Source: Dehalobacterium formicoaceticum (GTDB lineage Bacteria > Bacillota > Dehalobacteriia > Dehalobacteriales > Dehalobacteriaceae). From it: a stretch of DNA of 64,000 nucleotides. Below the pieces are notes generated by a model. The model saw only the letters and a program-made list of their open reading frames with translations, was not told the DNA's origin and ran no database searches. Positions 1 to 64,000 of this stretch are shown here, piece by piece. The DNA is taken from positions 2,114,501 to 2,178,500 of the forward strand of contig NZ_CP022121.1 of assembly GCF_002224645.1 (NCBI RefSeq), read 5' to 3'. Position 1 is the first letter of the stretch. Each line of letters opens with the position of its first letter. A program made the position numbers and the translations under genes.

Positions 1-1302
1 TTTGATAATGTTGCTCCGGGCAGGTATTTTCTCGTGCTTGGGCTGTTACCGGAAGACTTAAATGGACTGGGGAGATTCAATGGGCTGAAAGCTTTCACGG
101 TGGAAGAAGATCAGACGAAGGAGCTTAGGTATGTTTTTCAGCCTAAGGCAAAAATTTTGGAACCTACCGGTCAGAATACTTTTAATGCAGGGGAGAGCCT
201 TAAGATAGCCTGGGAAGAAGTACCCGGGGCTAAATCTTATAATCTTCATATTACGCTCAAATTGGAAAATGGCTATGCTTCCCAAGTATACCGGCAGAAC
301 CTTAGGGGGAATTCCTATATCTTTAATCCTCAGGGAATGGCACTAAGGGAGATGAATTTTGTCACCTGGGGAAATGAGTACGTATTGGGCCCTTCGGCCA
401 TCCTAGGGAGTTTCTATCCCGGGGCGGAGATCTTCTTTGTGGTGGAAGCATTGGATGATGAGGGTCGGCCTATTTCTGACAGTGAGGGCTACGTCCTTGA
501 GCCGAGCGGAAACTACCCATCCATTCAAGTAGGGGAAACTAATCCTTTATCCATTGGGGATAAGCTGGTGCTGGAGAAGAAATATTCCGAGGCAATTAAG
601 GCTTACCTTAAAGGGTTGGAAGAGAAGCCAAATGATCCCCATATATTACTTTCCCTGGCCCGCCTTTATAATTATGGCTGGACGGAAGAAACAGCTGATC
701 TGGGTAAGGCCGTGAATTATTACGAGGAGCTGTTAAAGGTTAATCGGGATAGGTTTATCGTGCAGGCAGCTGCCGGTGCCAATAATCAAGCCGGTAATTA
801 CAAGACAGCTTTAAAACTCTACGAAGAAATTGAAAATGAGATGGGTAAGAGTATTTTCTGGTTCCACCAAATGGGTGAATTATATTTTAGAACCGGTAAT
901 ACAGAAAAAGCCATTGAATATTACCAAAGATATTTAAATAAGGAGAAAGAATTCATAGATTTAGGTCCTGTGATCGCTTATCTTTATCAAGATGATGTAC
1001 CTGGGGCATTAAAGCTCTTGAAAGAAAATAGTTATTCAGAGAGAGTAAGATACAATAGTGAAAGGGAGACAGAAAAGCCGGCCGATATTAATCAGCTTAT
1101 TAATAATCTGGAAAGATACCATAATGGTGTGCATAGTGCCTTAAACAAGGAGGATTTTAAGAAATATTTGTGGGAAATAATGAGTATCAATGGCAGTAAT
1201 CGTTTTGAAAAGGTGCAAGCATTTCAGGCTAAGATTAAGTCCTGGGGAGAAAAGGACGTCCTTGTATTCGTGCTGGAAGAGTTGGCAAAGGATAGGCTTT
1301 AA
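1..1302 (+). CDS. TPR-repeat protein, 5' end outside window
   Basis: The frame is open from base 1, so the gene begins upstream of the window; the GTG at 34 is only the first start-like codon. The N-terminal half is beta-rich and resembles an Ig/carbohydrate-binding-like fold (GESLKIAWEEVPGAKSYNL). From about residue 185 there are TPR-like helical pairs (for example EKKYSEAIKAYLKGLEEKPN and TGNTEKAIEYYQRYL). Such proteins usually act as extracytoplasmic scaffolds. No catalytic motif is visible. The stop lies one base before a 231-bp duplicated segment, so the 3' end of the gene could itself be a rearrangement junction. Confidence 0.7.
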   Translation, partial: FDNVAPGRYFLVLGLLPEDLNGLGRFNGLKAFTVEEDQTKELRYVFQPKAKILEPTGQNTFNAGESLKIAWEEVPGAKSYNLHITLKLENGYASQVYRQNLRGNSYIFNPQGMALREMNFVTWGNEYVLGPSAILGSFYPGAEIFFVVEALDDEGRPISDSEGYVLEPSGNYPSIQVGETNPLSIGDKLVLEKKYSEAIKAYLKGLEEKPNDPHILLSLARLYNYGWTEETADLGKAVNYYEELLKVNRDRFIVQAAAGANNQAGNYKTALKLYEEIENEMGKSIFWFHQMGELYFRTGNTEKAIEYYQRYLNKEKEFIDLGPVIAYLYQDDVPGALKLLKENSYSERVRYNSERETEKPADINQLINNLERYHNGVHSALNKEDFKKYLWEIMSINGSNRFEKVQAFQAKIKSWGEKDVLVFVLEELAKDRL

Positions 1303-1533
1303 ATTCAGGTGGATTTCTTTAATGAGGTGGATAAAAATCAATTTAAGGTAGTATTTTGGCGTGAACAACAGAGGGTGTAAGGATATGATTCGTGCGCCAC
1401 GCAGGGGCGCATAATATAGTGGGTGGAGAGAAAAAGTAAGGGCTAACAAGCAATAATGATAGATTCCCGGAATCAAAGGGTAAGCTAAAAATATTTTCTT
1501 TTCAGTGTCAGAACGAGGAACCGTCCCCTGTTT
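1303..1533 (+). repeat. 231-bp direct repeat, copy A
   Basis: This stretch matches 1833-2063 at a constant offset of 530 bases with no gaps and only scattered substitutions. It begins with the last 25 codons of the RecG-like fragment (IQVDFFNEVDKNQFKVVFWR, then the stop at 1378-1380) and ends in the GAACCGTCCCCTGTTT motif. It starts one base after the TPR stop codon. Confidence 0.9.
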
Positions 1534-1541
1534 GCCCCTTA

Positions 1542-1910
1542 GGTATTTTGGAAATTCCGGCAATTGCTTTAGAAGAAGCATTGATTAATGCAATTGTGCA
1601 TCGGAATTATTTTGTACAAAGCAACATTAGAATCTTCGTATTTGACAATAGGGTAGAAATTATTAGTCCGGGATGTTTACCCAATACGCTAAATGTAGAG
1701 GCGATAAAAACCGGCATTCATATTGCCAGAAATCCGATTTTGCTTTCTCATATCAAGGATATTAAGGATGTTCCCTATCGAGGCACTGGGATGGGAATTA
1801 CGAGGATCATCAGAAGCTGTAAGGAACAAGGCATTCAGGTGGATTTCTTTAATGAGGTGGATAAAAATCAATTTAAGGTAGTATTCTGGCGTGAGCAACA
1901 GAGGGTGTAA
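1542..1910 (+). pseudogene. RecG-like ATP-binding C-terminal domain fragment
   Basis: The frame from about 1542 to the stop at 1910 encodes a C-terminal HATPase_c_4-like domain, of the kind found in AlbA_2/'RecG C-terminal' transcriptional regulators. Visible motifs are ALEEALINAIVHRNY, VEIISPGCLPN and YRGTGMGITRI. Full proteins are about 400-500 aa with an N-terminal DNA-binding AlbA_2 domain; only about 120 residues remain. A copy of the 231-bp repeat ending in GAACCGTCCCCTG replaces the upstream part. The TTG at 1548 has no convincing ribosome site, so this is most likely a dead fragment. Confidence 0.7.
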
Positions 1911-2063
1911 GGATATGATTCGTACGTCACGCAGGGGCGCATCATATAGTGGCTAGAGAGAAAAAGTAAGGGTTAACAAGCAATAATAATAGATTCACGG
2001 AACCAAGGGGTATGCTAAAAACATTTTCTTTTCGGTGTCAGAACGAGGAACCGTCCCCTGTTT
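1833..2063 (+). repeat. 231-bp direct repeat, copy B
   Basis: This is the copy in its apparent original context, because its start is continuous with the upstream RecG-like reading frame. It holds the end of that frame plus about 150 bases of 3' flank, finishing at the GAACCGTCCCCTGTTTACC motif. Immediately after it the sequence switches to SNF2 helicase fragments. Confidence 0.9.
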
Positions 2064-2076
2064 ACCGCCCCTGTTT

Positions 2077-2380
2077 ACCGCTTCGTTGATCAGATTTTTC
2101 TTTTGCTGCTGCAGGCATAGATTTTTTCTTCGATGGTGCCTAAGGTAATGAATTTCAGCAGGTTTACCACCTTTTCCTGGCCGATGCGATGAGCCCGTCT
2201 GTGGCCTGGTCTTCCGCCGCCGGATTCCACCGACCCATCCACATAAAAATAGGGAATACCTTCCTGATCCACCAGGGCAGGCAGGGGATGCTGCTCTTTT
2301 TCCGTTCAATAATGTTGATTTTTCCATAGTTTTGCCCAATCCCATATCAGTCGGCGATAATCCCGCCAAAGCCGTAAGGC
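2077..2380 (-). pseudogene. Scrambled fragments of an SNF2 helicase gene
   Basis: Short blocks match the intact minus-strand helicase gene at 5343-8663 in the same order, with large pieces missing between them. About 2080-2228 matches about 5411-5567 (RAHRIGQEK region). About 2229-2270 matches 5703-5745. About 2281-2310 matches about 6608-6640. About 2330-2378 matches about 6655-6702 (the ADDMGLGKT Walker A region). Frames shift between blocks. It is a partial duplicate of the neighbouring gene or the remains of a paralogue. Confidence 0.8.
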
Positions 2381-2773
2381 AAAAAAGGGATGGGTTTTTT
2401 GTTTGACACAGATAGCCAAAGTTACTGATTTTACTGTTAAAAAGATTTACCTATGCTAGAACAAAGAACCGTCCCCTGTTTGTCCTCCCTGTTTGTCCCT
2501 CAAATGGATTGAATTTGTCCGCATCAAGCATGAAGAAGTCCATAGTAATACGGAATAGAAAAAAGAGATAAAGGGTGAAGAAGCGACGGCAAAAGTGAGT
2601 AATGGAAAAAAGATCAGTTAAAGGACGCGTGTCTAAGGTTATTTCCTTAAAAAATTCGGTATAGTCGGTAGAAATATCGGCTATGCCGTTTTTTAAATCA
2701 AACCTTTCTAGTAAAATAGTTAACAATACAGATAACGCTTTATAAGAGTGTGCTATAATAATTCAAGCGGGGT
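2381..2773. other. Intergenic stretch with no convincing gene
   Basis: Apart from the repeat motif at 2462-2500, only one minus-strand open frame of 91 codons (2451-2726) exists here. It runs through the repeat motif, has no recognisable domain and no clear ribosome site. It may be the remains of a longer gene, but nothing identifies it. An AT-rich promoter-like stretch precedes the XRE-like gene that follows. Confidence 0.4.
2462..2500 (+). repeat. GAACCGTCCCCTG repeat motif
   Basis: This site reads AAGAACCGTCCCCTGTTTGT followed by CCTCCCTGTTTGTCCC. The same core occurs at about 1519-1535 and 2049-2065, each at a junction between unrelated gene fragments. The related CCATGG-extended form flanks the Y1 transposase elements at 14.7-18.3 kb. 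Confidence 0.7.
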
Positions 2774-2780
2774 GTGACTA

Positions 2781-3022
2781 ATGGAAATTGCCATGATATT
2801 AAGGAGCATCAGAAACGCACTAGCACGTCTCAGCAGGCCTTTACAGATGCAATCCACCTAAGTTTTTCAACAATTAATCGTTGGGAAAACGGTCGAGCGA
2901 AATCTAATCGTTTGGCATCTGTGACCATTGTTATGCTTGTCAAAGATAGAGGGTATTTCTCCATCGTTAATTTCGGATTTAAAGCCGCTTTTACAAGATG
3001 TCATAAAGGGGTGACAATATGA
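2781..3022 (+). pseudogene. XRE-type HTH regulator, frameshifted
   Basis: Starting at ATG 2781 the frame reads MEIAMILRSIRNAL and soon stops. The adjacent frame then carries TSQQAFTDAIHLSFSTINRW and ENGRAKSNRLA, the helix-turn-helix of XRE-family repressors. The two halves join naturally if one base is gained or lost near 2820-2835. An alternative GTG at 2774 gives one continuous 82-codon frame with a poor N-terminus. The stop overlaps the next start by ATGA, which suggests the gene once led an operon with the 344-aa protein. Its role would have been autoregulation of that module. Confidence 0.6.
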
Positions 3023-4053
3023 ATGAAATCAAAAAAAATGAAAATGGTTATATAGATTTAATGAGTCCGGTATTGGATGAACCATCTCCTTACGATGCGG
3101 CATATCCAGTAAAGCTGTTATCGAATGGACTTAAATTGAAACTAGCTCAAGCAGAGAATATGGTCGAGATTGTCTATAAGGCAGTTGCACAAGCATCACC
3201 AATGGTAACACAGGTGCGTGAAGCAACGAAGAAAGGTTATCGTTACGTTGTTGATGCAACTGAAAGCACACTGGCAGCCATCGAAAGTGGCAAGATAAAG
3301 TTAACGACCGAAAACTCAGGTAATATATATGCTCAGATACGTGAAGCTAATGGACATTATGGATCGAAGTTACCTATTAAGAAAGAGGTATTTGCAATAG
3401 GTATCGATCCGGTCAATATGGCTAATGCACTGCAGATGAAAGCACTTCAAGATCAAGTTCAACAAATCGCTGATCAGATCGCTGTCATTGACCAAAATGT
3501 TAGAGAAGTAATACAGGGTCAGCAGAATGACAGAATTGGATTATATTATAGCGGATTGAGCTTGTACTTAGAGGCCAGAAATATAAATGATCCGGAAATG
3601 AAGAAAGCCTTGATCGCCCAATCTCTAAGAGCACTTTCAGAGGCTACATTCCAACTTGGACTTACAATGCAGTCAGATATCAAATATCTTGCTAATGGTG
3701 AGTTTAAGATTGGCAAAAGAAAAAGTGTCGATTTAATCGATAGTCGTATGAATAACATTAATCAATCATTTTCATTTATTCATCAGGCTACAATGCTTCG
3801 AGCAGGAATCTACTGCAACGAAGGTGAATTGACGGCTATGTCAACTGTCCTCAACGAATATTCTTATTTCATTGATGGTACTGTAGCGAAGAACGCAAAT
3901 TTACTTGCACAATGCGATATAACAGATACCGGAACTGAAAAAGGTGTATGGAAATCACGAGCTAAGTTGAAACTCGATGTATCAGAGTTTAAAAAGCAAT
4001 TAAATGCACCCGATAAGACGATTTATCTTAGCGTTTCAAAGGAGAACGAGTGA
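3019..4053 (+). CDS. 344-aa protein of unknown function
   Basis: A complete gene with a good ribosome site (AAAGGGGTG) just upstream, overlapping the regulator stop by ATGA. No catalytic motif, signal peptide or clear membrane segment is visible. The middle (about residues 135-165: LQMKALQDQVQQIADQIAVI) is a probable coiled coil, followed by an alpha-helical region rich in alanine and leucine. The stop overlaps the start of the zinc-ribbon gene by one base, so the two are probably co-translated. Product function is not recognised; conserved-looking composition and tight coupling argue for a real gene. A stress, membrane-associated or defence role is only a guess. Confidence 0.8.
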   Translation: MNEIKKNENGYIDLMSPVLDEPSPYDAAYPVKLLSNGLKLKLAQAENMVEIVYKAVAQASPMVTQVREATKKGYRYVVDATESTLAAIESGKIKLTTENSGNIYAQIREANGHYGSKLPIKKEVFAIGIDPVNMANALQMKALQDQVQQIADQIAVIDQNVREVIQGQQNDRIGLYYSGLSLYLEARNINDPEMKKALIAQSLRALSEATFQLGLTMQSDIKYLANGEFKIGKRKSVDLIDSRMNNINQSFSFIHQATMLRAGIYCNEGELTAMSTVLNEYSYFIDGTVAKNANLLAQCDITDTGTEKGVWKSRAKLKLDVSEFKKQLNAPDKTIYLSVSKENE

Positions 4054-4361
4054 TGGGAAAGATCAAAGGTTGTGGCAATGAGTCATGCGAGGCTCATAAG
4101 AAGAAAATTACTTATAAAGAATCAGAGACATTCTGCTCAAAATGTGGAAGTCCGCTGGTTTATGTGTGCAAAGGTTGTTATACACTGCTGCCGGACGATA
4201 CAGAGAAATACTGTGTAAGATGCCTTGCAAAGCATGAAGATAGAAAAAGCAAAGTTAAGAAAGTTGCTGTCGAAGTTGGTGGCGGTGCCGTAGCAGTTGG
4301 TGGTGTTATTCTTACTTTCGGTAAAAAAGCATTTGATGTTGCAAAAAAAATCAAGGGTTAA
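4053..4361 (+). CDS. Zinc-ribbon protein with C-terminal hydrophobic segment
   Basis: About 102 aa starting at ATG 4053, which has AAAGGAG eight bases upstream; the GTG at 4050 is less likely. It has a run of zinc-binding knuckles: CGNESC near the start, CSKCG, CKGC and CVRC. After a lysine-rich linker comes a glycine/valine hydrophobic segment (VGGGAVAVGGVILTFG) likely to enter the membrane. It begins one base inside the stop of the 344-aa gene. The architecture suggests a small tail-anchored zinc protein working with that partner; no family name can be given with certainty. Confidence 0.75.
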   Translation: MGKIKGCGNESCEAHKKKITYKESETFCSKCGSPLVYVCKGCYTLLPDDTEKYCVRCLAKHEDRKSKVKKVAVEVGGGAVAVGGVILTFGKKAFDVAKKIKG

Positions 4362-4683
4362 TATGTTCCTAAGAATATTAAAACCGATGGTATGTTCCCG
4401 CAAACCACGAAAGCGTGAAAAACGGTTGATCTGTTCTCAAGAATGCAGACATCAATAATGTGGTAACCCGAGCCATGTGGACAGACTGTTGAATTAACTG
4501 AGATAAGAAAACAGAAAATCTGATTTTAAGAAAATTAACCTAGAACACCTATGGTGCTTGCGTGCATTTGATTTAACACAAATTCAGAAGACAGAACAGC
4601 TATCTAAAACCCAGGATATTGCAGGGTTATTGATAACTAATACAAGGTGTTAAAATGAATACATGAGATAAGGAGAAAAGGTT
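4362..4683. other. Intergenic, possible structured RNA
   Basis: No open frame of note. A short hairpin CACGAAAGCGTG lies near 4408-4419, followed by about 200 bases of moderately AT-rich sequence before the next ribosome site. The base composition is less AT-rich than typical spacers at its left end, so a non-coding RNA or decayed gene is possible, but nothing recognisable is present. Confidence 0.3.
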
Positions 4684-5205
4684 ATGGCTAAGTATATGAT
4701 TACCGAGAACGAAGTTAAGAAGGCTTTGGCTATTGACAATTTTAGAAATATAACTAAGGATAAAATCATGGAGTTTGTTTCTGCAATTCCGAATATGGAT
4801 AAAGAGGTTGCAATTAAAATAATTGAGCAGTTTCCTTCCTACACTGAATTAGCAAATAATATGCTTGAACAGTTAAACACCATATGCAATAATGTAATGA
4901 AGGAAATTGAAGAAAGTCAAAAGGAAGTAATTGGAGCCTATAAAAAAACACTCGATGACCTTGGTGAGCTTTTAAAAAAGGATACAATTACCGCTGATGA
5001 AAGAGCAAAAATAACAGAACAAATGATAACTGTTGCGGATCGTATTTCGGCAAAAGATACTGAAAACAAAGAGTTCTATAATGGAATTATTAAGTACGGA
5101 GTTCATGTTATTGGAGGTGCGCTTGTATTGGGGGCTGCAATTTTAGGTGTGAATGTCAAAGGTACTAAAATTCCAACATTAAAGAATCAGCGAAAAAAAT
5201 TTTGA
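4684..5205 (+). CDS. Coiled-coil protein with C-terminal membrane anchor
   Basis: 173 aa, ATG start preceded by AAGGAG at a good distance. Residues about 1-120 are predominantly charged helices typical of coiled coil. Residues about 138-158 (YGVHVIGGALVLGAAILGV) form one hydrophobic segment, and a short basic tail follows. No enzyme motif is seen. It follows the 344-aa/zinc-ribbon pair on the same strand after a 322-base gap and shares their C-terminal-anchor style, so it may belong to the same module. Function unknown. Confidence 0.7.
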   Translation: MAKYMITENEVKKALAIDNFRNITKDKIMEFVSAIPNMDKEVAIKIIEQFPSYTELANNMLEQLNTICNNVMKEIEESQKEVIGAYKKTLDDLGELLKKDTITADERAKITEQMITVADRISAKDTENKEFYNGIIKYGVHVIGGALVLGAAILGVNVKGTKIPTLKNQRKKF

Positions 5206-5211
5206 TGTATA

Positions 5212-5299
5212 CGGGGAACAGGAACGGTTCTCCTGCTTCTTTACTATTCTTTAAAGATAGCATTAAATTTGGCAACAAGATAACCGTTCCTGTGCCCCG
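5212..5299. repeat. Inverted-repeat element, 88 bp
   Basis: The left arm CGGGGAACAGGAACGGTT (5212-5229) and right arm AACCGTTCCTGTGCCCCG (5282-5299) are inverted repeats matching at 17 of 18 positions, with about 52 bases between. The arms contain the AACCGT core also seen in the other repeat motifs of the window. It could be a REP/MITE-like element; it could also act as a terminator between converging genes. Confidence 0.65.
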
Positions 5300-5342
5300 A
5301 TTAAATGTTTTCTTAACCCACCGCCCCATTAACCTGGTTTTC

Positions 5343-8300
5343 CTATAACTCCAACAACTCCATTATCTCCCGCTCCTGCAGTTGGGCGATAAAGGTTTCT
5401 CCCGGTCTGATCACTTCGTTGATCAGATTTTTCTTTTGCTGCTGCAGGGCATAGATTTTTTCTTCGATGGTGCCTAAGGTGATGAATTTCAGCACGTTGA
5501 CCACCTTTTCCTGACCGATGCGATGAGCCCGGTCCGTGGCCTGGTCTTCCACCGCCGGATTCCACCAGGGGTCAAAGTGGATCACCGTGTCGGCGCCGGT
5601 GAGATTCAGCCCGGTGCCCCCGGCTTTGAGGGAGATCAAAAACAAGTCCCGCTCCTCTTCCTGGTTAAAGGCTTCCGTCATCTGCAAGCGTTCCTCGGAA
5701 GGCACCGACCCATCCAGATAAAAATAAGGGATACCTTCCTGATCTAGGTGGGTGCGAATGATGGCGAGCATGGAGGTAAACTGGGAAAAGAGGAGGGTGC
5801 GGTGGCCGCCATCTTTTAGTTCTTCCAGTACCTCTTTTAATTGGATCAGCTTGCCGCTTTCCCCGGCGTAATTTTCCAAAAACATCCCCGGATGGCAGCA
5901 GATCTGCCGCAGGCGGGTCAGCCCGGCCAGGATCTTGATGCGGCTTTTTTCAAAGCCCTTTTCCTTGATTTCCCCGGCAATATCCTTTTTGATCATTTCA
6001 TGATAGGCCAGATAAACCTTCTTTTGCTCCCGGGTCAGCTCGGAGACCATCTTTAATTCAATTTTATCCGGCAGCTCCTGTACCACGTCTTTTTTCATGC
6101 GCCGCAGAATAAAGGGACTGACCTTGCGGGAGAGCTCTTCCAGCACATTGGGGCCGTTTTCTGTCTCCGCCGCCTTCTTCAGAGGATTGATATATTTTTG
6201 GGCAAATTTTTGATAACCGGGAAAATACCCGGGCATCAGAAAATCAAAAATAGACCATAATTCCGCAAGAGAATTCTCAATGGGTGTTCCTGTAAGGGCA
6301 AAATATTGTTTGGCCTTGATCATTTTTACGGATTTGGCCGTGAGACTATGGGCGTTTTTAATATATTGAGCCTCATCCAGGATGCAGACGCTGAAGGTCT
6401 GATCCCGATAGAGGTGAATATCATTACGAATTAAAGGGTAGGAGGTAATGACCACATCCACAACATTGGTTTTTAATGACTCCCAAAGGGCCAGGCGCTC
6501 ATTTTTTGTCCCTGTAATCACTAGGGTCCTTAGACCGGGGGCAAATTTTCCGATCTCCCCCTGCCAGTTAAAGATCACGGAGGTGGGGGCAATCACCAGG
6601 GCCGGCTGGGGATGCTGCTCCTTTTCCGATTCAATATAGCTAATGGTCTCCAGGGTCTTGCCCAAGCCCATATCGTCGGCGAGAATCCCGCCAAAGCCAT
6701 AAGAGGCCAGAGATTTCAGCCATTTAAAGCCGGTTTTCTGATAATCCCGCAGCACCGGTTCCAGATGGGGAGGGAGAGAGAAATCCAAATCCTCCGGTTC
6801 CCGTACATTTTGCACCAGTTCTTTAAAGGCTTTGTCCCTTTTGAAAAGTCCCCGGGGGTTGCGCTGCAGCATAGTATCCAAATACAGGGAACGGTACATG
6901 GGAAGCACCATATGACCCCGGTCAAAATCATCCTGCTTGATGTTCAGTTCATCAAAAAAATCTGCCATGGCGGACAATTCATCTGAGGCTAAGGGTAAGA
7001 AGGCGCCGTTTTTGAGACGGTAATATTTCTTCTTTTCCTTTAAGGCATAGAAAACATGGGCCAGCTCCTCCCGGTCGATGCCGTCCAGCTCAAAGTCCAG
7101 CTCTAAGAGATCCGAATCTTCGTTAATGGACACCCGGCCCCGAAAACTGGGGGCAGGGGGGTGCTTGCTCACCAAGCGGAAGCTGTCGCTGAAGAAAACC
7201 TCCCCCTCTTGCTGAAGGGCAGGGAGGATGTTTTGGACAAAGTTAAAAATATCTTCTTCCTCTTCCAGATAAACCTCCTGGCCCCGGACATGAAAGCCGC
7301 CGGTTTCAAAATATTGGAGCACATTTTTTTCCTTCTCGCTGTCCCGTAGGAGTAGGATTTGATCTTCCCCGGTCTGGTCTTCCTGCTCATTGCTGCCAAA
7401 GGGGTTAATGACCCGCTTTCCGTAGAGGAATTTCACCTCTGCCAGAATCCGGCCCTCTTGGGTATCCAGGTAAACCTCCGTCTTTAAGGGATGCTCCTGG
7501 ATTTTGGTCTCCAGATCCTTCTGTACCGTCAAACCCCCTGCCTTTTTAAGGCGGGGCAAAATATCCGACACCACCCGCTCCTGCTGTTCCCCGCTGATGA
7601 GCAGAGTGTGGGCGGGGGCCTTGATCAGACCGTGATAAAAGGGCATCAGATTGGCCCGCTGCCGGGAATTGAGATGATATACGGATCCCAGGTAGAAGAA
7701 ATATTCCCCGTCCTGGGTGAGAGGGGTCATGGCAGAGAGCACCTGACCGTCCAGATAAAGGTTCCCTTCTTTTTCTCCCAGGAAAAAGTTCATGGGGAGA
7801 GGTTGCTCCAAGATGGTGACATTATCGTATGACTTGCCGTTTAATTCCATGGCAAAGCTTCTCCCGGCCATTAGCTGCAACCATCGTTTCAGAAGTATTT
7901 CCGGCAGGATGATGTTTTTCCCGTTAAAGAGTGCCCGTTGACCGCTGCGGTCGCTGTAGGAAGAGGTCGTATAATAGGAGAAGGAGCGGGCGGAGCGGTG
8001 TTCGTACAAGCTGCCCACATGGTAGACCTCATAAAAAAGGTCCAGCATGGCCTGATCCTCCCCGCGAAAAGCATGCACCTTGGGTTGAAAGGCGAACTTT
8101 TTGCCAAAGGTGATCTGCTCGCTCTTCTCCAGCTGCTCTAGAAAGCTCCGCATGTTCTTGACTACGTACAGGCGCTCCTCGCCGATGGAGAGGGTCACGG
8201 AACTTTGATTTTCTTCCGGATATTCCTCATCATAAGTAAAAACCAGGGTGGGCAGGAGGCGCACTTCTCGGGGAGGAAGGGACTTTTCTCCCGGCAGCTC

Positions 8301-8663
8301 ATTTAAGATCTCGCTGATTAACTGACGGGACCGGGCCATGATTCTTTCCTGGCGGTTTTCCTCATGATGTTCCAAAGCCAGCAGGGTGGCCACCACATGC
8401 TTGCAATAACCAAAATAACCTTTGTAGGAATTGCAGGAACATTGGTAATTGGTTACCTCACCCTTGTCGTCCAGCCAGATTTCCGACTTATAGGTAGCAT
8501 CATTCATCCCCGCCACCTGGCCTGTATATTTATTTTCCGATTTTTTAAAGGAAAGCTTGCGTACCCGGTTTTGATTGAACCAGGAAAAACCCTGTTCGTA
8601 ATTGACAGGTGCACAGCGGTCTTTTATTTTTCTTTGGTAGATATTAACCAACTGATATTTCAC
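5343..8663 (-). CDS. SWIM-domain SNF2/HepA-type helicase
   Basis: 1106 aa, a normal length for bacterial SWIM-SNF2 proteins. An N-terminal SWIM zinc finger shows C75, C77, C87 and H89 (QCSCNSYKGYFGYCKH). A long SNF2-associated middle region follows. The SNF2 ATPase has Walker A ADDMGLGKT near residue 664 and the DEAQ box near 761. The helicase C domain ends with the arginine motif ATDRAHRIGQ near 1050. Such proteins are ATP-dependent DNA translocases acting on nucleic-acid complexes, and the SWIM finger probably helps bind DNA or protein. The gene is intact, and fragments of the same sequence lie at 2077-2380. Confidence 0.93.
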   Translation of the reverse strand: MKYQLVNIYQRKIKDRCAPVNYEQGFSWFNQNRVRKLSFKKSENKYTGQVAGMNDATYKSEIWLDDKGEVTNYQCSCNSYKGYFGYCKHVVATLLALEHHEENRQERIMARSRQLISEILNELPGEKSLPPREVRLLPTLVFTYDEEYPEENQSSVTLSIGEERLYVVKNMRSFLEQLEKSEQITFGKKFAFQPKVHAFRGEDQAMLDLFYEVYHVGSLYEHRSARSFSYYTTSSYSDRSGQRALFNGKNIILPEILLKRWLQLMAGRSFAMELNGKSYDNVTILEQPLPMNFFLGEKEGNLYLDGQVLSAMTPLTQDGEYFFYLGSVYHLNSRQRANLMPFYHGLIKAPAHTLLISGEQQERVVSDILPRLKKAGGLTVQKDLETKIQEHPLKTEVYLDTQEGRILAEVKFLYGKRVINPFGSNEQEDQTGEDQILLLRDSEKEKNVLQYFETGGFHVRGQEVYLEEEEDIFNFVQNILPALQQEGEVFFSDSFRLVSKHPPAPSFRGRVSINEDSDLLELDFELDGIDREELAHVFYALKEKKKYYRLKNGAFLPLASDELSAMADFFDELNIKQDDFDRGHMVLPMYRSLYLDTMLQRNPRGLFKRDKAFKELVQNVREPEDLDFSLPPHLEPVLRDYQKTGFKWLKSLASYGFGGILADDMGLGKTLETISYIESEKEQHPQPALVIAPTSVIFNWQGEIGKFAPGLRTLVITGTKNERLALWESLKTNVVDVVITSYPLIRNDIHLYRDQTFSVCILDEAQYIKNAHSLTAKSVKMIKAKQYFALTGTPIENSLAELWSIFDFLMPGYFPGYQKFAQKYINPLKKAAETENGPNVLEELSRKVSPFILRRMKKDVVQELPDKIELKMVSELTREQKKVYLAYHEMIKKDIAGEIKEKGFEKSRIKILAGLTRLRQICCHPGMFLENYAGESGKLIQLKEVLEELKDGGHRTLLFSQFTSMLAIIRTHLDQEGIPYFYLDGSVPSEERLQMTEAFNQEEERDLFLISLKAGGTGLNLTGADTVIHFDPWWNPAVEDQATDRAHRIGQEKVVNVLKFITLGTIEEKIYALQQQKKNLINEVIRPGETFIAQLQEREIMELLEL

Positions 8664-8772
8664 TCCTGTTTTCGGGATATACTCTAATGAAGGTTTAAAT
8701 TTAATAAAGGTTCAATAATTTATTGTACCTCTTTTGCAGATAAAAGAAAAGAGGGTCCATTGTTTTGCACGA

Positions 8773-10152
8773 CTAAAGGTAATCGTCGCTCAGTTGGCTT
8801 CCTATTTTAGTAATTTCATTTTGTCTTGATACTTCGAGACTGTCAAAGTAACTTTTTAAATACAAGCGAAATAGCTGTTCCGCTTCTGATAATTCAACAG
8901 CTCGAATATCCGTTATAAACGGGTGCCTCTTAAGCATTGCAGCAATTTCAATTTCATTGAGGATACCAAAAACCTCGGTGACTTCTTCTTGGCAAAGCTC
9001 TGCATCAAATAGCAGATCTTCCAAATCACCAAAGGATTTAACTTTTTCCTTTATCAAAGCAATCTTATCCGAGGTATATCGGCAGACCAGCAATTCGTCG
9101 ATAATTTTTCGATATTCTTTATCATCCATCTTCACTGTAGAGACAAACCGGATTTTAGGTTCCAGATCCGGATTAACAGGAGAGGACAGGGTTTTGTCCA
9201 GGGTGTTTGTTTTGACTGCATTAAGGATCTGGAATGTAATTTTGGGCAGGGCCTTTTCAACGTATTTTTCAAGGGAAAACCCACTGCCATCCAGCGCTGC
9301 AAGCATCTTATCACTTGCTTTTTGGATCTTCAAAGCAAGTGTACTGCCATCATCCTTTGACAGCTCCAGTTGCAAACTGCTAATTTCTTCTTTGGAAAGA
9401 TCCAATCGGCGGTGGCCCTTACCCGCAAGAAGGCAGCCTAATGCTCCCGTTAACACTTGTTCAAAAATATTAATGAGCAGTTCCTGGTAGTCCTGATCAT
9501 ACCCGTAAAGAAGATAGTGGATATCCTCAGAGCGAAATTTCCGGCAGAACTCATTTTCCAGGAATAGATGCTCCAGATATTTTAAAATTAATTCCACCCC
9601 AAGTACATCGGTGACAGGATGGCAAAGCTGATAATCAATGAAAGCGGGACACTCATGGGACTCATAATCCGGATTGTATAATTTAAAAAAAGTTTCAATA
9701 CCATCGTTCAGGGTCGCGTTATAGGAGTAATTTTCTGTAACCAGCTTATTTTCCAGCACCAACTGATAGAGATATTTTGCCCGGCTGAGTTTTTCATCAA
9801 TTAGCTCTCTGCCTTTTTGATATATTTCGCCAATCTCGGACTGTTTAAGTTCATTGACGGCATAATCGGCATCGGGTAAGGATTTTAAGTAGAGTCCAAT
9901 GGTGCAGAGGTTTGATTTCATAATGCTTTCGGCGGTCTCCACTTTAATAGAACTGCTTTCACCATAGTTGTATTTTTCGCATTTATCAGCTAAAAGTTTA
10001 AGGCAATTGAGCTGGATGCTTTCTGCATCAGAATCCCGGAGCATTCCCGCCTTATATCCCTCTTCTAGCAGTGATGTAAAAAAGGTTTCTCCTGTCAGGT
10101 TATTAATGTTAATGGTATGCCGTTTTTTTATCTTATTCATCTTCATATTCAT
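8773..10152 (-). CDS. DUF6179-family protein
   Basis: About 459 aa. The longest frame starts at 10182, but GGAGGAG lies just upstream of a cluster of ATG codons at 10155, 10152 and 10146; 10152 gives the best spacing. The protein is soluble and helix-rich, with no recognised catalytic motif. I recall this family (DUF6179) as occurring beside DUF6323, which fits the overlapping neighbour upstream. The pair is evidently translationally coupled. No function is established. Confidence 0.75.
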   Translation of the reverse strand: MNMKMNKIKKRHTININNLTGETFFTSLLEEGYKAGMLRDSDAESIQLNCLKLLADKCEKYNYGESSSIKVETAESIMKSNLCTIGLYLKSLPDADYAVNELKQSEIGEIYQKGRELIDEKLSRAKYLYQLVLENKLVTENYSYNATLNDGIETFFKLYNPDYESHECPAFIDYQLCHPVTDVLGVELILKYLEHLFLENEFCRKFRSEDIHYLLYGYDQDYQELLINIFEQVLTGALGCLLAGKGHRRLDLSKEEISSLQLELSKDDGSTLALKIQKASDKMLAALDGSGFSLEKYVEKALPKITFQILNAVKTNTLDKTLSSPVNPDLEPKIRFVSTVKMDDKEYRKIIDELLVCRYTSDKIALIKEKVKSFGDLEDLLFDAELCQEEVTEVFGILNEIEIAAMLKRHPFITDIRAVELSEAEQLFRLYLKSYFDSLEVSRQNEITKIGSQLSDDYL

Positions 10153-10648
10153 CATACTCCTCCCCCTCAACCAACTCGTCATCTAACATATTCTCCGTAT
10201 CATGCAGATCGCGGCCATAGCGTAAGCTCCGCGCCATGTTATTAAGCTCACGTCCCGCAAGAAGCTCCAGGGACCCCTGGCAGGTGCCGTCAAAACTATT
10301 TTTCATGAATTTTATCAAGTCGTCATCACTTATCAGGTCCAGGGTTTCGTTTTTGTAATAATAGAACATTTCCGTCAGATCATGTAGTGTTTCGGTGTAA
10401 TTATGCTTGGAGACATAGGGTGAGTGACAAAATGCCCTGATGATTTTTTCGATGACACCCCCTCCAAATTCAATGCGGCCGGAGCCTTTTAGTGCCAGGG
10501 TACGCGTCTCAACCAGTTCAACCGCATCAAAGTGGGAGAGAGTCAAGCCAAACTGCCGGGTATATTCGTTTGATTTTTCAATTTCCGCCACTGCCAGTTT
10601 CTGAGTAAGGGATGAAGGGAAACTCATGTGCTCAATTGCCAAGTGCAT
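10133..10648 (-). CDS. DUF6323-family protein
   Basis: 171 aa, ending in an acidic tail (EGEEYDEYEDE). Recognisable family stretches are LVETRTLALKGSGRIEFGGG, FYYYKNETLDLISDD and FDGTCQGSLELLAGREL. The ATG at 10648 sits only two bases after GGAGGTG, so the TTG at 10642 may be the real start. Its 3' end overlaps the start of the DUF6179 gene. Function unknown. Confidence 0.78.
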   Translation of the reverse strand: MHLAIEHMSFPSSLTQKLAVAEIEKSNEYTRQFGLTLSHFDAVELVETRTLALKGSGRIEFGGGVIEKIIRAFCHSPYVSKHNYTETLHDLTEMFYYYKNETLDLISDDDLIKFMKNSFDGTCQGSLELLAGRELNNMARSLRYGRDLHDTENMLDDELVEGEEYDEYEDE

Positions 10649-10840
10649 TCACCTCCAGATAATTTTCACAAAAAAATTCACCAAATCCATTGACAGAACC
10701 ATGAAAACATGCTAGAATATAGTTGAGTTAATATATTAAATGGTAAATTGGGTTTCTTATAATTATATCATTCTTGGAAAAAAAATCAATGAAAAACTAT
10801 TATTAAGATGACTTTTTTGAATTCATGACTTATAACTAAA

Positions 10841-10882
10841 ACGCCGATAGTCTTTACGAGGAAAGGACTATCGGCGTTTTCA
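10841..10882 (+). terminator. Rho-independent terminator, stem of 12 bp
   Basis: Arms ACGCCGATAGTC (10841-10852) and GACTATCGGCGT (10866-10877) pair perfectly and are followed by a short T run. A-rich sequence on the other side would allow bidirectional use. The upstream plus-strand transcript it would end is unclear, because the neighbours on the left run away from it. Confidence 0.75.
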
Positions 10883-10930
10883 TTTGATGATTTATTAAGG
10901 ACAAACCAGGGATGGTTCTCATGCTTCTAA

Positions 10931-10972
10931 AATATGCCGTCGAAAAAATTATACTTTTCGATGGCATTTTAT
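10931..10972 (+). terminator. Second hairpin with T-rich tail
   Basis: Arms ATGCCGTCGAAAA and TTTTCGATGGCAT pair with one G-U and are followed by TTTT. It lies 50 bases after the previous terminator. The whole gap 10649-11066 holds these two hairpins and the divergent promoter region of the DUF6323 gene, and no other gene. Confidence 0.6.
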
Positions 10973-11099
10973 TGGAACATTTTTGGCAGAAACAGGGTCA
11001 ATATAATATTGGATGCTTAACTTGAATTGATAAATTGGGGGGTGGAATACATGCCGGAGCGTTGCCTTGAGGGCTAATCTAAAAAGCAACGCAAAAGGA

Positions 11100-12023
11100 A
11101 TGTGCGTGATTGTGAAAAAAGTATGGAATTTATGGAATTTACTGATACCGCTGATGATTTTAGGCCTGTTATTTTATTTCTATCAACAGCGTGATTCAGA
11201 CCCAAGGAACCAATCAGAATCAATAGGAAACTATGAGCAAAATAGTTCAAAAAACATAGGGGCTTCGGAACAGAGCCTAATTAATCTGGAGGGTAATAGC
11301 GTCAGGGAAAGAATAACCCCACCGGAAGGTTTTATCAGAATGGAAATGGAGCAAGATTCTTTTGGTGCGTATTTGCAGAATCTTCCCTTAAAACCCCATG
11401 GTGCACGGGTACTCTATTTTGATGGGCGGGAAAAAACAAAAGATGTCTATGCGGCAGTGGTGGATATGGAGATTGGGGAGCGGGATTTGCAGCAGTGTGC
11501 AGATGCTGTGATCAGGCTGCGGGCCGAGTATTTGTATCAGCAAGAGATGTACGACAAAATCCGTTTTAGTTTTGTGAGCGGTTTTTCCGCCGACTATAGC
11601 ACCTGGATGCAGGGTAACCGCATTAACGTAAATGGCAGCCAGGTAACTTGGGTCAAGCAAGCGGAGTATAACAAGGATTATGCGAGTTTTAGAAAGTATT
11701 TGGATATGGTCTTTGCTTATGCCGGCACCGCTTCGCTGGCCAAAGAATTAAACCCGATCCTAGTGGCAGAAATGAGGATTGGGGATGTCTTTATCGTAGG
11801 GGGCAGCCCGGGACATTGTGTAATCATTGTTGATATGGCAGAAAACAGGTCAACAGGTGAAAAACTATTTCTGCTGGCCCAAAGTTATATGCCGGCTCAG
11901 GATATCCAGATTTTGAAAAATCCTCGGAACTCGAGTATAAGTCCGTGGTATGATCTTGATTTTGGTGAAACATTAATTACTCCCGAATGGCAATTTGATC
12001 AAGAGTATTTAATGAGGTTTTAA
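11100..12023 (+). CDS. DUF4846-family membrane-anchored protein
   Basis: About 307 aa. The frame is open from TTG 11067, but the start is probably ATG 11100 or GTG 11106; only the latter has the AAAGGA at 11094-11099 at workable spacing. A signal anchor (LLIPLMILGLLFYFY) follows the start. The body carries family stretches PPEGFIRMEMEQDSFGAYL, LPLKPHGARVLYFDG and QQCADAVIRLRAEYLY, which I recognise as DUF4846. It is probably exported and held in the membrane, facing the cell wall. Biochemical role unknown. It is followed by two further probable envelope or unknown genes on the same strand. Confidence 0.75.
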   Translation: MCVIVKKVWNLWNLLIPLMILGLLFYFYQQRDSDPRNQSESIGNYEQNSSKNIGASEQSLINLEGNSVRERITPPEGFIRMEMEQDSFGAYLQNLPLKPHGARVLYFDGREKTKDVYAAVVDMEIGERDLQQCADAVIRLRAEYLYQQEMYDKIRFSFVSGFSADYSTWMQGNRINVNGSQVTWVKQAEYNKDYASFRKYLDMVFAYAGTASLAKELNPILVAEMRIGDVFIVGGSPGHCVIIVDMAENRSTGEKLFLLAQSYMPAQDIQILKNPRNSSISPWYDLDFGETLITPEWQFDQEYLMRF

Positions 12024-12157
12024 TAGCTTATCCGTGCCAAGGCTCGATATTTACTATTACTACATTAATAAGGACGGTTTAGAGAAAGGGTGATGATGCG
12101 GCATCGGTTGACTGGAACCTAGTCCCTTCCGAGAGCGCGCAGCTGGACTTTAATAAT

Positions 12158-12847
12158 TTGGAATATGCCTATCAGTGGGAGTTTTATACTCAGCAAATCA
12201 GAGATGGGAAAACGGACATTTCCGAAGGTACCCAAAGATTTTTCAACGATTACTTTAGAACAAATAGCATGGAACTTAGGTGTTTGCCTGTTTTTGCCCG
12301 AGGCAAAAATTCGATTTGGGATGACCTAACTCAATTTGTCGTATTTAATGCACCCCATTCATGGAACAATGGTTCCATGCCCAAAGAACAATTCGCTGAG
12401 ACGGTAACAAAATACTTCGGCGACATAAGCTATATCCATAAATCCTCAGGAAATGTTGAGTATCATGATGGCTTGTACACAGCATCAGGCATGAGCTTGC
12501 ATGGTTTTTATATCTATGAACTAAAGAACCTGGAAAAAGGACAAACCCCAGAAGGAAAAGAGAGCTGGAAAGCGCAGATAACCGGGTATTATTTCCATGA
12601 GTTGGATGGAGATCCTTATGATTCTTCCTCGTCAAAAAATACCCAGGCTGTGTATCAAGAAATGAAAAAAGATGGGTATCAAGGGCTAAGCTTTTGGCAA
12701 GCTTGTGACCGCCTGGTGTGGAATAATCCTGATACAGTATTAGACCCCGCAGTAGAGTGGCAGGCTGAATTTATCGTAAACGATCCGCTGGATGATATTT
12801 ATTTTACCTATCTATCCTGTACGAAAAAGAGCTTAGAAAACCTTTAA
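12158..12847 (+). CDS. Uncharacterised protein, possibly 5'-truncated
   Basis: 229 aa from TTG 12158, but the same frame is open back to about 12088 without an ATG or GTG start. A ribosome-like site plus ATGATG at about 12092 lies in another frame that stops quickly. The N-terminus is therefore probably lost to a frameshift. No motif or domain is recognised in the body (aromatic-rich, no membrane segment). It follows the DUF4846 gene and may be a decaying cargo gene. Confidence 0.5.
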   Translation: MEYAYQWEFYTQQIRDGKTDISEGTQRFFNDYFRTNSMELRCLPVFARGKNSIWDDLTQFVVFNAPHSWNNGSMPKEQFAETVTKYFGDISYIHKSSGNVEYHDGLYTASGMSLHGFYIYELKNLEKGQTPEGKESWKAQITGYYFHELDGDPYDSSSSKNTQAVYQEMKKDGYQGLSFWQACDRLVWNNPDTVLDPAVEWQAEFIVNDPLDDIYFTYLSCTKKSLENL

Positions 12848-12922
12848 ATAGAAAACCTTTAAATATTAAACCTTTAAGAAGAAAATCTTTAAGAAGAAAA
12901 CCTGCGATAGGGAGGGGCAATC

Positions 12923-13264
12923 ATGGCAAAGTATGAAACAACGATAAACGGTCAATTCGAGGACGTGCTCAATCATTTAGAAAACGATATTAGCAATAGC
13001 GCAATGACCATGAATTTAGTTGATGGAAGCGACTATACCTTCAAAGATACAAAAATTGCAGTTCGGGTATATGATAAATATTTTATGCGAAACGGGAATC
13101 GGGCATGTTTAAGCCTCACAGTAGTAAGCCATGGCAGTGAGATTTTTATTTCCGCAATCGGTGCCGGCGGAGGACAAGGAATTATTTTCAACTTCAGTCT
13201 TGGTGCCGAAGATAATATGGTGGCAATAGTACAAGAAAGCATAGAGCAATGGAATAATTTTTAA
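12923..13264 (+). CDS. DUF6054-family small protein
   Basis: 113 aa with GGGAGGGG upstream of the ATG. The start MAKYETTINGQFEDVLNHLE and the VRVYDKY and ISAIGAGGGQ stretches match what I recall of DUF6054. It is soluble, alpha/beta and lacks catalytic motifs. Between the previous gene and this one, 12833-12905 is a run of imperfect AAACCTTTAA-type short repeats. Function unknown. Confidence 0.65.
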   Translation: MAKYETTINGQFEDVLNHLENDISNSAMTMNLVDGSDYTFKDTKIAVRVYDKYFMRNGNRACLSLTVVSHGSEIFISAIGAGGGQGIIFNFSLGAEDNMVAIVQESIEQWNNF

Positions 13265-13296
13265 AATGAAGTAAAATATTTCCTGGGGTGGCAAAA

Positions 13297-14137
13297 ATGA
13301 AACAGATTTAATAGCACAGAAAGGATCAGATTTAAAAGCGTACATTAAAAAAATAACTTTGGGAGACGCTATTGATAAGGTGACGGTATATGATGAAGCA
13401 ACGGATATGATCATCATCCGTGACAAGACGGCGGAAGCTTTCGAATATAATGATGGAAGCTTAAAAGACCTTAAATGGTTGATTCAAGACCAACCAATTT
13501 TCTATAAAGATAGTGCTTTTATTTTTTTAGACCGTAAGGATGGCATTTATTTACGGGATATGGATAGCCGGACAGAAAAAAACTGGATGGTGAGGATAGC
13601 CATGTATGGAAGAAAATCAGGGTTGATGGGGTAAATTATTATCTTTGCCATAATGGGGGAGCCTTGAAAGGGGCGCAATATCTATATGCGGTAAAAGATA
13701 AGCAGGTGAAACTGTTGATGAGCGGGGATATAGTTGATTTTATCATATCTAAAGGGAATCTTTATCTGTTAACAGACGAGTTTGCGGATTATTTTTCCGA
13801 ACCCAGTCATACCACTTATGAGGGAAACCTTTATACGGTACCGCTAAAAGATGCTAATGATGACTGGAGCCGGTTGAAGCATTTGGGGACACCAGGCTAT
13901 TTTTATGGTTATCAGGTCAAGCTTTCCCGCTATGAAAAAGATGTTTTGATGGTATGGCAGTATTTTGATGCCCCCATTTGGGAGATTAAGGAGGGGGGGA
14001 TCATTACCCGGGGCGTAGACCTTCGCACCAGGACGCCGGAAAAAACATTGGGTTATTATAAAGTACCATTAGATGGATCATCCCATGAAAAGATCCGTGA
14101 TCTGACTAAGGAAGAATATCCAGAGCTTGAAGAATGA
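13297..14137 (+). pseudogene. Beta-propeller-like protein, frameshifted or recoded
   Basis: Two long frames join into one protein of about 270 aa. The first runs to about 13583 and the second, from there to 14137, is in the -1 frame. The junction is at A_AAA_AAC (13577-13583), a classical -1 slippery heptamer in the correct register. The start ATG 13297, after GGGGTGG, also needs a shift near 13308 to reach the first frame. Repeated short strands (YLYAVKDKQVKLL, GNLYLLTDE, GNLYTVPLKD) suggest a DUF5050-like propeller. Two shifts make a decaying gene or sequence error more likely than recoding of the whole protein. Confidence 0.55.
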
Positions 14138-14212
14138 TTATAACTCCACCTTTTTAATAAGGGAATGAATTGTCGCTTTTCACTTTGTTCTTGCTGCAGC
14201 TTTATTTCTAGC

Positions 14213-14288
14213 AAGGCAGGCAAAATTAATTTATTTTCATTGTAATTAATCAGGGGTTACCGGTACTAATTAAGTAGAAGGATTAATA
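14213..14288 (+). repeat. 76-bp direct repeat, left copy
   Basis: Matches 18456-18531 at 74 of 76 positions, with no gap. The right copy leads straight into the ribosome site of the sigma-like gene at 18552. The left copy therefore looks like a duplicated promoter region cut off from its gene. The two copies bracket the RAYT/TetR/SnoaL segment. Confidence 0.9.
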
Positions 14289-14473
14289 TAGCTTCTCGCA
14301 ATTAAAAGGGGGGTAATGTCTTAACTGGATAATATTAACTGGGGATTATGTTGACGAAGGGATCCTGGGGCTTCATCAGAATTCAATCTTAAAAATGAGC
14401 ATACCAAAAAAGCCTTACTGCACCCGTTTTTTAAAGGAGGCTCTAGGATTTATCATTTTCTTGTGGTAAATAA

Positions 14474-14632
14474 CTAAGCAATCTGAAATAAAATGATTCG
14501 CATTAACCCCTCAAGTTCTTCCTTTCGGTGAGTGTACCATGCATCAATGTGCTGACACATCATGATGCCATAAATGCGTATGTACCACATCTTGGTAGAA
14601 CGGTGACGACCATCTTCCAAATGATAATCAAC
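14474..14632 (-). pseudogene. C-terminal fragment of an unidentified protein, possibly a transposase
   Basis: A 50-codon minus-strand frame (EDGRHRSTKMWYIRIYGIMM followed by CQHIDAWYTHRKEEL) starts straight after a stop codon and lacks a start site. The charged, aromatic composition looks like a genuine protein end rather than noise, but I do not recognise the family. The rest of 14289-14721 shows no gene. Confidence 0.35.
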
Positions 14633-14721
14633 TTAGAACAATTTTTTCGTTAGTATACCCGATAAACATGGATTTGCATATATTTCAGACATTGAAGTCA
14701 GAAAGTAATTAAATATGGAGA

Positions 14722-15579
14722 CCATGGGGACGGTTCTTGCGGTTTACAGCAAAATTCCTTGTATGATAAGATATTTTGGGGTGATTGAATAATGCCAAGG
14801 ACTGGAAGAATAAAGAGTAAAAGCGGTATATATCATATCGTAATGAGGGGTATCAATAAGCAAACCATCTTTGAAGAGGAAGATGACTCATTAATTTTTC
14901 TGGAAACGCTAAAAAAATATCAAGAAAAAACGGCTATAAAATATATGGATATTGCTTAATAGGAAATCATATTCATCTGCTGATTAAGGAAGAAAAAGAA
15001 GCTCTGGAAATAATAATGCGTCGCATAGGAGCAAGTTACGTGTACTGGTATAATCTAAAATATAATCGGTACGGGCATTTATTTCAGGATAGATATAAAA
15101 GTGAAGTGGTGGAAGATGAGAGCTATTTTTTAACTGTATTAAGATATATACACCAAAACCCGGTAAAAGCAGGAATAGTAGCTGATGCTGCAAATTATAA
15201 TTGGAGCAGTTATAATGAATATGTTGGTAAGAGGGCAATTGTAGATACCGATTTTGCATTGAGGATATTTAGTAGTGATAGGGAAAAGGCATTGGAAAGC
15301 TTTAAGAGATTTCATCAGATAAGCAGTGACGATCTTTGTTTGGATGTTAGTGAAAATAAAAGATTAACGGATAAAATGGTCGTAGAGATTATTAAGCAGA
15401 AATGCCGGGTAAATCATTGCAGTGAAATTCAGTCTGTGGAAAAGGATCAACGGGATAGATATTTGAAATTTTTAAAGGAAGAAGGACTTTCTACAAGGCA
15501 AAATGCAAGATTAACGGGTATAAGTAGGGGAATAGTTTTAAAAGCATAAAGCGACGAACCAGAAGAACCGTCCCCATGG
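14722..15579 (+). mobile_element. RAYT-type Y1 transposase element, copy 1
   Basis: The element is bounded by CCATGGGGACGGTTCTT (14722-14738) and its exact inverse AAGAACCGTCCCCATGG (15563-15579). It contains one Y1/HUH transposase gene. REP-associated tyrosine transposases (RAYTs) are single-copy-like relatives of IS200 associated with palindromic repeats; this arrangement and the nearby repeat array fit that group. Confidence 0.75.
14792..15549 (+). CDS. REP-associated Y1 (IS200-like) transposase, needs -1 shift
   Basis: ATG 14792 begins MPRTGRIKSKSGIYHIVMRG, the usual start of RAYT/Y1_Tnp proteins, and runs 55 codons to a stop at 14957. The -1 frame takes over at an A6 run (14925-14930) and continues to 15549 with the HUH motif GNHIHLL and the YIHQNPVKAG tyrosine helix. 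It ends with a helix-turn-helix-like tail (ARLTGISRGIVL). The joined product is about 250 aa, normal for the family. It nicks and rejoins single-stranded DNA. The shift is shared with the second copy, so it is either programmed or inherited from a broken parent. Confidence 0.75.
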
Positions 15580-15617
15580 TTACCCCCATGGTTACCCATG
15601 GTTACACCCAAAATTTG
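15580..15617 (+). repeat. CCATGGTTAC repeats after element 1
   Basis: The inverted end of element 1 runs on into TACCCCCATGGTTACCCATGGTTACACCC, the same unit that is amplified after element 2 at 18001-18296. Only about three units are present here. Confidence 0.6.
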
Positions 15618-15710
15618 TTGACCGTTTCTACCAAACGAACATATTCAATCGACTGCATCTACCAAACAAGCAAATTTTATCGACTGTATCTACCGAACCA
15701 ATAGGTTGAA
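15618..15710. repeat. Three 31-bp tandem repeats
   Basis: Three units of exactly 31 bases begin TTGACCGTTTCTACC, TCGACTGCATCTACC and TCGACTGTATCTACC. They share YCGACTG-N-ATCTACCRAAC-type sequence and diverge more at their right ends. They could be protein-binding iterons or part of a decayed element. The remaining stretch to 15972 has no convincing gene. Confidence 0.7.
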
Positions 15711-15972
15711 AATGTGCAATTGTTGTAATAAAAAAATCCGGTCGAGCCATCTGGAGTGCATGGTATTGATGTCAAGAGTTGAAAAATAGCAGGGCTAAAA
15801 ATGCCCATAAACAAGGGTTTCCAGACATTGTGTTTTTCTCCCAGCTACTTTGCCGAAGATGCTATGCCGGGAAACCCCCATTTTTATTGTACAAGGGAAC
15901 ATGTCAATTGCCCTGAAAGCGATAGCCGTCAATGTCGGAAAAGATGATGACAGTGCTTATTGGTATGACCAC

Positions 15973-16509
15973 TTATAGATTGCGCTCTAATAAAGTGCTA
16001 AGCTGTTCTGCTAGGACATGTGATGAAACCGGCCTTTTATTGATAAACCACCATTCAATTAGCCCTGTTATCGCGGACCCCAAAAAATGATAGACGATAT
16101 CCTTATGCACTCCACGGTTTATGCCCTCATCGAAATTAATTTCCATCCGCAATTGTTTCTTAACCATCTCCAGAAAGTGGCTGCTAAAGCAGTAGGCTCC
16201 TTTACTAGTCAGTATTGTGGAAAAAAACAAATAGTTGTTTTCAAAGTACACAGTCCACCTTAACAAGGCATCTTCGAGGCCAAAATCTGCTTTGGTTTTG
16301 CAAATTGCCTGGAGTTCATCCAAATGAGATGCTATGAGTTTATCTAACAGATCAAATTTATCAATATAGTGAAGATAAAAAGTTCCACGACTGACATTTG
16401 CCCGATCAGAAATATTCTGGATGGTGATGTTATCAAAACTCATTTCTGTCATCAGGTCAATAAATGCTTTTTTAATCGCAACCTGAGATTTAATTATTCT
16501 TCTATCCAT
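15973..16509 (-). CDS. TetR/AcrR-family regulator
   Basis: 178 aa. The N-terminal helix-turn-helix (about residues 24-46, ITIQNISDRANVSRGTFYLH, then YIDKFDLLDKL) is typical of TetR proteins. The C-terminal ligand/dimer domain resembles the TetR_C_8 type, ending with ITGLIEWWFINKRPVSSH. It should repress its own promoter or that of the divergent SnoaL-like gene. It lies inside the segment bracketed by 76-bp repeats. The inducer cannot be told from sequence. Confidence 0.88.
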   Translation of the reverse strand: MDRRIIKSQVAIKKAFIDLMTEMSFDNITIQNISDRANVSRGTFYLHYIDKFDLLDKLIASHLDELQAICKTKADFGLEDALLRWTVYFENNYLFFSTILTSKGAYCFSSHFLEMVKKQLRMEINFDEGINRGVHKDIVYHFLGSAITGLIEWWFINKRPVSSHVLAEQLSTLLERNL

Positions 16510-16548
16510 TTTTAACTACCCCCTCAAAAAATTTAAAGTGATAAATAA

Positions 16549-16648
16549 TGAACAAACACCTACTGTTAGTCTATTAATGTATAAATCCCGACTATTGCAC
16601 ATTGTAAGTATTATTTCATGATGTATAATTATATTAAACACTTGTTCA
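16549..16648. promoter_or_regulatory. Divergent promoter region with TGAACAA/TTGTTCA sites
   Basis: Between the divergent TetR and SnoaL-like genes, TGAACAA (16549-16555) and its inverse TTGTTCA (16642-16648) lie about 93 bases apart in AT-rich sequence. They are candidate TetR half-operators; the spacing is too wide for one dimer site, so each would have to be part of its own operator. Confidence 0.3.
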
Positions 16649-16785
16649 ATATTGTGTCAATGTTTATTTCGAGGTATGCTCATGAAAATCTACAAGGGAG
16701 GTGATAAAATAAGATGTGTTTTGTGATTGCTTGAATTTGGCTAATTGAAAAAATAATAATAATAATTATTTAGGGGTTGAAAAAA

Positions 16786-17208
16786 ATGACAATTGAACAA
16801 AACAAAGGAGTTATACGTGATTTAATCGAAGAGAATAGTGTTGATGGTATTGATGAACTATGTGCTTTAAATTTCGTTGGGCATCTTCCGTACTTTCCCG
16901 TTCCAGTAGGTAAAGCTGAGTTTCTTGAATTTGCAAAAATGCTATTCACTGCGTTTCCTGATTTGAATCATGATATTGAGTTTCAGGTAGCGGAAAATGA
17001 TATAGTTACCAGTTGCATAAATGTCAGTGGGACACATCTAGGAGAGTTTAAGGTGGGAGAGAATGAGGGGATACCAGCTACTGGTAATAAAGTTGAGTTT
17101 TATGATTTGCTTATCGCCCGGATGGAAAATGGTAAAGCAGTGGAGATATGGGCGCAATTAGATGCTTTAGGACTGCTGCGGCAGTTAGGTGCTCCCTTTT
17201 TGAAATAA
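16786..17208 (+). CDS. SnoaL-like polyketide cyclase/ester cyclase family protein
   Basis: About 140 aa, with AGGGGT eight bases before ATG 16786 (TTG 16777 is an alternative). The sequence fits the SnoaL/NTF2-like fold: helical N-terminus (NKGVIRDLIEE), an FPDLNHDIEFQVAENDIV strand pair, a GTHLGEF strand and the closing EIWAQLDALGLLRQLG. Members include cyclases, but many have unknown functions. It is transcribed away from the TetR gene, so it is the likely target of that regulator. Confidence 0.8.
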   Translation: MTIEQNKGVIRDLIEENSVDGIDELCALNFVGHLPYFPVPVGKAEFLEFAKMLFTAFPDLNHDIEFQVAENDIVTSCINVSGTHLGEFKVGENEGIPATGNKVEFYDLLIARMENGKAVEIWAQLDALGLLRQLGAPFLK

Positions 17209-17312
17209 TAGTGCAAGTGCACAGTCTAAGACCCATAGAAGTGAAAAATGGCAGCTATCCCGGGATGAGGGTAGCTACCATTTAGCGTGAGAGACCATGG
17301 GGACGGGGGAGA

Positions 17313-18029
17313 CCATGGGGACGGTTCGTGCGGTTTACGGCAAAATTCCTTGTATGATAAGATATTTAGAGATGATTGAACAATGCCAAGGACTGGAAGA
17401 ATAAAAAACAAAAGTAGTATATATCACATCGTAATGAGGGGTATCAATAAGCAATCCATCTTTGAAGAGGAAGATGACTCATTAATTTTTCTGGAAACGC
17501 TAAAAAAATATCAAGAAAAAACGGCTATAAAATATATGGATATTGCTTAATGGGAAATCATATTCATCTGCTGATTAAGGAAGAAAAAGAAGCTCTGGAA
17601 ATAATAATGCGTCGCATAGGAGCAAGTTACGTGTACTGGTATAATCTAAAATATAATCGGTACGGGCATTTATTTCAGGATAGATATAAAAGTGAAGTGG
17701 TGGAAGATGAGAGCTATTTTTTAATTGTATTAAGATATATACACCAAAACCCGGTAAAAGCAGGAATAGCAGCTGATGCTGCAAATTATAATTGGAGCAG
17801 TTATAATGAATATGTTGGTAAGAGGGCAATTGTAGATACCGATTTTGCATTGAGGATATTTAGTAGTGATAGGGAAAAGGCATTGGAAAGCTTTAAGAGA
17901 TTTCATCAGATAAGCAGTGACGATCTTTGTTTGGATGTTACAAGGCAAAATGCAAGATTAACGGGTATAAGTAGGGGAATAGTTTTAAAAGCATAGAGCG
18001 ACGAACCAGGAGAACCGTCCCCATGGTTA
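17313..18029 (+). mobile_element. RAYT-type element, copy 2 (internally deleted)
   Basis: The left end reads CCATGGGGACGGTTCGT, next to a second partial CCATGGGGACGG at 17295-17306; the right end merges into the AGAACCGTCCCCATGG repeat array. The interior is nearly identical to copy 1 except for a 144-base in-frame deletion in the transposase. High similarity shows recent duplication. Confidence 0.75.
17383..17996 (+). pseudogene. Y1 transposase, frameshifted and lacking 48 residues
   Basis: Starts MPRTGRIKNKSSIYHIVMRG at ATG 17383. The same A6 run (17516-17521) separates the two frames as in copy 1. The HUH motif GNHIHLL and catalytic tyrosine region remain. Residues from LCLDV jump to TRQNARLTG, a 48-residue loss just before the C-terminal helix-turn-helix, consistent with deletion at a short shared GTTA/TACAAGG sequence. 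It probably cannot act alone but could be mobilised by copy 1. Confidence 0.75.
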
Positions 18030-18296
18030 CACACCCATGGTTACACCCATGGTTACACATGGTTACACCCGTGGTTACATGGTTACCATCTCCCCGTGGT
18101 TATCCTAGAGCGGCGAACCAGAAGAACCGTCCCCATGGTTACCCCACCCATGGTTACCCCGAGCGGCGAACCAGAAGAACCGTCCCCATGGTTACCGAAG
18201 AACCGTCCCCATGGTTACCGTCCGAGCGGCGAACCAGAAGAACCGTCCCCATGGTTACCGTCCCCATGGTTACCCCCATGGTTACCCATGGTTATT
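18001..18296 (+). repeat. GAACCGTCCCCATGGTTAC repeat array
   Basis: About 13 units ending in ATGGTTAC or a close variant, five of them carrying the full GAACCGTCCCC head, often preceded by GCGGCGAACCAGAA. Spacing is irregular (10 to about 50 bases), unlike a CRISPR array. CCATGG palindromes are inside each unit. The open frames across it are by-products of the repeats. It directly follows RAYT copy 2. The remaining gap to 18455 holds no gene. Confidence 0.85.
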
Positions 18297-18455
18297 GATG
18301 CGTTTGTTCATAAGGTACCCATCCTTTAATAAACTTCATTATAATAATAACAGTATAACCTATAAGCAAGACTTTGCAAACACTTTCGGACATCGAAGTC
18401 TGAAAGTGTTTGCATTTTAAAGTTTCGGAACTGCAGTATAATTATTTTTTCAAAT

Positions 18456-18531
18456 AAGGCAGGCAAAATTAATTTATTTTCATTGTAATGAATCAGGGGT
18501 TTCCGGTACTAATTAAGTAGAAGGATTAATA
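18456..18531 (+). repeat. 76-bp direct repeat, right copy
   Basis: Partner of 14213-14288. It is followed at once by ACCGGAGGAGG, the ribosome site of the sigma-like gene. This copy is therefore probably the original promoter region. Confidence 0.9.
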
Positions 18532-18551
18532 CCGGAGGAGGAATCGGCTAG

Positions 18552-19028
18552 TTGGCTAGTTTGCACCAGAGTCGTGAGCATATCAATACATATTTAGACC
18601 CCGTCTGTCTTAGTAAGATATATAATTTTGCCTACCGTTTATCAGGGAATGAAAAGACTGCTGAGATATTAACGGAACAAGCATATTTTCATGATCGCAG
18701 CGCACAAAACGACCAAGTGATCCTGTTACAGCTGGTTTGGCAGGATTGGCTAAATTGGCAAAAAAATTTAAATTTTGATCAAGTTAAGGAAGTTAAGGAA
18801 GTTAAGAAAGTTAAGAAATTTAATGAAATAAACGATGCCCAGGAAGCTCTCCTTTGTTTGCCATCGGAGTGGCGTTCTGCGGTAATTCTTCGGGATCTCC
18901 TGACTTATTCATATGGGGAGATTGCTTTTGTATTGCATAAATCCGAAAAGGAGGTAGGACATCTGATTTCATCAGGGAGATTGAGGATGAGGGAAATTTT
19001 AGTAGAACATCAGATAGTTGTCGGTTAA
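18552..19028 (+). CDS. Sigma-70-like (ECF-type) protein
   Basis: 158 aa from TTG 18552 with GGAGGAGG upstream. The N-terminal part (DPVCLSKIYNFAYRLSGNEK and TAEILTEQAYF) resembles sigma region 2. The C-terminal part (LPSEWRSAVILRDLLTYSYG, then EIAFVLHKSEKEVGHLIS) resembles sigma region 4. The linker holds a 9-base tandem repeat encoding KEVKEVKKVKK. It is short and divergent, so it may be a degenerate or accessory sigma factor. It lies just upstream of a standard ECF sigma/anti-sigma pair and could act with it. Confidence 0.65.
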   Translation: MASLHQSREHINTYLDPVCLSKIYNFAYRLSGNEKTAEILTEQAYFHDRSAQNDQVILLQLVWQDWLNWQKNLNFDQVKEVKEVKKVKKFNEINDAQEALLCLPSEWRSAVILRDLLTYSYGEIAFVLHKSEKEVGHLISSGRLRMREILVEHQIVVG

Positions 19029-19190
19029 TTAATTATTCAGTTATTCAGCTATTCAGTTAATCTATTAATCCGCTAATCTGTTAATCGATTAATAGTTCAA
19101 AGTTTAATATTTTTACCGATTATTCAATTGTTCGATTAATCGGTTAAACTGACAGGATTTGGCTTTCCCAATGTAGAATTCAGATAAAAT
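19029..19190. other. AT-rich spacer with repeated TTAATC/TATTCAG words
   Basis: The gap between the two sigma genes is made of short repeats such as TTATTCAG (three times in a row with variation) and (N)TTAATC (several times), including ATCGATTAAT palindromes. It could hold the promoter of the ECF gene, but no standard -35/-10 stands out. Confidence 0.4.
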
Positions 19191-19202
19191 GGGAGGAAGG
19201 CC

Positions 19203-19724
19203 ATGGAAAAGATTCGAGAACTTTATGAACTTCATAAAGAAACAATTTTTCGCTACTTTTATCGCATGACCGGTGATGAGGAAGAGGCGGGTGATTTGAC
19301 TCAGGAGACTTTTTATCAGGCCTGCCTTTCTTTTTACCGTTTCAGAAATGATTCTTCCCTTAAAACTTGGCTTTTCTCCATTGCCCGCAATGTTTATCTC
19401 AAAAATCTTCGGGACCAAAAAAGCCACAAAACTATTTCCTGGGAGGAAAATATGGATTTAAATTGCTCGGAGCTTTCGGAAGCTGATAATCCTCAAGAAC
19501 TTTTAATTTTTAAGGAGGAGCGAGGAATGATCAGAAAGGCCCTGGTTGAGCTTTCTGAAACTTTTCGCACGATCTTGATTTTGCGAGAATATGAGGGTTT
19601 CTCTTATGAGGAAATAGCCTGTGTTTTTGGTCAAACAGTCAATTGGGCAAGGGTAAACTTTTTTCGGGCAAAAGGGCAGTTAGGTGAACGATATCGGGAA
19701 CTGGGGGGTGAGGATGGAAAATGA
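19203..19724 (+). CDS. ECF sigma factor
   Basis: 173 aa, ATG start after GGGAGGAAGG. Region 2 spans about residues 12-75 (FRYFYRMTGDEEEAGDLTQE, TFYQACLSF, LKTWLFSIARN). Region 4 spans about 115-165 (LSETFRTILILREYEGFSYE, EIACVFGQTVNWARV). The length is normal for SigW/SigV-like factors. It overlaps the next gene by ATGA. That gene encodes a zinc-finger membrane anti-sigma factor, so activity is probably controlled by an envelope signal. Confidence 0.92.
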   Translation: MEKIRELYELHKETIFRYFYRMTGDEEEAGDLTQETFYQACLSFYRFRNDSSLKTWLFSIARNVYLKNLRDQKSHKTISWEENMDLNCSELSEADNPQELLIFKEERGMIRKALVELSETFRTILILREYEGFSYEEIACVFGQTVNWARVNFFRAKGQLGERYRELGGEDGK

Positions 19725-21328
19725 GCAAAGAATGCAATTTAGTCCGGGAACTATTTCCTTTGTATGCGGAACAATTAGTAAGTGCAGAGACGGCAGCATA
19801 CATCGAAGATCATCTCGCCGGTTGTCCTGCCTGTACCCGGGAATGGGAAGGGTTAAACCGGCCGCTGCCGGATCCCCTGCCCCAAGAAAACCGTACATCT
19901 CATCAAGGATTTGAAAGAAAACTTTTCACGAAACTGAAAAAAACAATGGTTATAGCCGCATTATTGATCGTCATGGGGGGAACGGGCATTGCCGGTGCCT
20001 CCTACCTTGCGGGAAAGAATATAGGTATGGATGATCCGGTCTACCGCTTTGCCCAGGAGCTGGACCTGTTTACAGAAATAAATGCAACGAAAACAGTAGA
20101 TGATATCCAAATCACGGTCAATAAGGGCTTATTTGACAGCACCCGTTCTGTGATCTTTCTCCAGTTTTCTGACTCCTCCCAATCCTTCCCTCAGGTGACC
20201 CTGGCAGACGACCAGGGAAATCAGTATGATGAAAAGAGCGGTAAGGGCTGGGAGAACAAATATTTTATGCTGGAATTTGAGCCCTTAAAACCTGAAGCTC
20301 AAGCGGTTAATTTGTCCCTGGCGTTGGGGGAGGCGGGGGAGGAAACTAAAGCAAGAACGGAATATACATTTCCCGTAGATGTGGTAAAAACGGCCCAGTA
20401 TACCAGGATTATCTATCCTAATCAGGAAAAAACAGTGGCATCCCTTAGGATTTCCCTGGAAAAAGTGATTTTGGGCGTGAGTGAATCAGAAGTCAGATTA
20501 AAGCTTGACTGGCCGACGGATTATTCTGTAGCCGGGATCGGCGTGGGCAGGGGGGAGGCTTATTTTCCCACCTCCATCGTTAAAGCACCCGATACTCCGC
20601 CCCCACCCGGGGAGGCTCTGCCTCCCCCCGGAGGGCTGATGTCCGGTTATGCCTCGGCATCCGGGATAAACTATTCGTCTGATGGTCCGCCGGAAAACCG
20701 CCCGGCCCTTTATGACCTGACCAAACGCAGTGAGGTAGAGGTAGAAAACGGTGAGTACAGGACTACACAGTTTCCCTGTCAAGTGGAGGCAACTTTAAAA
20801 TTTGCCCCGGTTTCCCAGGAAACGGAGGAGTTGGAGGTTCTTTTGCCCCCCATCTATCTCTATCAGAAAGTCGCGGAGGACAATGAGCTGCTGCTGGACT
20901 TCCGGGAAAATGGGGGTAGCAGTATAAATGATAAGGATAATAAAGATAATATGGGTAATATAGATAATAAAGATAATGAGGATAATATGGGTGATAATGG
21001 TAAAAAGGAAATTAATCTGTCAAAAAGCATGGCCTATCCGGAAGGGGAGATTATTTTAGAAAAAGCCTGGCGGGAAAATGACACGGTATCCATCAGCTAC
21101 CGATTATCATCAGCTTCTGCCCCTGGGGCGGTTTTGCCTCATTTTGAACTTAAAAGCAACCAGGGGATGAAGCTGGGCGAAGCCCGTTTTGATCGGGAAA
21201 ACCCTAACTTGCTCATATTTTCCCTATATGAGCCGGGTTCAGAGGAAATGATTCTTAGCCTGGATAGTATAGGTAACCTGCTGCCCAGAGAAAAATTCAC
21301 CCTGGATTTCGGAGATAGTAAGGAGTAA
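19721..21328 (+). CDS. Membrane anti-sigma factor with zf-HC2 and DUF4179-like domain
   Basis: 535 aa. The N-terminal anti-sigma zinc finger shows H31, C35 and C38 (HLAGCPAC). One membrane segment lies at about residues 75-97. The large outside part resembles DUF4179 proteins. It includes a proline-rich stretch (DTPPPPGEALPPPGG) and, near residue 405, a low-complexity run of NKDN/NMGN repeats encoded by tandem ATAATAAAGATAAT-type DNA. It should hold the overlapping ECF sigma factor inactive until an envelope stress signal arrives. Confidence 0.88.
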   Translation: MSKECNLVRELFPLYAEQLVSAETAAYIEDHLAGCPACTREWEGLNRPLPDPLPQENRTSHQGFERKLFTKLKKTMVIAALLIVMGGTGIAGASYLAGKNIGMDDPVYRFAQELDLFTEINATKTVDDIQITVNKGLFDSTRSVIFLQFSDSSQSFPQVTLADDQGNQYDEKSGKGWENKYFMLEFEPLKPEAQAVNLSLALGEAGEETKARTEYTFPVDVVKTAQYTRIIYPNQEKTVASLRISLEKVILGVSESEVRLKLDWPTDYSVAGIGVGRGEAYFPTSIVKAPDTPPPPGEALPPPGGLMSGYASASGINYSSDGPPENRPALYDLTKRSEVEVENGEYRTTQFPCQVEATLKFAPVSQETEELEVLLPPIYLYQKVAEDNELLLDFRENGGSSINDKDNKDNMGNIDNKDNEDNMGDNGKKEINLSKSMAYPEGEIILEKAWRENDTVSISYRLSSASAPGAVLPHFELKSNQGMKLGEARFDRENPNLLIFSLYEPGSEEMILSLDSIGNLLPREKFTLDFGDSKE

Positions 21329-21469
21329 TTGGCAAAAAAATTTCTGTGGTTTTTTGTGGCTTTTAGGGAACAAAAAATCCTTTTCCTCGTCTGTAAATCA
21401 AAAGCCATTAAAAAAAGCTTTCATCAAAATGAGAAAAGCGGGAAAGATGAGAAAGGTGGGGGAAAACAG

Positions 21470-22396
21470 ATGAAAAAATCATTATTGTTGTTACTTGTCT
21501 TATTATTAAGTGTTTCCCTGTTTGGCTGCATGAACAATGGTACAGGGGATAAATCAAACCAGGACGGAGCATCTCAGGGAGAGACGGAGAACAATCAGAA
21601 AAATGATGAAACTGCGGTTAAAAAATTAGTTGAAGATTTTGGCCGACAATTGCAGGCAGTTTCTCTGCAAGCGCCCCAGGATATTTTAGAAAAGAGTATG
21701 CAGGAGCAGTACGGTGCTTTTGTTTCCCCGAACCTTCTGAAAATATGGCTTGCTGATCCTTTGAATGCCCCGGGCAGGCTGACGTCCAGCCCTTGGCCGG
21801 AAAGAATCGAAATAAAAAGTATCGAAAAATTATCGGAAACCCAATATAAGGTGCAAGGTGAAGTCATTGAAATGACAAGTGCGGAAAAGGAACATGGCGG
21901 GTCCTTCGGTAAGTATGATATTACCCTGGTGGTGGAAAAAATTTATGACCGCTGGCTGATCAACGACGCTACCATGGGGCCGGAGAAAGTCAGCAGTGCT
22001 GTTCAGTATCAAAATACCGAATTTGGGTTTAGTTTTTCCTTGCCTGATAGCTGGAAGGGCTATTCTATCGTCACTGACAAATGGCAAGGCGTAGCCATTG
22101 TTGGAGAAAAAGAGGGTGAAGTAATCGAAACAGGCCCCATCATTTCCATCAGGCATCCGGACTGGACGAAGGAAAATCCCCGGCAGGATATCCCCATCAT
22201 GATATTTACAGCGGCGCAATGGCAGTCATTGCAAAAGGAAGAATATAATGTTGGGGCGGCTCCCATGGGCCCCTCAGAACTTGGTAAGAATACCTCGTAT
22301 ATTTTTGCCCTCCCCGCCCGATATAACTATGCCTTCCTCACAGGATTTGAAGAAGTGGAAAAAATCCTGGAAGGCAAGCCTCTGCAAACAAATTAA
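21470..22396 (+). CDS. Lipoprotein, unknown function
   Basis: The frame is open from 21329, but ATG 21470 follows GGTGGGGG and starts a clear lipoprotein signal (MKKSLLLLLVLLLSVSLFGC), giving 308 aa. After the lipobox cysteine comes a charged Asn/Gln-rich linker. A DUF4878/NTF2-like region follows (VKKLVEDFGRQLQAVSLQAP). The C-terminal half (FGFSFSLPDSWKGY) resembles the PsbP/DUF1795-like surface domain. It follows the anti-sigma gene on the same strand and is probably in its regulon. Confidence 0.75.
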   Translation: MKKSLLLLLVLLLSVSLFGCMNNGTGDKSNQDGASQGETENNQKNDETAVKKLVEDFGRQLQAVSLQAPQDILEKSMQEQYGAFVSPNLLKIWLADPLNAPGRLTSSPWPERIEIKSIEKLSETQYKVQGEVIEMTSAEKEHGGSFGKYDITLVVEKIYDRWLINDATMGPEKVSSAVQYQNTEFGFSFSLPDSWKGYSIVTDKWQGVAIVGEKEGEVIETGPIISIRHPDWTKENPRQDIPIMIFTAAQWQSLQKEEYNVGAAPMGPSELGKNTSYIFALPARYNYAFLTGFEEVEKILEGKPLQTN

Positions 22397-22466
22397 GTAT
22401 GAACATAGGATTTTGCTTTCCCTGGCTTTCCCTATGTTCCTGATTTATCTGATTTATCTGATTTAT

Positions 22467-22512
22467 ACCCCGTGGTGTTTTAAGGACTCCCTTAGAAACC
22501 CACGGGGTTTAA
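22467..22512 (+). terminator. Terminator between converging genes
   Basis: ACCCCGTGG (22467-22475) pairs with CCACGGGGT (22500-22508), followed by TTAATATTTT. It sits between the converging lipoprotein and aminomutase genes. Just upstream, TGATTTATCT is repeated in tandem. Confidence 0.75.
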
Positions 22513-22524
22513 TATTTTCTTTTC

Positions 22525-23796
22525 TTATTTGTCATCTATTTTAACAATTTTTCCTTCCCAGGTACGGACGACAAAATATCCTTTTCCCCTAGAGATGAGA
22601 TATTGGGGCAAGATGGGTACTTTACCCAGGCCATTGGGGGCGTTCACTATATACTGGGGAATAGCTAATCCGGAAGTGTACCCCCGCAAATGCTCCATAA
22701 CTTCAATTCCTTCATCGATGGAGCATTTAAAATGAGCCGTGCCTTTCACTGATTTGGGGTGAAAGATGTAATAAGGCTTCACCCGTACTCTAAGCAGCTC
22801 TTGATTTAAGCGTTTGACGATATTCTTATCATTATTGATTCCCTGTAAAAGCACCATTTGATTTCCGACCGGAATCCCTGCATCCGCCAGTCTTTCCACC
22901 CCTTCTTTTGACTCTTCGCTGATCTCAAGGGGATGATTAAAGTGGGTATTAATATAAACAGGGTGATATTTTTTTAACATTTCACACAGATCCTTGGTAA
23001 TTCTCATGGGCAAAGTGACGGGAACTCTTGTCCCAATCCGAATGATCTCCACATGGGGGATGGCCCTGATCTTTCCTAAAATTGATTCCAATTGGGGGGT
23101 GCCTAAAATAAGAGGATCTCCCCCTGTAATCAAAACATCGCGAATTTCTTTGTTGTTTTTGATATAATCAATGGATTCTGCGATGACCTCTTGGGACGCC
23201 ATGCCGTAGTGACAGCCAATGTTTCTCCTTCTTTGACAAAATCGGCAGTATGAGCTGCATTCGCTGGTGACGTTGATGATCAACCGGTCCGGGTACCTTC
23301 TGGTAATGACCCCGGCCGGATTGGTTTGTTCCTCCTGCATGGGATCTAAGATCCCTGTCGCATCAGCTAATTCTTTTCCCTGAGGAAGGCTGATCAGCCT
23401 GATGGGGCAATGGGTGTCGAATTCGTCCATTAAAGAGCAGTAATAGGGCGACACCGCCCAGCGATAAACCTGTTCCACTTCCTGAATTTCCAATTTTTCT
23501 TCCTTGCTGAGATTGATAATTTTACTTAAGGTATCCAGGTGATCAACCCGATGGCTTAACTGCCATTGCCAATTATGCCAGTCATTTTCGTCGGCGTTAA
23601 GGAGCTTTTTGATTTTTTCTTTGCGCTCATTGATTTTTTCCTGGATCTCGAGACCAACGGTAATCTGGTTTTTGGCCTCCAGGTAGTCCGTAATTTGATC
23701 TTTTAATTCAGCAGCCCGGGCGATTGATACCCGATTATTTTCATGTTGATCTTGTTTATCTTTTTGAACCTTTTGAACCTTTTGTTTATTTTCCAA
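22525..23796 (-). CDS. eam: KamA-family radical SAM aminomutase, probably glutamate 2,3-aminomutase
   Basis: About 423 aa. The frame opens at 23817, but GGGAG lies nine bases before TTG 23796. The radical SAM cluster motif is CSSYCRFCQRRRNIG (near residue 190). QRRRNIG is closer to glutamate than to lysine 2,3-aminomutases, which have TRRR. The core LITGGDPLILG binds S-adenosylmethionine/PLP parts, and the end has GLAIPQYIVNAPNGLGKVPI. The enzyme would make beta-glutamate, a compatible solute or antimicrobial precursor. No acetyltransferase partner is adjacent, so lysine specificity is not supported by context. Divergence leaves substrate uncertain. Confidence 0.8.
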   Translation of the reverse strand: MENKQKVQKVQKDKQDQHENNRVSIARAAELKDQITDYLEAKNQITVGLEIQEKINERKEKIKKLLNADENDWHNWQWQLSHRVDHLDTLSKIINLSKEEKLEIQEVEQVYRWAVSPYYCSLMDEFDTHCPIRLISLPQGKELADATGILDPMQEEQTNPAGVITRRYPDRLIINVTSECSSYCRFCQRRRNIGCHYGMASQEVIAESIDYIKNNKEIRDVLITGGDPLILGTPQLESILGKIRAIPHVEIIRIGTRVPVTLPMRITKDLCEMLKKYHPVYINTHFNHPLEISEESKEGVERLADAGIPVGNQMVLLQGINNDKNIVKRLNQELLRVRVKPYYIFHPKSVKGTAHFKCSIDEGIEVMEHLRGYTSGLAIPQYIVNAPNGLGKVPILPQYLISRGKGYFVVRTWEGKIVKIDDK

Positions 23797-23917
23797 TGAA
23801 AGATCACTCCCAGTCAATATTTACGGCAGTTTCCCTTAAATCCCGCCAATTATTTAGTATAATTAATTACATTCAAAAAGGTGACCCGGGACGGGGCATT
23901 GCCTTTTATGCTTTTCT

Positions 23918-25558
23918 CTATTCTTTGTCTTCAGTGTGAGGCAGTTCACTGTCACTCAATTTTCCAGTCGTTTCTTTCTCATTATGATGCTTTGCGGGCG
24001 GAATGAATCCGGTTAAATATTTGCTGTACTCAAAAGGAAGGATAAAGGCTCTATTGATTTCATATTTGATCCCGGCAATCATGATGGTGTCTTTAGCCGG
24101 CTTGGAATTTACTTCGATAAACCACAGTTGTCCATTACGATCAATGGCCACATCAATGCCCAATTCTCCCAGGCTGCCGTATTCCTCTTCCAATGTACCG
24201 GCCGCCGTATAGACTAATTTAGTAATTTTCGCTTTGATTTCTTCTGTTTTTTTCTGGGGGTATTGCAAAACATTTTTAAAGGCATAATCAAAAGCATATA
24301 CCCTGGAGCCGCTTTTGGTACTGGTAACCGGGCAGTCTGCATAGGCAATTCTCACAGGCATACTGGTGATCTGCCACTCGCCTTTGCGATCTTTTTGCAT
24401 TAATACTCTAATATCCACTTTGCTATTTTTATAGGTCAAAACATCCAGTCCCTGCTGAATGATGAAGCTTTTATAGTTCATAAAGTTATCTGCAATCTGA
24501 ACGATTTGTTCCGCAGACTGGGCATATTCATTAATGATTTTTTCCTTGAAATAACTGAGTTCATATAATTCGGGTGACTGCTTACGGACCCGGATAATCT
24601 GCCTTCCATTGCTGCCGGTGCGCATTTTAAGATAAACCTCCGGGTATTTATTTACCATGTGCTCAATTCCCTCAGCGGTGTGATCGAAGAGCAGGGTTTC
24701 CGGAAGATAGCATTTCAATTCCGGATATTTTGATAGTTGGTCATGAACCTTCCATTTATCAAATTAATGCTGAGCATTAATTTTCAATAAATGAGGATAA
24801 CGATGCCATTGTTTTCTAAGACTTAAGGCTTGGGCTCTGCTATTTTTCTTAAAACCCCCGCCCCGGTCATAAAGCACATTGGGTATTGGTAATTTCTTTA
24901 TTTCCCAAGTGTTGGTAGCAAAATTTAAAAACACCCCGTGCACCATTTTTTCTGTCCAAATCACGTCATCGACAGAAAAAAAGTATAATGCCACTCTTGC
25001 CCGGTTAGCAGCCCTGGCCATCTCCATGAGCTTTTTAGTTGGGTTTCCTTTTTTGAGACGGCCTACGGCATGCTCATTCATAAATACACCTACGAGAGGA
25101 CCTAATTTCACTGCTCCATTTTCGAAACGGGCTCCAATTTTCATGTTTTCACACAAACCAAAGGATTCAAAAATATCCTTAGAAAGAACAATCAAACCTG
25201 TTTTTTGTTCCGGTTGGATTTTCACCTTGATGTTCTTTAAACCAAAAGTCAGTTTTATTTCTTCACGATCCTTGTTTTCGGGCAAAAAATGTTCAGGCAG
25301 GCAAATGGTGTTTTTCAACTCCTGATCCTCATGCATGACTAATCCTACTGTTTTCACCCGATAGAAATGCTTCTGCCTATCCTCGATAAGCAAATCAGCA
25401 TCTGCCTCATCAAAATTTTTATTTTCCAAATTGCTCCTGGCTTCCTCTTCATTATGCATCTTAATAGATCTCCCTTCTAATTCGTTCAGCTCGTCCAGCG
25501 AAAGCTTGTATCTTTTTATGCTATATTCATACTGTATTGTATTAGTGGTTTTACTCAA
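23918..25558 (-). pseudogene. YheC/YheD-type ATP-grasp protein split by an in-frame stop
   Basis: Two consecutive frames (24764-25558 and, continuing in the same frame, to 23918) form one 546-codon gene broken only by a TAA at 24764-24766. The sequence reads INAQH, stop, FDKWKVHDQLSKYPELKCYL. The first part is the N-terminal YheC/D region. The second has the ATP-grasp-like core (VYLKMRTGSNGRQIIRVRK, IDVAIDRNGQLWFIEVNSKP). Such proteins are linked to the spore coat in Bacillus. If the stop is real, the C-terminal ATP-grasp could only be made from an internal start. Confidence 0.75.
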
Positions 25559-25618
25559 ATGTGAGAGACTTGTCTAAAATAATTAGCATCGATAATTTTG
25601 TGGCATCCAATATGGGAT

Positions 25619-25665
25619 AAAAAAATAGCCCAACAATCAATGATTTTTTGACTGTTGAGCCTTTT
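25619..25665 (-). terminator. Terminator of the two-component operon
   Basis: On the minus strand the hairpin GGCTCAACAGTCA pairs imperfectly with TGATTGTTGGGC and is followed by a TATTTTTT run (plus-strand AAAAAAATAGCCC). It lies seven bases after the histidine kinase stop. Confidence 0.7.
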
Positions 25666-25671
25666 TATGTT

Positions 25672-27234
25672 TTATTTTAAAAAGATAATAAATTCCGATC
25701 CCATCCCCGGCCGGCTTTTGACTTTTATTTTTCCCTGGTGGCCCAGAATAATAATTTTGGCGATGGCCAGGCCTAGGCCGTGCCCGCCTTTTTCTTTGGT
25801 ACGGGATGCTTCCGACCGATAAAACCTGTCAAAAATATGTTCCAGTTCTTCCCCGGTCATCCCGATGCCGGAATCCTTAATGCTGATGGTCCAGAAATCT
25901 TCTGTCCGGCCCAGGGTGACAGCGATCTCCCCCCCCGGCGGCGTATACTTCAGGGCATTATCAATGAAGATGCGGATTGCCTGTTTGATGCGATTTTTGT
26001 CGGCACAGATCCTTGCCTCCCCCTGGCCCTGGATATCAAAAGAGATCTTATGGGTGTCGTCAATAATTTGAGTTTCTTTGGCGATTTCCTGCAGGACTTC
26101 TGTCAGATTGAATTCTTCCTTTTGCAGCACGAAGTTTTCTTTGTCGTGCCGGGCCAGAAATAAGAGTTTGTCAATCAACTCCTTCATATTTTCCCCTTCA
26201 TTTTTGATGGCGTCGATGGATTCCTGGAGCACTTCCCGGTCATCCTTGCCCCAGCGGTCCAGCATGTCGGCATAACCCTGAATCACGGCAATGGGCGTTC
26301 TTAATTCATGGGAAGCATCGGAGACAAACTGTTTTTGCCGGTTATAATTATTCTCAATGCGGTTCATCATCTCGTTAAAGGTCATGGCCAGCTCCTTTAA
26401 TTCGTCCTTGGAACCGCTGACGTTAAGGCGGAGATTTAAATTTCGTTCTGAAATATCCCGGACGGTTTGGGTCATTTCTTTAATCGGCTGAAAAAACCCC
26501 CGGCCGATCATGGCGATGGAGATCAGGGATAAGAGGAAAACCAGGGTGCCCACCACCAGCATAATTTTGGCAAGACGAATCATCCCCGTAAGCACCGGCC
26601 CTAAGTCAGTGTAGCTGACCAGGGTGTAAGGGAGGGGGATGCTGCTGGGATTCTGGTTAGCAAAAAAAGGAAAAAATCTAAGGAGCGGGGAGGAACGGAG
26701 CCGATTGATACTGTCCCTGTTCACGGCCAGATAGGTATGTTTGTCCCTTCCTACCACACCGATGAGCCGGGGAAAACCGTCATTGGCGAGTGTCGGATCC
26801 GTGGCCAGAATCAAGGTCCGGGACCGGGACTGATCATAAACCATCAGAGGTAAATCCTCTTTCGCTGCAAATTCTTTGATACGGCTGAGGCTAGACTGTA
26901 CTTCCCCCTCTTCTGCTGCCAGTCCTCCCCGTTGATGATCACTTTGATGATCAACAGGAGCTTTCATCTCTGTCTCCAGGAAATTTTCCAGAGCAGTATA
27001 GTCCCCCTGCACAGCGAGAAAAATATTGGAGGCGCCAAAGATAAAAAATATGCCCAGGCCGGCCAGCACCATGGCTTTGATGAAAATTTTCAGAAAATTG
27101 ACCGATAATTTAAAGCGGATGGAAAACTCCAGCTTTTCCCGGATGGTACGGTTAAAAAACCTGATCCCTGACACAGGCAGGGCAAGGATTTTCCTCAGCC
27201 GCTTGCTCATCTGCCCCTGACCGTTATTTTTCAT
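25672..27234 (-). CDS. Membrane sensor histidine kinase
   Basis: 520 aa. Two membrane segments flank an outside sensor domain (about residues 50-72 and 215-240). HAMP follows, then HisKA with the phospho-acceptor in FVSDASHELRTPIAVIQG (H near 308). The HATPase part has N box DNALKYTPPGG, G1 DSGIGMTG, F box FDRFYR and G2 GHGLGLAIAK. Start overlaps the response regulator stop by 11 bases, so they are one operon. The signal is unknown; the architecture is that of CssS/ArlS-like envelope sensors. Confidence 0.93.
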   Translation of the reverse strand: MKNNGQGQMSKRLRKILALPVSGIRFFNRTIREKLEFSIRFKLSVNFLKIFIKAMVLAGLGIFFIFGASNIFLAVQGDYTALENFLETEMKAPVDHQSDHQRGGLAAEEGEVQSSLSRIKEFAAKEDLPLMVYDQSRSRTLILATDPTLANDGFPRLIGVVGRDKHTYLAVNRDSINRLRSSPLLRFFPFFANQNPSSIPLPYTLVSYTDLGPVLTGMIRLAKIMLVVGTLVFLLSLISIAMIGRGFFQPIKEMTQTVRDISERNLNLRLNVSGSKDELKELAMTFNEMMNRIENNYNRQKQFVSDASHELRTPIAVIQGYADMLDRWGKDDREVLQESIDAIKNEGENMKELIDKLLFLARHDKENFVLQKEEFNLTEVLQEIAKETQIIDDTHKISFDIQGQGEARICADKNRIKQAIRIFIDNALKYTPPGGEIAVTLGRTEDFWTISIKDSGIGMTGEELEHIFDRFYRSEASRTKEKGGHGLGLAIAKIIILGHQGKIKVKSRPGMGSEFIIFLK

Positions 27235-27904
27235 AGTCTTTTAACAGATATCCCACGCCGCGCACCGTGTGGATAAAAGGAAGATCATATTTTTGATCGA
27301 TTTTGTTGCGCAAATAGCTGATATAAACGTCGGTAATATTAGTATCTCCCACGTAGTCATAGCCCCAGACATGTTCCAGGATTTTTTCCCGGGAGAGGAC
27401 CATGCCCTTATTTTCCATTAAATATTTCAGTAGCTCAAATTCCGTTTTGGAAAGAGCCACTTCTTCCCCTTGATAGGTTACCCGGTACTCATCCTTATAG
27501 AGGGTGAGGCCGCCTGCTTGGATGGTCTGAGCCTGGTGTAACGTTTTTTCTTTTCGTTTCAAGGCAACTCTGATGCGGGCTAATAATTCCTCAATGGCAA
27601 AAGGCTTGGTCATATAGTCGTCGGCGCCGCTGTCCAGACCCATGACCTTATCGGTAACATCATCTTTGGCGGTGAGCATAATAATGGGCACATCCGATTC
27701 CCGCCGGATACGCCGGCAGATTTCAATGCCGCTTAAACCGGGCAGCATCAGATCCAGGATGATTAAATCAGCTTTTCCGGAAGCTGCCTTTTCATAGCCG
27801 ATTCTTCCTTCGTGGGCGACATCCACCTCATAGCCTTCATGGGACAGCTCCAGTTCCAGAAATCGTGCAATTTTAACTTCATCCTCGATGATGAGAATTT
27901 TCAT
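27224..27904 (-). CDS. OmpR/PhoB-family response regulator
   Basis: 226 aa from ATG 27904, which has AAAGGAG seven bases upstream; the ATG at 27910 lies too close to it. Receiver domain: acidic pair ED near the start, phospho-accepting D in ILDLMLPGLSG, T and K of MLTAKDDVTDK and TKPF. The winged-helix DNA-binding domain covers the second half (YLMENKGMVLSREKILEHVW, VRGVGYLL). It leads the kinase gene in a two-gene operon. Confidence 0.93.
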   Translation of the reverse strand: MKILIIEDEVKIARFLELELSHEGYEVDVAHEGRIGYEKAASGKADLIILDLMLPGLSGIEICRRIRRESDVPIIMLTAKDDVTDKVMGLDSGADDYMTKPFAIEELLARIRVALKRKEKTLHQAQTIQAGGLTLYKDEYRVTYQGEEVALSKTEFELLKYLMENKGMVLSREKILEHVWGYDYVGDTNITDVYISYLRNKIDQKYDLPFIHTVRGVGYLLKDYEK

Positions 27905-28057
27905 TTCCATCTCCTTTGGCCTCCTTAAAAAACCTTTACCACGGATGCTAAATTACTGATCAAATTCCAATACTCTCACTCAGAAATTCTGGCGCGCCTA
28001 AGCCTACGGCCTGGTGTAAGCCAAGTTTTCTTTACCTATTAATCAAATTCCAAGACT
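27905..28057. other. Promoter region of the two-component operon
   Basis: No gene. It contains an AAGCCAAGTTTTCTTTA word (about 28018-28035) that recurs at about 31432-31449. An upstream non-coding segment with IS605-like hairpins follows. Confidence 0.4.
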
Positions 28058-28152
28058 CCCACTTCTATAAGTGGGAACTCCTATTTTCACTTCAGGTGGG
28101 GTAGATTCCCAATCTGAAGCCCCGAGGTTCAGCTTTAGCTGAACGAGTTCAC
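28058..28152 (+). repeat. IS200/IS605-type end with hairpins, no transposase
   Basis: CCCACTTCTATAAGTGGG and GTTCAGCTTTAGCTGAAC form two perfect stem-loops, followed by GAGTTCACT. This layout, including CCCCGAGGTTCAGC and the terminal GAGTTCAC, resembles the right end of IS605-family elements where TnpB guide RNAs lie. No tnpA or tnpB is present. The last 20 bases TTTAGCTGAACGAGTTCACT recur at 29901-29920. Confidence 0.5.
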
Positions 28153-28163
28153 TTAATTATAAA

Positions 28164-28206
28164 CTGAAATGAACCTGTGCTCAACACAGGTTCATTTCAA
28201 TTATTT
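28164..28206 (-). terminator. Hairpin terminator of DUF4342 gene
   Basis: TGAAATGAACCTGTG pairs with CACAGGTTCATTTCA around a four-base loop. It lies about 40 bases beyond the DUF4342 stop on the minus strand and has T/A-rich sides, so it can end transcription in either direction. Confidence 0.75.
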
Positions 28207-28242
28207 TAAATCATTTCAAATCATTTCAAATCACTCAGATCA

Positions 28243-28773
28243 TTATTCGATGGTGATCTCATTCTCTCCCTGATCTTTCTTTGCGCCCGGTGTTTGATTC
28301 GTGTTAGCAGCCGGTTTTTCATCCCATTTTGCGGCGGATTTGACCTTGCTGCTTAAATCATCCATGATGGTGTTAATTTCAACTGTCCGTCCGGCATCCT
28401 TTTTTATCCTGATTTTGTAACCCAGGACATAGAGGACACCAACCAAAATCGCGTAGAACCAGAAGATAGGCATGGTGATGAGCAGGATCAGCAGGAGGAT
28501 ATTCACGGGAATATTTAAGTAGGTTTCTTCCCCTTTTTCCACAGAAAAACGAGTGACATTTCCTTTATGGAACATCCTTTTGACCCGGTTGCCAAAGGTG
28601 GAGCTGTTTCCATTGTAACCGGAAAAGTTCCCGTACTGGGCTTGCTTTTTCTCAAATTCTACAATGGCTTCAATCAGGTCTCCGTTATGTTTCTCCAGCA
28701 GTTCCTTCGCTTCCTGATAGCTGCAGTTGGTTCTTTTGCGCATTTCATCAATCAGTTTCATATCAATGGTCAT
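28243..28773 (-). CDS. DUF4342-domain protein with UBA-like start
   Basis: 176 aa from ATG 28773, preceded by AAAGGAG; the longer frame to 28815 lacks a better site. Residues 1-42 (MRKRTNCSYQEAKELLEKHN, GDLIEAIVEF) form a UBA/EF-Ts-like three-helix domain. The middle has a DUF4342-type membrane part (VNILLLILLITMPIFWFYAI). The C-terminus is charged and disordered. It is probably a membrane protein; function unknown. Confidence 0.8.
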   Translation of the reverse strand: MTIDMKLIDEMRKRTNCSYQEAKELLEKHNGDLIEAIVEFEKKQAQYGNFSGYNGNSSTFGNRVKRMFHKGNVTRFSVEKGEETYLNIPVNILLLILLITMPIFWFYAILVGVLYVLGYKIRIKKDAGRTVEINTIMDDLSSKVKSAAKWDEKPAANTNQTPGAKKDQGENEITIE

Positions 28774-29021
28774 TTTTTTCAACTCCTTTCTTCCTTTGAT
28801 CTTATTATAACCCAATATTATTAAAGCAGGTTGAATGAAAGATTAGAATTTGATGAGAATCCACAGATGCTGCTGCGGCTGAATTTCTTTTTCCTGATAT
28901 TTCTCAGTTTGTCTTAGTCTGGCCATTTTGTCCCCAAAGCCCACGTTGCAGCTCCTCCCTGGACCCGGTATAATGAAATCAACCCGCGGGAACATATGTT
29001 CAAAGTAAAGGAGGTATTTTC

Positions 29022-29249
29022 ATGGCAGTAGTGGTAACCCCGGTCACCAGTAAAATGAAGCTCCGTTTTCAAACGGGACTGGATGGGGAAGGCAATCCTG
29101 TGTACAAAAACAAAACCATCAGCAATGTGAAGGTGGATGCCCTGGATCAGGACGTTTTGGACACAGCCAATGCTTTAAGCACTCTTTTAGCCGATGCGCT
29201 GGCAGCTGTCTTTCGCATTGACGACAGCGACCTGGCTGAAGGTGTGTAA
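29022..29249 (+). CDS. DUF1659-family protein
   Basis: 75 aa, AAAGGAGG nicely spaced before ATG. The pattern KMKLRFQTGLDGEGNPVYKN then KTISNVKVDA matches DUF1659 as I know it. This small protein is usually found with DUF2922 and YvrJ, as here. No function is known. It probably forms an operon with the next gene. Confidence 0.88.
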   Translation: MAVVVTPVTSKMKLRFQTGLDGEGNPVYKNKTISNVKVDALDQDVLDTANALSTLLADALAAVFRIDDSDLAEGV

Positions 29250-29370
29250 AAGTCGTAAAAGTTACGTAAAGAGAAGGTTTGATTACTGTTTGATTTATGT
29301 TTGAAAGTTTTCTGATCACCTTGAGCGTAATTTTAAAGCAATAATATAGGAAAGGAGTTGACATCTAAGA

Positions 29371-29601
29371 ATGGCTGAAACAAAAAAGACATTGCGCATG
29401 TCCTTCGGTACTGAAACCGGTACCACCGTGTCCTTTAGTTTCGATAACCCCAAAGAGGGTTTGACCCAGGGGGAGATTGCGGCTGCGATGGATGATATCA
29501 TCGCCAAAAACATCTTTCTCAGTACCGGCGGTGACCTGGTAGAAAAGAAAGACGCCAAAATCATCGATACGGTAACGACGGATATGTATGATCCAGCCTA
29601 A
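29371..29601 (+). CDS. DUF2922-family protein
   Basis: 76 aa, AAAGGAG upstream. LRMSFGTETGTTVSFSFDNP, then KEGLTQGEIAAAMDDIIAKN is typical of DUF2922. It is followed by a strong terminator, so the DUF1659-DUF2922 pair is one short operon. Function unknown. Confidence 0.88.
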   Translation: MAETKKTLRMSFGTETGTTVSFSFDNPKEGLTQGEIAAAMDDIIAKNIFLSTGGDLVEKKDAKIIDTVTTDMYDPA

Positions 29602-29667
29602 AAAAGCTGGGTGAGCAAAAGGTAACGTTTCGTCGGCTGTCTGAGAAGTTGTTTGAGGGACGCATAG

Positions 29668-29712
29668 AAAAAGAGGGGGAGGGGAGGCTGGATCACCAGT
29701 CCCCTCTTTTTA
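29668..29712 (+). terminator. Strong terminator after DUF2922
   Basis: AAAAAGAGGGG pairs with CCCCTCTTTTT, with an inner CTGG/CCAG stem, and the 3' arm supplies the T run. It lies about 70 bases after the DUF2922 stop. Confidence 0.85.
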
Positions 29713-29737
29713 ATCCGATAACTAACTGCCACTAATA

Positions 29738-29920
29738 CCCCCGCTTTATAAAGCGGTGGGATAAGTGGCACTAAGTTCCTGGATAACGATTTCTAAGCAT
29801 CAGATGGATTAAAAATCCACCTGATGCCAAGAACTCTGTTAATCCGATAACTAACTGCCACTAATACCAAGAACTATGTTAATCACCTTATCCGGGATTA
29901 ATTTAGCTGAACGAGTTCAC
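29738..29920 (+). repeat. Second IS605-like hairpin region
   Basis: A hairpin CCGCTTTATAAAGCGG (29751-29766) and a second inverted pair CATCAGATGGATT/AATCCACCTGATG precede the shared end TTTAGCTGAACGAGTTCACT (29901-29920). The word AACTAACTGCCACTAATACC occurs twice (about 29720 and 29850). It looks like the remains of IS200/IS605-type ends. No gene lies in 29602-30087. Confidence 0.5.
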
Positions 29921-30087
29921 TATTTTTTTCTCATGGAGAAACAGAAGGGGATAGACAAGCATATAAATATTAGTATAGAGGAATATGTAGCAAAATATGT
30001 TTTTTATAATATTTTCCCGTGACAGTTCTCTTCTGACCGGATATCCCGACCGCAGTCAGGTGATTTTTAAAAAGGAGTAAAAGAATT

Positions 30088-30960
30088 ATGAGAGATGCGA
30101 CCACAATCAGCAGCGTAAAAAATGTCACCACCAGGATCAACTTGAAGGTGCGTGGGGAGCCAAAGGATCAAAGTACCCTTTTGGGTATAGCTCCTGCCGG
30201 AACCAGACTGATCGTTTTGGGAGAGCGCAAAAAGTGGTTTAAGGTCTTATTTGGAAATGCCATCGGCTGGGTTTTTAAAGAATATGTGGAGCTGACCCAA
30301 AAGGATGAGAATCATAAAAATATTGACAAGACTGATAAGATTGACAAAATTGACAAGATCAGCAGGATTTATAAGGTTTTTATTGATCCCGGCCATGGGG
30401 GAAAAGACCCGGGGGCCGTGGGACAGAAAGGCACCAGGGAAAAGGATTTGACCCTGACCCTGAGTAAATATTTAAAAGAGGAATTAGAGAAGCTGGGGAG
30501 TTTTGCCGTGAAATTAAGCCGGGATCAGGATCAGTATGTTGATCTTAAAGCCCGGGGCAGGGCAGCCCTCCATTGGGGAGCAGACATCTTTATCTCAGAG
30601 CATTTTAATGCCGCCGGAAACCGGGAAGCCAAAGGAGTGGAGGTCTTCTACAGCATTGATTTACCGGAAACGAAGGGCAAGGCCACGGAGCTTTCAAGGG
30701 TGATTGCCCAAGTGTCAAGAACTAACAACCGGGGAGCGAAGGTGGATAAAAGCTCCCGGTACCCCGGGGAGGACCGGATTACGGTACTGGATATCACCCA
30801 GGACGGAGGGATCCCTCTTGTTTTCCTGGTGGAAAACGGTTTTATCAGCAACCCCCTGGAGGAAGACAGCTTAAGACAAGATCATGTTTTAAGAGAAATT
30901 GCCCAAGTGCAGGCGAAAACAATCTACAGTTGGCGGGAAACACGCCCTGCCGCGATCTGA
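30088..30960 (+). CDS. N-acetylmuramoyl-L-alanine amidase with SH3 domain
   Basis: 290 aa. Residues about 12-70 are a bacterial SH3 domain (LKVRGEPKDQSTLLGIAPAG, GWVFKEYVEL). A KIDKIDKI linker leads to an Amidase_3 domain with zinc ligands H103 (DPGHGG), E118 (REKD) and H172 (SEHFN), and catalytic E248 (VENGFISN). All key residues are present. It cleaves the amide between MurNAc and the peptide. No signal peptide is visible, so it may be released by lysis or act in the mother cell during sporulation. Followed by YvrJ. Confidence 0.92.
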   Translation: MRDATTISSVKNVTTRINLKVRGEPKDQSTLLGIAPAGTRLIVLGERKKWFKVLFGNAIGWVFKEYVELTQKDENHKNIDKTDKIDKIDKISRIYKVFIDPGHGGKDPGAVGQKGTREKDLTLTLSKYLKEELEKLGSFAVKLSRDQDQYVDLKARGRAALHWGADIFISEHFNAAGNREAKGVEVFYSIDLPETKGKATELSRVIAQVSRTNNRGAKVDKSSRYPGEDRITVLDITQDGGIPLVFLVENGFISNPLEEDSLRQDHVLREIAQVQAKTIYSWRETRPAAI

Positions 30961-31002
30961 TACTATCATCAGATGGTTTAAAGAAAAAAGGAGGGAGAAA
31001 AA

Positions 31003-31149
31003 ATGGAAGAACTGATTACAATCATCAGCAATGTAGGATTTCCCATTGCCATTTCAGCATATCTGCTGATCCGTATTGAAAAAAAACTGGATACCCTAAG
31101 TGAGAGCATTGCCGAACTGGCCAAAGTCATCGAATTTCTGAAAAAATAG
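31003..31149 (+). CDS. YvrJ-family small protein
   Basis: 48 aa, starting 43 bases after the amidase stop, with AGGAGGG upstream. One hydrophobic segment (ITIISNVGFPIAISAYLLIR) is followed by an amphipathic helix ending in FLKK. This matches YvrJ as I know it: N-terminal membrane segment, family length about 50 aa. It shares context with DUF1659/DUF2922, which is usual. Function unknown. Confidence 0.85.
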   Translation: MEELITIISNVGFPIAISAYLLIRIEKKLDTLSESIAELAKVIEFLKK

Positions 31150-31178
31150 CAAGTAATTTCTCCTTTGGAAGAATTCCC

Positions 31179-31229
31179 TTGACAGGGGATCATATATTCG
31201 GTAAAATTTAGTTACCGAACAGGTGTTCA
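31179..31229 (+). promoter_or_regulatory. SigA-type promoter with overlapping LexA box
   Basis: TTGACA (31179-31184), a 17-base spacer, then TAAAAT (31202-31207). CGAACAGGTGTTCA at 31216-31229 fits the Gram-positive LexA consensus CGAAC-RNRY-GTTYN. The box sits at the expected start of transcription, where repression would be effective. Confidence 0.75.
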
Positions 31230-31272
31230 GGGGAAGCAAAGCAAGCAGGAAGGAAGGCCAAGTATCAAGAAT

Positions 31273-31332
31273 ATGGAAAAAACGGACATCAAAAAATTTC
31301 TGGCTAATAATTATATAAATTCTGACACCTAA
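31273..31332 (+). CDS. Putative 19-aa SOS-induced microprotein
   Basis: The only open frame between the LexA promoter and the terminator encodes MEKTDIKKFLANNYINSDT. GGAAGGAAGG lies 15 bases upstream, which is farther than ideal, so translation is uncertain. The transcript would be about 150 nt and might equally be a small RNA. No similar protein is known to me. Confidence 0.35.
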   Translation: MEKTDIKKFLANNYINSDT

Positions 31333-31336
31333 AAGA

Positions 31337-31366
31337 AAACTACCGCCGTCGGTAGTTTTTTTTCTA
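31337..31366 (+). terminator. Terminator of the short LexA-controlled unit
   Basis: AACTACCG pairs with CGGTAGTT around a CCGT loop and is followed by a long T run. It lies five bases after the 19-codon frame. Confidence 0.88.
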
Positions 31367-31524
31367 TAATTTTAGAAAACATAAATTTTATTTTAAGGTT
31401 GAAAGTATAAGTGCAAATAAGGCTTACCTCAAGCCAAGTTTTCTTTATCCTTATTTGTCCCCCTTGTTCTCTTTTGCCGGGGATGTCCCGATATGCCCAT
31501 CTGGAAAATCACCCCTGCCTGAAT

Positions 31525-31551
31525 TATAATAAACAAACGAACAAATGTTCA
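31525..31551 (+). promoter_or_regulatory. -10 box and LexA box before DnaD-like gene
   Basis: TATAAT at 31525-31530 is followed by CGAACAAATGTTCA (31538-31551), a second good match to the Gram-positive LexA box. No clear -35 is visible. It would place the downstream gene under SOS control. Confidence 0.65.
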
Positions 31552-31580
31552 GATGGAATTTAAAGAGGAGGAAAAGTAAC

Positions 31581-32609
31581 ATGGCTCGTTCCCGTAACAT
31601 TAAACCAGGATTTTTTTTGAATGACAAGTTGGCAGAGATCGCACCTTTGGGGCGTATTCTTTTTGCCGGCCTTTGGACCATTGCCGATCGGGAAGGCCGT
31701 CTGGAAGACCGACCCAAAAGAATCAAAGCGGAGCTTTTACCCTATGATGATTGTGATGTGGATGGATTGCTGGAGGATCTGCACCAACAAGGCTTGATCC
31801 AAAGATATCAGGTAGAGGGGAATGCTTATGTCTGGGTGATTAATTTCAAGAAGCATCAAAATCCACACAAAAACGAAATAGAGAGCACCATTCCTGCTCC
31901 GACGGAAAAATCGAGAAATTTCGTGACAAGTCCGGAAAAGGCGGAAACCACTCCGGCTGATTCCTTTAAATTGATTCCTGATTCCCCTATCCTGATGCCG
32001 GATTCCTTTAACCTTATTTCTGATTCCCTTAACCCGAACTCCGGTGCTCCTCGGGAAAAGGAGGCAGCGGCGTCACTTGCGGCAGCGGCGGCAGAAATGG
32101 AAATGATGGAAATGAGGGAAAGAACTGAAATTGCAGTTACCGCCAGGACAGAAGGGGCGGCAGCTACAGAATTGGCTGCTACAGAAGAGGCAAAAGAAAA
32201 AGGTGTGCCGGAAAAGGAAAGGGAAGATAGGGGAGTTACAGAAGTTATTGGGATCGCAGATGGTGGAGAGGTCTTAGTTTCGACCGCAGCGGCGGCTGTG
32301 ATGGTGGCAAGAGAATTCGGACGCCCTTTAAGTCCCCTGGAGCTGGACCAAATCCGGTCATGGGAAGAAAGCTACGGATTGGAAATCCTCGCAGAAGCTC
32401 TGAAGATTGCCGTTTTGAAAGGAGTTTACCGCCTGAACTACATGAACGCCATTCTGGGAGAATGGAAAAAGGCCAATCTGCGCACCCTTTTTGAGGTAAA
32501 GGAATATGAAGGGCGTCGTAAACAAAGGGGGAAAAGCCGCACCCCTCCTTTTGTTAGCAAGGTAAACCAGGCAACCTATGAAAAATATGCTGGGATTTAT
32601 GAGCTGTGA
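31581..32609 (+). CDS. DnaD-like replication initiation protein with low-complexity linker
   Basis: 342 aa from ATG 31581, GAGGAGG upstream. The N-terminal part (ARSRNIKPGFFLNDKLAEIA, GRILFAGLWTIADREGRLED) is the type found at the start of phage and Clostridial replication proteins. A disordered linker of about 110 residues is rich in Ala and Glu. The C-terminal DnaD-like domain reads FGRPLSPLELDQIRSWEESY, then LEILAEALKIAVLKGVY. It may load helicase at a phage-like or stress origin. A LexA box upstream ties it to the SOS response. Confidence 0.75.
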   Translation: MARSRNIKPGFFLNDKLAEIAPLGRILFAGLWTIADREGRLEDRPKRIKAELLPYDDCDVDGLLEDLHQQGLIQRYQVEGNAYVWVINFKKHQNPHKNEIESTIPAPTEKSRNFVTSPEKAETTPADSFKLIPDSPILMPDSFNLISDSLNPNSGAPREKEAAASLAAAAAEMEMMEMRERTEIAVTARTEGAAATELAATEEAKEKGVPEKEREDRGVTEVIGIADGGEVLVSTAAAAVMVAREFGRPLSPLELDQIRSWEESYGLEILAEALKIAVLKGVYRLNYMNAILGEWKKANLRTLFEVKEYEGRRKQRGKSRTPPFVSKVNQATYEKYAGIYEL

Positions 32610-32610
32610 G

Positions 32611-32678
32611 AGTGAGATTGAGAGAGATATTGAGAAAGATATTGAGAAAGATATTGAGATTGAGATTGAGAGAGAGAA
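32611..32678 (+). repeat. GATATTGAGAAA tandem repeat
   Basis: Directly after the DnaD-like stop, 12-base units GATATTGAGAAA and 6-base GATTGA variants repeat over about 68 bases. It probably arose by slippage. Confidence 0.8.
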
Positions 32679-32819
32679 GAGTACCCAGTGCACAAGATTA
32701 ACTGATTAGCTAAACACAGCAAATTATAAAAATGCAAAACGCAGATTTGCCCTAATTTAAAAAAGGGCTTCCTTCCAGATCACTTCCTTTGCTATAATGT
32801 AGGTGTCAGGTAACTTTAT

Positions 32820-33007
32820 TTATTGGGTTTATCCTAAATAGTGAAGCAATGTCGTCAATTTAGGTAACCAAATTTAGGTAACCATAAAATACCATAGTAA
32901 ATAGCTCGTTACTGGTCAGAGGCAATCGCCGAAGACTGGGCAATCTAATAGCTGTCAGGTACGAATTATCCCTGATCAATGAGATTAATCATAAGGATGG
33001 TGCAAAA
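32820..33007 (+). promoter_or_regulatory. galU leader with 14-bp tandem repeat
   Basis: AATTTAGGTAACCA occurs twice in tandem (32857-32870 and 32871-32884). The following 120 bases contain paired segments (for example CTGGTCAGAGG with a downstream GACTGG) but match no riboswitch class that I can name. The stretch may be an operator or structured leader for galU. Confidence 0.3.
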
Positions 33008-33880
33008 ATGAAAATTCGCAAAGCAGTCATTCCTGCTGCCGGCTTGGGGACCAGGTTTCTGCCGGCTACCAAAGCCCAGCCCAAGGAAATGCTTCCCATA
33101 ATCGACAAACCCACGATTCAGTTTATCGTGGAAGAAGCCGTTGCTTCCGGGATTGAAGATATTTTAATTGTTACCGGCCGAGGGAAAAGGGCCATTGAAG
33201 ACCATTTCGACAAATCCTATGAACTGGAAGCAGAACTGGAGAAACATAAAAAATATGAACTGCTGAGCATGATGCAGGAGATCTCCGGCATGGCCAATAT
33301 CCAGTATGTACGCCAAAAGGAAGCCTTAGGCCTGGGCCATGCGATCCTCTGTGCCCGGCGTTTTGTCGAGCATGAACCCTTTGCCGTCCTCCTGGGGGAT
33401 GATGTTATTCGGGCGGAAAAACCTTGCCTGCAGCAGATGATGGAAGCTTTTGAGGAACATGAGGTTAGTGTCTTAGGGGTACAGCCTGTTCCGGATACAG
33501 ATGTTCATAAATACGGAATTGTCAAAGGGAATATGGTGCAAAACCGTTTATATGACGTGGAGGATCTGGTAGAAAAACCTGCCCGGGAGCATGCCCCTTC
33601 CAACTTGGCGATACTGGGACGTTACATTATTCATCACGACATCTTTAAGATCCTGGAGGAGCAGCAGCCCGGGGCCGGGGGAGAGATTCAATTAACAGAC
33701 AGCCTGCGTACCTTAAGCAAAAACCGTAAATTATACGCATATATTTTCGAAGGAAAACGCTACGATGTGGGGGATCGCATGGGATTTTTGGAAGCAACCG
33801 TGGATTTTGCCTTAGAGCGGGAGGATTTGAGAGAGGATTTTCAGAGGTATTTGCTGAGTAAGGTAAAGAATTTGGCGTAG
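33008..33880 (+). CDS. galU: UTP-glucose-1-phosphate uridylyltransferase
   Basis: 290 aa, normal for GalU. The nucleotide-binding signature is AVIPAAGLGTRFLPATKAQP followed by KEMLPIIDKP. The metal region is LLGDDVI, and the sugar-binding part is VEKPAREHAPSNLAILGRYI. It makes UDP-glucose for cell-wall polymers and glycolipids. It is monocistronic or leads the short downstream coiled-coil gene, 33 bases away. Confidence 0.95.
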   Translation: MKIRKAVIPAAGLGTRFLPATKAQPKEMLPIIDKPTIQFIVEEAVASGIEDILIVTGRGKRAIEDHFDKSYELEAELEKHKKYELLSMMQEISGMANIQYVRQKEALGLGHAILCARRFVEHEPFAVLLGDDVIRAEKPCLQQMMEAFEEHEVSVLGVQPVPDTDVHKYGIVKGNMVQNRLYDVEDLVEKPAREHAPSNLAILGRYIIHHDIFKILEEQQPGAGGEIQLTDSLRTLSKNRKLYAYIFEGKRYDVGDRMGFLEATVDFALEREDLREDFQRYLLSKVKNLA

Positions 33881-33912
33881 GTTGTTAAAATTGATTTAAG
33901 GGGGGTTAGTCA

Positions 33913-34194
33913 ATGACCGATAGAGAATTATTGGAGCTGATTGTGGCAAAGTTAGGAATCCTTACTGATCAGGTGGGAAACAATACTGAGCAGATAGGAG
34001 GTCTTACCTCAAGAATGGATGAATTAGAGTCGGATGTTAAAAATATCAATCAAACGGTTACCCGCGTAGAGCATGATCACGGCTCAAAATTAGCCGCTTT
34101 ATTAGATATTTACAAACAAAACTCGGAAAAGCTGGATCGGATTGAGGCTGAAGTGAGCAAACATGATAAATTTATCATGGAACGAATAAAGTAG
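33913..34194 (+). CDS. Small coiled-coil protein
   Basis: 93 aa with GGGGGG-type ribosome site. Heptad pattern throughout (IGGLTSRMDELESDVKNINQ, then TVTRVEHDHGSKLAALLDIY). It resembles generic Firmicutes coiled-coil proteins of unknown function. It sits 13 bases before the DUF3841 gene, suggesting co-expression. Confidence 0.7.
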   Translation: MTDRELLELIVAKLGILTDQVGNNTEQIGGLTSRMDELESDVKNINQTVTRVEHDHGSKLAALLDIYKQNSEKLDRIEAEVSKHDKFIMERIK

Positions 34195-34207
34195 GAGATC
34201 TAATCGC

Positions 34208-34774
34208 ATGGAAAAATTAAAAATGTACACAACCCAAGATAGCCGTGTACTAAAGGAAATTGAAGAAACAGGTGTATATCGGGCAACGCTTGGGAGCATC
34301 AGGCGAAAGTACGACACTATTTCGGACCTCTACTTAAAAGTCTACAAGTGGCTTTCCCATGCCGCAGACAGCATTGTTTCCAGGCCGGAGGGTGTGGAAT
34401 TTCCCATTTGGACAGCTTTTAACCAGGAAGGGTCATTTGGCTTGATGGAAGGACAGGTGCGCCTTGAGCTGGAAGTGGAAAGAGAGCATGTCATTATCTT
34501 TGACAGCGGCAAGTGGGACTATATTCTCAATTTATGGTATATACCTCTAGACAGCAAGGACAATGAAGCGTATGAGCAAAAGCTGGAAGTCATGGGGATC
34601 AAGAACAAAAGCAGTATTTACATGACAAATTTTTATCCGATCCTCAAGCGGGAAGTGGAACAAAGCTGGCAGAGATTGTTTGATCCCGAGATTATAATAT
34701 CAGGCTCCAATCAGGCCGTGATTTGGGAAATTCGGTCAGAATGGATCAAAAACACCATTTTTCCAACCAAATAA
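34208..34774 (+). CDS. DUF3841-family protein (first of a convergent pair)
   Basis: 188 aa. Family features include an N-terminal MYTTQDSRVLKEIEETGVYR, the EGVEFPIWTAF strand, FDSGKWDYILNLWYIPL and C-terminal NFYPILKREVEQSWQRLFD then AVIWEIRSEWI. I recognise this as DUF3841; no activity is known. A paralogue with about 40 percent apparent identity lies convergent at 34815-35381. Confidence 0.8.
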   Translation: MEKLKMYTTQDSRVLKEIEETGVYRATLGSIRRKYDTISDLYLKVYKWLSHAADSIVSRPEGVEFPIWTAFNQEGSFGLMEGQVRLELEVEREHVIIFDSGKWDYILNLWYIPLDSKDNEAYEQKLEVMGIKNKSSIYMTNFYPILKREVEQSWQRLFDPEIIISGSNQAVIWEIRSEWIKNTIFPTK

Positions 34775-34780
34775 TTTTTT

Positions 34781-34813
34781 GACAAAGTCTCCGTATGGGG
34801 GAGACTTTGTACT
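34781..34813. terminator. Shared terminator of convergent DUF3841 genes
   Basis: GACAAAGTCTCC pairs with GGGAGACTTTGT around a short loop, with T or A runs on both sides. It fills the 40-base gap between the two stops. Confidence 0.75.
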
Positions 34814-34814
34814 G

Positions 34815-35381
34815 TTATTTGGGGCTGATTATATTTGTGATCCATTCTTTTTTTATTTCCCACAGTGCGCACATCTCATCTTCCGAAAGTCTGATGGTTT
34901 CGTCAAACAATCTTTCCCAGCTGGCGATGATTTCTCTCTTAAGCAGCGGGTAGAAATTGCTCAGGTATGCCTGGGAGGTGTGTTGCAGGCCCTGGGTGCT
35001 GATCTTGTTTTTGAAATCCTTATCGTCATCTGGATTTAGAGGAATGTAAGAAAGGTTAAGAATCCTTAACCATTTCCCCTGATTAAAAAATACAGCTTGA
35101 TCCACCGGAATATCCAGCTCGATAATATAGTCACCCGGGCCGTAATTAGAAATAAATTTGGCATCGCAGTACGCCCATACTGGGTATTCTGCCCCCGGGG
35201 GCGGGGTGACACGATTAACCGCCCGGCGGATAAACCAGTCATAAGGATCAAGAAAAAGTCTGGATAGTTCTTTGTATTTCTTCAGAATAAATTCCCGTTT
35301 GACATGATATACCCCATATTTTTCGATAGTATCAATTACTATTTTGGCCTGTGCCGTCCAAACCTTTATTTTGGTTTCCAT
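34815..35381 (-). CDS. DUF3841-family protein (second of pair)
   Basis: 188 aa from ATG 35381, which has GGAGG seven bases upstream; the longer frame to 35477 overlaps the toxin gene and is not needed. Shares VWTAQAKIVIDTIEKYGVYH, PGAEYPVWAY, FNQGKWLRILNLSYIPL and NFYPLLKREIIASWERLFD with its convergent neighbour. Function unknown. Confidence 0.8.
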   Translation of the reverse strand: METKIKVWTAQAKIVIDTIEKYGVYHVKREFILKKYKELSRLFLDPYDWFIRRAVNRVTPPPGAEYPVWAYCDAKFISNYGPGDYIIELDIPVDQAVFFNQGKWLRILNLSYIPLNPDDDKDFKNKISTQGLQHTSQAYLSNFYPLLKREIIASWERLFDETIRLSEDEMCALWEIKKEWITNIISPK

Positions 35382-35461
35382 GATTGATCCTCCATCCCGA
35401 ATCCTACCGGATTCATACAAAATTTCTGTTCTATGATATGACTTCATTATCATTATAATAA

Positions 35462-35779
35462 TTATCTGACCAGCCATCCATAATCATGTCTGCAATCCAC
35501 GATATAATCGACATACACCGCCTGATCCCTAATCTGATAAAGAATCAAATACCATTTCTCAACGAACATCTTGTGATACTTGTTCAGCGGTATAAGTTCT
35601 GCGTTGAGAAAAGGGAATCGCTCCGGCATGGTGGAAAGGGAGCGAATGGCATCCATTAACTCATTCTTTGTCCTGCGGGCGGCAGAAGGGCTTTTTTGCG
35701 CTAGGAAACGAACGTGGCCCGCCAGCATCTGACGGGCACGGTCGGAAACAATGACCTTATATTGGGGCTTCTTTTCCAT
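35462..35779 (-). CDS. RelE/ParE-superfamily toxin
   Basis: About 105 aa from ATG 35779, with GAGGTGG upstream and overlapping the antitoxin by 23 bases. The fold signature is YKVIVSDRARQMLAGHVRFL, then SPSAARRTKNELMDAIRSL, PERFPFLNAE, MFVEKWYLILYQI and VYVDYIVDCRHDYGWL. Such toxins cleave ribosome-bound mRNA or poison gyrase. Its antitoxin is the overlapping upstream gene. Confidence 0.88.
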   Translation of the reverse strand: MEKKPQYKVIVSDRARQMLAGHVRFLAQKSPSAARRTKNELMDAIRSLSTMPERFPFLNAELIPLNKYHKMFVEKWYLILYQIRDQAVYVDYIVDCRHDYGWLVR

Positions 35780-36047
35780 GTTCCACCTCATCTATAATGC
35801 TTTCCAAATAGCTGTCCAGTTCATCCGGTGTTACTCCGGTGCGGCCAGCCATTCGATCTTCCTCAACGGCCAACAATTCTTCCCGCAGCTTGAGCATTTT
35901 TTCTCGACGGGTAAATGAATCTATATCCATGACCACAAGATCGCCCTCACCGTTTTTGGTAAGATACAGAGGCTCTCCGGAGGATTTGCATAAAGCCGCA
36001 ATTTCATTATAGTTTTGCCTGATGCTTGCGGACGGTTTAATATGCAT
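35757..36047 (-). CDS. Phd/YefM-family antitoxin
   Basis: About 96 aa from ATG 36047, with AAGGAG nine bases upstream. N-terminal Phd fold: MHIKPSASIRQNYNEIAALC, PLYLTKNGEGDLVVMDID. The acidic C-terminal tail binds the toxin. It comes first in the operon, as usual, and probably represses its own promoter. Confidence 0.88.
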   Translation of the reverse strand: MHIKPSASIRQNYNEIAALCKSSGEPLYLTKNGEGDLVVMDIDSFTRREKMLKLREELLAVEEDRMAGRTGVTPDELDSYLESIIDEVEHGKEAPI

Positions 36048-36232
36048 GGTATCAGCTCCTTGTAGTAACATTCTAATCATATTATATTCCTTTCATGCTA
36101 TGAATTCAATCAACAATTTGGTTACAGCCTTTCAATCTCCCGGGTATGCTGCAATCCCAAGAAAAGTTTTAAGAAAAAATAATACTATATTGTAATCCCT
36201 TTTTTGGAGGTTTAACTAATAATTGAACAAAA

Positions 36233-36272
36233 AAAAGCACCCGTCAGCATATAAGGCTGAAGGGGTGCTTTT
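36233..36272 (+). terminator. Hairpin with repeat at 49.7 kb
   Basis: AAAAAGCACCC pairs with GGGTGCTTTTT and is followed by T-rich sequence. The loop CCGTCAGC..TAAGGCTGAA recurs at 49677-49700, where it is followed by the same downstream motif. It is therefore part of a dispersed repeat. Confidence 0.75.
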
Positions 36273-36380
36273 TGTGTTTATTTTATTTATGTTCGATCTG
36301 AAACACCGTCCATGCAGGAATCTTCTGAGTGAGATGTGTTCCGAATGATAAATATATTACATCAGATAAAAGTAAAACGG

Positions 36381-36420
36381 TGTACTGCAAAATATATAGG
36401 AAAATGTAAAATCTTATGAT
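36381..36420 (+). repeat. 40-bp dispersed repeat, copy 1
   Basis: TGTACTGCAAAATATATAGG and the next 20 bases match 49707-49746 at 39 of 40 positions. In both copies it is preceded by the CACCCGTCAGC..AAGGCTGAA hairpin, at different distances. Confidence 0.85.
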
Positions 36421-36579
36421 ATTATAATTTTATTATCTTGGTAAAATATAGATTAATAGGGTTTATCGTTAAGTTAATAAGGAAATTTACAAGAACCCCA
36501 TTATGTGTCTATCATGGCAAGTATAATGAAATTGAGCTGATAGATAGGTTGGTGAAAAATTTGACAATCAATAGTGATT

Positions 36580-36680
36580 ATAGTGATTATAATGGGAATA
36601 AAGGTTTTAGATTGCTGAGCATTTATGAGAGACTAAATAAAGGTGAAGCTATCGCAAAAGCGCAGCACCTTTTAAGATTA
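36580..36680 (+). pseudogene. Fragment of a WYL-type HTH regulator
   Basis: Within a 111-codon frame (36438-36773), only the stretch NKGFRLLSIYERLNKGEAIA is recognisable: it is the N-terminal helix-turn-helix start of WYL-domain regulators (RLLSIYERLNKGEVI type). The homology ends abruptly after about 20 residues, at the edge of the azlD region. It is a short gene remnant. The rest of 36273-36688 holds nothing else but the dispersed repeat. Confidence 0.5.
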
Positions 36681-36688
36681 TTTATTAC

Positions 36689-37024
36689 TTATATAAAAAT
36701 GAGCTGCACCAGCAGCATATATACGATGGTTCCTCCCGCAATAGAAATAAGCATCTGCTTTTTCCAGAAGTGAAGCACTACAATGACCACGATAGCAATC
36801 AGCTCCGGGACTCCGTGGCTTCCGGTCAGGATGTTGACATCCTTTAGACAGTATATTACTAGCATTCCCAGCACAGCGGAGGGGAGCACTTTCCCTAAAT
36901 ATTGCACATATTTGGGTGTTGGTTTGTTCTCGGGAAACAAGATAAAAGGAAGAAATCGGGTTAGCATTGTCCCAAACACCACAACCCCAATTGTTATAAT
37001 CTGTTGACCAATACTCATCGTCAT
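36689..37024 (-). CDS. azlD: AzlD-family branched-chain amino acid exporter subunit
   Basis: 111 aa with four hydrophobic segments. Typical start: [20 protein letters not shown], then [20 protein letters not shown]. It starts four bases inside the azlC stop (ATGA overlap). AzlC and AzlD together export branched-chain amino acids or analogues. Confidence 0.92.
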
Positions 37025-37734
37025 TTCACTGCACCTGCTTTCATCAAAACCCCTTTTAACAGAGATAGAACCAATAAAATCAGCACCATTGCCGGAATGA
37101 TAAAATTGCCGCTACCAAAGAGAATCAGGCATATCGCGGACATGCCCAATCCGATCAAGGAGCTGTAATGGCTGGTCTCTTTCATCCACTGATCCAAAAA
37201 GATTACAACAAATAAAGCTGTCATAACAAACTCAAGGCCCCTTGTATTAAATCTAATCAAGCCTCCAAACAAACCGCCCAGGGTAGCGCCCAGTACCCAA
37301 TAGAAGTGATTCAGTAACGTGACAAAAAACATAAACCAGCTTTTATCCACATCTTCCGGAATATTCGCCGAGTAATTGATAGAGAAGGATTCGTCACACA
37401 TACCGAAAATCAAATAGAATCGTTTGAGGCCCGGAACTCGGTATTTCTCCAGCATTGAGATACCGTAGAACAAATGCCGGGCATTGATCATCAAGGTTAG
37501 CATTAAGGCTTTCAAAGGATCGAAAGCACCCAACAGCAACCCTACCACCACAAATTCCACCGAGCCTCCAAAAATCGTCAGGCTCATCAGCATGGGATAT
37601 AAAAAGTTAAACCCCGAAGCGTTCATATAAATACCATAGGCGATGCCTAAAAATACAAAGCCTGCAAAAATCGGAATTGTGCATGGAAAAGCCGTTTTGA
37701 AAGCCTTTTGCACAATTTGTCTTTTGGTTTCCAA
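37021..37734 (-). CDS. azlC: AzlC-family branched-chain amino acid exporter subunit
   Basis: 237 aa, about seven membrane segments. Family signatures are [20 protein letters not shown] and [15 protein letters not shown]. Start preceded by a reasonable ribosome site. First gene of the azlCD operon. Confidence 0.93.
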
Positions 37735-37942
37735 ATGCCGCGTCCCCTTACCTCTGCGTTAGTCAAAGCAATCAAAAATTCACTAAATTACGTAAATCAT
37801 AAACAACCTGGCGTTTTATTTCTAACCATTCTTGTCAAAGAAAAGTGTTAGAGTAACTGCGATAACCTTCGACGTTGATGAACACTAACATCGCAGGTGC
37901 CATGCACCTGTACTCTAATTGAAATTCGGCCCATGCTTTCCC

Positions 37943-38911
37943 TTAGGATAACGATTGAATGAACGCCGGATTTTTCAGGAAAGGTCTGGCAAAGCCGAAC
38001 AAATTTACTTTGCTGTTTTGGTATACCTGTTTCATATCGGCAATGGTACGGATGCCCCCTGTTAAAATCACGGGGATATCTACTGCCTCAGACAGTTTGA
38101 TTGCCGCCTCTTTATAATAGAGCCGTTCGTTGGCCTTGTGCTTACTCCATTGGTCGCCGCTGACCTCAATTGCATCGATCCCTGCCTGGGCAAGCTGGAC
38201 TGAGATTTTCAGAAAATCTTCTATTTCAAGTCCATTTGGTACCTCATCAGAGGAATTCATCTTGACCCATACAGGATAGTCCTTTCCAACATTTTTGCGC
38301 ACAGCCTCATAGACCTCTAACAGAATACGGAGACGGTTTTGGACAGATCCGCCATACTCGTCAGTTCTCTGATTAAATAATGGAGAAATGAACTGTGCCA
38401 GCAAATAGCCATGGGCGCAGTGAAGCTGCACACCATCGAATCCGGCTGCCTTTACACGTCCGGCAGCGTCCGCAAAAGAACGAACCACATCCTGGATTTC
38501 ATCTTTTGTCATTTCTTGCGGTGTTATGCCCGAGGCAGGATGAACAATCGCAGATGGGCCGAGGATCTTAGCCCTTTCCGGGTATCCCTGACTCAAAGAA
38601 GACCCATGCACGATCTGCATCACAATCTGTGTATCATAGGTATGAACCGTATCGGTCAAATCACGGTATGCTTCAACAAAGCTGTCATTGTAGATGCCTA
38701 ACTGATGTTTATCCGGTTGTTCATATTCTGTGATGTAGGTGTAGCTGGTGATGATTGTGCCGACCCCGCATAAAGCCAAATTCCGATAGATGGACTTGGT
38801 GGCTTCGGTGGGAAATCCTTCTTTGGTAGCCTTTCCTTCGTAAGTAGCAGAGCGTAAAAAGTGATTTTTTACGTCCAAACTGCCAATTTGCGTTTTATCA
38901 AATAAATTCAT
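37943..38911 (-). CDS. Old Yellow Enzyme-family NADH:flavin oxidoreductase
   Basis: 322 aa TIM-barrel oxidoreductase. Motifs: IGSLDVKNHFLRSATYEG at the start, HCAHGYLLAQFISPLFNQRT for substrate and FMN binding, and GGIRTIADMKQVY, LFGFARPFL near the end. It lacks the long FAD/NADH half of enoate reductases of the 2,4-dienoyl type, so it fits the short form that reduces activated C=C bonds. It may be co-transcribed with the short frame upstream. Confidence 0.9.
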   Translation of the reverse strand: MNLFDKTQIGSLDVKNHFLRSATYEGKATKEGFPTEATKSIYRNLALCGVGTIITSYTYITEYEQPDKHQLGIYNDSFVEAYRDLTDTVHTYDTQIVMQIVHGSSLSQGYPERAKILGPSAIVHPASGITPQEMTKDEIQDVVRSFADAAGRVKAAGFDGVQLHCAHGYLLAQFISPLFNQRTDEYGGSVQNRLRILLEVYEAVRKNVGKDYPVWVKMNSSDEVPNGLEIEDFLKISVQLAQAGIDAIEVSGDQWSKHKANERLYYKEAAIKLSEAVDIPVILTGGIRTIADMKQVYQNSKVNLFGFARPFLKNPAFIQSLS

Positions 38912-39105
38912 AAACCCACTCCTCGTATAATAGTATTAGATCCACCGGATAGCATAATTTCCAGTTGAAGAATAGCGATCCGGGGAACCGGTTCCCAGTT
39001 TTGAAGAATCTCTTCATTCGCAAACTTGTAGTCCATGTTTAATCTGTAAGGCGCGCGATTATAGATTGTGGTCAAATCATTTTGTTGTTTGATTTGTTTC
39101 TTCAA
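38908..39105 (-). CDS. Short frame coupled to the reductase gene, doubtful
   Basis: 65 codons, whose stop overlaps the reductase start by ATGA. It starts MKKQIKQQNDLTTIYNRAPY. No domain is recognised and the ribosome site is weak. It may be a leader peptide, the tail of a truncated regulator, or not real. Confidence 0.25.
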   Translation of the reverse strand: MKKQIKQQNDLTTIYNRAPYRLNMDYKFANEEILQNWEPVPRIAILQLEIMLSGGSNTIIRGVGL

Positions 39106-39240
39106 AACTAGATGGTAAAACTTTTTAATTGAATATAGAGCACTTTTGGAAATCAGTAATCCTGGTTACTATGGCGTTTAAATATAATACGCTCAGGGTA
39201 TATGACCCATAACAGGATGCTTGAATTCCTTAGTGATTGG

Positions 39241-39292
39241 AAACCAGCCAGCCAGAGTAGAAATACTAGCTGTTGCTTGGCTGGTTTTTTGT
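39241..39292 (+). terminator. Hairpin with T run near IS110 left side
   Basis: AAACCAGCCA (39241-39250) pairs with TGGCTGGTTT (39278-39287) and is followed by TTTTGTT. It is a good terminator shape. No plus-strand gene lies just before it, so it may shield the IS110 element or be part of its left end. Confidence 0.6.
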
Positions 39293-39369
39293 TGCCTTTT
39301 TGTTCTCTTTTTGCTGTCTTTTTTATTGCTTTATTCTGTCTTGTTTCTTGGACCTGCTCATGGGACAAT

Positions 39370-39600
39370 GGGATCGACAGGTACTTTTCGGGAGATTTCT
39401 GTCACTCCTTGCGGATCCTGCTGGATACTGCTTTATAAAGCCTGCCACCCGTGGTCCATCATCGAGTATCTAACCGCTAGTTGCACCGGGTCAGGAATTC
39501 GGGGGTAGCACCCAAGCTGTCGTTTTCCTGTTCATGAGTTCTGATGACGAGGCTGCTTTAGATGGTTCCCATGGGCACCCAGGTCTGAGAAGTATTTGAT
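39370..39600 (+). ncRNA. Candidate IS110 bridge RNA region
   Basis: More than 300 bases upstream of the IS110 transposase contain no real gene, and the last 230 are GC-richer with many short pairable stretches. IS110-group elements are known to encode a bridge RNA between their left end and the transposase start, with loops pairing to target and donor DNA. Location and size fit; I did not fold it, so boundaries are rough. Confidence 0.4.
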
Positions 39601-39624
39601 TATTTATCGAAGGGAGGTGTGGAT

Positions 39625-40857
39625 ATGGCAAATCTTATGGTAGGAATTGACGTGAGCCTCCGCTCTCATTCTGTGCAGTTCATGAATGATTCCGGTGATG
39701 CTCTTGCTTCCTTTTCTATTCCCAACGATTTAAACGGGGCTGAAACTTTATTGCAACGTATCCTTCAATCTGCTGTCAAATATCAGACTAGTCTTGTTCG
39801 TGTTGGTATGGAGGCTACTTCTAATTTGGGCTGGCATTTAGCCCATTTTCTCAATGCCGGGCTCCACGAAGTTACTGATTTTCAGTCTCAGGTTTTTGTA
39901 CTTAATGCAAGAAAGGTAGCTCGTTTCAAGAAAGGATATGATTGTCTTCCTAAAAATGACCGTATTGATGCCTGGGTGATTGCGGACCAACTTAGATTTG
40001 GCCGTCTTCCTCATGAATTGACTTCGTGCATTCAATATGAAGCTCTTCAGCGACTTACACGAACCCGCTTTCATCTGATGCAAAGTATCGCCCGAGACAA
40101 AACCTACTTTCTCAATCAGGTCTTCCTTAAATTCAGTGGTCTGCGCCAGGACAACCCTTTTTCCAATATGTTTGGGGCTACCTGCCTGGCAGTTTTGCAA
40201 GAACTTGAGCCTGAACAGATTGTTTCCATGTCCATTACTGAATTGGTGGATTTTCTAAAGGAAAAAGGGAAAAACCGTTTTGATAACCCTGAAGAGTTAG
40301 CTTTATTCTTACAAAAACTGGCTCGCTCTTCATATCGCCTTGATAAGGCCATGGCTGATCCTGTTAATCTTTCTTTATCGGTCATGCTTACTGTAATTCA
40401 GACCATGGAAAAAGAAGTCACTAAGATCGATAAAGAAATTGGAAAGATCATGAAATCTGTCCCTGAAACTTTGTCTTCAGTCAAAGGCATTGGTCCTGTA
40501 TTTGCTGCCGGTATTATTGCTGAAATTGGTGATATTAATCGCTTTGACAATCATAATGCCCTGGCTAAGTATACAGGCCTTGTTTGGTCCCAATATCAAT
40601 CCGGAGAATTTGAAAGCGATGAAACTAAGCGATTACGTACCGGCAACAAGTATCTGCGTTACTATTTGGTACAAGCTGCCAACCTTGTTCGTCGCTATGA
40701 TAGTGATTACGCCGCCTTTTATGCTAAAAAGTATTCTGAAGCTTTGAAACATCAGCACAAACGTGCTCTCGTCTTAACTGCCCGAAAATTGGTACGGTTG
40801 GTCTTTATGCTACTAAAGACCAACAAACTGTACACACCACCAGAAAGGAGAGATTAA
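39625..40857 (+). CDS. IS110-family transposase
   Basis: 410 aa from ATG 39625, GGAGG seven bases upstream (GTG 39619 is an alternative). The DEDD-type N-terminal domain begins MVGIDVSLRSH, with MEATS and NDRIDAWVIADQLR. The C-terminal Transposase_20 domain shows LSSVKGIGPVFAAGIIAEIG, the YTGLVWSQYQSGEFES strand and LRYYLVQAANLVRRYD, with the conserved serine region. It is full length with no frameshift, so it may be active. Recombination is guided by bridge RNA. Confidence 0.93.
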   Translation: MANLMVGIDVSLRSHSVQFMNDSGDALASFSIPNDLNGAETLLQRILQSAVKYQTSLVRVGMEATSNLGWHLAHFLNAGLHEVTDFQSQVFVLNARKVARFKKGYDCLPKNDRIDAWVIADQLRFGRLPHELTSCIQYEALQRLTRTRFHLMQSIARDKTYFLNQVFLKFSGLRQDNPFSNMFGATCLAVLQELEPEQIVSMSITELVDFLKEKGKNRFDNPEELALFLQKLARSSYRLDKAMADPVNLSLSVMLTVIQTMEKEVTKIDKEIGKIMKSVPETLSSVKGIGPVFAAGIIAEIGDINRFDNHNALAKYTGLVWSQYQSGEFESDETKRLRTGNKYLRYYLVQAANLVRRYDSDYAAFYAKKYSEALKHQHKRALVLTARKLVRLVFMLLKTNKLYTPPERRD

Positions 40858-41209
40858 CTCTTTTTCCTAACTGGGTCTTCTTATATCCTTTCACCGTCTT
40901 ACATTTATTGGTATTTGGTGCGAGGTTTATTTGGGTTACCCTTTTTTAGCAGAACTTTTCATGTTCCCTTATTTTTTTTCCAATTTCTCATTTTTTTAAT
41001 GTTGACATTTTACCGCTAGGCTTCCTTGTGATTGTCATGGAGGAGGTTTTGTCCCTCTTTTCGAATTCATTATCTCATAGTAAGAAAAGGACGAATATGT
41101 GGGTTTGATTTGACGCTTACTGATATATGTTGTGAAGTATTCGCGATAACAGTGACCAGAAAAAACCGTTAAATAGAACGAAGACAGGGGGACGAAGGGA
41201 GGGTGTTAT
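40858..41209. other. Region after IS110, no gene seen
   Basis: T-rich sequence, with no open frame of interest, leads to the TTG start of the response regulator. The right end of the IS110 element must lie here but has no inverted repeat to mark it, as is normal for the family. Promoter elements of the downstream operon are not clear. Confidence 0.5.
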
Positions 41210-41884
41210 TTGAAACATAAAGTATTACTCGTTGATGATGAAAAAGGCATCGTTACAATGATGAAAAATTATTTTGAAATGTCAGGATACCAAGTATATT
41301 CTGCTTATGATGGTAAAGAAGCACTTGAAAAGATTATATGTCAACCGGACATTATTCTGCTTGACATCAATATGCCGGAAATGGATGGCATCTCTGTTTG
41401 CCAGCGCATTCGTGAACATATTTCCTGTCCGATTCTTTTTCTTACTGCACGAATCGAAAGTAAGGATAAGATTATAGGATTGCAGGCCGGTGCGGATGAT
41501 TACATTGTTAAGCCCTTTGACATAGATGAGTTGGGTGCACGTGTGGAAGCTCACTTGCGCCGGGAACAGCGAAAGCAGGACCAGTCTGTTGTGCGGTTTT
41601 TTGACGAGCTAGCCATCGACTATTTAAAGCGAGAGGTAAGGGTAAATAGTAATCTTATCCCATTGTCAAAAAGGGAATTTGAGATTGTTGAGCTGCTTTC
41701 CATGAATACTGGGCAAGTCTTTGACCGGGAAAGGATTTACGAAGCTATATGGGGCATCGATGGTGACGGCAGCAGTGATACCATCATGGAGCATATCCGA
41801 AAAATTCGCTCAAAATTAGCCGTGTATACCCGGCACAGTTATATTGATACGGTATGGGGGGTGGGTTATAAGTGGAACGGCTGA
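41210..41884 (+). CDS. OmpR-family response regulator
   Basis: 224 aa from TTG 41210 with GGGAGGG six bases upstream. Receiver D52 lies in IILLDINMPEMDG; T/K are in LFLTARIESKDK and VKPFDIDEL. The winged-helix C-terminus has SKREFEIVELLSMNTGQVFD and IRKIRSKLAVY. First gene of an RR-HK-ABC-permease operon, resembling BceRSAB/VanRS-type peptide detoxification loci. Confidence 0.93.
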   Translation: MKHKVLLVDDEKGIVTMMKNYFEMSGYQVYSAYDGKEALEKIICQPDIILLDINMPEMDGISVCQRIREHISCPILFLTARIESKDKIIGLQAGADDYIVKPFDIDELGARVEAHLRREQRKQDQSVVRFFDELAIDYLKREVRVNSNLIPLSKREFEIVELLSMNTGQVFDRERIYEAIWGIDGDGSSDTIMEHIRKIRSKLAVYTRHSYIDTVWGVGYKWNG

Positions 41885-43035
41885 AGCAGATGAGTTTAAA
41901 AAAGACATTTTTTTGCTTGACGATGCTGTTTTTACTTATCGCCCTCGTCTTAAGTACTTTTTCTGTAATAGGCATCGGCAAAATTTCACAGGAATACGGA
42001 ACTTCATTAGAAATGAAAATCGACGGCAACGGTGTTATAATTCCGCCTGCAGCAACGGCTGATAATGCTGTTCCCCTTTGGTATCACGCCTTAGGGGTTT
42101 TACAATTGGCACTTCCTGTTCTTTTTGTAACAGCAGGCTTGATATCATCCAGTCTAGTATTTTATCGCCTGAAGATCAAAAATCCCCTTGAAGAGTTGCA
42201 AGCCGGGGCAGAGCGGATTATGCAAAACGATTTAGATTTTTCTATCCAAGCTATTTCCCAAGACGAGTTGGGACAGCTCTGCAATTCCTTTGAAAAAATG
42301 CGTCGCCAGCTTTTGCAAAATAATAGGGAGCTTTGGCGGCAAATGGAGGAGCGCAAGCGCCTCAATGCGGCTTTCTCTCATGATCTACGCAATCCGGTTA
42401 CCGTACTAAAAGGCTCTGCCAAGCTACTTAAAAAGGGACTAGCCAATGGTACATTATCACCCCCAAATGCCCAGGACTCCGTAGCAATGATCGAGGAATA
42501 TACTGGGAGAATTGAAACGTATATTGAAGCCATGAGCAGCGTACAACATCTGGAGGAGTTACAATGTGTCCTAAAAAAAATTAATTTGGAAACATTGATT
42601 AAGGAGTTATCAGATAGTGCCCGTCTGCTTACAATGGATTCCGGCATTATAGTAGAAGTAAAAGCAGAAGACCAATTTGAAACTCTGAAAAAAAATGTAT
42701 GGCTTGACAAGGCAATTGTATTCAATGTAGCGGAAAATCTTATTGCGAATACAGTGAGATTCGTAAAAACTAAAATCCAGATCAGCTTAAGACTAGAAGC
42801 GGAAATGCTTATATTGTCCGTACAGGATGATGGGCCGGGATTTCCGCATGCAATCCTGCACAAGGTAGCAAAGCCATTTCTTCGCGGTGATGAAGGTAAC
42901 GACCACAGCCCCCATTTTGGCATGGGACTCTATATTTGTCGGCTGCTATGCGAAAAACACAATGGTTCATTGCAGCTGCAAAACACTAAAGACGGGGCTT
43001 TGGCTACAGCAAGATTTAATATTTCTAAAACTTGA
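41872..43035 (+). CDS. Membrane sensor histidine kinase
   Basis: 387 aa from GTG 41872, overlapping the regulator by 13 bases. Two membrane segments (about 14-33 and 76-100) flank a short outside loop, followed by HAMP. The phospho-acceptor H is in NAAFSHDLRNPVTVLKG. The ATPase shows VAENLIANTVRFVK, DDGPGFP and FGMGLYICRLLCEKHNG. The short extracellular loop suggests sensing via the partner transporter. Confidence 0.9.
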   Translation: MERLKQMSLKKTFFCLTMLFLLIALVLSTFSVIGIGKISQEYGTSLEMKIDGNGVIIPPAATADNAVPLWYHALGVLQLALPVLFVTAGLISSSLVFYRLKIKNPLEELQAGAERIMQNDLDFSIQAISQDELGQLCNSFEKMRRQLLQNNRELWRQMEERKRLNAAFSHDLRNPVTVLKGSAKLLKKGLANGTLSPPNAQDSVAMIEEYTGRIETYIEAMSSVQHLEELQCVLKKINLETLIKELSDSARLLTMDSGIIVEVKAEDQFETLKKNVWLDKAIVFNVAENLIANTVRFVKTKIQISLRLEAEMLILSVQDDGPGFPHAILHKVAKPFLRGDEGNDHSPHFGMGLYICRLLCEKHNGSLQLQNTKDGALATARFNISKT

Positions 43036-43094
43036 GTAATTTTTGAGAATTGCTTGATAAACTCTCCTTATCAACGAAAGGAGAGTGTTTTTTT

Positions 43095-43769
43095 ATGATA
43101 ATTGAAGGAAAAGACTTATCAAAATATTATGGGAGCGGTGAAAGCAAGGTGGTCGCTCTCAACAAAGCAAATCTCGAAATTGCAGCAAGTGATTTTATTT
43201 CCATTATGGGCCCATCCGGCAGTGGAAAAAGCACACTGCTTCATATAATCAGCGGATTGGATACGCCAACCTCCGGGACTGTTACATTTGACGGAAAGGA
43301 TATTTACAAAACGGATGATCAAGAGCTTTCGGCTTTTCGCCGTCGCAGGATTGGCTTTATCTTTCAACAATTTAATTTATTGCCCGTATTGACTGCAAAA
43401 GAGAATATTATCATGCCCCTACTTTTGGACAAGCGTCAGCCGGATGAAGCCTATTTGAAGGAAATTACCGAACTTTTAGGAATCACCAACCGATTATCCC
43501 ATCTGCCCAGCGAGCTTTCGGGAGGACAACAGCAACGTGTTGCCATTGCCCGCGCATTGATTGCAAAGCCAGATGTTATCTTTGCGGATGAACCCACAGG
43601 TAATTTGGATAGCAGGAGCGGTAATGAGGTTATGGAAATGCTTAAAAACATTTGGAAGGGATTTGGCAAAGCACTGGTCATCATCACACATGACAGCCGC
43701 ATAGCACAAATGGCAGATCGGCAGTTTGCTATTGTGGATGGAGTGCTTTCGGAGGTGACAGCACGATGA
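43095..43769 (+). CDS. ABC transporter ATP-binding protein
   Basis: 224 aa from ATG 43095 (AAAGGAG upstream). Walker A GPSGSGKST, Q-loop FQQFNLLP, signature LSGGQQQRVAIARAL, Walker B VIFADEPTGNLD, and the H-loop IITHDSR. It belongs to the MacB/LolD/BceA group that partners FtsX-type permeases. It overlaps the permease start by ATGA. Confidence 0.95.
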   Translation: MIIEGKDLSKYYGSGESKVVALNKANLEIAASDFISIMGPSGSGKSTLLHIISGLDTPTSGTVTFDGKDIYKTDDQELSAFRRRRIGFIFQQFNLLPVLTAKENIIMPLLLDKRQPDEAYLKEITELLGITNRLSHLPSELSGGQQQRVAIARALIAKPDVIFADEPTGNLDSRSGNEVMEMLKNIWKGFGKALVIITHDSRIAQMADRQFAIVDGVLSEVTAR

Positions 43770-46246
43770 AATCTTATCATGCACTTGCCTGGAAAGAGCT
43801 AAAAACTCAAAAAATAACATCCACGCTCATTCTAATTGCCATTATACTGTCTACTATGATGACAACGGTGATTGGTCAGTCTTGGGGAATTTTACAGGCC
43901 TTACGGGAGCAGCAGGCCGGAATGTTAAATGGAAACCGATACGCAACATTCCACAACTTGACTGAGGAGCAAAAACTATTTCTTGAGAAAGATGACCGGC
44001 TCTCTTTTGTCGGCAGTAATATGACTCTTGGCACAGCAAAGCTAAAGAACAGTGGAATCTCATTACAGCTTAGAGAATATGACGAGCAAGACTTATCAGT
44101 TTATCCAACTGTTACACAGCTTAGCAAAGGGCATCTCCCGCAGAAAGCAGGAGAAATCGCCTTGCCCCAGGATGCACTTGATTACTTGGGGTTTTCCGGT
44201 GACATTGGCGATACGGTTACACTTAGTTTAAGCATTTCACTCCTTCAGGACACAGAAGAAGCTTATGAATATCAAGCGGAATTTACCTTGTGCGGAATAT
44301 TGAGAAGCAATTATATTGGCTACAGCTCAGGAGTTGTTACCGGAATTGCCGGAGAAGGAACTGCAGAGAAATGGCTTTCGGAAAAGTATAAGCTCTATTC
44401 GACGGATTTTCGCACGGCAGATAAGGGTGGCTTCCAACAGACCGTCAGCGATCTTGCTGATAAGGTTGGGGTTCCCAAGAGCCGCATCCAATACAATTGG
44501 CTCTACCTGAGCGCATTAGGCATTGACTATAGTGAGAGCGATAGTGATGAAAGCAAAACCAGTGGTTTTTCCTATATGACTGTGGCCGGTATTATGATTG
44601 GTGCATTGGTCTTATTGGCAGCAGGTCTTGTTATCTACAACATTCTGAAAATCGCGGTGAGTAAACGAATAAAGGAATATGGGACTCTACGGGCAATCGG
44701 CGCCCATCAAGGACAGCTTTATCGTTTGGTTGCAGAAGAGCTAATCCTGCTATGCCTTGCAGGTATTCCTATAGGTGCTATTCTAGGCGTAATATCAGCC
44801 GGTGGTATCACAAAAGCGGCTACCAGCCTGTTCTCCCCGGAAATCTTCATGGTGCAAAGCATTCAAGAGCTTGATAAATTGATCGCACAGAATAGTACAG
44901 GGAAGCTGCTTCCTCTGCTTGTTAGCGCAGCGATTACTTTAGTATTCGCCTTTATTGCTGCCATGCCTGCCGCACGATATGCCGCCAGGGTCTCACCCAC
45001 CGTCGCCATGCATGGGATAACAAGTAAAGTGAAGCGGAAAAATCGAAAGGATAAGCATATCCGTAATTTTGAAGCATTTTATGCAAGATTAAATCTCAAA
45101 CGAAATACTGCTCGAACTGCTATCACAATCCTGTCACTAGTGATGAGCATTACGGTGTTTGTGGCGATCCAATCCTTTTCCGGCTTGCTTGATGCTTCTC
45201 AAGATGTACAAAAGCTTCATTTAGGGGATTACTCCATTACGAATGATACAATTGGTTTTAATCCATCTGTTGTGGAGGATTTAAAATTGCAGCAAGGGAT
45301 TTCTTCTGTATCCACCTTAAAATATAGCCTTTATAAGCAGGAAAGCGACGGCACTCTGCCTATCGAAACAGGATTCAAGTTAAGACCGGCAGAAACGTTG
45401 CAAATTATAGGAGTCGATGAGGAACGTCTGAAATCACTTATGCCAGCACTCACCAAAGACGAGATGCAAGAGTTGAAGGATGGAAAAGCCTGCTTAATCA
45501 AAAACCCCATTGCCATAGCTTATGAAGGAAAACAAACAGAAACAACCTCTTTCACAGCCGGGGATACTATTTCAGTTGCTAATAATGAACTGAAGGTATT
45601 CGGAAATAGTGATGCTGTCGGATTGGATAACGAAGGATTTGTAAACGGCGTTCAAGTGGTGGTGTTTGATACGGTTTATGATCAGCTGACAGGAAAGAAC
45701 ACCTATTCAGAACTGTACCCGATTTTAGAAGATGGAGCGAATACCCAAGCTGTGGAGCAAAAAATAGAGCAAATCTGCAATCAAACAGCAGGAAGCCGTT
45801 GGCTTTCTTATCAGAACACTGATAGACAGTTGGAAGAAAGCTATCAGCAAATTAGGCTGATTGCATGGGGGCTGATACTCTTTATCGGGTTAATTGGACT
45901 CTTGAACATCATTAATACGACCTACACCAATATTCACACCCGTATCAACGAAATCGGGATGCAGCGTGCAATCGGCATGAGTACGGCAAGCCTGTATAAG
46001 ACCTTTCTGTGGGAAGGTGCCTATTACGGTATAATAGCTGGTGCTATTGGGGCTGTGGCAGGATATATTTGCACCATCTTTGTAGAAGCAGCTGCAACAG
46101 ATCAACTTGTGTTTGTGGCTGTGCCGATTTCCCCCATTATTCAAGCAGCCTTCGCATCTATTGTTGCCTGTCTGATTGCGACCTGTATTCCCCTCAGCCA
46201 GATTGCAAAGATGAGCATCGTGGATTCCATTGAAACTGTTGAATAA
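43766..46246 (+). CDS. FtsX-type ABC transporter permease
   Basis: 826 aa. Two FtsX domains (about 270-420 and 700-815) with membrane segments, a first segment near the N-terminus and a large outside part between. Repeated motif: KEYGTLRAIGAHQGQLYRLV and RINEIGMQRAIGMSTASLYK. The outside region is typical of permeases that pull peptides from the membrane or carry a signal to the kinase. A 52-base piece of this gene (45642-45693) is duplicated at 49604-49655. Confidence 0.92.
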   Translation: MKSYHALAWKELKTQKITSTLILIAIILSTMMTTVIGQSWGILQALREQQAGMLNGNRYATFHNLTEEQKLFLEKDDRLSFVGSNMTLGTAKLKNSGISLQLREYDEQDLSVYPTVTQLSKGHLPQKAGEIALPQDALDYLGFSGDIGDTVTLSLSISLLQDTEEAYEYQAEFTLCGILRSNYIGYSSGVVTGIAGEGTAEKWLSEKYKLYSTDFRTADKGGFQQTVSDLADKVGVPKSRIQYNWLYLSALGIDYSESDSDESKTSGFSYMTVAGIMIGALVLLAAGLVIYNILKIAVSKRIKEYGTLRAIGAHQGQLYRLVAEELILLCLAGIPIGAILGVISAGGITKAATSLFSPEIFMVQSIQELDKLIAQNSTGKLLPLLVSAAITLVFAFIAAMPAARYAARVSPTVAMHGITSKVKRKNRKDKHIRNFEAFYARLNLKRNTARTAITILSLVMSITVFVAIQSFSGLLDASQDVQKLHLGDYSITNDTIGFNPSVVEDLKLQQGISSVSTLKYSLYKQESDGTLPIETGFKLRPAETLQIIGVDEERLKSLMPALTKDEMQELKDGKACLIKNPIAIAYEGKQTETTSFTAGDTISVANNELKVFGNSDAVGLDNEGFVNGVQVVVFDTVYDQLTGKNTYSELYPILEDGANTQAVEQKIEQICNQTAGSRWLSYQNTDRQLEESYQQIRLIAWGLILFIGLIGLLNIINTTYTNIHTRINEIGMQRAIGMSTASLYKTFLWEGAYYGIIAGAIGAVAGYICTIFVEAAATDQLVFVAVPISPIIQAAFASIVACLIATCIPLSQIAKMSIVDSIETVE

Positions 46247-46394
46247 AGCTTGCAGAGAAAGTATTAAGAAAAACAGTCAGTTAGAGACAATGAATATCCA
46301 AGACCTTGAGTAGGCGCATGTTATGAGCATTCGATTGGCATAAGCCTTTTACGCTCTCGGAGCGAATTTATAATTTACGAAGGAGTATATCAAA

Positions 46395-46550
46395 ATGGGA
46401 AAAGCTATTGTTGCAGCAATTATAACTCTTGTATTAGGGCTTCTTATAGAAGCTTATTTAGGTGTAGGAGATTATCAAGGAATAGGTACGATTTCGAGTG
46501 TAGCTATTATGGGTGGATTTATAATTTATTTCAACGAAAAGAAGAAATAA
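46395..46550 (+). CDS. Small two-segment membrane protein
   Basis: 51 aa: MGKAIVAAIITLVLGLLIEA opens a first hydrophobic segment, and ISSVAIMGGFIIYF forms a second before a FNEKKK tail. GAAGGAG lies ten bases before the ATG. It sits between the transporter operon and the BlaR1 gene. It is a plausible small accessory membrane protein, with no family name known. Confidence 0.6.
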   Translation: MGKAIVAAIITLVLGLLIEAYLGVGDYQGIGTISSVAIMGGFIIYFNEKKK

Positions 46551-46674
46551 ACTTCACTCAAACTAGGCACATTATGAGCATGATCTCCATCAAACAAAAT
46601 TAAAGCTAATAAGGCTATTTTACTTGTCTGCTTTTTTGCTGCTTTTTTTCTGGATTCTGGAGGGAATAAGGGAT

Positions 46675-48966
46675 TCACGGTTTGTATTTCGGATTACTCA
46701 TGGAAAATTCAACCTCGCCTTGAGAATTGGCAAGTGTTGCGTCTTTAATCCTATTTTTCTTTAAATGTTTAAACAGGTTATCATACAGCAGGGTACGGAT
46801 ATCCCCGTAGTTTGTATAATGCTTGAAGATTTTGTCTGCAAGCCCTTTGATCTCCCTACCGGATACGGGCATCGTACAATATTCCCTAATTGATGGATCG
46901 AATTCCGAGCCATCTCCTGCTTGTTGGTATTTCTCCAGGATATACCTGCCGCTATTATCTTTGCGATAGGTGATTGCCGCTGGAATGATGCTGCCCCCTT
47001 CTTGCGATAAAGTGTTGCCAAAAAGTTTATACCTTGCACTATAAGTGGTCACGAAGACCTTTAGCAGATCCTCTTCCTCGTAGCTAGCAAAAATTTTTGG
47101 AGCGACAATTATAAAACCGCCTCTTTTATTAGAGGCTGAATCTCTTTCTATTTCGGTATCATAGACAAGCTTTTCGATTCTGTCCTGACCGTCATACTCA
47201 TAATTTGGCAGCAGAATTTCTTGGCGTATGGATAGGGCACTGTACCATTCCTGTGGGGACAGAGATTCGTCGGTAACGTTATTACGTGCGCCCAGAAGTT
47301 CCTTGCACACCCTCATCATGATCTGCCCGCGCAGTCCTTCGGCGTTTCCGGCCTCAAACTGGGTCAGCATGTATTGCAGGGCATCCTCTCCGCCATATTT
47401 AAAAAAGTTTTCATATTCGTTCTGATGAGCATTGATATAATCCTGGGGATTGGAAGAAGTTTTTGGTGAGGACATAATGATACTTATGTTGTCCTCTACT
47501 AATTTCGCAATATCGGTAGTATCAGAGTCCATATCAGAGTCCATATCAGAGGCTCCACCATTATTGATATCATTATTTTGTTTGCTATCACGTATTCCAT
47601 TTATCCATTCCATCAGCCGGTAGCCTTCGGCATAGGGGAGTCCCCATAATTCTGTTTTGCCATTTTCTAAGGAGCAGTTAAGGGCAAGTTTATATTCATA
47701 TTCTCCGTGAAAAACATCCCAATCTTTATGGTTGTAAATCATCAATGAATATGTTTTTGCTGCTCCTTGCTCATTTGCCGAAACTGTCAGGGTATTGATG
47801 ATGGGGTAGAGCTCTCCATAAGAAGGTTGATACTCTTCGGCAATATTGCTTCTTTTAGCGGTATTGATCATATTTATGATCTCAACCCAGTCCGCAGGAT
47901 CAATGCTAACTGTATTTTTCCTATCATCTAACCCTGAAGTCAAGGTCATACTCTCTATATTCTCCAAGGTTAAATTCGCATATCTGGGTTGGGGATTTGA
48001 TAAGAGTGTGATACCGGCGCCTATTAAGACAACGACGGAAGCAATCATCACCCAAAATACAGGCTTTTTATAATTTATTACGTTCTTAATCCTTGCCTTT
48101 ACATGGCTTTCCCCAAAGGCCAGAGGGTTGGCCGTAAAAAGTCCGCTTCTTTTTAACGAAAGTGAAAGCAAAGAAAGGGAATAACCGCCCTTGGCATCCT
48201 GATTCATCTTTTGTAAAACCCTTTCATCACAAGACATCTCCATGTCCCGGCTCATAAGCGCAAAGGACAACCACATCAGCGGATTAAACCAATGGAGAAT
48301 GAGGGCGAAAAATGCAAGGGGTTTAATGAGATAATCCTTTCTTTGGATATGCGTGCGTTCGTGTTCCAGTATGTAGGAAAGGTCGGCGTCTCCGACACCT
48401 ACAGGCACATATATTTTTGGATGAATAAACCCGCAGACAAAAGCTGTGCCGATCCGGTCTGACTCATAAATATTGCCTTTGACAAGGGTAGCGGTTAGAA
48501 GCTGTCTTTTTATTTTTATGTATGAGATCACACTGTACAAAAGCAGGACAACAATTCCTGCAAGCCAGATAAGGCTGAGAACTTCCATCCAGATTTGCAT
48601 AGGGTTTACGCTTGCGATTGGTGCAGCCTGGGGTAAGGATGAGTTCACTGCGCTATCTATGCTATCCATGCTGCCTGTGCCGGATTGAATAGTAGGTTCC
48701 GGCATAAAACCAATGTCCTTGGACACATATTCCAAAACACCGGAATTACTCCGCGAGTCAATATTCAGCAGTCCCAAAAAGCTAAAATCGGAAGTGAAAG
48801 ACAAGGGGCAGATAAGGCGAATCAGCAGCACAGCCCATAGGGCATAAGAGAAAAACTTTGGAGCTTTCCTTAAAAGCAGGCGGACAAGAATGATGATGAC
48901 AGCCACATAGGATGCAGTGATGCTCATGTTCAGAATGGTTGTAAACAGTCCTGATAAGGTACTCAT
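46675..48966 (-). CDS. BlaR1/MecR1-type M56 membrane metallopeptidase
   Basis: 763 aa. N-terminal membrane domain with several segments and the M56 HEXXH-like site HERTHIQRKD near residue 203. The conserved SRDMEMSCDERVL follows near 250. The long C-terminus has no penicillin-binding domain. Instead it has two uncharacterised outside regions, so a beta-lactam signal is doubtful. It overlaps the BlaI-type regulator by ATGA. The two should form a sense-cleave-derepress pair. Confidence 0.88.
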   Translation of the reverse strand: MSTLSGLFTTILNMSITASYVAVIIILVRLLLRKAPKFFSYALWAVLLIRLICPLSFTSDFSFLGLLNIDSRSNSGVLEYVSKDIGFMPEPTIQSGTGSMDSIDSAVNSSLPQAAPIASVNPMQIWMEVLSLIWLAGIVVLLLYSVISYIKIKRQLLTATLVKGNIYESDRIGTAFVCGFIHPKIYVPVGVGDADLSYILEHERTHIQRKDYLIKPLAFFALILHWFNPLMWLSFALMSRDMEMSCDERVLQKMNQDAKGGYSLSLLSLSLKRSGLFTANPLAFGESHVKARIKNVINYKKPVFWVMIASVVVLIGAGITLLSNPQPRYANLTLENIESMTLTSGLDDRKNTVSIDPADWVEIINMINTAKRSNIAEEYQPSYGELYPIINTLTVSANEQGAAKTYSLMIYNHKDWDVFHGEYEYKLALNCSLENGKTELWGLPYAEGYRLMEWINGIRDSKQNNDINNGGASDMDSDMDSDTTDIAKLVEDNISIIMSSPKTSSNPQDYINAHQNEYENFFKYGGEDALQYMLTQFEAGNAEGLRGQIMMRVCKELLGARNNVTDESLSPQEWYSALSIRQEILLPNYEYDGQDRIEKLVYDTEIERDSASNKRGGFIIVAPKIFASYEEEDLLKVFVTTYSARYKLFGNTLSQEGGSIIPAAITYRKDNSGRYILEKYQQAGDGSEFDPSIREYCTMPVSGREIKGLADKIFKHYTNYGDIRTLLYDNLFKHLKKNRIKDATLANSQGEVEFSMSNPKYKP

Positions 48967-49322
48967 TTTACCGCCTCCTCAATAATCTGCTTCAGTTCCT
49001 CAGCCTCTTGTTCGGTGATTTTTCGATCGCCAAGAAAAGCAGTTAAGAATTTCGGAAGAGAACCATTAAAGGATTTTTCCACCACTGCATTACTCTCGTA
49101 CCTTTGCACATCCTCTCGCTTGACAAGTGCGGTCACAACCGCATCCTTATTTTGCAGGATGGCGCGATCAGAGAGTTTTTTTAAAACCGTGTAGGTGGTG
49201 GATTTCTTCCATCCGAGCTTGTCTGCACAAAGCCGTACCAATTCTGTTGAATTGATTGGCTCGTTGTCCCAAATAATACTCGCAAATTTATACTCTGCAT
49301 CAAACAGTTTATATTTTTCCAT
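48963..49322 (-). CDS. BlaI/MecI/CopY-family repressor
   Basis: 119 aa. Winged helix: FDAEYKFASIIWDNEPINST, then ELVRLCADKLGWKKSTTYTV and LKKLSDRAILQNKD. The C-terminal dimer helix is FNGSLPKFLTAFLGDRKITE. Cleavage-site region lies near the middle. It is the first gene of the operon and probably represses it through the dyad at 49343-49384. Confidence 0.93.
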   Translation of the reverse strand: MEKYKLFDAEYKFASIIWDNEPINSTELVRLCADKLGWKKSTTYTVLKKLSDRAILQNKDAVVTALVKREDVQRYESNAVVEKSFNGSLPKFLTAFLGDRKITEQEAEELKQIIEEAVK

Positions 49323-49342
49323 GCGTGATAAAACCTCCTCGA

Positions 49343-49384
49343 GTCTACCGCGATAAACCTCGCCTTTAGTTTACTGCAATAGAC
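49343..49384. promoter_or_regulatory. Probable BlaI-type operator
   Basis: GTCTACCGCGATAAAC (49343-49358) and GTTTACTGCAATAGAC (49369-49384) are inverted relative to each other, and share GTCTA-N2-GC-N2-TAAAC. They lie 20-60 bases before the repressor start, so they probably overlap its promoter and serve as two operator sites. Confidence 0.65.
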
Positions 49385-49603
49385 CTTATCTGTCAAGAAA
49401 AGCCTGCGGATGGAAGAATAAAAGAAAGCCGAGAAAAAGTGAAATTGAGAAAAACTTGAGATTTACATGTAATACTATTCCTTCTGCAAAGCAGTTCCAC
49501 CGTGAACATAGCGGCTCCCCGCACCTGGTTGTATTTTCTTATACCTCAGCTGATTTGATGTAGTCTTTTCAATAAAGCGCATTAGGCATTGACTAATGCT
49601 TTA

Positions 49604-49655
49604 TAAACGGTGTTCAAGTGGTGGTGTTTGATACTGTTTATGATCAGCTGACAGG
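49604..49655 (+). repeat. 52-bp copy of permease gene fragment
   Basis: This stretch, including TTCAAGTGGTGGTGTTTGAT, matches 45642-45693 in the ABC permease gene with two mismatches. It is about 3.96 kb away, in the same direction, beyond the BlaRI operon. It must come from a local duplication or transposition. Confidence 0.9.
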
Positions 49656-49706
49656 GAAACACCACCATAAAAAAACACCCGTCAGCTCATAAGGCTGAAA
49701 GGTGGG

Positions 49707-49798
49707 TGTACTGCAAAATAGATAGGAAAATGTAAAATCTTATGATAATATGATAATATGATAATATGATAATATAATCATATTATCATATTATCTTG
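49707..49798 (+). repeat. Dispersed 40-bp repeat copy 2 and ATATGATA array
   Basis: The first 40 bases match 36381-36420. They lead into a tandem GATAATAT unit repeated about five times and then its inverse (ATCATATTATCATATTATC), making a long perfect AT hairpin. The preceding CACCCGTCAGCTCATAAGGC word also matches 36.2 kb. Confidence 0.85.
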
Positions 49799-49907
49799 GA
49801 AGGGTGTCAAGGATTGTCAAGGGGACGTTTCGTTTGCCATTTTAACCGGAAAGCCGGAAGAAACATACCCTTGGTTTAAAGCAAATAGTTCTAAGGTGGT
49901 GTCATAA

Positions 49908-50360
49908 ATGCAGTCAATGGAAGGAAAAGTAGGGAGAATATTTTTTCTCAGGATGGAGGATGGTGATCTTATCCCCCAATGTATCGAGGACTTTGCCCGG
50001 GAAAAAGAAATTAGATTTGGGTGGGTTACTTTAATCGGTTGTCTGGAAAAGGGAAACGTAGCTATGGGGCCTAGGGATGGAGGGGAAAGTCCTCCTCAGC
50101 CTATGATGATACCTATTGACGGCGTCCATGAAATGATAGCAATTGGCTTTATTGCTCCAGGTCTGCAAGGGAAACCTGTTTTGCATATACATGGAGCTTT
50201 GGGTCGAGCAGGTCAATCAAAGGCAGGTTGCTTAAGAGATGGGATTTCTGTCTGGTGCTATGGGGAAGCGGTAATCAATGAAGTTACCGGAATTGAAGCC
50301 AAAAGAATAATTGATGAAAAGACGGGATTTGTTTTATTGAAGCTTGATCAGGATAGTTAA
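49908..50360 (+). CDS. PPC (DUF296) domain protein
   Basis: 150 aa. VGRIFFLRMEDGDLIPQCIE, FGWVTLIGCLEKGNVAMGP, then PVLHIHGALGRAGQSKAGCL give the PPC/DUF296 fold with its conserved histidine pair. This domain binds DNA in plant AHL proteins and stands alone in many bacteria, role unknown. Reasonable ribosome site (AAGGTGG). Confidence 0.85.
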   Translation: MQSMEGKVGRIFFLRMEDGDLIPQCIEDFAREKEIRFGWVTLIGCLEKGNVAMGPRDGGESPPQPMMIPIDGVHEMIAIGFIAPGLQGKPVLHIHGALGRAGQSKAGCLRDGISVWCYGEAVINEVTGIEAKRIIDEKTGFVLLKLDQDS

Positions 50361-50451
50361 ATAGGGAAAAGCCAGGGGGACGTATCCCTTGGCTTTTCGT
50401 CATTCAAAACAATCAGAAGGGTGATCAAATAAGGATCAGCTACCTGCCTGA

Positions 50452-51240
50452 TTATAACACGGCATCCACCAGCCTTTTGGTGTATGCTTTTTGGGGATCC
50501 ATGATAATCTCATCAGGGGTTCCTTCTTCGATTAATTTACCCTGGTACATCACCAGGATCCGGTCGGAGATTTCCTGTACCAAGGCAAGGTCATGGCTGA
50601 TAAACAAATAAGACATGCCCGTTTCATTTCTTAAGCGCCGGATCAGGGTGATGATTTGAGCTTGGATTGTGACATCCAATGCGCTGGTGGCTTCATCGCA
50701 GATCAGCCGCTTTGGAATGATGGCAACAGCCCGGGCGATAGAAGCCCGCTGGCACTCACAGCCGCTGACCTAATTGAAAAATCGGCCGGCTAATTCCCTG
50801 GTCAGGCCGCAGATCCCCATGTATTCCTCGGTCAGATGATTTGCTTGCCGGCTTTTGAACCCCTGGTTGATCAAGCCCTCCATGTTGCTTTCTCTGAGAG
50901 ATAGTCTGAGATTAAAAGACTCCAGGGAAGATTGAAACACCATCTGAATTCTTTGTCACCCCTGACACCTCTGGCCACTTTGGCGCCTTTAGCTTGACCT
51001 GGACAGTCTTTTCTTGCGGCGGGATGATATCCTCACCTTCCAATAGAATTCTTCCCGTATCCGGTTTTTCTAGACGGGCAATCAGCCTGGCCAGGGTGCT
51101 TTTGCCGCATCCGTTTTCTCCAACCAAACCCAGGCATTCTCCCTGATAGATTTGAAAGCTTGTCTCACGGACTGCCTGAACCCAACCTCTGTCAACGGGG
51201 AATGATTTGCTAATCCCCCGGGCTTCCAGTAATTTATTTT
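50452..51240 (-). pseudogene. Broken oligopeptide ABC ATPase (OppF/DppF type)
   Basis: Pieces of one ABC ATPase lie in order across frames. Walker A GENGCGKSTLARLI is at about 51090. A frame break follows near 50945, where GVTKN ends, and a stop comes after GRFFN at about 50771. Then RASIARAVAIIPKRLICDEA, TSALDVTIQAQII and FISHDLALVQEISDR run to the stop at 50452. The gene is dead through at least two lesions; no permease or binding protein remains nearby. It is a remnant of a lost peptide or nickel transporter. Confidence 0.85.
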
Positions 51241-51278
51241 TATTTACTATATCTGTAATTTATTCCGTACTTTCCATA

Positions 51279-51677
51279 TTTCCTATGTTTTTAATGTCAT
51301 TTATACCATTCAAGCTGTTCATACTCTTCATGTCACCCAAACCGATTATCGGATTTTCAACTCCGGTCAAGGGAGTAACTGTTAAACCTGAATCTGCCCA
51401 TATGGGAGAACCGCTCAATATAAGCGCGGACTATTTTCCTGGTGATAAGGCAAATATTGAATTAATGCCTACTCATCCTGAAGAACTCAAGATGGAGCGG
51501 ATCAAGGTTAAAACTGTACCCTCATTTGACGGGAGTATGGATTGCTCTTTTATTTTATCCCAACCAATAGGCACAACCGCAGATGGCTCACCTGTAGAAA
51601 TCTGTGCCGGAGAATGGACTTTGGTTGTCAGAACAGACAAAACGGTGATAGAACATAATTTTACCATCTTGGAATGA
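51279..51677 (+). CDS. Small exported-looking Ig-like protein
   Basis: The frame opens at 51207 inside the pseudogene; ATG 51279 is a plausible start giving about 132 aa. A hydrophobic N-terminal stretch ([14 protein letters not shown]) could be a poor signal peptide. A beta-rich body ([20 protein letters not shown], then [19 protein letters not shown]) resembles an Ig-like domain. There is no good ribosome site, so it may be a remnant. Confidence 0.4.
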
Positions 51678-51717
51678 CAAAAAATGATCTTTTTCCTGTA
51701 TCAATAGTTTTGCTCTC

Positions 51718-51768
51718 AAAAAAAAACTCAGCAGTCAGATAATCACTGATTGCTGAGTTTTTTTAAAA
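51718..51768 (+). terminator. Strong terminator before the acyl-CoA cluster
   Basis: AAAAAACTCAGCA pairs with TGCTGAGTTTTTT, with an inner ATCAGTGATT-type stem. It separates the Ig-like gene from the fatty-acid-like cluster. Confidence 0.85.
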
Positions 51769-51845
51769 ACCTTAATCATTTTAACTTATGAATTATTGTT
51801 ATGTAATAAATAACCTATTGGTTTTTTAAATGGATTTGATTGAAT

Positions 51846-51892
51846 TACCGAACTATTGCAAATTAGACATTTATATAAACGAGAAGTAAACT
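51846..51892 (+). promoter_or_regulatory. Shared upstream motif and promoter, acyl-CoA cluster
   Basis: TACCGAAC (51846-51853), seven bases, AATTAGAC (51861-51868), then 18 bases to TAAACT. The same motif with the same spacing lies at 53851-53873. TTAGAC could be the -35 and TAAACT the -10. The TACCGAAC part would be an activator site. Confidence 0.5.
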
Positions 51893-51954
51893 ATCATTAA
51901 TCAGTTATAAAAATAAGTAACGTTGTCAAAAAAGCAACAAGGAGGATTTAAAAA

Positions 51955-53139
51955 ATGGGGAAGCTTAATGAACACGAATTTCAAGCATACTTAAAACAAA
52001 TCAGGGAATTAACAGAAGGCACCTTCGATGCAATGCAAAAAGATATTGAAGTTACTAATGTGTTTCCTGAGGAGTTCTATCAGTTGGGTATTAAAAATGA
52101 CTTGTATCGTTGCTCACTTCCATCAGAATATGGTGGATGGGATCTCTCTGAAACTGAAATCCTGAAGATTCAAGAAGAATTTAGTCGCGGCCCGGGGGGA
52201 ATGCGTATGCATCTGCATTACGCCATGGATTTGAACTGGCGCCCCTTGTACGACTTCGGCACCGAGGAGCTTAAAGCAGAATTAATGCCCGGTTTCCAAG
52301 ACAGATCCGTCTTTACTTGCTGGGCAGTCACTGAAGAAACTGGCGGAACGGGTGCGGATATTAAAACTCTTGCTGTAAAAGACGGAGATGATTATGTTAT
52401 CAACGGGGAAAAGTTTTTAATTTCCCACACAGACTGCTGCAATTATGCATATATTACCTGCCTTACCGATCCTAATGCCGATAAGGAGCACCGTCTTTCT
52501 ACTTTCATGGTTCCCTGCGACACCCCGGGCTACGAGGTCACTCCCATGCCACACATGATGGGTTGCCGGGGTTCAGGACATACTGGCTTAAAGTTTACTG
52601 ACATGAGAGTCAATAAAAAATACTTGCTCGGCAAAGAAGGTGATGGTCTTCACATTTCTATTCACTCCCTGTCTGTTTCCCGTGTCCATATCGCAGCCAG
52701 TAATTTGGGTATGGCTCAACGTATGTTGGAAATATCCTTAAAACGGGCCCATGATCGGGTTACCTTTGGCAAACCTATTATCGAACGACAAGCTATTCGG
52801 ATGAAGATTGCTGATATGGCTACTTATACACATGCTCTGCGTACCATGGTATATGACTTTGCTAAGGACTACGAAAAAGATCCCAAGGGAGAATACATTG
52901 AAGAGAAAGCTGCTATGTGCAAACTTTTCAGTATCCATGTTACCAAATTGGTAAGTGATGAAATGCTGGAGATCTTTGGCGGTATTGGCTATTTCGAAGA
53001 TTGTGAATATGGTCCCGTAGAGCGCCTTTACCGGGATGCTCGCGCAATGTGGTTAGAGGAAGGGACTCCAACCGTTCAACGTATTACTATTTCCCGTCAG
53101 ACAATTAAACACGGTGGTGTCTTAGAGTACAACTCTTAA
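51955..53139 (+). CDS. Acyl-CoA dehydrogenase (CaiA-like)
   Basis: 394 aa, AAGGAGG before the ATG. FAD-binding stretches FTCWAVTEETGGTGADIKTL and GCRGSGHTGLKFTDMRV. C-terminal domain EMLEIFGGIGYFEDCEYGPV, then YRDARAMWLEEGTPTVQRIT, with the glutamate that acts as base in this family. Longer and more diverged than the second dehydrogenase at 58260. It oxidises or reduces a CoA ester at the alpha-beta carbons with electrons passed to Etf. First gene of the cluster. Confidence 0.9.
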   Translation: MGKLNEHEFQAYLKQIRELTEGTFDAMQKDIEVTNVFPEEFYQLGIKNDLYRCSLPSEYGGWDLSETEILKIQEEFSRGPGGMRMHLHYAMDLNWRPLYDFGTEELKAELMPGFQDRSVFTCWAVTEETGGTGADIKTLAVKDGDDYVINGEKFLISHTDCCNYAYITCLTDPNADKEHRLSTFMVPCDTPGYEVTPMPHMMGCRGSGHTGLKFTDMRVNKKYLLGKEGDGLHISIHSLSVSRVHIAASNLGMAQRMLEISLKRAHDRVTFGKPIIERQAIRMKIADMATYTHALRTMVYDFAKDYEKDPKGEYIEEKAAMCKLFSIHVTKLVSDEMLEIFGGIGYFEDCEYGPVERLYRDARAMWLEEGTPTVQRITISRQTIKHGGVLEYNS

Positions 53140-53260
53140 TTTTAAGGAATCTATGGATATGCCAGAGGGCATCGGGTTGACGCCGGTGCCCTTTTTTAAG
53201 CAAGCCGTATCTGCAATCAGATCGGTTCCAAGATTCAGAGTGTACTGGGAGGGCTGAAAA

Positions 53261-53803
53261 TTGGCAGGACAGGAATTTGGACACTTAAGAAGCAGGGCAG
53301 CTAGAAAACCCTGGCCGGAATGCCCGGAAATCCTGATCTACCGCTGTAATCAATGCGGTAAGCTTTACCAAGGGTTGGGCTATGATGTGCCACCTCAAGA
53401 ACCTATCTGCTGTGCTGCCTCCATGGAACAGCTGAAGCCGCTGCATCTGAAGGATGTGGCGCCCGAGATTGATGTAGATTACAAGATTGTTGGTGGTTTC
53501 AACCAAAGTGCGGTGCAGGTGTTCTGGGAAACGAAACAGCCGGGGGAAAGACCTGAGTGGGTTTTACTTAAGACATTTACCGGTGGTTATATGAAGTATG
53601 TTAATTCAAAGAAGCAGCCACCTCTGATTTTTCCTTTATCCGATGAGGACGCTTATGTTTATTGCGACAGAATTATCTGTCAAGAGTGTGTATTTCGTTG
53701 CAAACGTGGTTTTATTATCTATTTTTATACTAAAACCAGAGGACTATTGGAAGTTCCCTTGGAAAAGATTGCGGACTTCTTTAAGTCAACCAAGGAGATT
53801 TGA
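53261..53803 (+). CDS. Cysteine-rich rubredoxin-like protein, unknown
   Basis: 180 aa from TTG 53261 with GGGAGGG upstream. A Cys4-type site is CNQCGKLYQGLG and ICCAASMEQLKPLH, like a rubredoxin or zinc ribbon. A second part, DYKIVGGFNQSAVQVFWE, is beta-rich. A further pair lies in IICQECVFRCKRG. It stands between the dehydrogenase and the MFS gene, each with its own promoter. It could be a redox carrier or a CoA-ester binding accessory. Not recognised. Confidence 0.6.
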   Translation: MAGQEFGHLRSRAARKPWPECPEILIYRCNQCGKLYQGLGYDVPPQEPICCAASMEQLKPLHLKDVAPEIDVDYKIVGGFNQSAVQVFWETKQPGERPEWVLLKTFTGGYMKYVNSKKQPPLIFPLSDEDAYVYCDRIICQECVFRCKRGFIIYFYTKTRGLLEVPLEKIADFFKSTKEI

Positions 53804-53850
53804 GACAGTTCTCACAAATCAATAGAAGATATTTATAGAAATATTCAAAA

Positions 53851-53897
53851 TACCGAACATTTATGAATTAGACCCTTATGTATAAAAAAAGCATACT
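53851..53897 (+). promoter_or_regulatory. Second copy of the shared promoter motif
   Basis: TACCGAAC (53851-53858), seven bases, AATTAGAC (53866-53873), then 18 bases to CATACT (53892-53897). It precedes the MFS-CaiB-FixCX-Etf run by about 105 bases and has the same layout as 51846-51892. Confidence 0.5.
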
Positions 53898-54002
53898 GAA
53901 AGCAATCTAGAAGTTAAAAAATAACAAGGGAGGTAGTAGAGGAATCAATGGATAAATTAAAGGCCAAAACTTCTATTAGTTATAATTTAAGGAGGGACAC
54001 AA

Positions 54003-55268
54003 ATGGAACAAAAGATCGGCAATAAACGCTGGCTCGTCATCGCTTTACTTGTTATATGTTATACATTTATGTATTTTGGTCGTTCTGCAGTGTCAATCGC
54101 GGGTCCAGCAATGATGGAAAGCAATAACTGGAATGCGACACAGTTTGGTTTGGTATCAACTGCATTTTTTATAGGTTATGCAATGACGATGCTACCGGCT
54201 GGTGCGCTAGCTGATCGATTTGGTGCGACTAAGGTCATTGTGGCCGGAACATTATTTTGGTCGATATTTACATTTTTCAGCCCCTTTGGTGGTACGATAG
54301 GTGCTTTTATGTTCATCCGTGTCTTAGTTGGAATGGGTCAAGGAGTTACGTTACCATCAGCTTCTTCGCTGGTATCGAAATGGGTGCCCAAAAAAGAAGC
54401 CGGTTTAGCACAGGGATTGACACTGGTTGGTGTTCCTTTGGGAACGGCTTTAACGATGCTTGTCGGAGTTCAACTGATCAAGTACTTCAGCTGGCAAACA
54501 ATTTTTTATTCATTTGCATTTCTAGGACCCATCTGGACGGTGATATGGCTGTTATTCGGTAAAGACAGGCCTGAATTAGATCCCAAGATCAGCAAGTCTG
54601 AATTGGATTATATCAAATCTGATCAGGGATCTAATCCTGGGGCCAGTCAAGGGGTGAGTTTATCTAATAATGATATTTTCAAGAACAAATCGGTGTGGGG
54701 TGCAACAATAGCTTACTTTTGCTACAACTATGTTTTTTACCTGCTTCTAACCTGGCTACCGACATATTTAGTACTGGGTCGTGGCTTTACTTTAGTGAAA
54801 AGTGGGTACTTTACCATGATTCCCTATATCGTTGCAATTTTCACGTACCCTTTGGGTGGTGTATTAGCTGACCTTGCTTCGAAAAAATACGGACAAAATG
54901 TTGGTCGGAAGATGTTTCCGATAATAGGTTTAGTTGTTGGTGGATGCGCTCTGTTTGTTGGGGCTCAGGCAAGCAGTGCAGGTATGGCCATCGTTTTAAT
55001 CGCCGCGTCTATGGGTTTCCTAACCCTAACTCAGGGAGGTTTTTTCTCAATGCCGATTATCTTTGCTCCAAGAAATGCAGGCAAAATTGTTGGTTTATAT
55101 GGGTTTATCGGCACATTTGCCGGAATTTCAGCACCACTTCTTACAGGTCTTGTTGTAGACTCCTACGGATATAATTACGCATTGTTTTTAGGAGCGGGGA
55201 TGGCTTTGCTTGGAGCAGTATTCTTGTTGACCATCTGTAAGGTTAAGCCCATTGAACCCCAAATTTAA
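54003..55268 (+). CDS. MFS transporter, anion:cation symporter type
   Basis: 421 aa, 12 hydrophobic segments. The loop motif GALADRFGATKVIVAGTLFW and later GGVLADLASKKYGQNVGRKM are typical of the ACS family, which takes up organic anions with protons. AAGGAGG before the ATG. A second, related MFS gene lies at 61399. It probably imports the carboxylic acid handled by this cluster. Confidence 0.9.
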   Translation: MEQKIGNKRWLVIALLVICYTFMYFGRSAVSIAGPAMMESNNWNATQFGLVSTAFFIGYAMTMLPAGALADRFGATKVIVAGTLFWSIFTFFSPFGGTIGAFMFIRVLVGMGQGVTLPSASSLVSKWVPKKEAGLAQGLTLVGVPLGTALTMLVGVQLIKYFSWQTIFYSFAFLGPIWTVIWLLFGKDRPELDPKISKSELDYIKSDQGSNPGASQGVSLSNNDIFKNKSVWGATIAYFCYNYVFYLLLTWLPTYLVLGRGFTLVKSGYFTMIPYIVAIFTYPLGGVLADLASKKYGQNVGRKMFPIIGLVVGGCALFVGAQASSAGMAIVLIAASMGFLTLTQGGFFSMPIIFAPRNAGKIVGLYGFIGTFAGISAPLLTGLVVDSYGYNYALFLGAGMALLGAVFLLTICKVKPIEPQI

Positions 55269-55301
55269 GGTTAAATTTTTAATAGGAAGGGGATTTTTAA
55301 C

Positions 55302-56573
55302 TTGAAAGGTTTAGAAGGAATCAAGGTTGTCGAGTTAGCTTCTTTTATTGCAGCACCGGCAAGTCCAAGACTTCTCAGTGAATTAGGAGCGGAGATCATT
55401 AAGATCGAACCCTTTACCGGAGACGAACAACGCACCCAAGGCCCCGGTTACGGAATGCTGCGTGATGATATCGAAGACCCAGCATTTGATATGGGAGGGC
55501 TTAAAAAGAACTGGCTGAGTATCAACCTTAAAAATCCGAAGGGTTTAGAATTTACTTATAAACTCATAGAATCCGCGGATATCGTTGTTACGAACTTTCG
55601 AGATAAAGCTTTAGTTAAACTTGGTCTTGATTATGAGACAATTCACAAGAAATTCCCCCATGTCGTTTATGCACAAATGAGAGGCTATGGAGAAAGAGGA
55701 CCGGAAAGGGATTCAAGGGGATATGACGCTACAGCTTATTCTGCCCGAGGTGGTATATTGATGTCCTTCCCGCAGCTTGGGGAGAGTCCTGTTAACGTCC
55801 CTGCAGCTTTTGGTGACTGGAATGCCAGTGCCTTTTTAACTGCCGGCATTTTAGCGGCATTGGTGAAAAAGCAGATGACCGGAGAAGGAGATAGAGTTGT
55901 AGTTAATCTCTATCATGTAGCTTGTTGGGGGATGCAGCATGCAATTGTCTCCCGACAGTCCGGAGCCCTATATCCGAGATCAAGGAAATTCGTACCTACT
56001 CCATCAAATAATTGCTATCAATCTAAAGATGGGGTATGGTTCCTGCTCTGCCATGCGGCTTATAACAAATTCTATGATGAAATGGCTAAAGTATTTGAAA
56101 TTGAAGAACTCATCGGCAATGTGGACTATAACACTTTGGAAAAACTTACTGCCAATAAGACTAATGTATACGTTATTGAACTTTTTGAAAAGGCGTTTGC
56201 GAAGAAGACCTTTGCTGAGTGGGAAGAAATATTCAAACAATACGATATTCCTTTTCAAAAGGCTTTTACCGTCGATGATATCCTTAACGATGAAGAAGCC
56301 TATGCCAATGACATCCTAAGACGTGTGAAATATGACTCCTATGGTGACCGAGTTATTCCGACAAGTCCTATCAGAATGAGTAGTGTTGGTGATCCAGAGC
56401 TTTGGACATCTAAACCTATCGGCTATGATACACGTGAGTATCTTCAGAAATATGGCTATTCTGAAGAAGAAATCAATCATTTGATTGCAAATGGTGCGGT
56501 TAAAGCGTATAACGGTGAGAATCTAGAATTTGATAAATTAGAAAAAACATCTGCAAAAGAACCCATCGACTAA
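55302..56573 (+). CDS. Family III CoA transferase (CaiB/BaiF)
   Basis: 423 aa from TTG 55302 with GGAAGGGG upstream. Start GIKVVELASFIAAPASPRLL, then SELGAEIIKIEP is typical. The catalytic Asp is D142 in SRGYDATAYSARGG. It would move CoA from one carboxylate to another to activate the substrate without ATP. Sequence style is close to FldA/HadA/CaiB types. Its neighbour Etf and dehydrogenase genes support an electron-accepting use. Confidence 0.92.
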   Translation: MKGLEGIKVVELASFIAAPASPRLLSELGAEIIKIEPFTGDEQRTQGPGYGMLRDDIEDPAFDMGGLKKNWLSINLKNPKGLEFTYKLIESADIVVTNFRDKALVKLGLDYETIHKKFPHVVYAQMRGYGERGPERDSRGYDATAYSARGGILMSFPQLGESPVNVPAAFGDWNASAFLTAGILAALVKKQMTGEGDRVVVNLYHVACWGMQHAIVSRQSGALYPRSRKFVPTPSNNCYQSKDGVWFLLCHAAYNKFYDEMAKVFEIEELIGNVDYNTLEKLTANKTNVYVIELFEKAFAKKTFAEWEEIFKQYDIPFQKAFTVDDILNDEEAYANDILRRVKYDSYGDRVIPTSPIRMSSVGDPELWTSKPIGYDTREYLQKYGYSEEEINHLIANGAVKAYNGENLEFDKLEKTSAKEPID

Positions 56574-56629
56574 ATTGCGCTATGTAATCCCAATAGGAAA
56601 TTTAGGTTCGTGAAAGGAGCGTAAACACT

Positions 56630-57910
56630 TTGTCTGACGAGGGGTTTCAAGTCATTATAATTGGTGCAGGACCAGCAGGATCCGCAGCAGCTTATCGTCT
56701 GGCGAAGGCTGGTCGGGAGGTCTTGCTCGTTGATCGGGGCAAAACGCCGGGAGCAAAGAATATGACCGGCGGCCGGATTTATACTCATGCTTTGGAAAAG
56801 TTGATGCCCGGGAAATGGGCAGATGCACCACTTGAACGAGAAATAACACGGGAAATAATGATGATGATGTCGAAGGGAGACAGCTTTTCCATTGACTCAT
56901 TGTTTCCGTCAGTGAGCCAATCATACTCGGTATTAAGAGCTGAATTTGATGAGTGGTTAGCGGCGAAGGTGGAAGAAGCCGGAGCAATGGTGATATCAGG
57001 CAGTACTGTTGATGGACTGCTCCTTAGGGATGGAAAAGTAGTAGGCATTAAAACAGGAGATGAGGAACTCGAGGCTGATTTAGTCATCAGTGGAGAAGGG
57101 GTAAACCCTATCGTCGCTGAGCGCGCCGGGCTGATTAAGCCAGTAAATGTAAAGGATATCGCTGTCGGGGTAAAATACGTCTATCAATTATCCGAGGAGA
57201 CAATCAACGAACGGTTTAATACTGTGAGTGGAAAAGGTGCAGCGTTGTTAGCTGTTGGGGAGTGTAACAAGGGTATTTTTGGCGGAGCCTTTATTTACAC
57301 AAATAAAGAAAGCATCTCACTTGGTCTTGTTGTTGACGCTAACAGTTGGAAAAATTCGAAAATATCCTTAGCTGATGCTGCTGAAGAGCTTAAACAGTTT
57401 CCCGCTTTAGCGCGGTATATCGAAGGAGGGAAGTTAATCGAATATTCTGCTCACCTCATTCCTGAAGGAGGATGTCGAGCTTTGTCTGAATTGTGTGCTG
57501 ACGGTTTTCTCTTGACCGGGGATGCAGCAGGACTCTGTATCAATAGAGGATTTACGGTTCGGGGCATGGATTATGCGATTTTATCCGGAATAGCTGCAGC
57601 TGAAATGGCAAATGAGGCAATAGATGCTGGTAATTACACCAAGAGCTTTCTGAACAGCTATCAAAACAAACTCCAGCAAACGGTGTTGAAGGATTTTGAA
57701 ACTCTTAAGAATTCACATGACTACCTTGCACATACACGGCACATGTTTACAACCTATCCGGCACTGGCAACGGGTTTAATGAAGAATTTGTATGATGTAG
57801 ACGGGAATCCCGCTAAATCCGTAATGGGGTTAATGAAAAAAACAACCTCCGGGAAGCTCTCTTATTTCGATGTCCTTAAAGACATTGTGAAAGGGGGTAG
57901 ATCATTATGA
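56630..57910 (+). CDS. fixC: FixC-type electron transfer flavoprotein-quinone oxidoreductase
   Basis: 426 aa from TTG 56630 with AAAGGAG ten bases upstream. FAD-binding VIIIGAGPAGSAAAYRLAKA. Family parts GVKYVYQLSEETINERF, AHLIPEGGCRALSELCADGF, then LLTGDAAGLCINRGFTVRGM. It passes electrons between EtfAB and quinone or ferredoxin. It overlaps fixX by ATGA. Confidence 0.93.
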   Translation: MSDEGFQVIIIGAGPAGSAAAYRLAKAGREVLLVDRGKTPGAKNMTGGRIYTHALEKLMPGKWADAPLEREITREIMMMMSKGDSFSIDSLFPSVSQSYSVLRAEFDEWLAAKVEEAGAMVISGSTVDGLLLRDGKVVGIKTGDEELEADLVISGEGVNPIVAERAGLIKPVNVKDIAVGVKYVYQLSEETINERFNTVSGKGAALLAVGECNKGIFGGAFIYTNKESISLGLVVDANSWKNSKISLADAAEELKQFPALARYIEGGKLIEYSAHLIPEGGCRALSELCADGFLLTGDAAGLCINRGFTVRGMDYAILSGIAAAEMANEAIDAGNYTKSFLNSYQNKLQQTVLKDFETLKNSHDYLAHTRHMFTTYPALATGLMKNLYDVDGNPAKSVMGLMKKTTSGKLSYFDVLKDIVKGGRSL

Positions 57911-58209
57911 AAAAACTGTCAATGGATGATCGATTGCTGGCGAATCGCTTTGATAGTGATGATCACAACCCGCACATCCTAGTTGACAAGATAGCTTGTA
58001 AGACATGCGAACATCGGGCGTGCACTACCTGTTGCCCGGCGGAACGGTATATGTGGGATCAAATAAACGATAAATTAAACTTTGATCATGTAGGGTGTTT
58101 GGAATGTGGGAATTGTCGTCTAATTTGTGAGAGGCTCAATCAGAATATGCCGGGATATTCGTGGAACTATCCAGGTCAAGGCATGGGGATTGTCTACAGA
58201 AAAGGCTAG
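57907..58209 (+). CDS. fixX: FixX-type ferredoxin-like protein
   Basis: 100 aa with cysteines CKTCEHRACTTCCPAERYMW and CLECGNCRLICERLN for an iron-sulfur cluster. The usual partner of FixC. Ends GMGIVYRKG. Confidence 0.93.
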   Translation: MKKLSMDDRLLANRFDSDDHNPHILVDKIACKTCEHRACTTCCPAERYMWDQINDKLNFDHVGCLECGNCRLICERLNQNMPGYSWNYPGQGMGIVYRKG

Positions 58210-58259
58210 GGTTATTTTATAATAATTTGATATGTCATTATTAATGGGAGGATTTTATC

Positions 58260-59393
58260 ATGGGACATATTCTTAATGAAGAACAATTGGGGTTAGTCGA
58301 ATTGGCAAGAAATTTTGCTAATAAAGTTGTCAAGCCACACGTTAAAGAGTTTGATGAAAGCGGAGAATTCCCTTTAGAACTACTAAAACAGGCATTTGAT
58401 ATGGGTCTACACATGTTGGAGATTCCTGAGGAATTTGGCGGTGCAGGATTAAGTAATGTAACAAATGCAGTAGTATTTGAAGAATTAGCTAAGGTCGATG
58501 CAGGTTTCGCTATTTCCCTGGTTACAACCTTTGTGCCATTAAGGTCTGTTCTCCTATGTGGAAATGATCAACAGAAGCAATTATTCGCTGATATTATTTC
58601 CCCGGGGGCATTTGCCGGATTCTGTTTAACAGAACCTAATTCGGGATCAGATGTTGGCTCAATCCGTGGTACTGCTGTTAAAGATGGCGACGAGTATATT
58701 ATCAATGCAAGCAAAACTTTCGTTACAAATGGTGAATTTGCCAGCGTATACGTTGTATTCGTTTCTACAGACAAGAGCAAAGGGTCAAAAGGATTATCGG
58801 CGTTTATCGTCGAAAGAGACCGCCCTGGAATCATGGTAGGTAAACACGAAGACAAAATGGGTCTCAGATTATCTAATACTTGCGATGTAGCCTTTACCAA
58901 TGTAAGAGTACCTGCTAGTGCATTGATAGGTAACGAAGGTGATGGCTTTAAAATTTCCATGGCTACCTTAAACATTTCTCGTGCCTTCGTGGGCACTTTA
59001 GCAGTAGGGATTATGCAGTCCGCGATTGATGAATGTGTCAAGTATACGAAGGAAAGAAAACAATTTGGCAGACCGATTGCTGACTTTCAAGCAGTGCAAA
59101 TGATCTTGGCTGATATGGAAATCCAATGTGAGGCCGCTCGTCAATTAGTCAATCATGCCATGGTGTTGATGGATGCTCATGATCCTTGTCTTCGAGAAGG
59201 ATCGATTACAAAAACCTTCTGTGGTGATGCTGTAGTGAAAGTAACTACTGATGCGGTACAGCTTTTTGGCGGTTACGGCGTAAGTAAAGATTATCCTGTT
59301 GAAAAACTTATGAGGGATTCAAAGGTGTTCCAGATTTTTGAAGGAACCAATCAAATACAACGTATCACAATTGCAAGAGATATGTTGAAGTAG
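58260..59393 (+). CDS. Acyl-CoA dehydrogenase, short-chain type
   Basis: 377 aa, GGGAGG before the ATG. GFCLTEPNSGSDVGSIRGTA for FAD; VQLFGGYGVSKDYPVEKLMR, then QIFEGTNQIQRITIARDML contains the catalytic-base glutamate of butyryl-CoA dehydrogenases. It lies directly before etfBA. It is the more standard of the two dehydrogenases here and may form a complex with Etf. Confidence 0.93.
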   Translation: MGHILNEEQLGLVELARNFANKVVKPHVKEFDESGEFPLELLKQAFDMGLHMLEIPEEFGGAGLSNVTNAVVFEELAKVDAGFAISLVTTFVPLRSVLLCGNDQQKQLFADIISPGAFAGFCLTEPNSGSDVGSIRGTAVKDGDEYIINASKTFVTNGEFASVYVVFVSTDKSKGSKGLSAFIVERDRPGIMVGKHEDKMGLRLSNTCDVAFTNVRVPASALIGNEGDGFKISMATLNISRAFVGTLAVGIMQSAIDECVKYTKERKQFGRPIADFQAVQMILADMEIQCEAARQLVNHAMVLMDAHDPCLREGSITKTFCGDAVVKVTTDAVQLFGGYGVSKDYPVEKLMRDSKVFQIFEGTNQIQRITIARDMLK

Positions 59394-59406
59394 GGAGGGG
59401 TTTTAA

Positions 59407-60195
59407 ATGGAGATTTTAGTTTGTGTTAAGCAAGTTCCGGATACGGCTGAGATTAAAATAGATCCGGAAACCAATACCTTAATCAGGGCCGGGGTACCGA
59501 GCATCGTGAATCCCTTTGACAAAAATGCCTTGGAAGCTGCAGTCCAGCTCAAAGAGGCACATGGGGGAACTGTTACTGTGGTAACCATGGGTCCCGAACA
59601 AGCGAAAGAAGCCTTAAAGGAATGTGTATCAGTAGGGGCGGATAGAGCAGTATTAGTAAGTGATCGCGCTTTTGGTGGTTCAGATACCTATGCTACCAGC
59701 TACATCTTGTCCCAAGCCATTAAGAAACTGGGGAATTTCGATTTGATCCTCTGTGGAAAGCAAGCTATTGACGGAGACACGGCTCAAGTAGGGCCGGCCA
59801 TAGCTGAACATCTGGGACTTGCGCAAATGACCTATGCCGCCAAGATCCAGGTCAATGGCAAGAAGATCTCTATTAACCGGGAGACAGATGAAGGATATGA
59901 AGTTATTGAAGCAAGTCTTCCTGTAGTTTGTACAGTTGTTAAATCCATCAACGAGCCCAGATTTGCAACGATTAAGAGCAAAATGGCTGCAAATAAGGCC
60001 AAAATCGAAAAATTGACAACTGCAGAGCTTTCCGATCTTGATCCAACGAAAATTGGTTTAAAAGGCTCACCGACTCGAGTAAAGAAAACCTTCGTGCCCG
60101 TTAAGCGAGAGTCAGGAGTGAAGATCAAGGAAGAAACAGACAGAGATACTGCGCTTAAGTTAATCGAAAAGCTAGTCGAGGCTAAACTGGTCTAA
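59407..60195 (+). CDS. etfB: Electron transfer flavoprotein beta subunit (FixA-like)
   Basis: 262 aa. MEILVCVKQVPDTAEIKIDP at the start and FDLILCGKQAIDGDTAQVGP for AMP or FAD binding, typical of the bifurcating-type EtfB length. Followed 14 bases later by etfA. Confidence 0.94.
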   Translation: MEILVCVKQVPDTAEIKIDPETNTLIRAGVPSIVNPFDKNALEAAVQLKEAHGGTVTVVTMGPEQAKEALKECVSVGADRAVLVSDRAFGGSDTYATSYILSQAIKKLGNFDLILCGKQAIDGDTAQVGPAIAEHLGLAQMTYAAKIQVNGKKISINRETDEGYEVIEASLPVVCTVVKSINEPRFATIKSKMAANKAKIEKLTTAELSDLDPTKIGLKGSPTRVKKTFVPVKRESGVKIKEETDRDTALKLIEKLVEAKLV

Positions 60196-60209
60196 TGGAG
60201 GGTTAAGCA

Positions 60210-61211
60210 ATGAGTGACTATAAAAATATTTGGGTTTTTATTGAAACAGCGAAGGGCGAAGCAAAAAATGTCGGTTTAGAGCTTCTAAATGAGGGGAAAA
60301 GACTCGCTCAAGTGAAACAGGAAAAAGTCGTTGCAGTCATAATTGGCAATAATAACGAGGCTGCTGCCCAAGTTGCCATCGCTTATGGAGCGGATCAGGT
60401 TATCAGTATCGAAGGCGAAGAATATCTAGACTTTAACGCCGATGGGTATACAAATGTCATGGTACAGTTGGTCGAGAAGTATCTTCCGTCAACGATCTTA
60501 GTAGGTGCCACTAATAATGGAAGGGACGTAGCATCAAGAACGGCCACTCGTTTACGGACAGGTCTAACGGCCGATTGCACAGGCTTAGACATTAATGAGG
60601 ATGGGCTTGTTGCGTGGACCAGACCAGCCTTCGGTGGAAATCTTATGGCTACCATTTTGTGCCCTGCAACCAAACCGCAGATAGGAACGATTAGACCAGG
60701 CGTCTTTAAAAAGGCTGAACCTGATGCGTCTCGTACAGTAGAAATCATTAAAGAGGAAATCAAAACGCCGGTAGAAATGATCAGAACGAAAATTGTGGAC
60801 ACGATCAAAGCAGTTGGAGACTTAGGCGTCAAACTTGAAGAAGCAGAAGTCATCGTTTCTGGGGGGAGAGGATTAGAAAAACCGGAAAATTTTGCACTCC
60901 TTCAAGAACTGGCGGATGTCCTTGGGGGAACTGTGGGTGCTTCGAGAGTTGCTGTCGATGCGGGCTGGGTTCCGGTTCAAAAACAGGTCGGTCAAACGGG
61001 TAAAACGGTTGGGCCTAAAATTTATATTGCCGTTGGGATCTCGGGGGCAGTTCAACATTTGGTGGGAATGTCTTCATCAGATACTATCATCGCAATCAAC
61101 ATGGATCCGGATGCACCGATCTTTGACATAGCGGATTATGGTCTCGTTGGAGATTTATTTGAAATCATACCCGTTCTGATCGAGGAATTTAAGAAGCTTA
61201 AAGCAAGTTGA
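60210..61211 (+). CDS. etfA: Electron transfer flavoprotein alpha subunit (FixB-like)
   Basis: 333 aa. N-terminal ETF domain, then the FAD-binding end: VIVSGGRGLEKPENFALLQE, GQTGKTVGPKIYIAVGISGA, VQHLVGMSSSDTIIAINMDP. No extra ferredoxin domain at the N-terminus. Together with EtfB, FixC and FixX it forms a FixABCX-like set capable of electron bifurcation or quinone linkage. Confidence 0.94.
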   Translation: MSDYKNIWVFIETAKGEAKNVGLELLNEGKRLAQVKQEKVVAVIIGNNNEAAAQVAIAYGADQVISIEGEEYLDFNADGYTNVMVQLVEKYLPSTILVGATNNGRDVASRTATRLRTGLTADCTGLDINEDGLVAWTRPAFGGNLMATILCPATKPQIGTIRPGVFKKAEPDASRTVEIIKEEIKTPVEMIRTKIVDTIKAVGDLGVKLEEAEVIVSGGRGLEKPENFALLQELADVLGGTVGASRVAVDAGWVPVQKQVGQTGKTVGPKIYIAVGISGAVQHLVGMSSSDTIIAINMDPDAPIFDIADYGLVGDLFEIIPVLIEEFKKLKAS

Positions 61212-61296
61212 AATGGTTGTTTAGAAAGAGAGTGCCTCTATTATGAGTAGAACGCTGTTTCAAGTGAACTTATTCGGCAAAAGTCGAAAATCGGAG

Positions 61297-61330
61297 AACT
61301 TCGGTGGGGCTAGAATCCCCCACCGAAGAA
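61297..61330 (+). promoter_or_regulatory. Hairpin between etfA and second MFS gene
   Basis: CTTCGGTGGGG pairs with CCCCACCGAAG around a short loop. It lacks a T run, so it is more likely an mRNA-processing or stabilising stem than a terminator. Confidence 0.5.
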
Positions 61331-61398
61331 ATGTAGTGGAATTTCTGCCTACAGTAATAGGAGACTAACGGTTGGATTAAATGCGAAGGAGCAAAAAT

Positions 61399-62670
61399 AT
61401 GAAACCTAAGATTGGTAATAAACGTTGGTTGATCATAGGTCTATTTCTGCTGTGTTATTTAGTTTTGTATATGGATAGATCTAATATATCTATTTCAGGC
61501 CCGGCCATGATGAAAGAATTTGACTGGAGTGCAACTCAATTTGGTTTGGTGTTGACATCATTTTTTATAGGTTATGCATGTACGATGATCATGGGTGGTT
61601 GGTTAGCTGATCGTTTTGGTGGCGGTAAGGTCATTATTTTTGGAGCATTATGGTGGTCAATATTCGTATTTTTGACCCCCTTTGGTACCTCCCTGGGCCT
61701 GATGGTGATAATACGCATACTGATGGGTATGGGTGAAGGGGTGGCTTTACCGGCTATTTCATCTATGGTTGCCAGATGGGTACCTAAAAGGGAAGCCGGG
61801 TTGGCTCAGGGACTTTGTCTTGTCGGGGTTCCCCTGGGCATTACACTCACTATGCCGCTTGCAGCTCGGATTATAGAGTATCATAGTTGGCAAATGGTAT
61901 TTTGGACATTTGCATTTATTGCCCCGGTTTGGATTTTGATTTGGTTAAAGTTTGGTAAGGAGAAACCGGAGGATCATCCTTCTATTAGTAAAGAAGAGCT
62001 TGCCTATATCAAATCAGGTCAAGGCGGTAAGGAGGAAATGCCGGATCAATCTTTAGACTTGACTCCCAAGGATATTTTTACGACCCGGTCGGTCTGGACA
62101 GGTGCCTTATCTTTTTTCTGTACCAACTATCTTTTCTACTTATTCATGACATGGTTACCCACTTACTTTATGAGGGGGCTTGGCCTCCAATTGGGGCAAA
62201 GCGCTCTATTTGCTATGATGCCCTATATTGTGGCTGTGTTCACATATCCGATCGGCGGTTATTTAGCGGATAAGGCTGCAGGCAAATTTGGAGATAACAT
62301 CGGACGTAAGATATTCCCGGTTATCGGCATGGTTTCAGCCGGAGTCTTGCTAATATTGGGATCTCAAGCAGCGAATGCATTTAATGCTATGGTATTAATA
62401 TCTGCTTCGAATGGCCTTTTATGCCTTACTATGGGTGGATACTACTCTATGCCGATGGTCTTTTCTCGAAAAAATGCTGGAAAAATAACTGGTCTATGGT
62501 CCACTTTTGCCACAATAGGCGGAGTGACGGCTCCCCTTCTTACCGGGGTAATCGTGGACGCTTATGGATATAATTTTGCCTTGTATCTAGGTGCTTTGAT
62601 ATCCATCGTAGGCTCTCTGATATTATTGTTGTTTGTTAGGGTTAAGGAAATTACACCTAAATGTGTATGA
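61399..62670 (+). CDS. MFS transporter, second paralogue
   Basis: 423 aa from ATG 61399, AAGGAG seven bases upstream (61381 lacks one). 12 segments; GGWLADRFGGGKVIIFGALW, GGYLADKAAGKFGDNIGRKI. Clearly related to the transporter at 54003. The cluster thus has two organic-acid carriers, perhaps for uptake and product export (an exchange). Confidence 0.9.
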   Translation: MKPKIGNKRWLIIGLFLLCYLVLYMDRSNISISGPAMMKEFDWSATQFGLVLTSFFIGYACTMIMGGWLADRFGGGKVIIFGALWWSIFVFLTPFGTSLGLMVIIRILMGMGEGVALPAISSMVARWVPKREAGLAQGLCLVGVPLGITLTMPLAARIIEYHSWQMVFWTFAFIAPVWILIWLKFGKEKPEDHPSISKEELAYIKSGQGGKEEMPDQSLDLTPKDIFTTRSVWTGALSFFCTNYLFYLFMTWLPTYFMRGLGLQLGQSALFAMMPYIVAVFTYPIGGYLADKAAGKFGDNIGRKIFPVIGMVSAGVLLILGSQAANAFNAMVLISASNGLLCLTMGGYYSMPMVFSRKNAGKITGLWSTFATIGGVTAPLLTGVIVDAYGYNFALYLGALISIVGSLILLLFVRVKEITPKCV

Positions 62671-62725
62671 ATAGACGCACATAGGTGATCGAAGAATTAT
62701 TATAACCGATAAAGGGGTTGATAGG

Positions 62726-64000
62726 ATGTCTTTGGAGATGATAATAAATGAAGAACGAAAGCGGGAATACCGTCAAGCCGGTTACTGGGGTGACGCAACC
62801 TTGGCTGACTATTGGCAGATGTCTGTGATAAGCGTCCCAGATAAGGTGGCCGTTGTTGATCTCCAAGGAACGAGCTATACTTATGCTGAATTGGATCATG
62901 CTGCTGGCCGAGTGGCAGCTTATCTAAAAGACAGTGGGGTAATGCCAGGCGACTTTGTATCATTTCAAATACCCGGCTGGTCAGAATTCACGATGATCTA
63001 TGTGGCGTGTCTCAAAGTTGGAGCAGTTGCCAATCCTATCTGTTGGGGCTATCGTGCTGATGAATTATCATACATTCTCAATAAATGTGAGTCCAAAATA
63101 TTGTTTATCCCCTCTGAGTTTAAGGGTTTTGATTTTCCGGCAATGATGAGTTCCCTTAGGCAGAAAATTCCTACCTTGCAGGAAATAGTAATCGTCGAAA
63201 AGGTAAAAGAGGCTCGGGCAGGTACCACTCTACACATGATACTCAGCGATTATTCACCTTTAGTCGGCAATTGCGGAAGTAGTTCGGACGATCTGGCTGC
63301 CGTTTTATTTACATCAGGAACGGAGGGTTTTTCGAAGGGGGTCCTGTTGACCCATAATAATATTATTGCCGCGGAAAAATCCTTGGCTGCGGCAATGAAT
63401 ATTACACATCTAGATGTCATGTTAATGCCCGCACCAACAGCCCACGCTACCGGTTTTCATCACGGGGTGTCTTTGCCATTCATTTGCGGTGCCAAAAGTG
63501 TTCTTCAGGATATATTTGCTCCGGAAATTACTCTTAAGTTAATTGAAAGGGAAAAATGCACCTGCTCTATGGGTGCAACGCCATTTGTTTACGACATCCT
63601 GCGTACCCTGCAAAAAACAAAATATGATATTTCGACGTTGCGTTTTTTCATGTGCGGTGGGGCGCCAATACCCAGACATATGGTTAAGGAAGCTATGGAA
63701 GCAGGGATTAAGGTAATCGGAGTTTATGGTTCAACGGAAAGTGTTCCGCATACAGCTGTAAGATTGAGTGATGATATCGAAAAAATTATCAATACTGATG
63801 GGGTGGCGGTAGCGGGGGTCGAAGTTCAAGTCGTGGACGAATCACTGCGCCCTGTGCCGGCTGGGATTCAGGGAGAGGAGGCCTCTCGTGGACCAGCGGT
63901 TTTTGTGGGTTATCTCAAGGAACCTGAGTTAACTGCAAAGGTTTTAGATAACAATGGCTGGTATTACAGTGGCGATCTTTGTGTCAAGGATGACGACGGA
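62726..64000 (+). CDS. AMP-forming acyl-CoA ligase (CaiC-like), 3' end outside window
   Basis: Open frame of 425 codons from ATG 62726 (AAAGGGG upstream), running off the window end. ATP-binding motif VLFTSGTEGFSKGVLLTHNN. Downstream motifs MCGGAPIPRHMVKEAMEAGI, VIGVYGSTESVPHTAVRLSD. The C-terminal hinge and catalytic lysine are beyond the window. It would prime the pathway by making the first CoA ester from the acid with ATP, and the CoA transferase would then recycle CoA. Confidence 0.92.
   Translation, partial: MSLEMIINEERKREYRQAGYWGDATLADYWQMSVISVPDKVAVVDLQGTSYTYAELDHAAGRVAAYLKDSGVMPGDFVSFQIPGWSEFTMIYVACLKVGAVANPICWGYRADELSYILNKCESKILFIPSEFKGFDFPAMMSSLRQKIPTLQEIVIVEKVKEARAGTTLHMILSDYSPLVGNCGSSSDDLAAVLFTSGTEGFSKGVLLTHNNIIAAEKSLAAAMNITHLDVMLMPAPTAHATGFHHGVSLPFICGAKSVLQDIFAPEITLKLIEREKCTCSMGATPFVYDILRTLQKTKYDISTLRFFMCGGAPIPRHMVKEAMEAGIKVIGVYGSTESVPHTAVRLSDDIEKIINTDGVAVAGVEVQVVDESLRPVPAGIQGEEASRGPAVFVGYLKEPELTAKVLDNNGWYYSGDLCVKDDDG

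Follow-up and report, generated by a model that had tools for sequence, protein, structure and literature searches.

Features of the Locus

The window (the whole stretch of 64,000 nucleotides that was analyzed, corresponding to bases 2114501–2178500 of a 3.77-Mb one-contig genome) contains two copies of a Y1 transposase element. Their features are as follows, in window coordinates:

14718–14760, no strand assigned: left end of copy 1, GAGACCATGGGGACGGTTCTTGCGGTTTAC, an inverted end with the fixed core and a weak stem, recognized from the sequence and its inverted match to the right end
14792–15549, + strand: Y1 transposase gene of copy 1, frameshifted in an A-run
15551–15610, no strand assigned: right end of copy 1, ACGAACCA-GAAGAACCGTCCCCA-TGGTTACC, followed by two extra CCATGGTTAC units
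17294–17345, no strand assigned: left end of copy 2, to which a single partial unit, GAGACCATGGGGACGGGG, is added
17383–17996, + strand: Y1 transposase gene of copy 2, with the frameshift of copy 1 and a stretch missing from its interior close to the 3' end
17998–18296, no strand assigned: right end of copy 2 and the array that follows it

The initial annotation described two Y1 genes between inverted GAACCGTCCCC ends, the second followed by about 13 irregular units of the same motif, and exact counts bear out this observation. CCATGGGGACGGTTC is present in inverted orientation at the ends of copy 1 (14722–14736 and 15565–15579) and of copy 2 (17313–17327 and 18012–18026), an arrangement not produced by shuffles. 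Across the window, GAACCGTCCCC occurs 11 times exactly and 12 times with one mismatch, versus 0.88 times in shuffles, and CCATGGTTAC, with at most one mismatch, occurs 21 times versus 3.4. The array itself (18012–18296) has 14 irregular units of the CCATGGTTAC type (at most one mismatch), five with the full GAACCGTCCCC core. Its units end in TGGTTAC(C) and vary in where they start on the inner side.

The frameshift in the A-run is identical in both copies. An intact sibling of the window type (L033) is located at 1.019 Mb; the three copies share 89–93% identity and their homology stops at the hairpin ends, indicating that the gene was moved or copied with its ends. Programmed frameshifting was considered and rejected because L033 and other genes read through with no shift. 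The stem of the window type is AACCA/TGGTT, surrounding the loop GAAGAACCGTCCCCA, and CCATGG itself is not the hairpin. In the right ends of the window only 5 bp are paired and predicted folding is no better than that of shuffles. Unlike the degraded right end of the window, the best natural examples of ends are predicted to fold well as single-stranded DNA.

The encoded protein is a REP-associated tyrosine transposase (RAYT), probably of the TIRYT or TnpA-Y1 subclass 2.1 type, a placement based on its length, motifs, and type of terminal inverted repeat (TIR). The family matches NCBIfam NF047646 (REP-associated tyrosine transposase) and Pfam PF01797 (Y1_Tnp), in agreement with the RAYT assignment made initially. 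PF01797 is matched in all 49 aligned members, and NF047646 scores L032 above its curated cut-off, which L033 narrowly misses (79.1 vs 80). Residues H60-x-H62, N123, and P124 are invariant among the 49 members and Y119 is at least 90% conserved, so the family has the H-x-H and Y-x-x-N-P catalytic motifs of RAYTs; the window copies are frameshifted. A profile search matched TnpA-REP 4ER8 at 3e-8, and 4ER8 is also the top solved fold for the predicted structure (pLDDT 91), followed by the transposases of ISDra2 and IS608. The predicted structure has a helical C-terminal extension (helices 194–251). Matches to HTH_23 are found in 7 of 49 members and are weak, being below the curated cut-off for L033, and other HTH models match a few members.

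Structure of the Ends

To describe the ends more generally, both flanks of 119 non-redundant related genes, nearly all from Firmicutes, were inspected. A CGTCCC or CTGTCCC core (read as GGGACG or GGGACAG on the other side) is present in 195 of the 238 flanks. The sequence around the core is nearly fixed, with GAACCGTCCC the commonest, followed by ACCCCGTCCC, ACCTGTCCC, and AAAACGTCCC. Loops have the form AGAACCGTCCCC or, in sister groups, ACCCCGTCCCC or ACCTGTCCCC. Arms beside the core differ among elements and yet pair (AACCA/TGGTT, AAACA/TGTTT, GTGTCA/TGACAC, GGAAGCA/TGCTTCC, TGAGTCA/TGACTCA, and others), with 73 distinct outer arms among the 195 ends.

Pairing was evaluated by taking the first core per flank regardless of whether its arms pair and permuting outer arms between ends 1,000 times. 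The mean stem is 5.58 bp (195 ends from 119 loci) versus 3.51 bp in permutations, in which the maximum was 3.76 bp; kinship of the elements is ignored in this comparison, and the relatedness kept by the permutations is the main weakness of the test. Stems of at least 5 bp are found in 62% of ends versus 16% of permuted ones, and stems in the other 38% of the 195 ends are shorter. The first pair is usually CA/TG. Outside of it, pairs one to four are Watson–Crick in 62–73% of cases versus 29–39% when permuted, and all four pair types are found at each position. No regular GTAG or GTGG foot is present among the 195 ends read, and loops are about 12–16 nt, which places the ends outside canonical REPs (GTAG class, with loops of 2–5 nt). 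The ends are more than plain inverted repeats: in sequence they are hairpins whose loop hardly varies and whose stem covaries. Separately, conservation of inner versus outer arms in one genome (G002) is suggestive, but its rows were picked by family resemblance and it is not used here as evidence.

Dispersed Repeats and Their Transposases

The repeat extends well beyond the window. In a genome-wide count of the kind originally proposed, the core AGAACCGTCCCC is present 65 times exactly in the 3.77-Mb genome, often in inverted pairs, versus once for a reversed-pattern control. Of adjacent cores within 120 bp, 19 are in −+ (outward) order and none are in +− order, which is the inverted, outward pairing at short spacing that is typical of REPINs. 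The home genome has four intact Y1 genes, each with its own end type. Dispersed repeats are mostly of a sister subtype with a TGTTT/C arm, that of a different intact Y1 gene (L031, at 3.2527 Mb, with AACAAAGAACCGTCCCCTGTT ends), and the CCATGG type is found almost exclusively at transposase ends. CCATGG was accordingly rejected as a dispersed repeat family, given that 70 of 86 cores examined have TGTTT/C-type outer arms and go with L031 (14 have TGG-type arms). The initial proposal that CCATGG palindromic units are amplified at the transposase end is thus upheld in part: seeding at the end fits, but the palindrome consists of stem arms that enclose a fixed loop, and the window's stem class has hardly spread.

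Elsewhere, dispersed repeats also carry the stem of a Y1 gene from the same genome. The dispersed cores of G002 are mostly of two stem families, ATTCAATTCA/TGAATT and TGAGTCA/TGACTCA, corresponding to two genes of that genome (L119 and L117, respectively). Likewise, in G333, the GTGTCA/TGACAC family matches L171 and the CCGCACA/TGTGCGG family matches L165.

Mapping the repeat against the transposase, as had been suggested at the outset, yields a strong association. Among 398 Firmicutes genomes, 136 have a relative of the transposase, and 75 of these contain at least five cores; of the 262 others, 13 do (Fisher odds ratio of 23.5, with species that are not independent). Five of these 13 exceptions have a Y1_Tnp domain, mostly in a shorter type of protein or in fragments; in one of the 13, a draft genome with 66 cores, no transposase was found. 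By core count, odds ratio, and matching stems, the family has the dispersed palindromic repeat partner expected of a RAYT. A search for empty sites in loci from the genus of G317 recovered no clean one. It did uncover one intergenic slot with three different inverted pairs in three species, a second site with a decayed copy, and one core at a rearrangement junction.

Arrays at the Outer Edge

Iterated tails like that of copy 2 are a recurrent feature. Of the 121 ends whose stem reaches 5 bp or more, 33 (27%) repeat the 6-nt outer arm at least once in the 100 bp that lie outward. When arms were permuted between ends, 4.4 ends on average (4%) and at most nine did so; for 697 hairpins of these loci that are unrelated to the ends, the figure is 5%. 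Extra arm copies number 50 outward versus 6 inward. Successive units match for 0–37 nt on the inward side, and on the outward side for a median of 2 nt past the 6-nt arm. The arrays follow a rule in which the outer edge is fixed and the inner start is variable.

Longer duplications in the home genome have a similar outline. Three features near the start of the window are relevant:

1305–1533, + strand: first copy of a one-ended duplicate, which stops just outside a dispersed TGTTT-type core (1518–1528)
1838–2070, + strand: second copy of the duplicate, with its core at 2048–2058
2380–2500, + strand: dispersed MITE-like copy of the TGTTT family, with its core at 2466–2476 and an iterated tail

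The initial annotation noted a related core at rearranged junctions at 1.5–2.5 kb, and the duplicate, of which both copies stop just outside the core, substantiates this. The pair is one of three longer duplications, which extend 396, 225, and 224 bp inward into neighboring sequence and 9–11 bp outward of the core.

A Model and Its Alternatives

We consider it likely that these are single-strand Y1 elements whose hairpin ends mobilize REPIN- or MITE-like copies and would, in a last step, be reiterated from a cut at their outer foot. Each copy would be a single-strand DNA (HUH/Y1) transposable element of the REP-associated tyrosine transposase superfamily, with inverted hairpins at both ends in which the loop is closed by a CA/TG step and ∼4 element-specific base pairs. 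The fixed loop is predicted to be what the transposase binds on the folded end, and the outer foot of the stem is where it would cut. Paired ends could then move the whole gene, present here in three copies, and also, in trans, short inverted-pair derivatives (REPINs or MITEs) that have the identical stem. Cleavage by HUH enzymes yields a 5'-phosphotyrosine and a 3'-OH, and for the spread of REPs priming as well as strand transfer has been put forward (PMC8266576). A cut at one end would leave the 3'-OH on the outer arm, and its reuse without a proper second end may produce tandem units that share their outer edge and differ in where they begin on the inner side, as in the window array. Fragments made from a single end would all terminate at the outer edge, with starting points anywhere in the interior.

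Growth of the arrays could instead reflect ordinary replication slippage or template switching at a hairpin, with the transposase making and moving the ends and having no part in the tails. We regard this as possible though doubtful. Foldable sequence beside short tandem units is a classic setting for slippage, arrays also adjoin broken genes and dispersed copies, and the C runs that flank many unit junctions could supply microhomology. Yet slippage does not predict a fixed outer edge with an inner start that varies over 0–37 nt, and up to 396 bp in the longer cases, and the unrelated hairpins of the same loci have outward copies in 5% of cases, much like permuted arms and far below the 27% of ends. 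A role for single-strand pairing would be dispensable altogether if the ends were plain double-stranded TIRs recognized as duplex, for example by the HTH-like C-terminal part. Ends of this kind have been called TIRs and HTH domains were found in earlier work (PMC3733652, PMC6006769), and the weak HTH similarity of some members and the poor folding of the window's own ends are in line with such recognition. Nonetheless, arms that vary and remain complementary are expected from pairing and not from sequence-specific duplex binding, and the structurally characterized Y1 enzymes use single-stranded hairpins as substrates, making duplex recognition improbable. We think similarly improbable a scenario of ancient mobility in which hosts retain the dispersed pairs as terminators or other regulatory hairpins and have domesticated the Y1 gene, a fate proposed for some RAYTs. 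The intergenic slot occupied by different pairs in three species looks as if a hairpin is useful there, and several genomes have repeats and lack the gene; however, three near-identical gene copies in one genome, two of them decayed, together with fresh one-ended duplications, resemble mobile DNA.

A variant of the model concerns the stem itself. In IS200/IS605 elements, the choice of site is by base pairing with a guide. The pairing of the inner with the outer arm of the ends could conceivably be of this guide–target kind. If it is, the inner arm would be an element-encoded address of ∼4–6 nt and the outer arm the cut or target site; loop and enzyme would be kept while addresses are swapped, and one-ended fragments would keep reinserting at their own end because it is the best target. 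We view the guide–target variant as unlikely.

Relation to Known Systems

The suggestion that such an element is less familiar in Firmicutes was fair, but the kind is already known as TIRYT/TIRtron (PMC3733652) and TnpA-Y1 subclass 2.1 (PMC6006769). TIRYTs/TIRtrons are Y1 genes with GGGGWSAS-like TIRs, some of them partly self-complementary, in a paper whose text does not mention Firmicutes (Di Nocera et al. 2013, PMC3733652). The window elements likewise have a RAYT-like Y1 gene between TIRs close to this consensus (GGGGACGG and GGGGACAG, the former, from the window, differing at one position), and in both cases some TIRs are dispersed as dimers or clusters. They differ in that the TIR here is, across ∼100 Firmicutes elements, a general hairpin with a fixed loop, a covarying stem, and iterated outer arms. 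A later classification put most TIRYTs in subclass 2.1, for which automatic and manual searches found no REP-like structures, using models with loops of 2–5 nt or an added bulged stem, and for which copies within a genome have low similarity (Quentin et al. 2018, PMC6006769). The elements share with subclass 2.1 the NH-x-H and Y-x-x-NP motifs, a length of about 240–250 aa, and a C-terminal extension that may be HTH-like. Unlike subclass 2.1 as reported, hairpin ends are regular, three copies are ∼90% identical, and the loops of about 12–16 nt exceed those of the search model.

Similarities to REPtrons/REPINs and group 2–3 RAYTs (E. coli TnpA-REP, Pseudomonas) include a Y1 protein with its own type of repeat, inverted pairs, and 4ER8 as the top fold; here, in contrast, there is no GTAG foot, recognition is presumably in the large loop, and the gene moves with its ends. 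With IS200/IS605 (IS608, ISDra2), the elements have in common Y1/HUH single-strand chemistry, subterminal hairpins, and possibly guide pairing, for which pairing of inner and outer arms is the candidate. Unlike in IS200/IS605, no short guide 5' of the hairpin was identified, the ends are symmetric inverted repeats, the protein is longer, and no tnpB was noted. Among the papers searched, none mentions the repeat in this sense and none joins REPINs, RAYTs, and Firmicutes. We regard three findings as new: the ends are generally hairpins in which a large loop is fixed and the stem covaries, their stems recur in dispersed repeats of Firmicutes, and the arrays are one-ended.

Among RAYTs, the Y1 transposases of subclass 2.1 form a large group for which a hairpin substrate was previously undescribed. 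The end with its fixed loop and covarying stem provides a concrete substrate to test and offers an explanation for repeat families in many Firmicutes. Were the arms a guide–target pair, the family would be one of naturally re-addressable single-strand transposases. One-ended arrays, in turn, make the question of how REPs originate and multiply testable.

The two frameshifted, hairpin-ended Y1 transposase genes of the window, copies 1 and 2, lie in a region that is itself bracketed by a direct repeat of 87 nt (window 14202-14288 and 18445-18531; 93% identity), with both repeat units outside the copies. Three features follow copy 1 and precede copy 2, of which the two genes are putative and named from reading the sequence.

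15620-15712: three tandem 31-nt units, 68-74% alike, immediately past the tail of copy 1
15973-16509 (-): putative gene reading like a TetR-type regulator
16777-17208 (+): putative gene for a small protein, SnoaL-like by eye

At L033, the intact sibling of these genes in the same genome, a second type of hairpin (GTGGGACAAG-gta-CCTGTCCC-CTTGTCCCAC) is located ∼100 bp downstream of the gene, beside the right end, and bears its own iterated tail.

In the searched genome G398, 66 copies of AGAACCGTCCCC are present, and Y1_Tnp (PF01797) was not found in this draft assembly of ∼250 contigs. Given the draft state of the assembly, the Y1 gene may have been lost or may simply be absent from the contigs.

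A rearrangement breakpoint coincides with a hairpin core of the kind found in the element ends, at ∼8262-8296 of locus L237 (G317:C5, ∼221.8 kb), where the left and right flanks of the core match separate places in sister species. Elsewhere in L237 (13380-13720), and in L240 and L241, one orthologous intergenic site carries a different inverted hairpin pair in each of three species of one genus, the pairs differing in stems and loop types. The slot looks as if it had been refilled.
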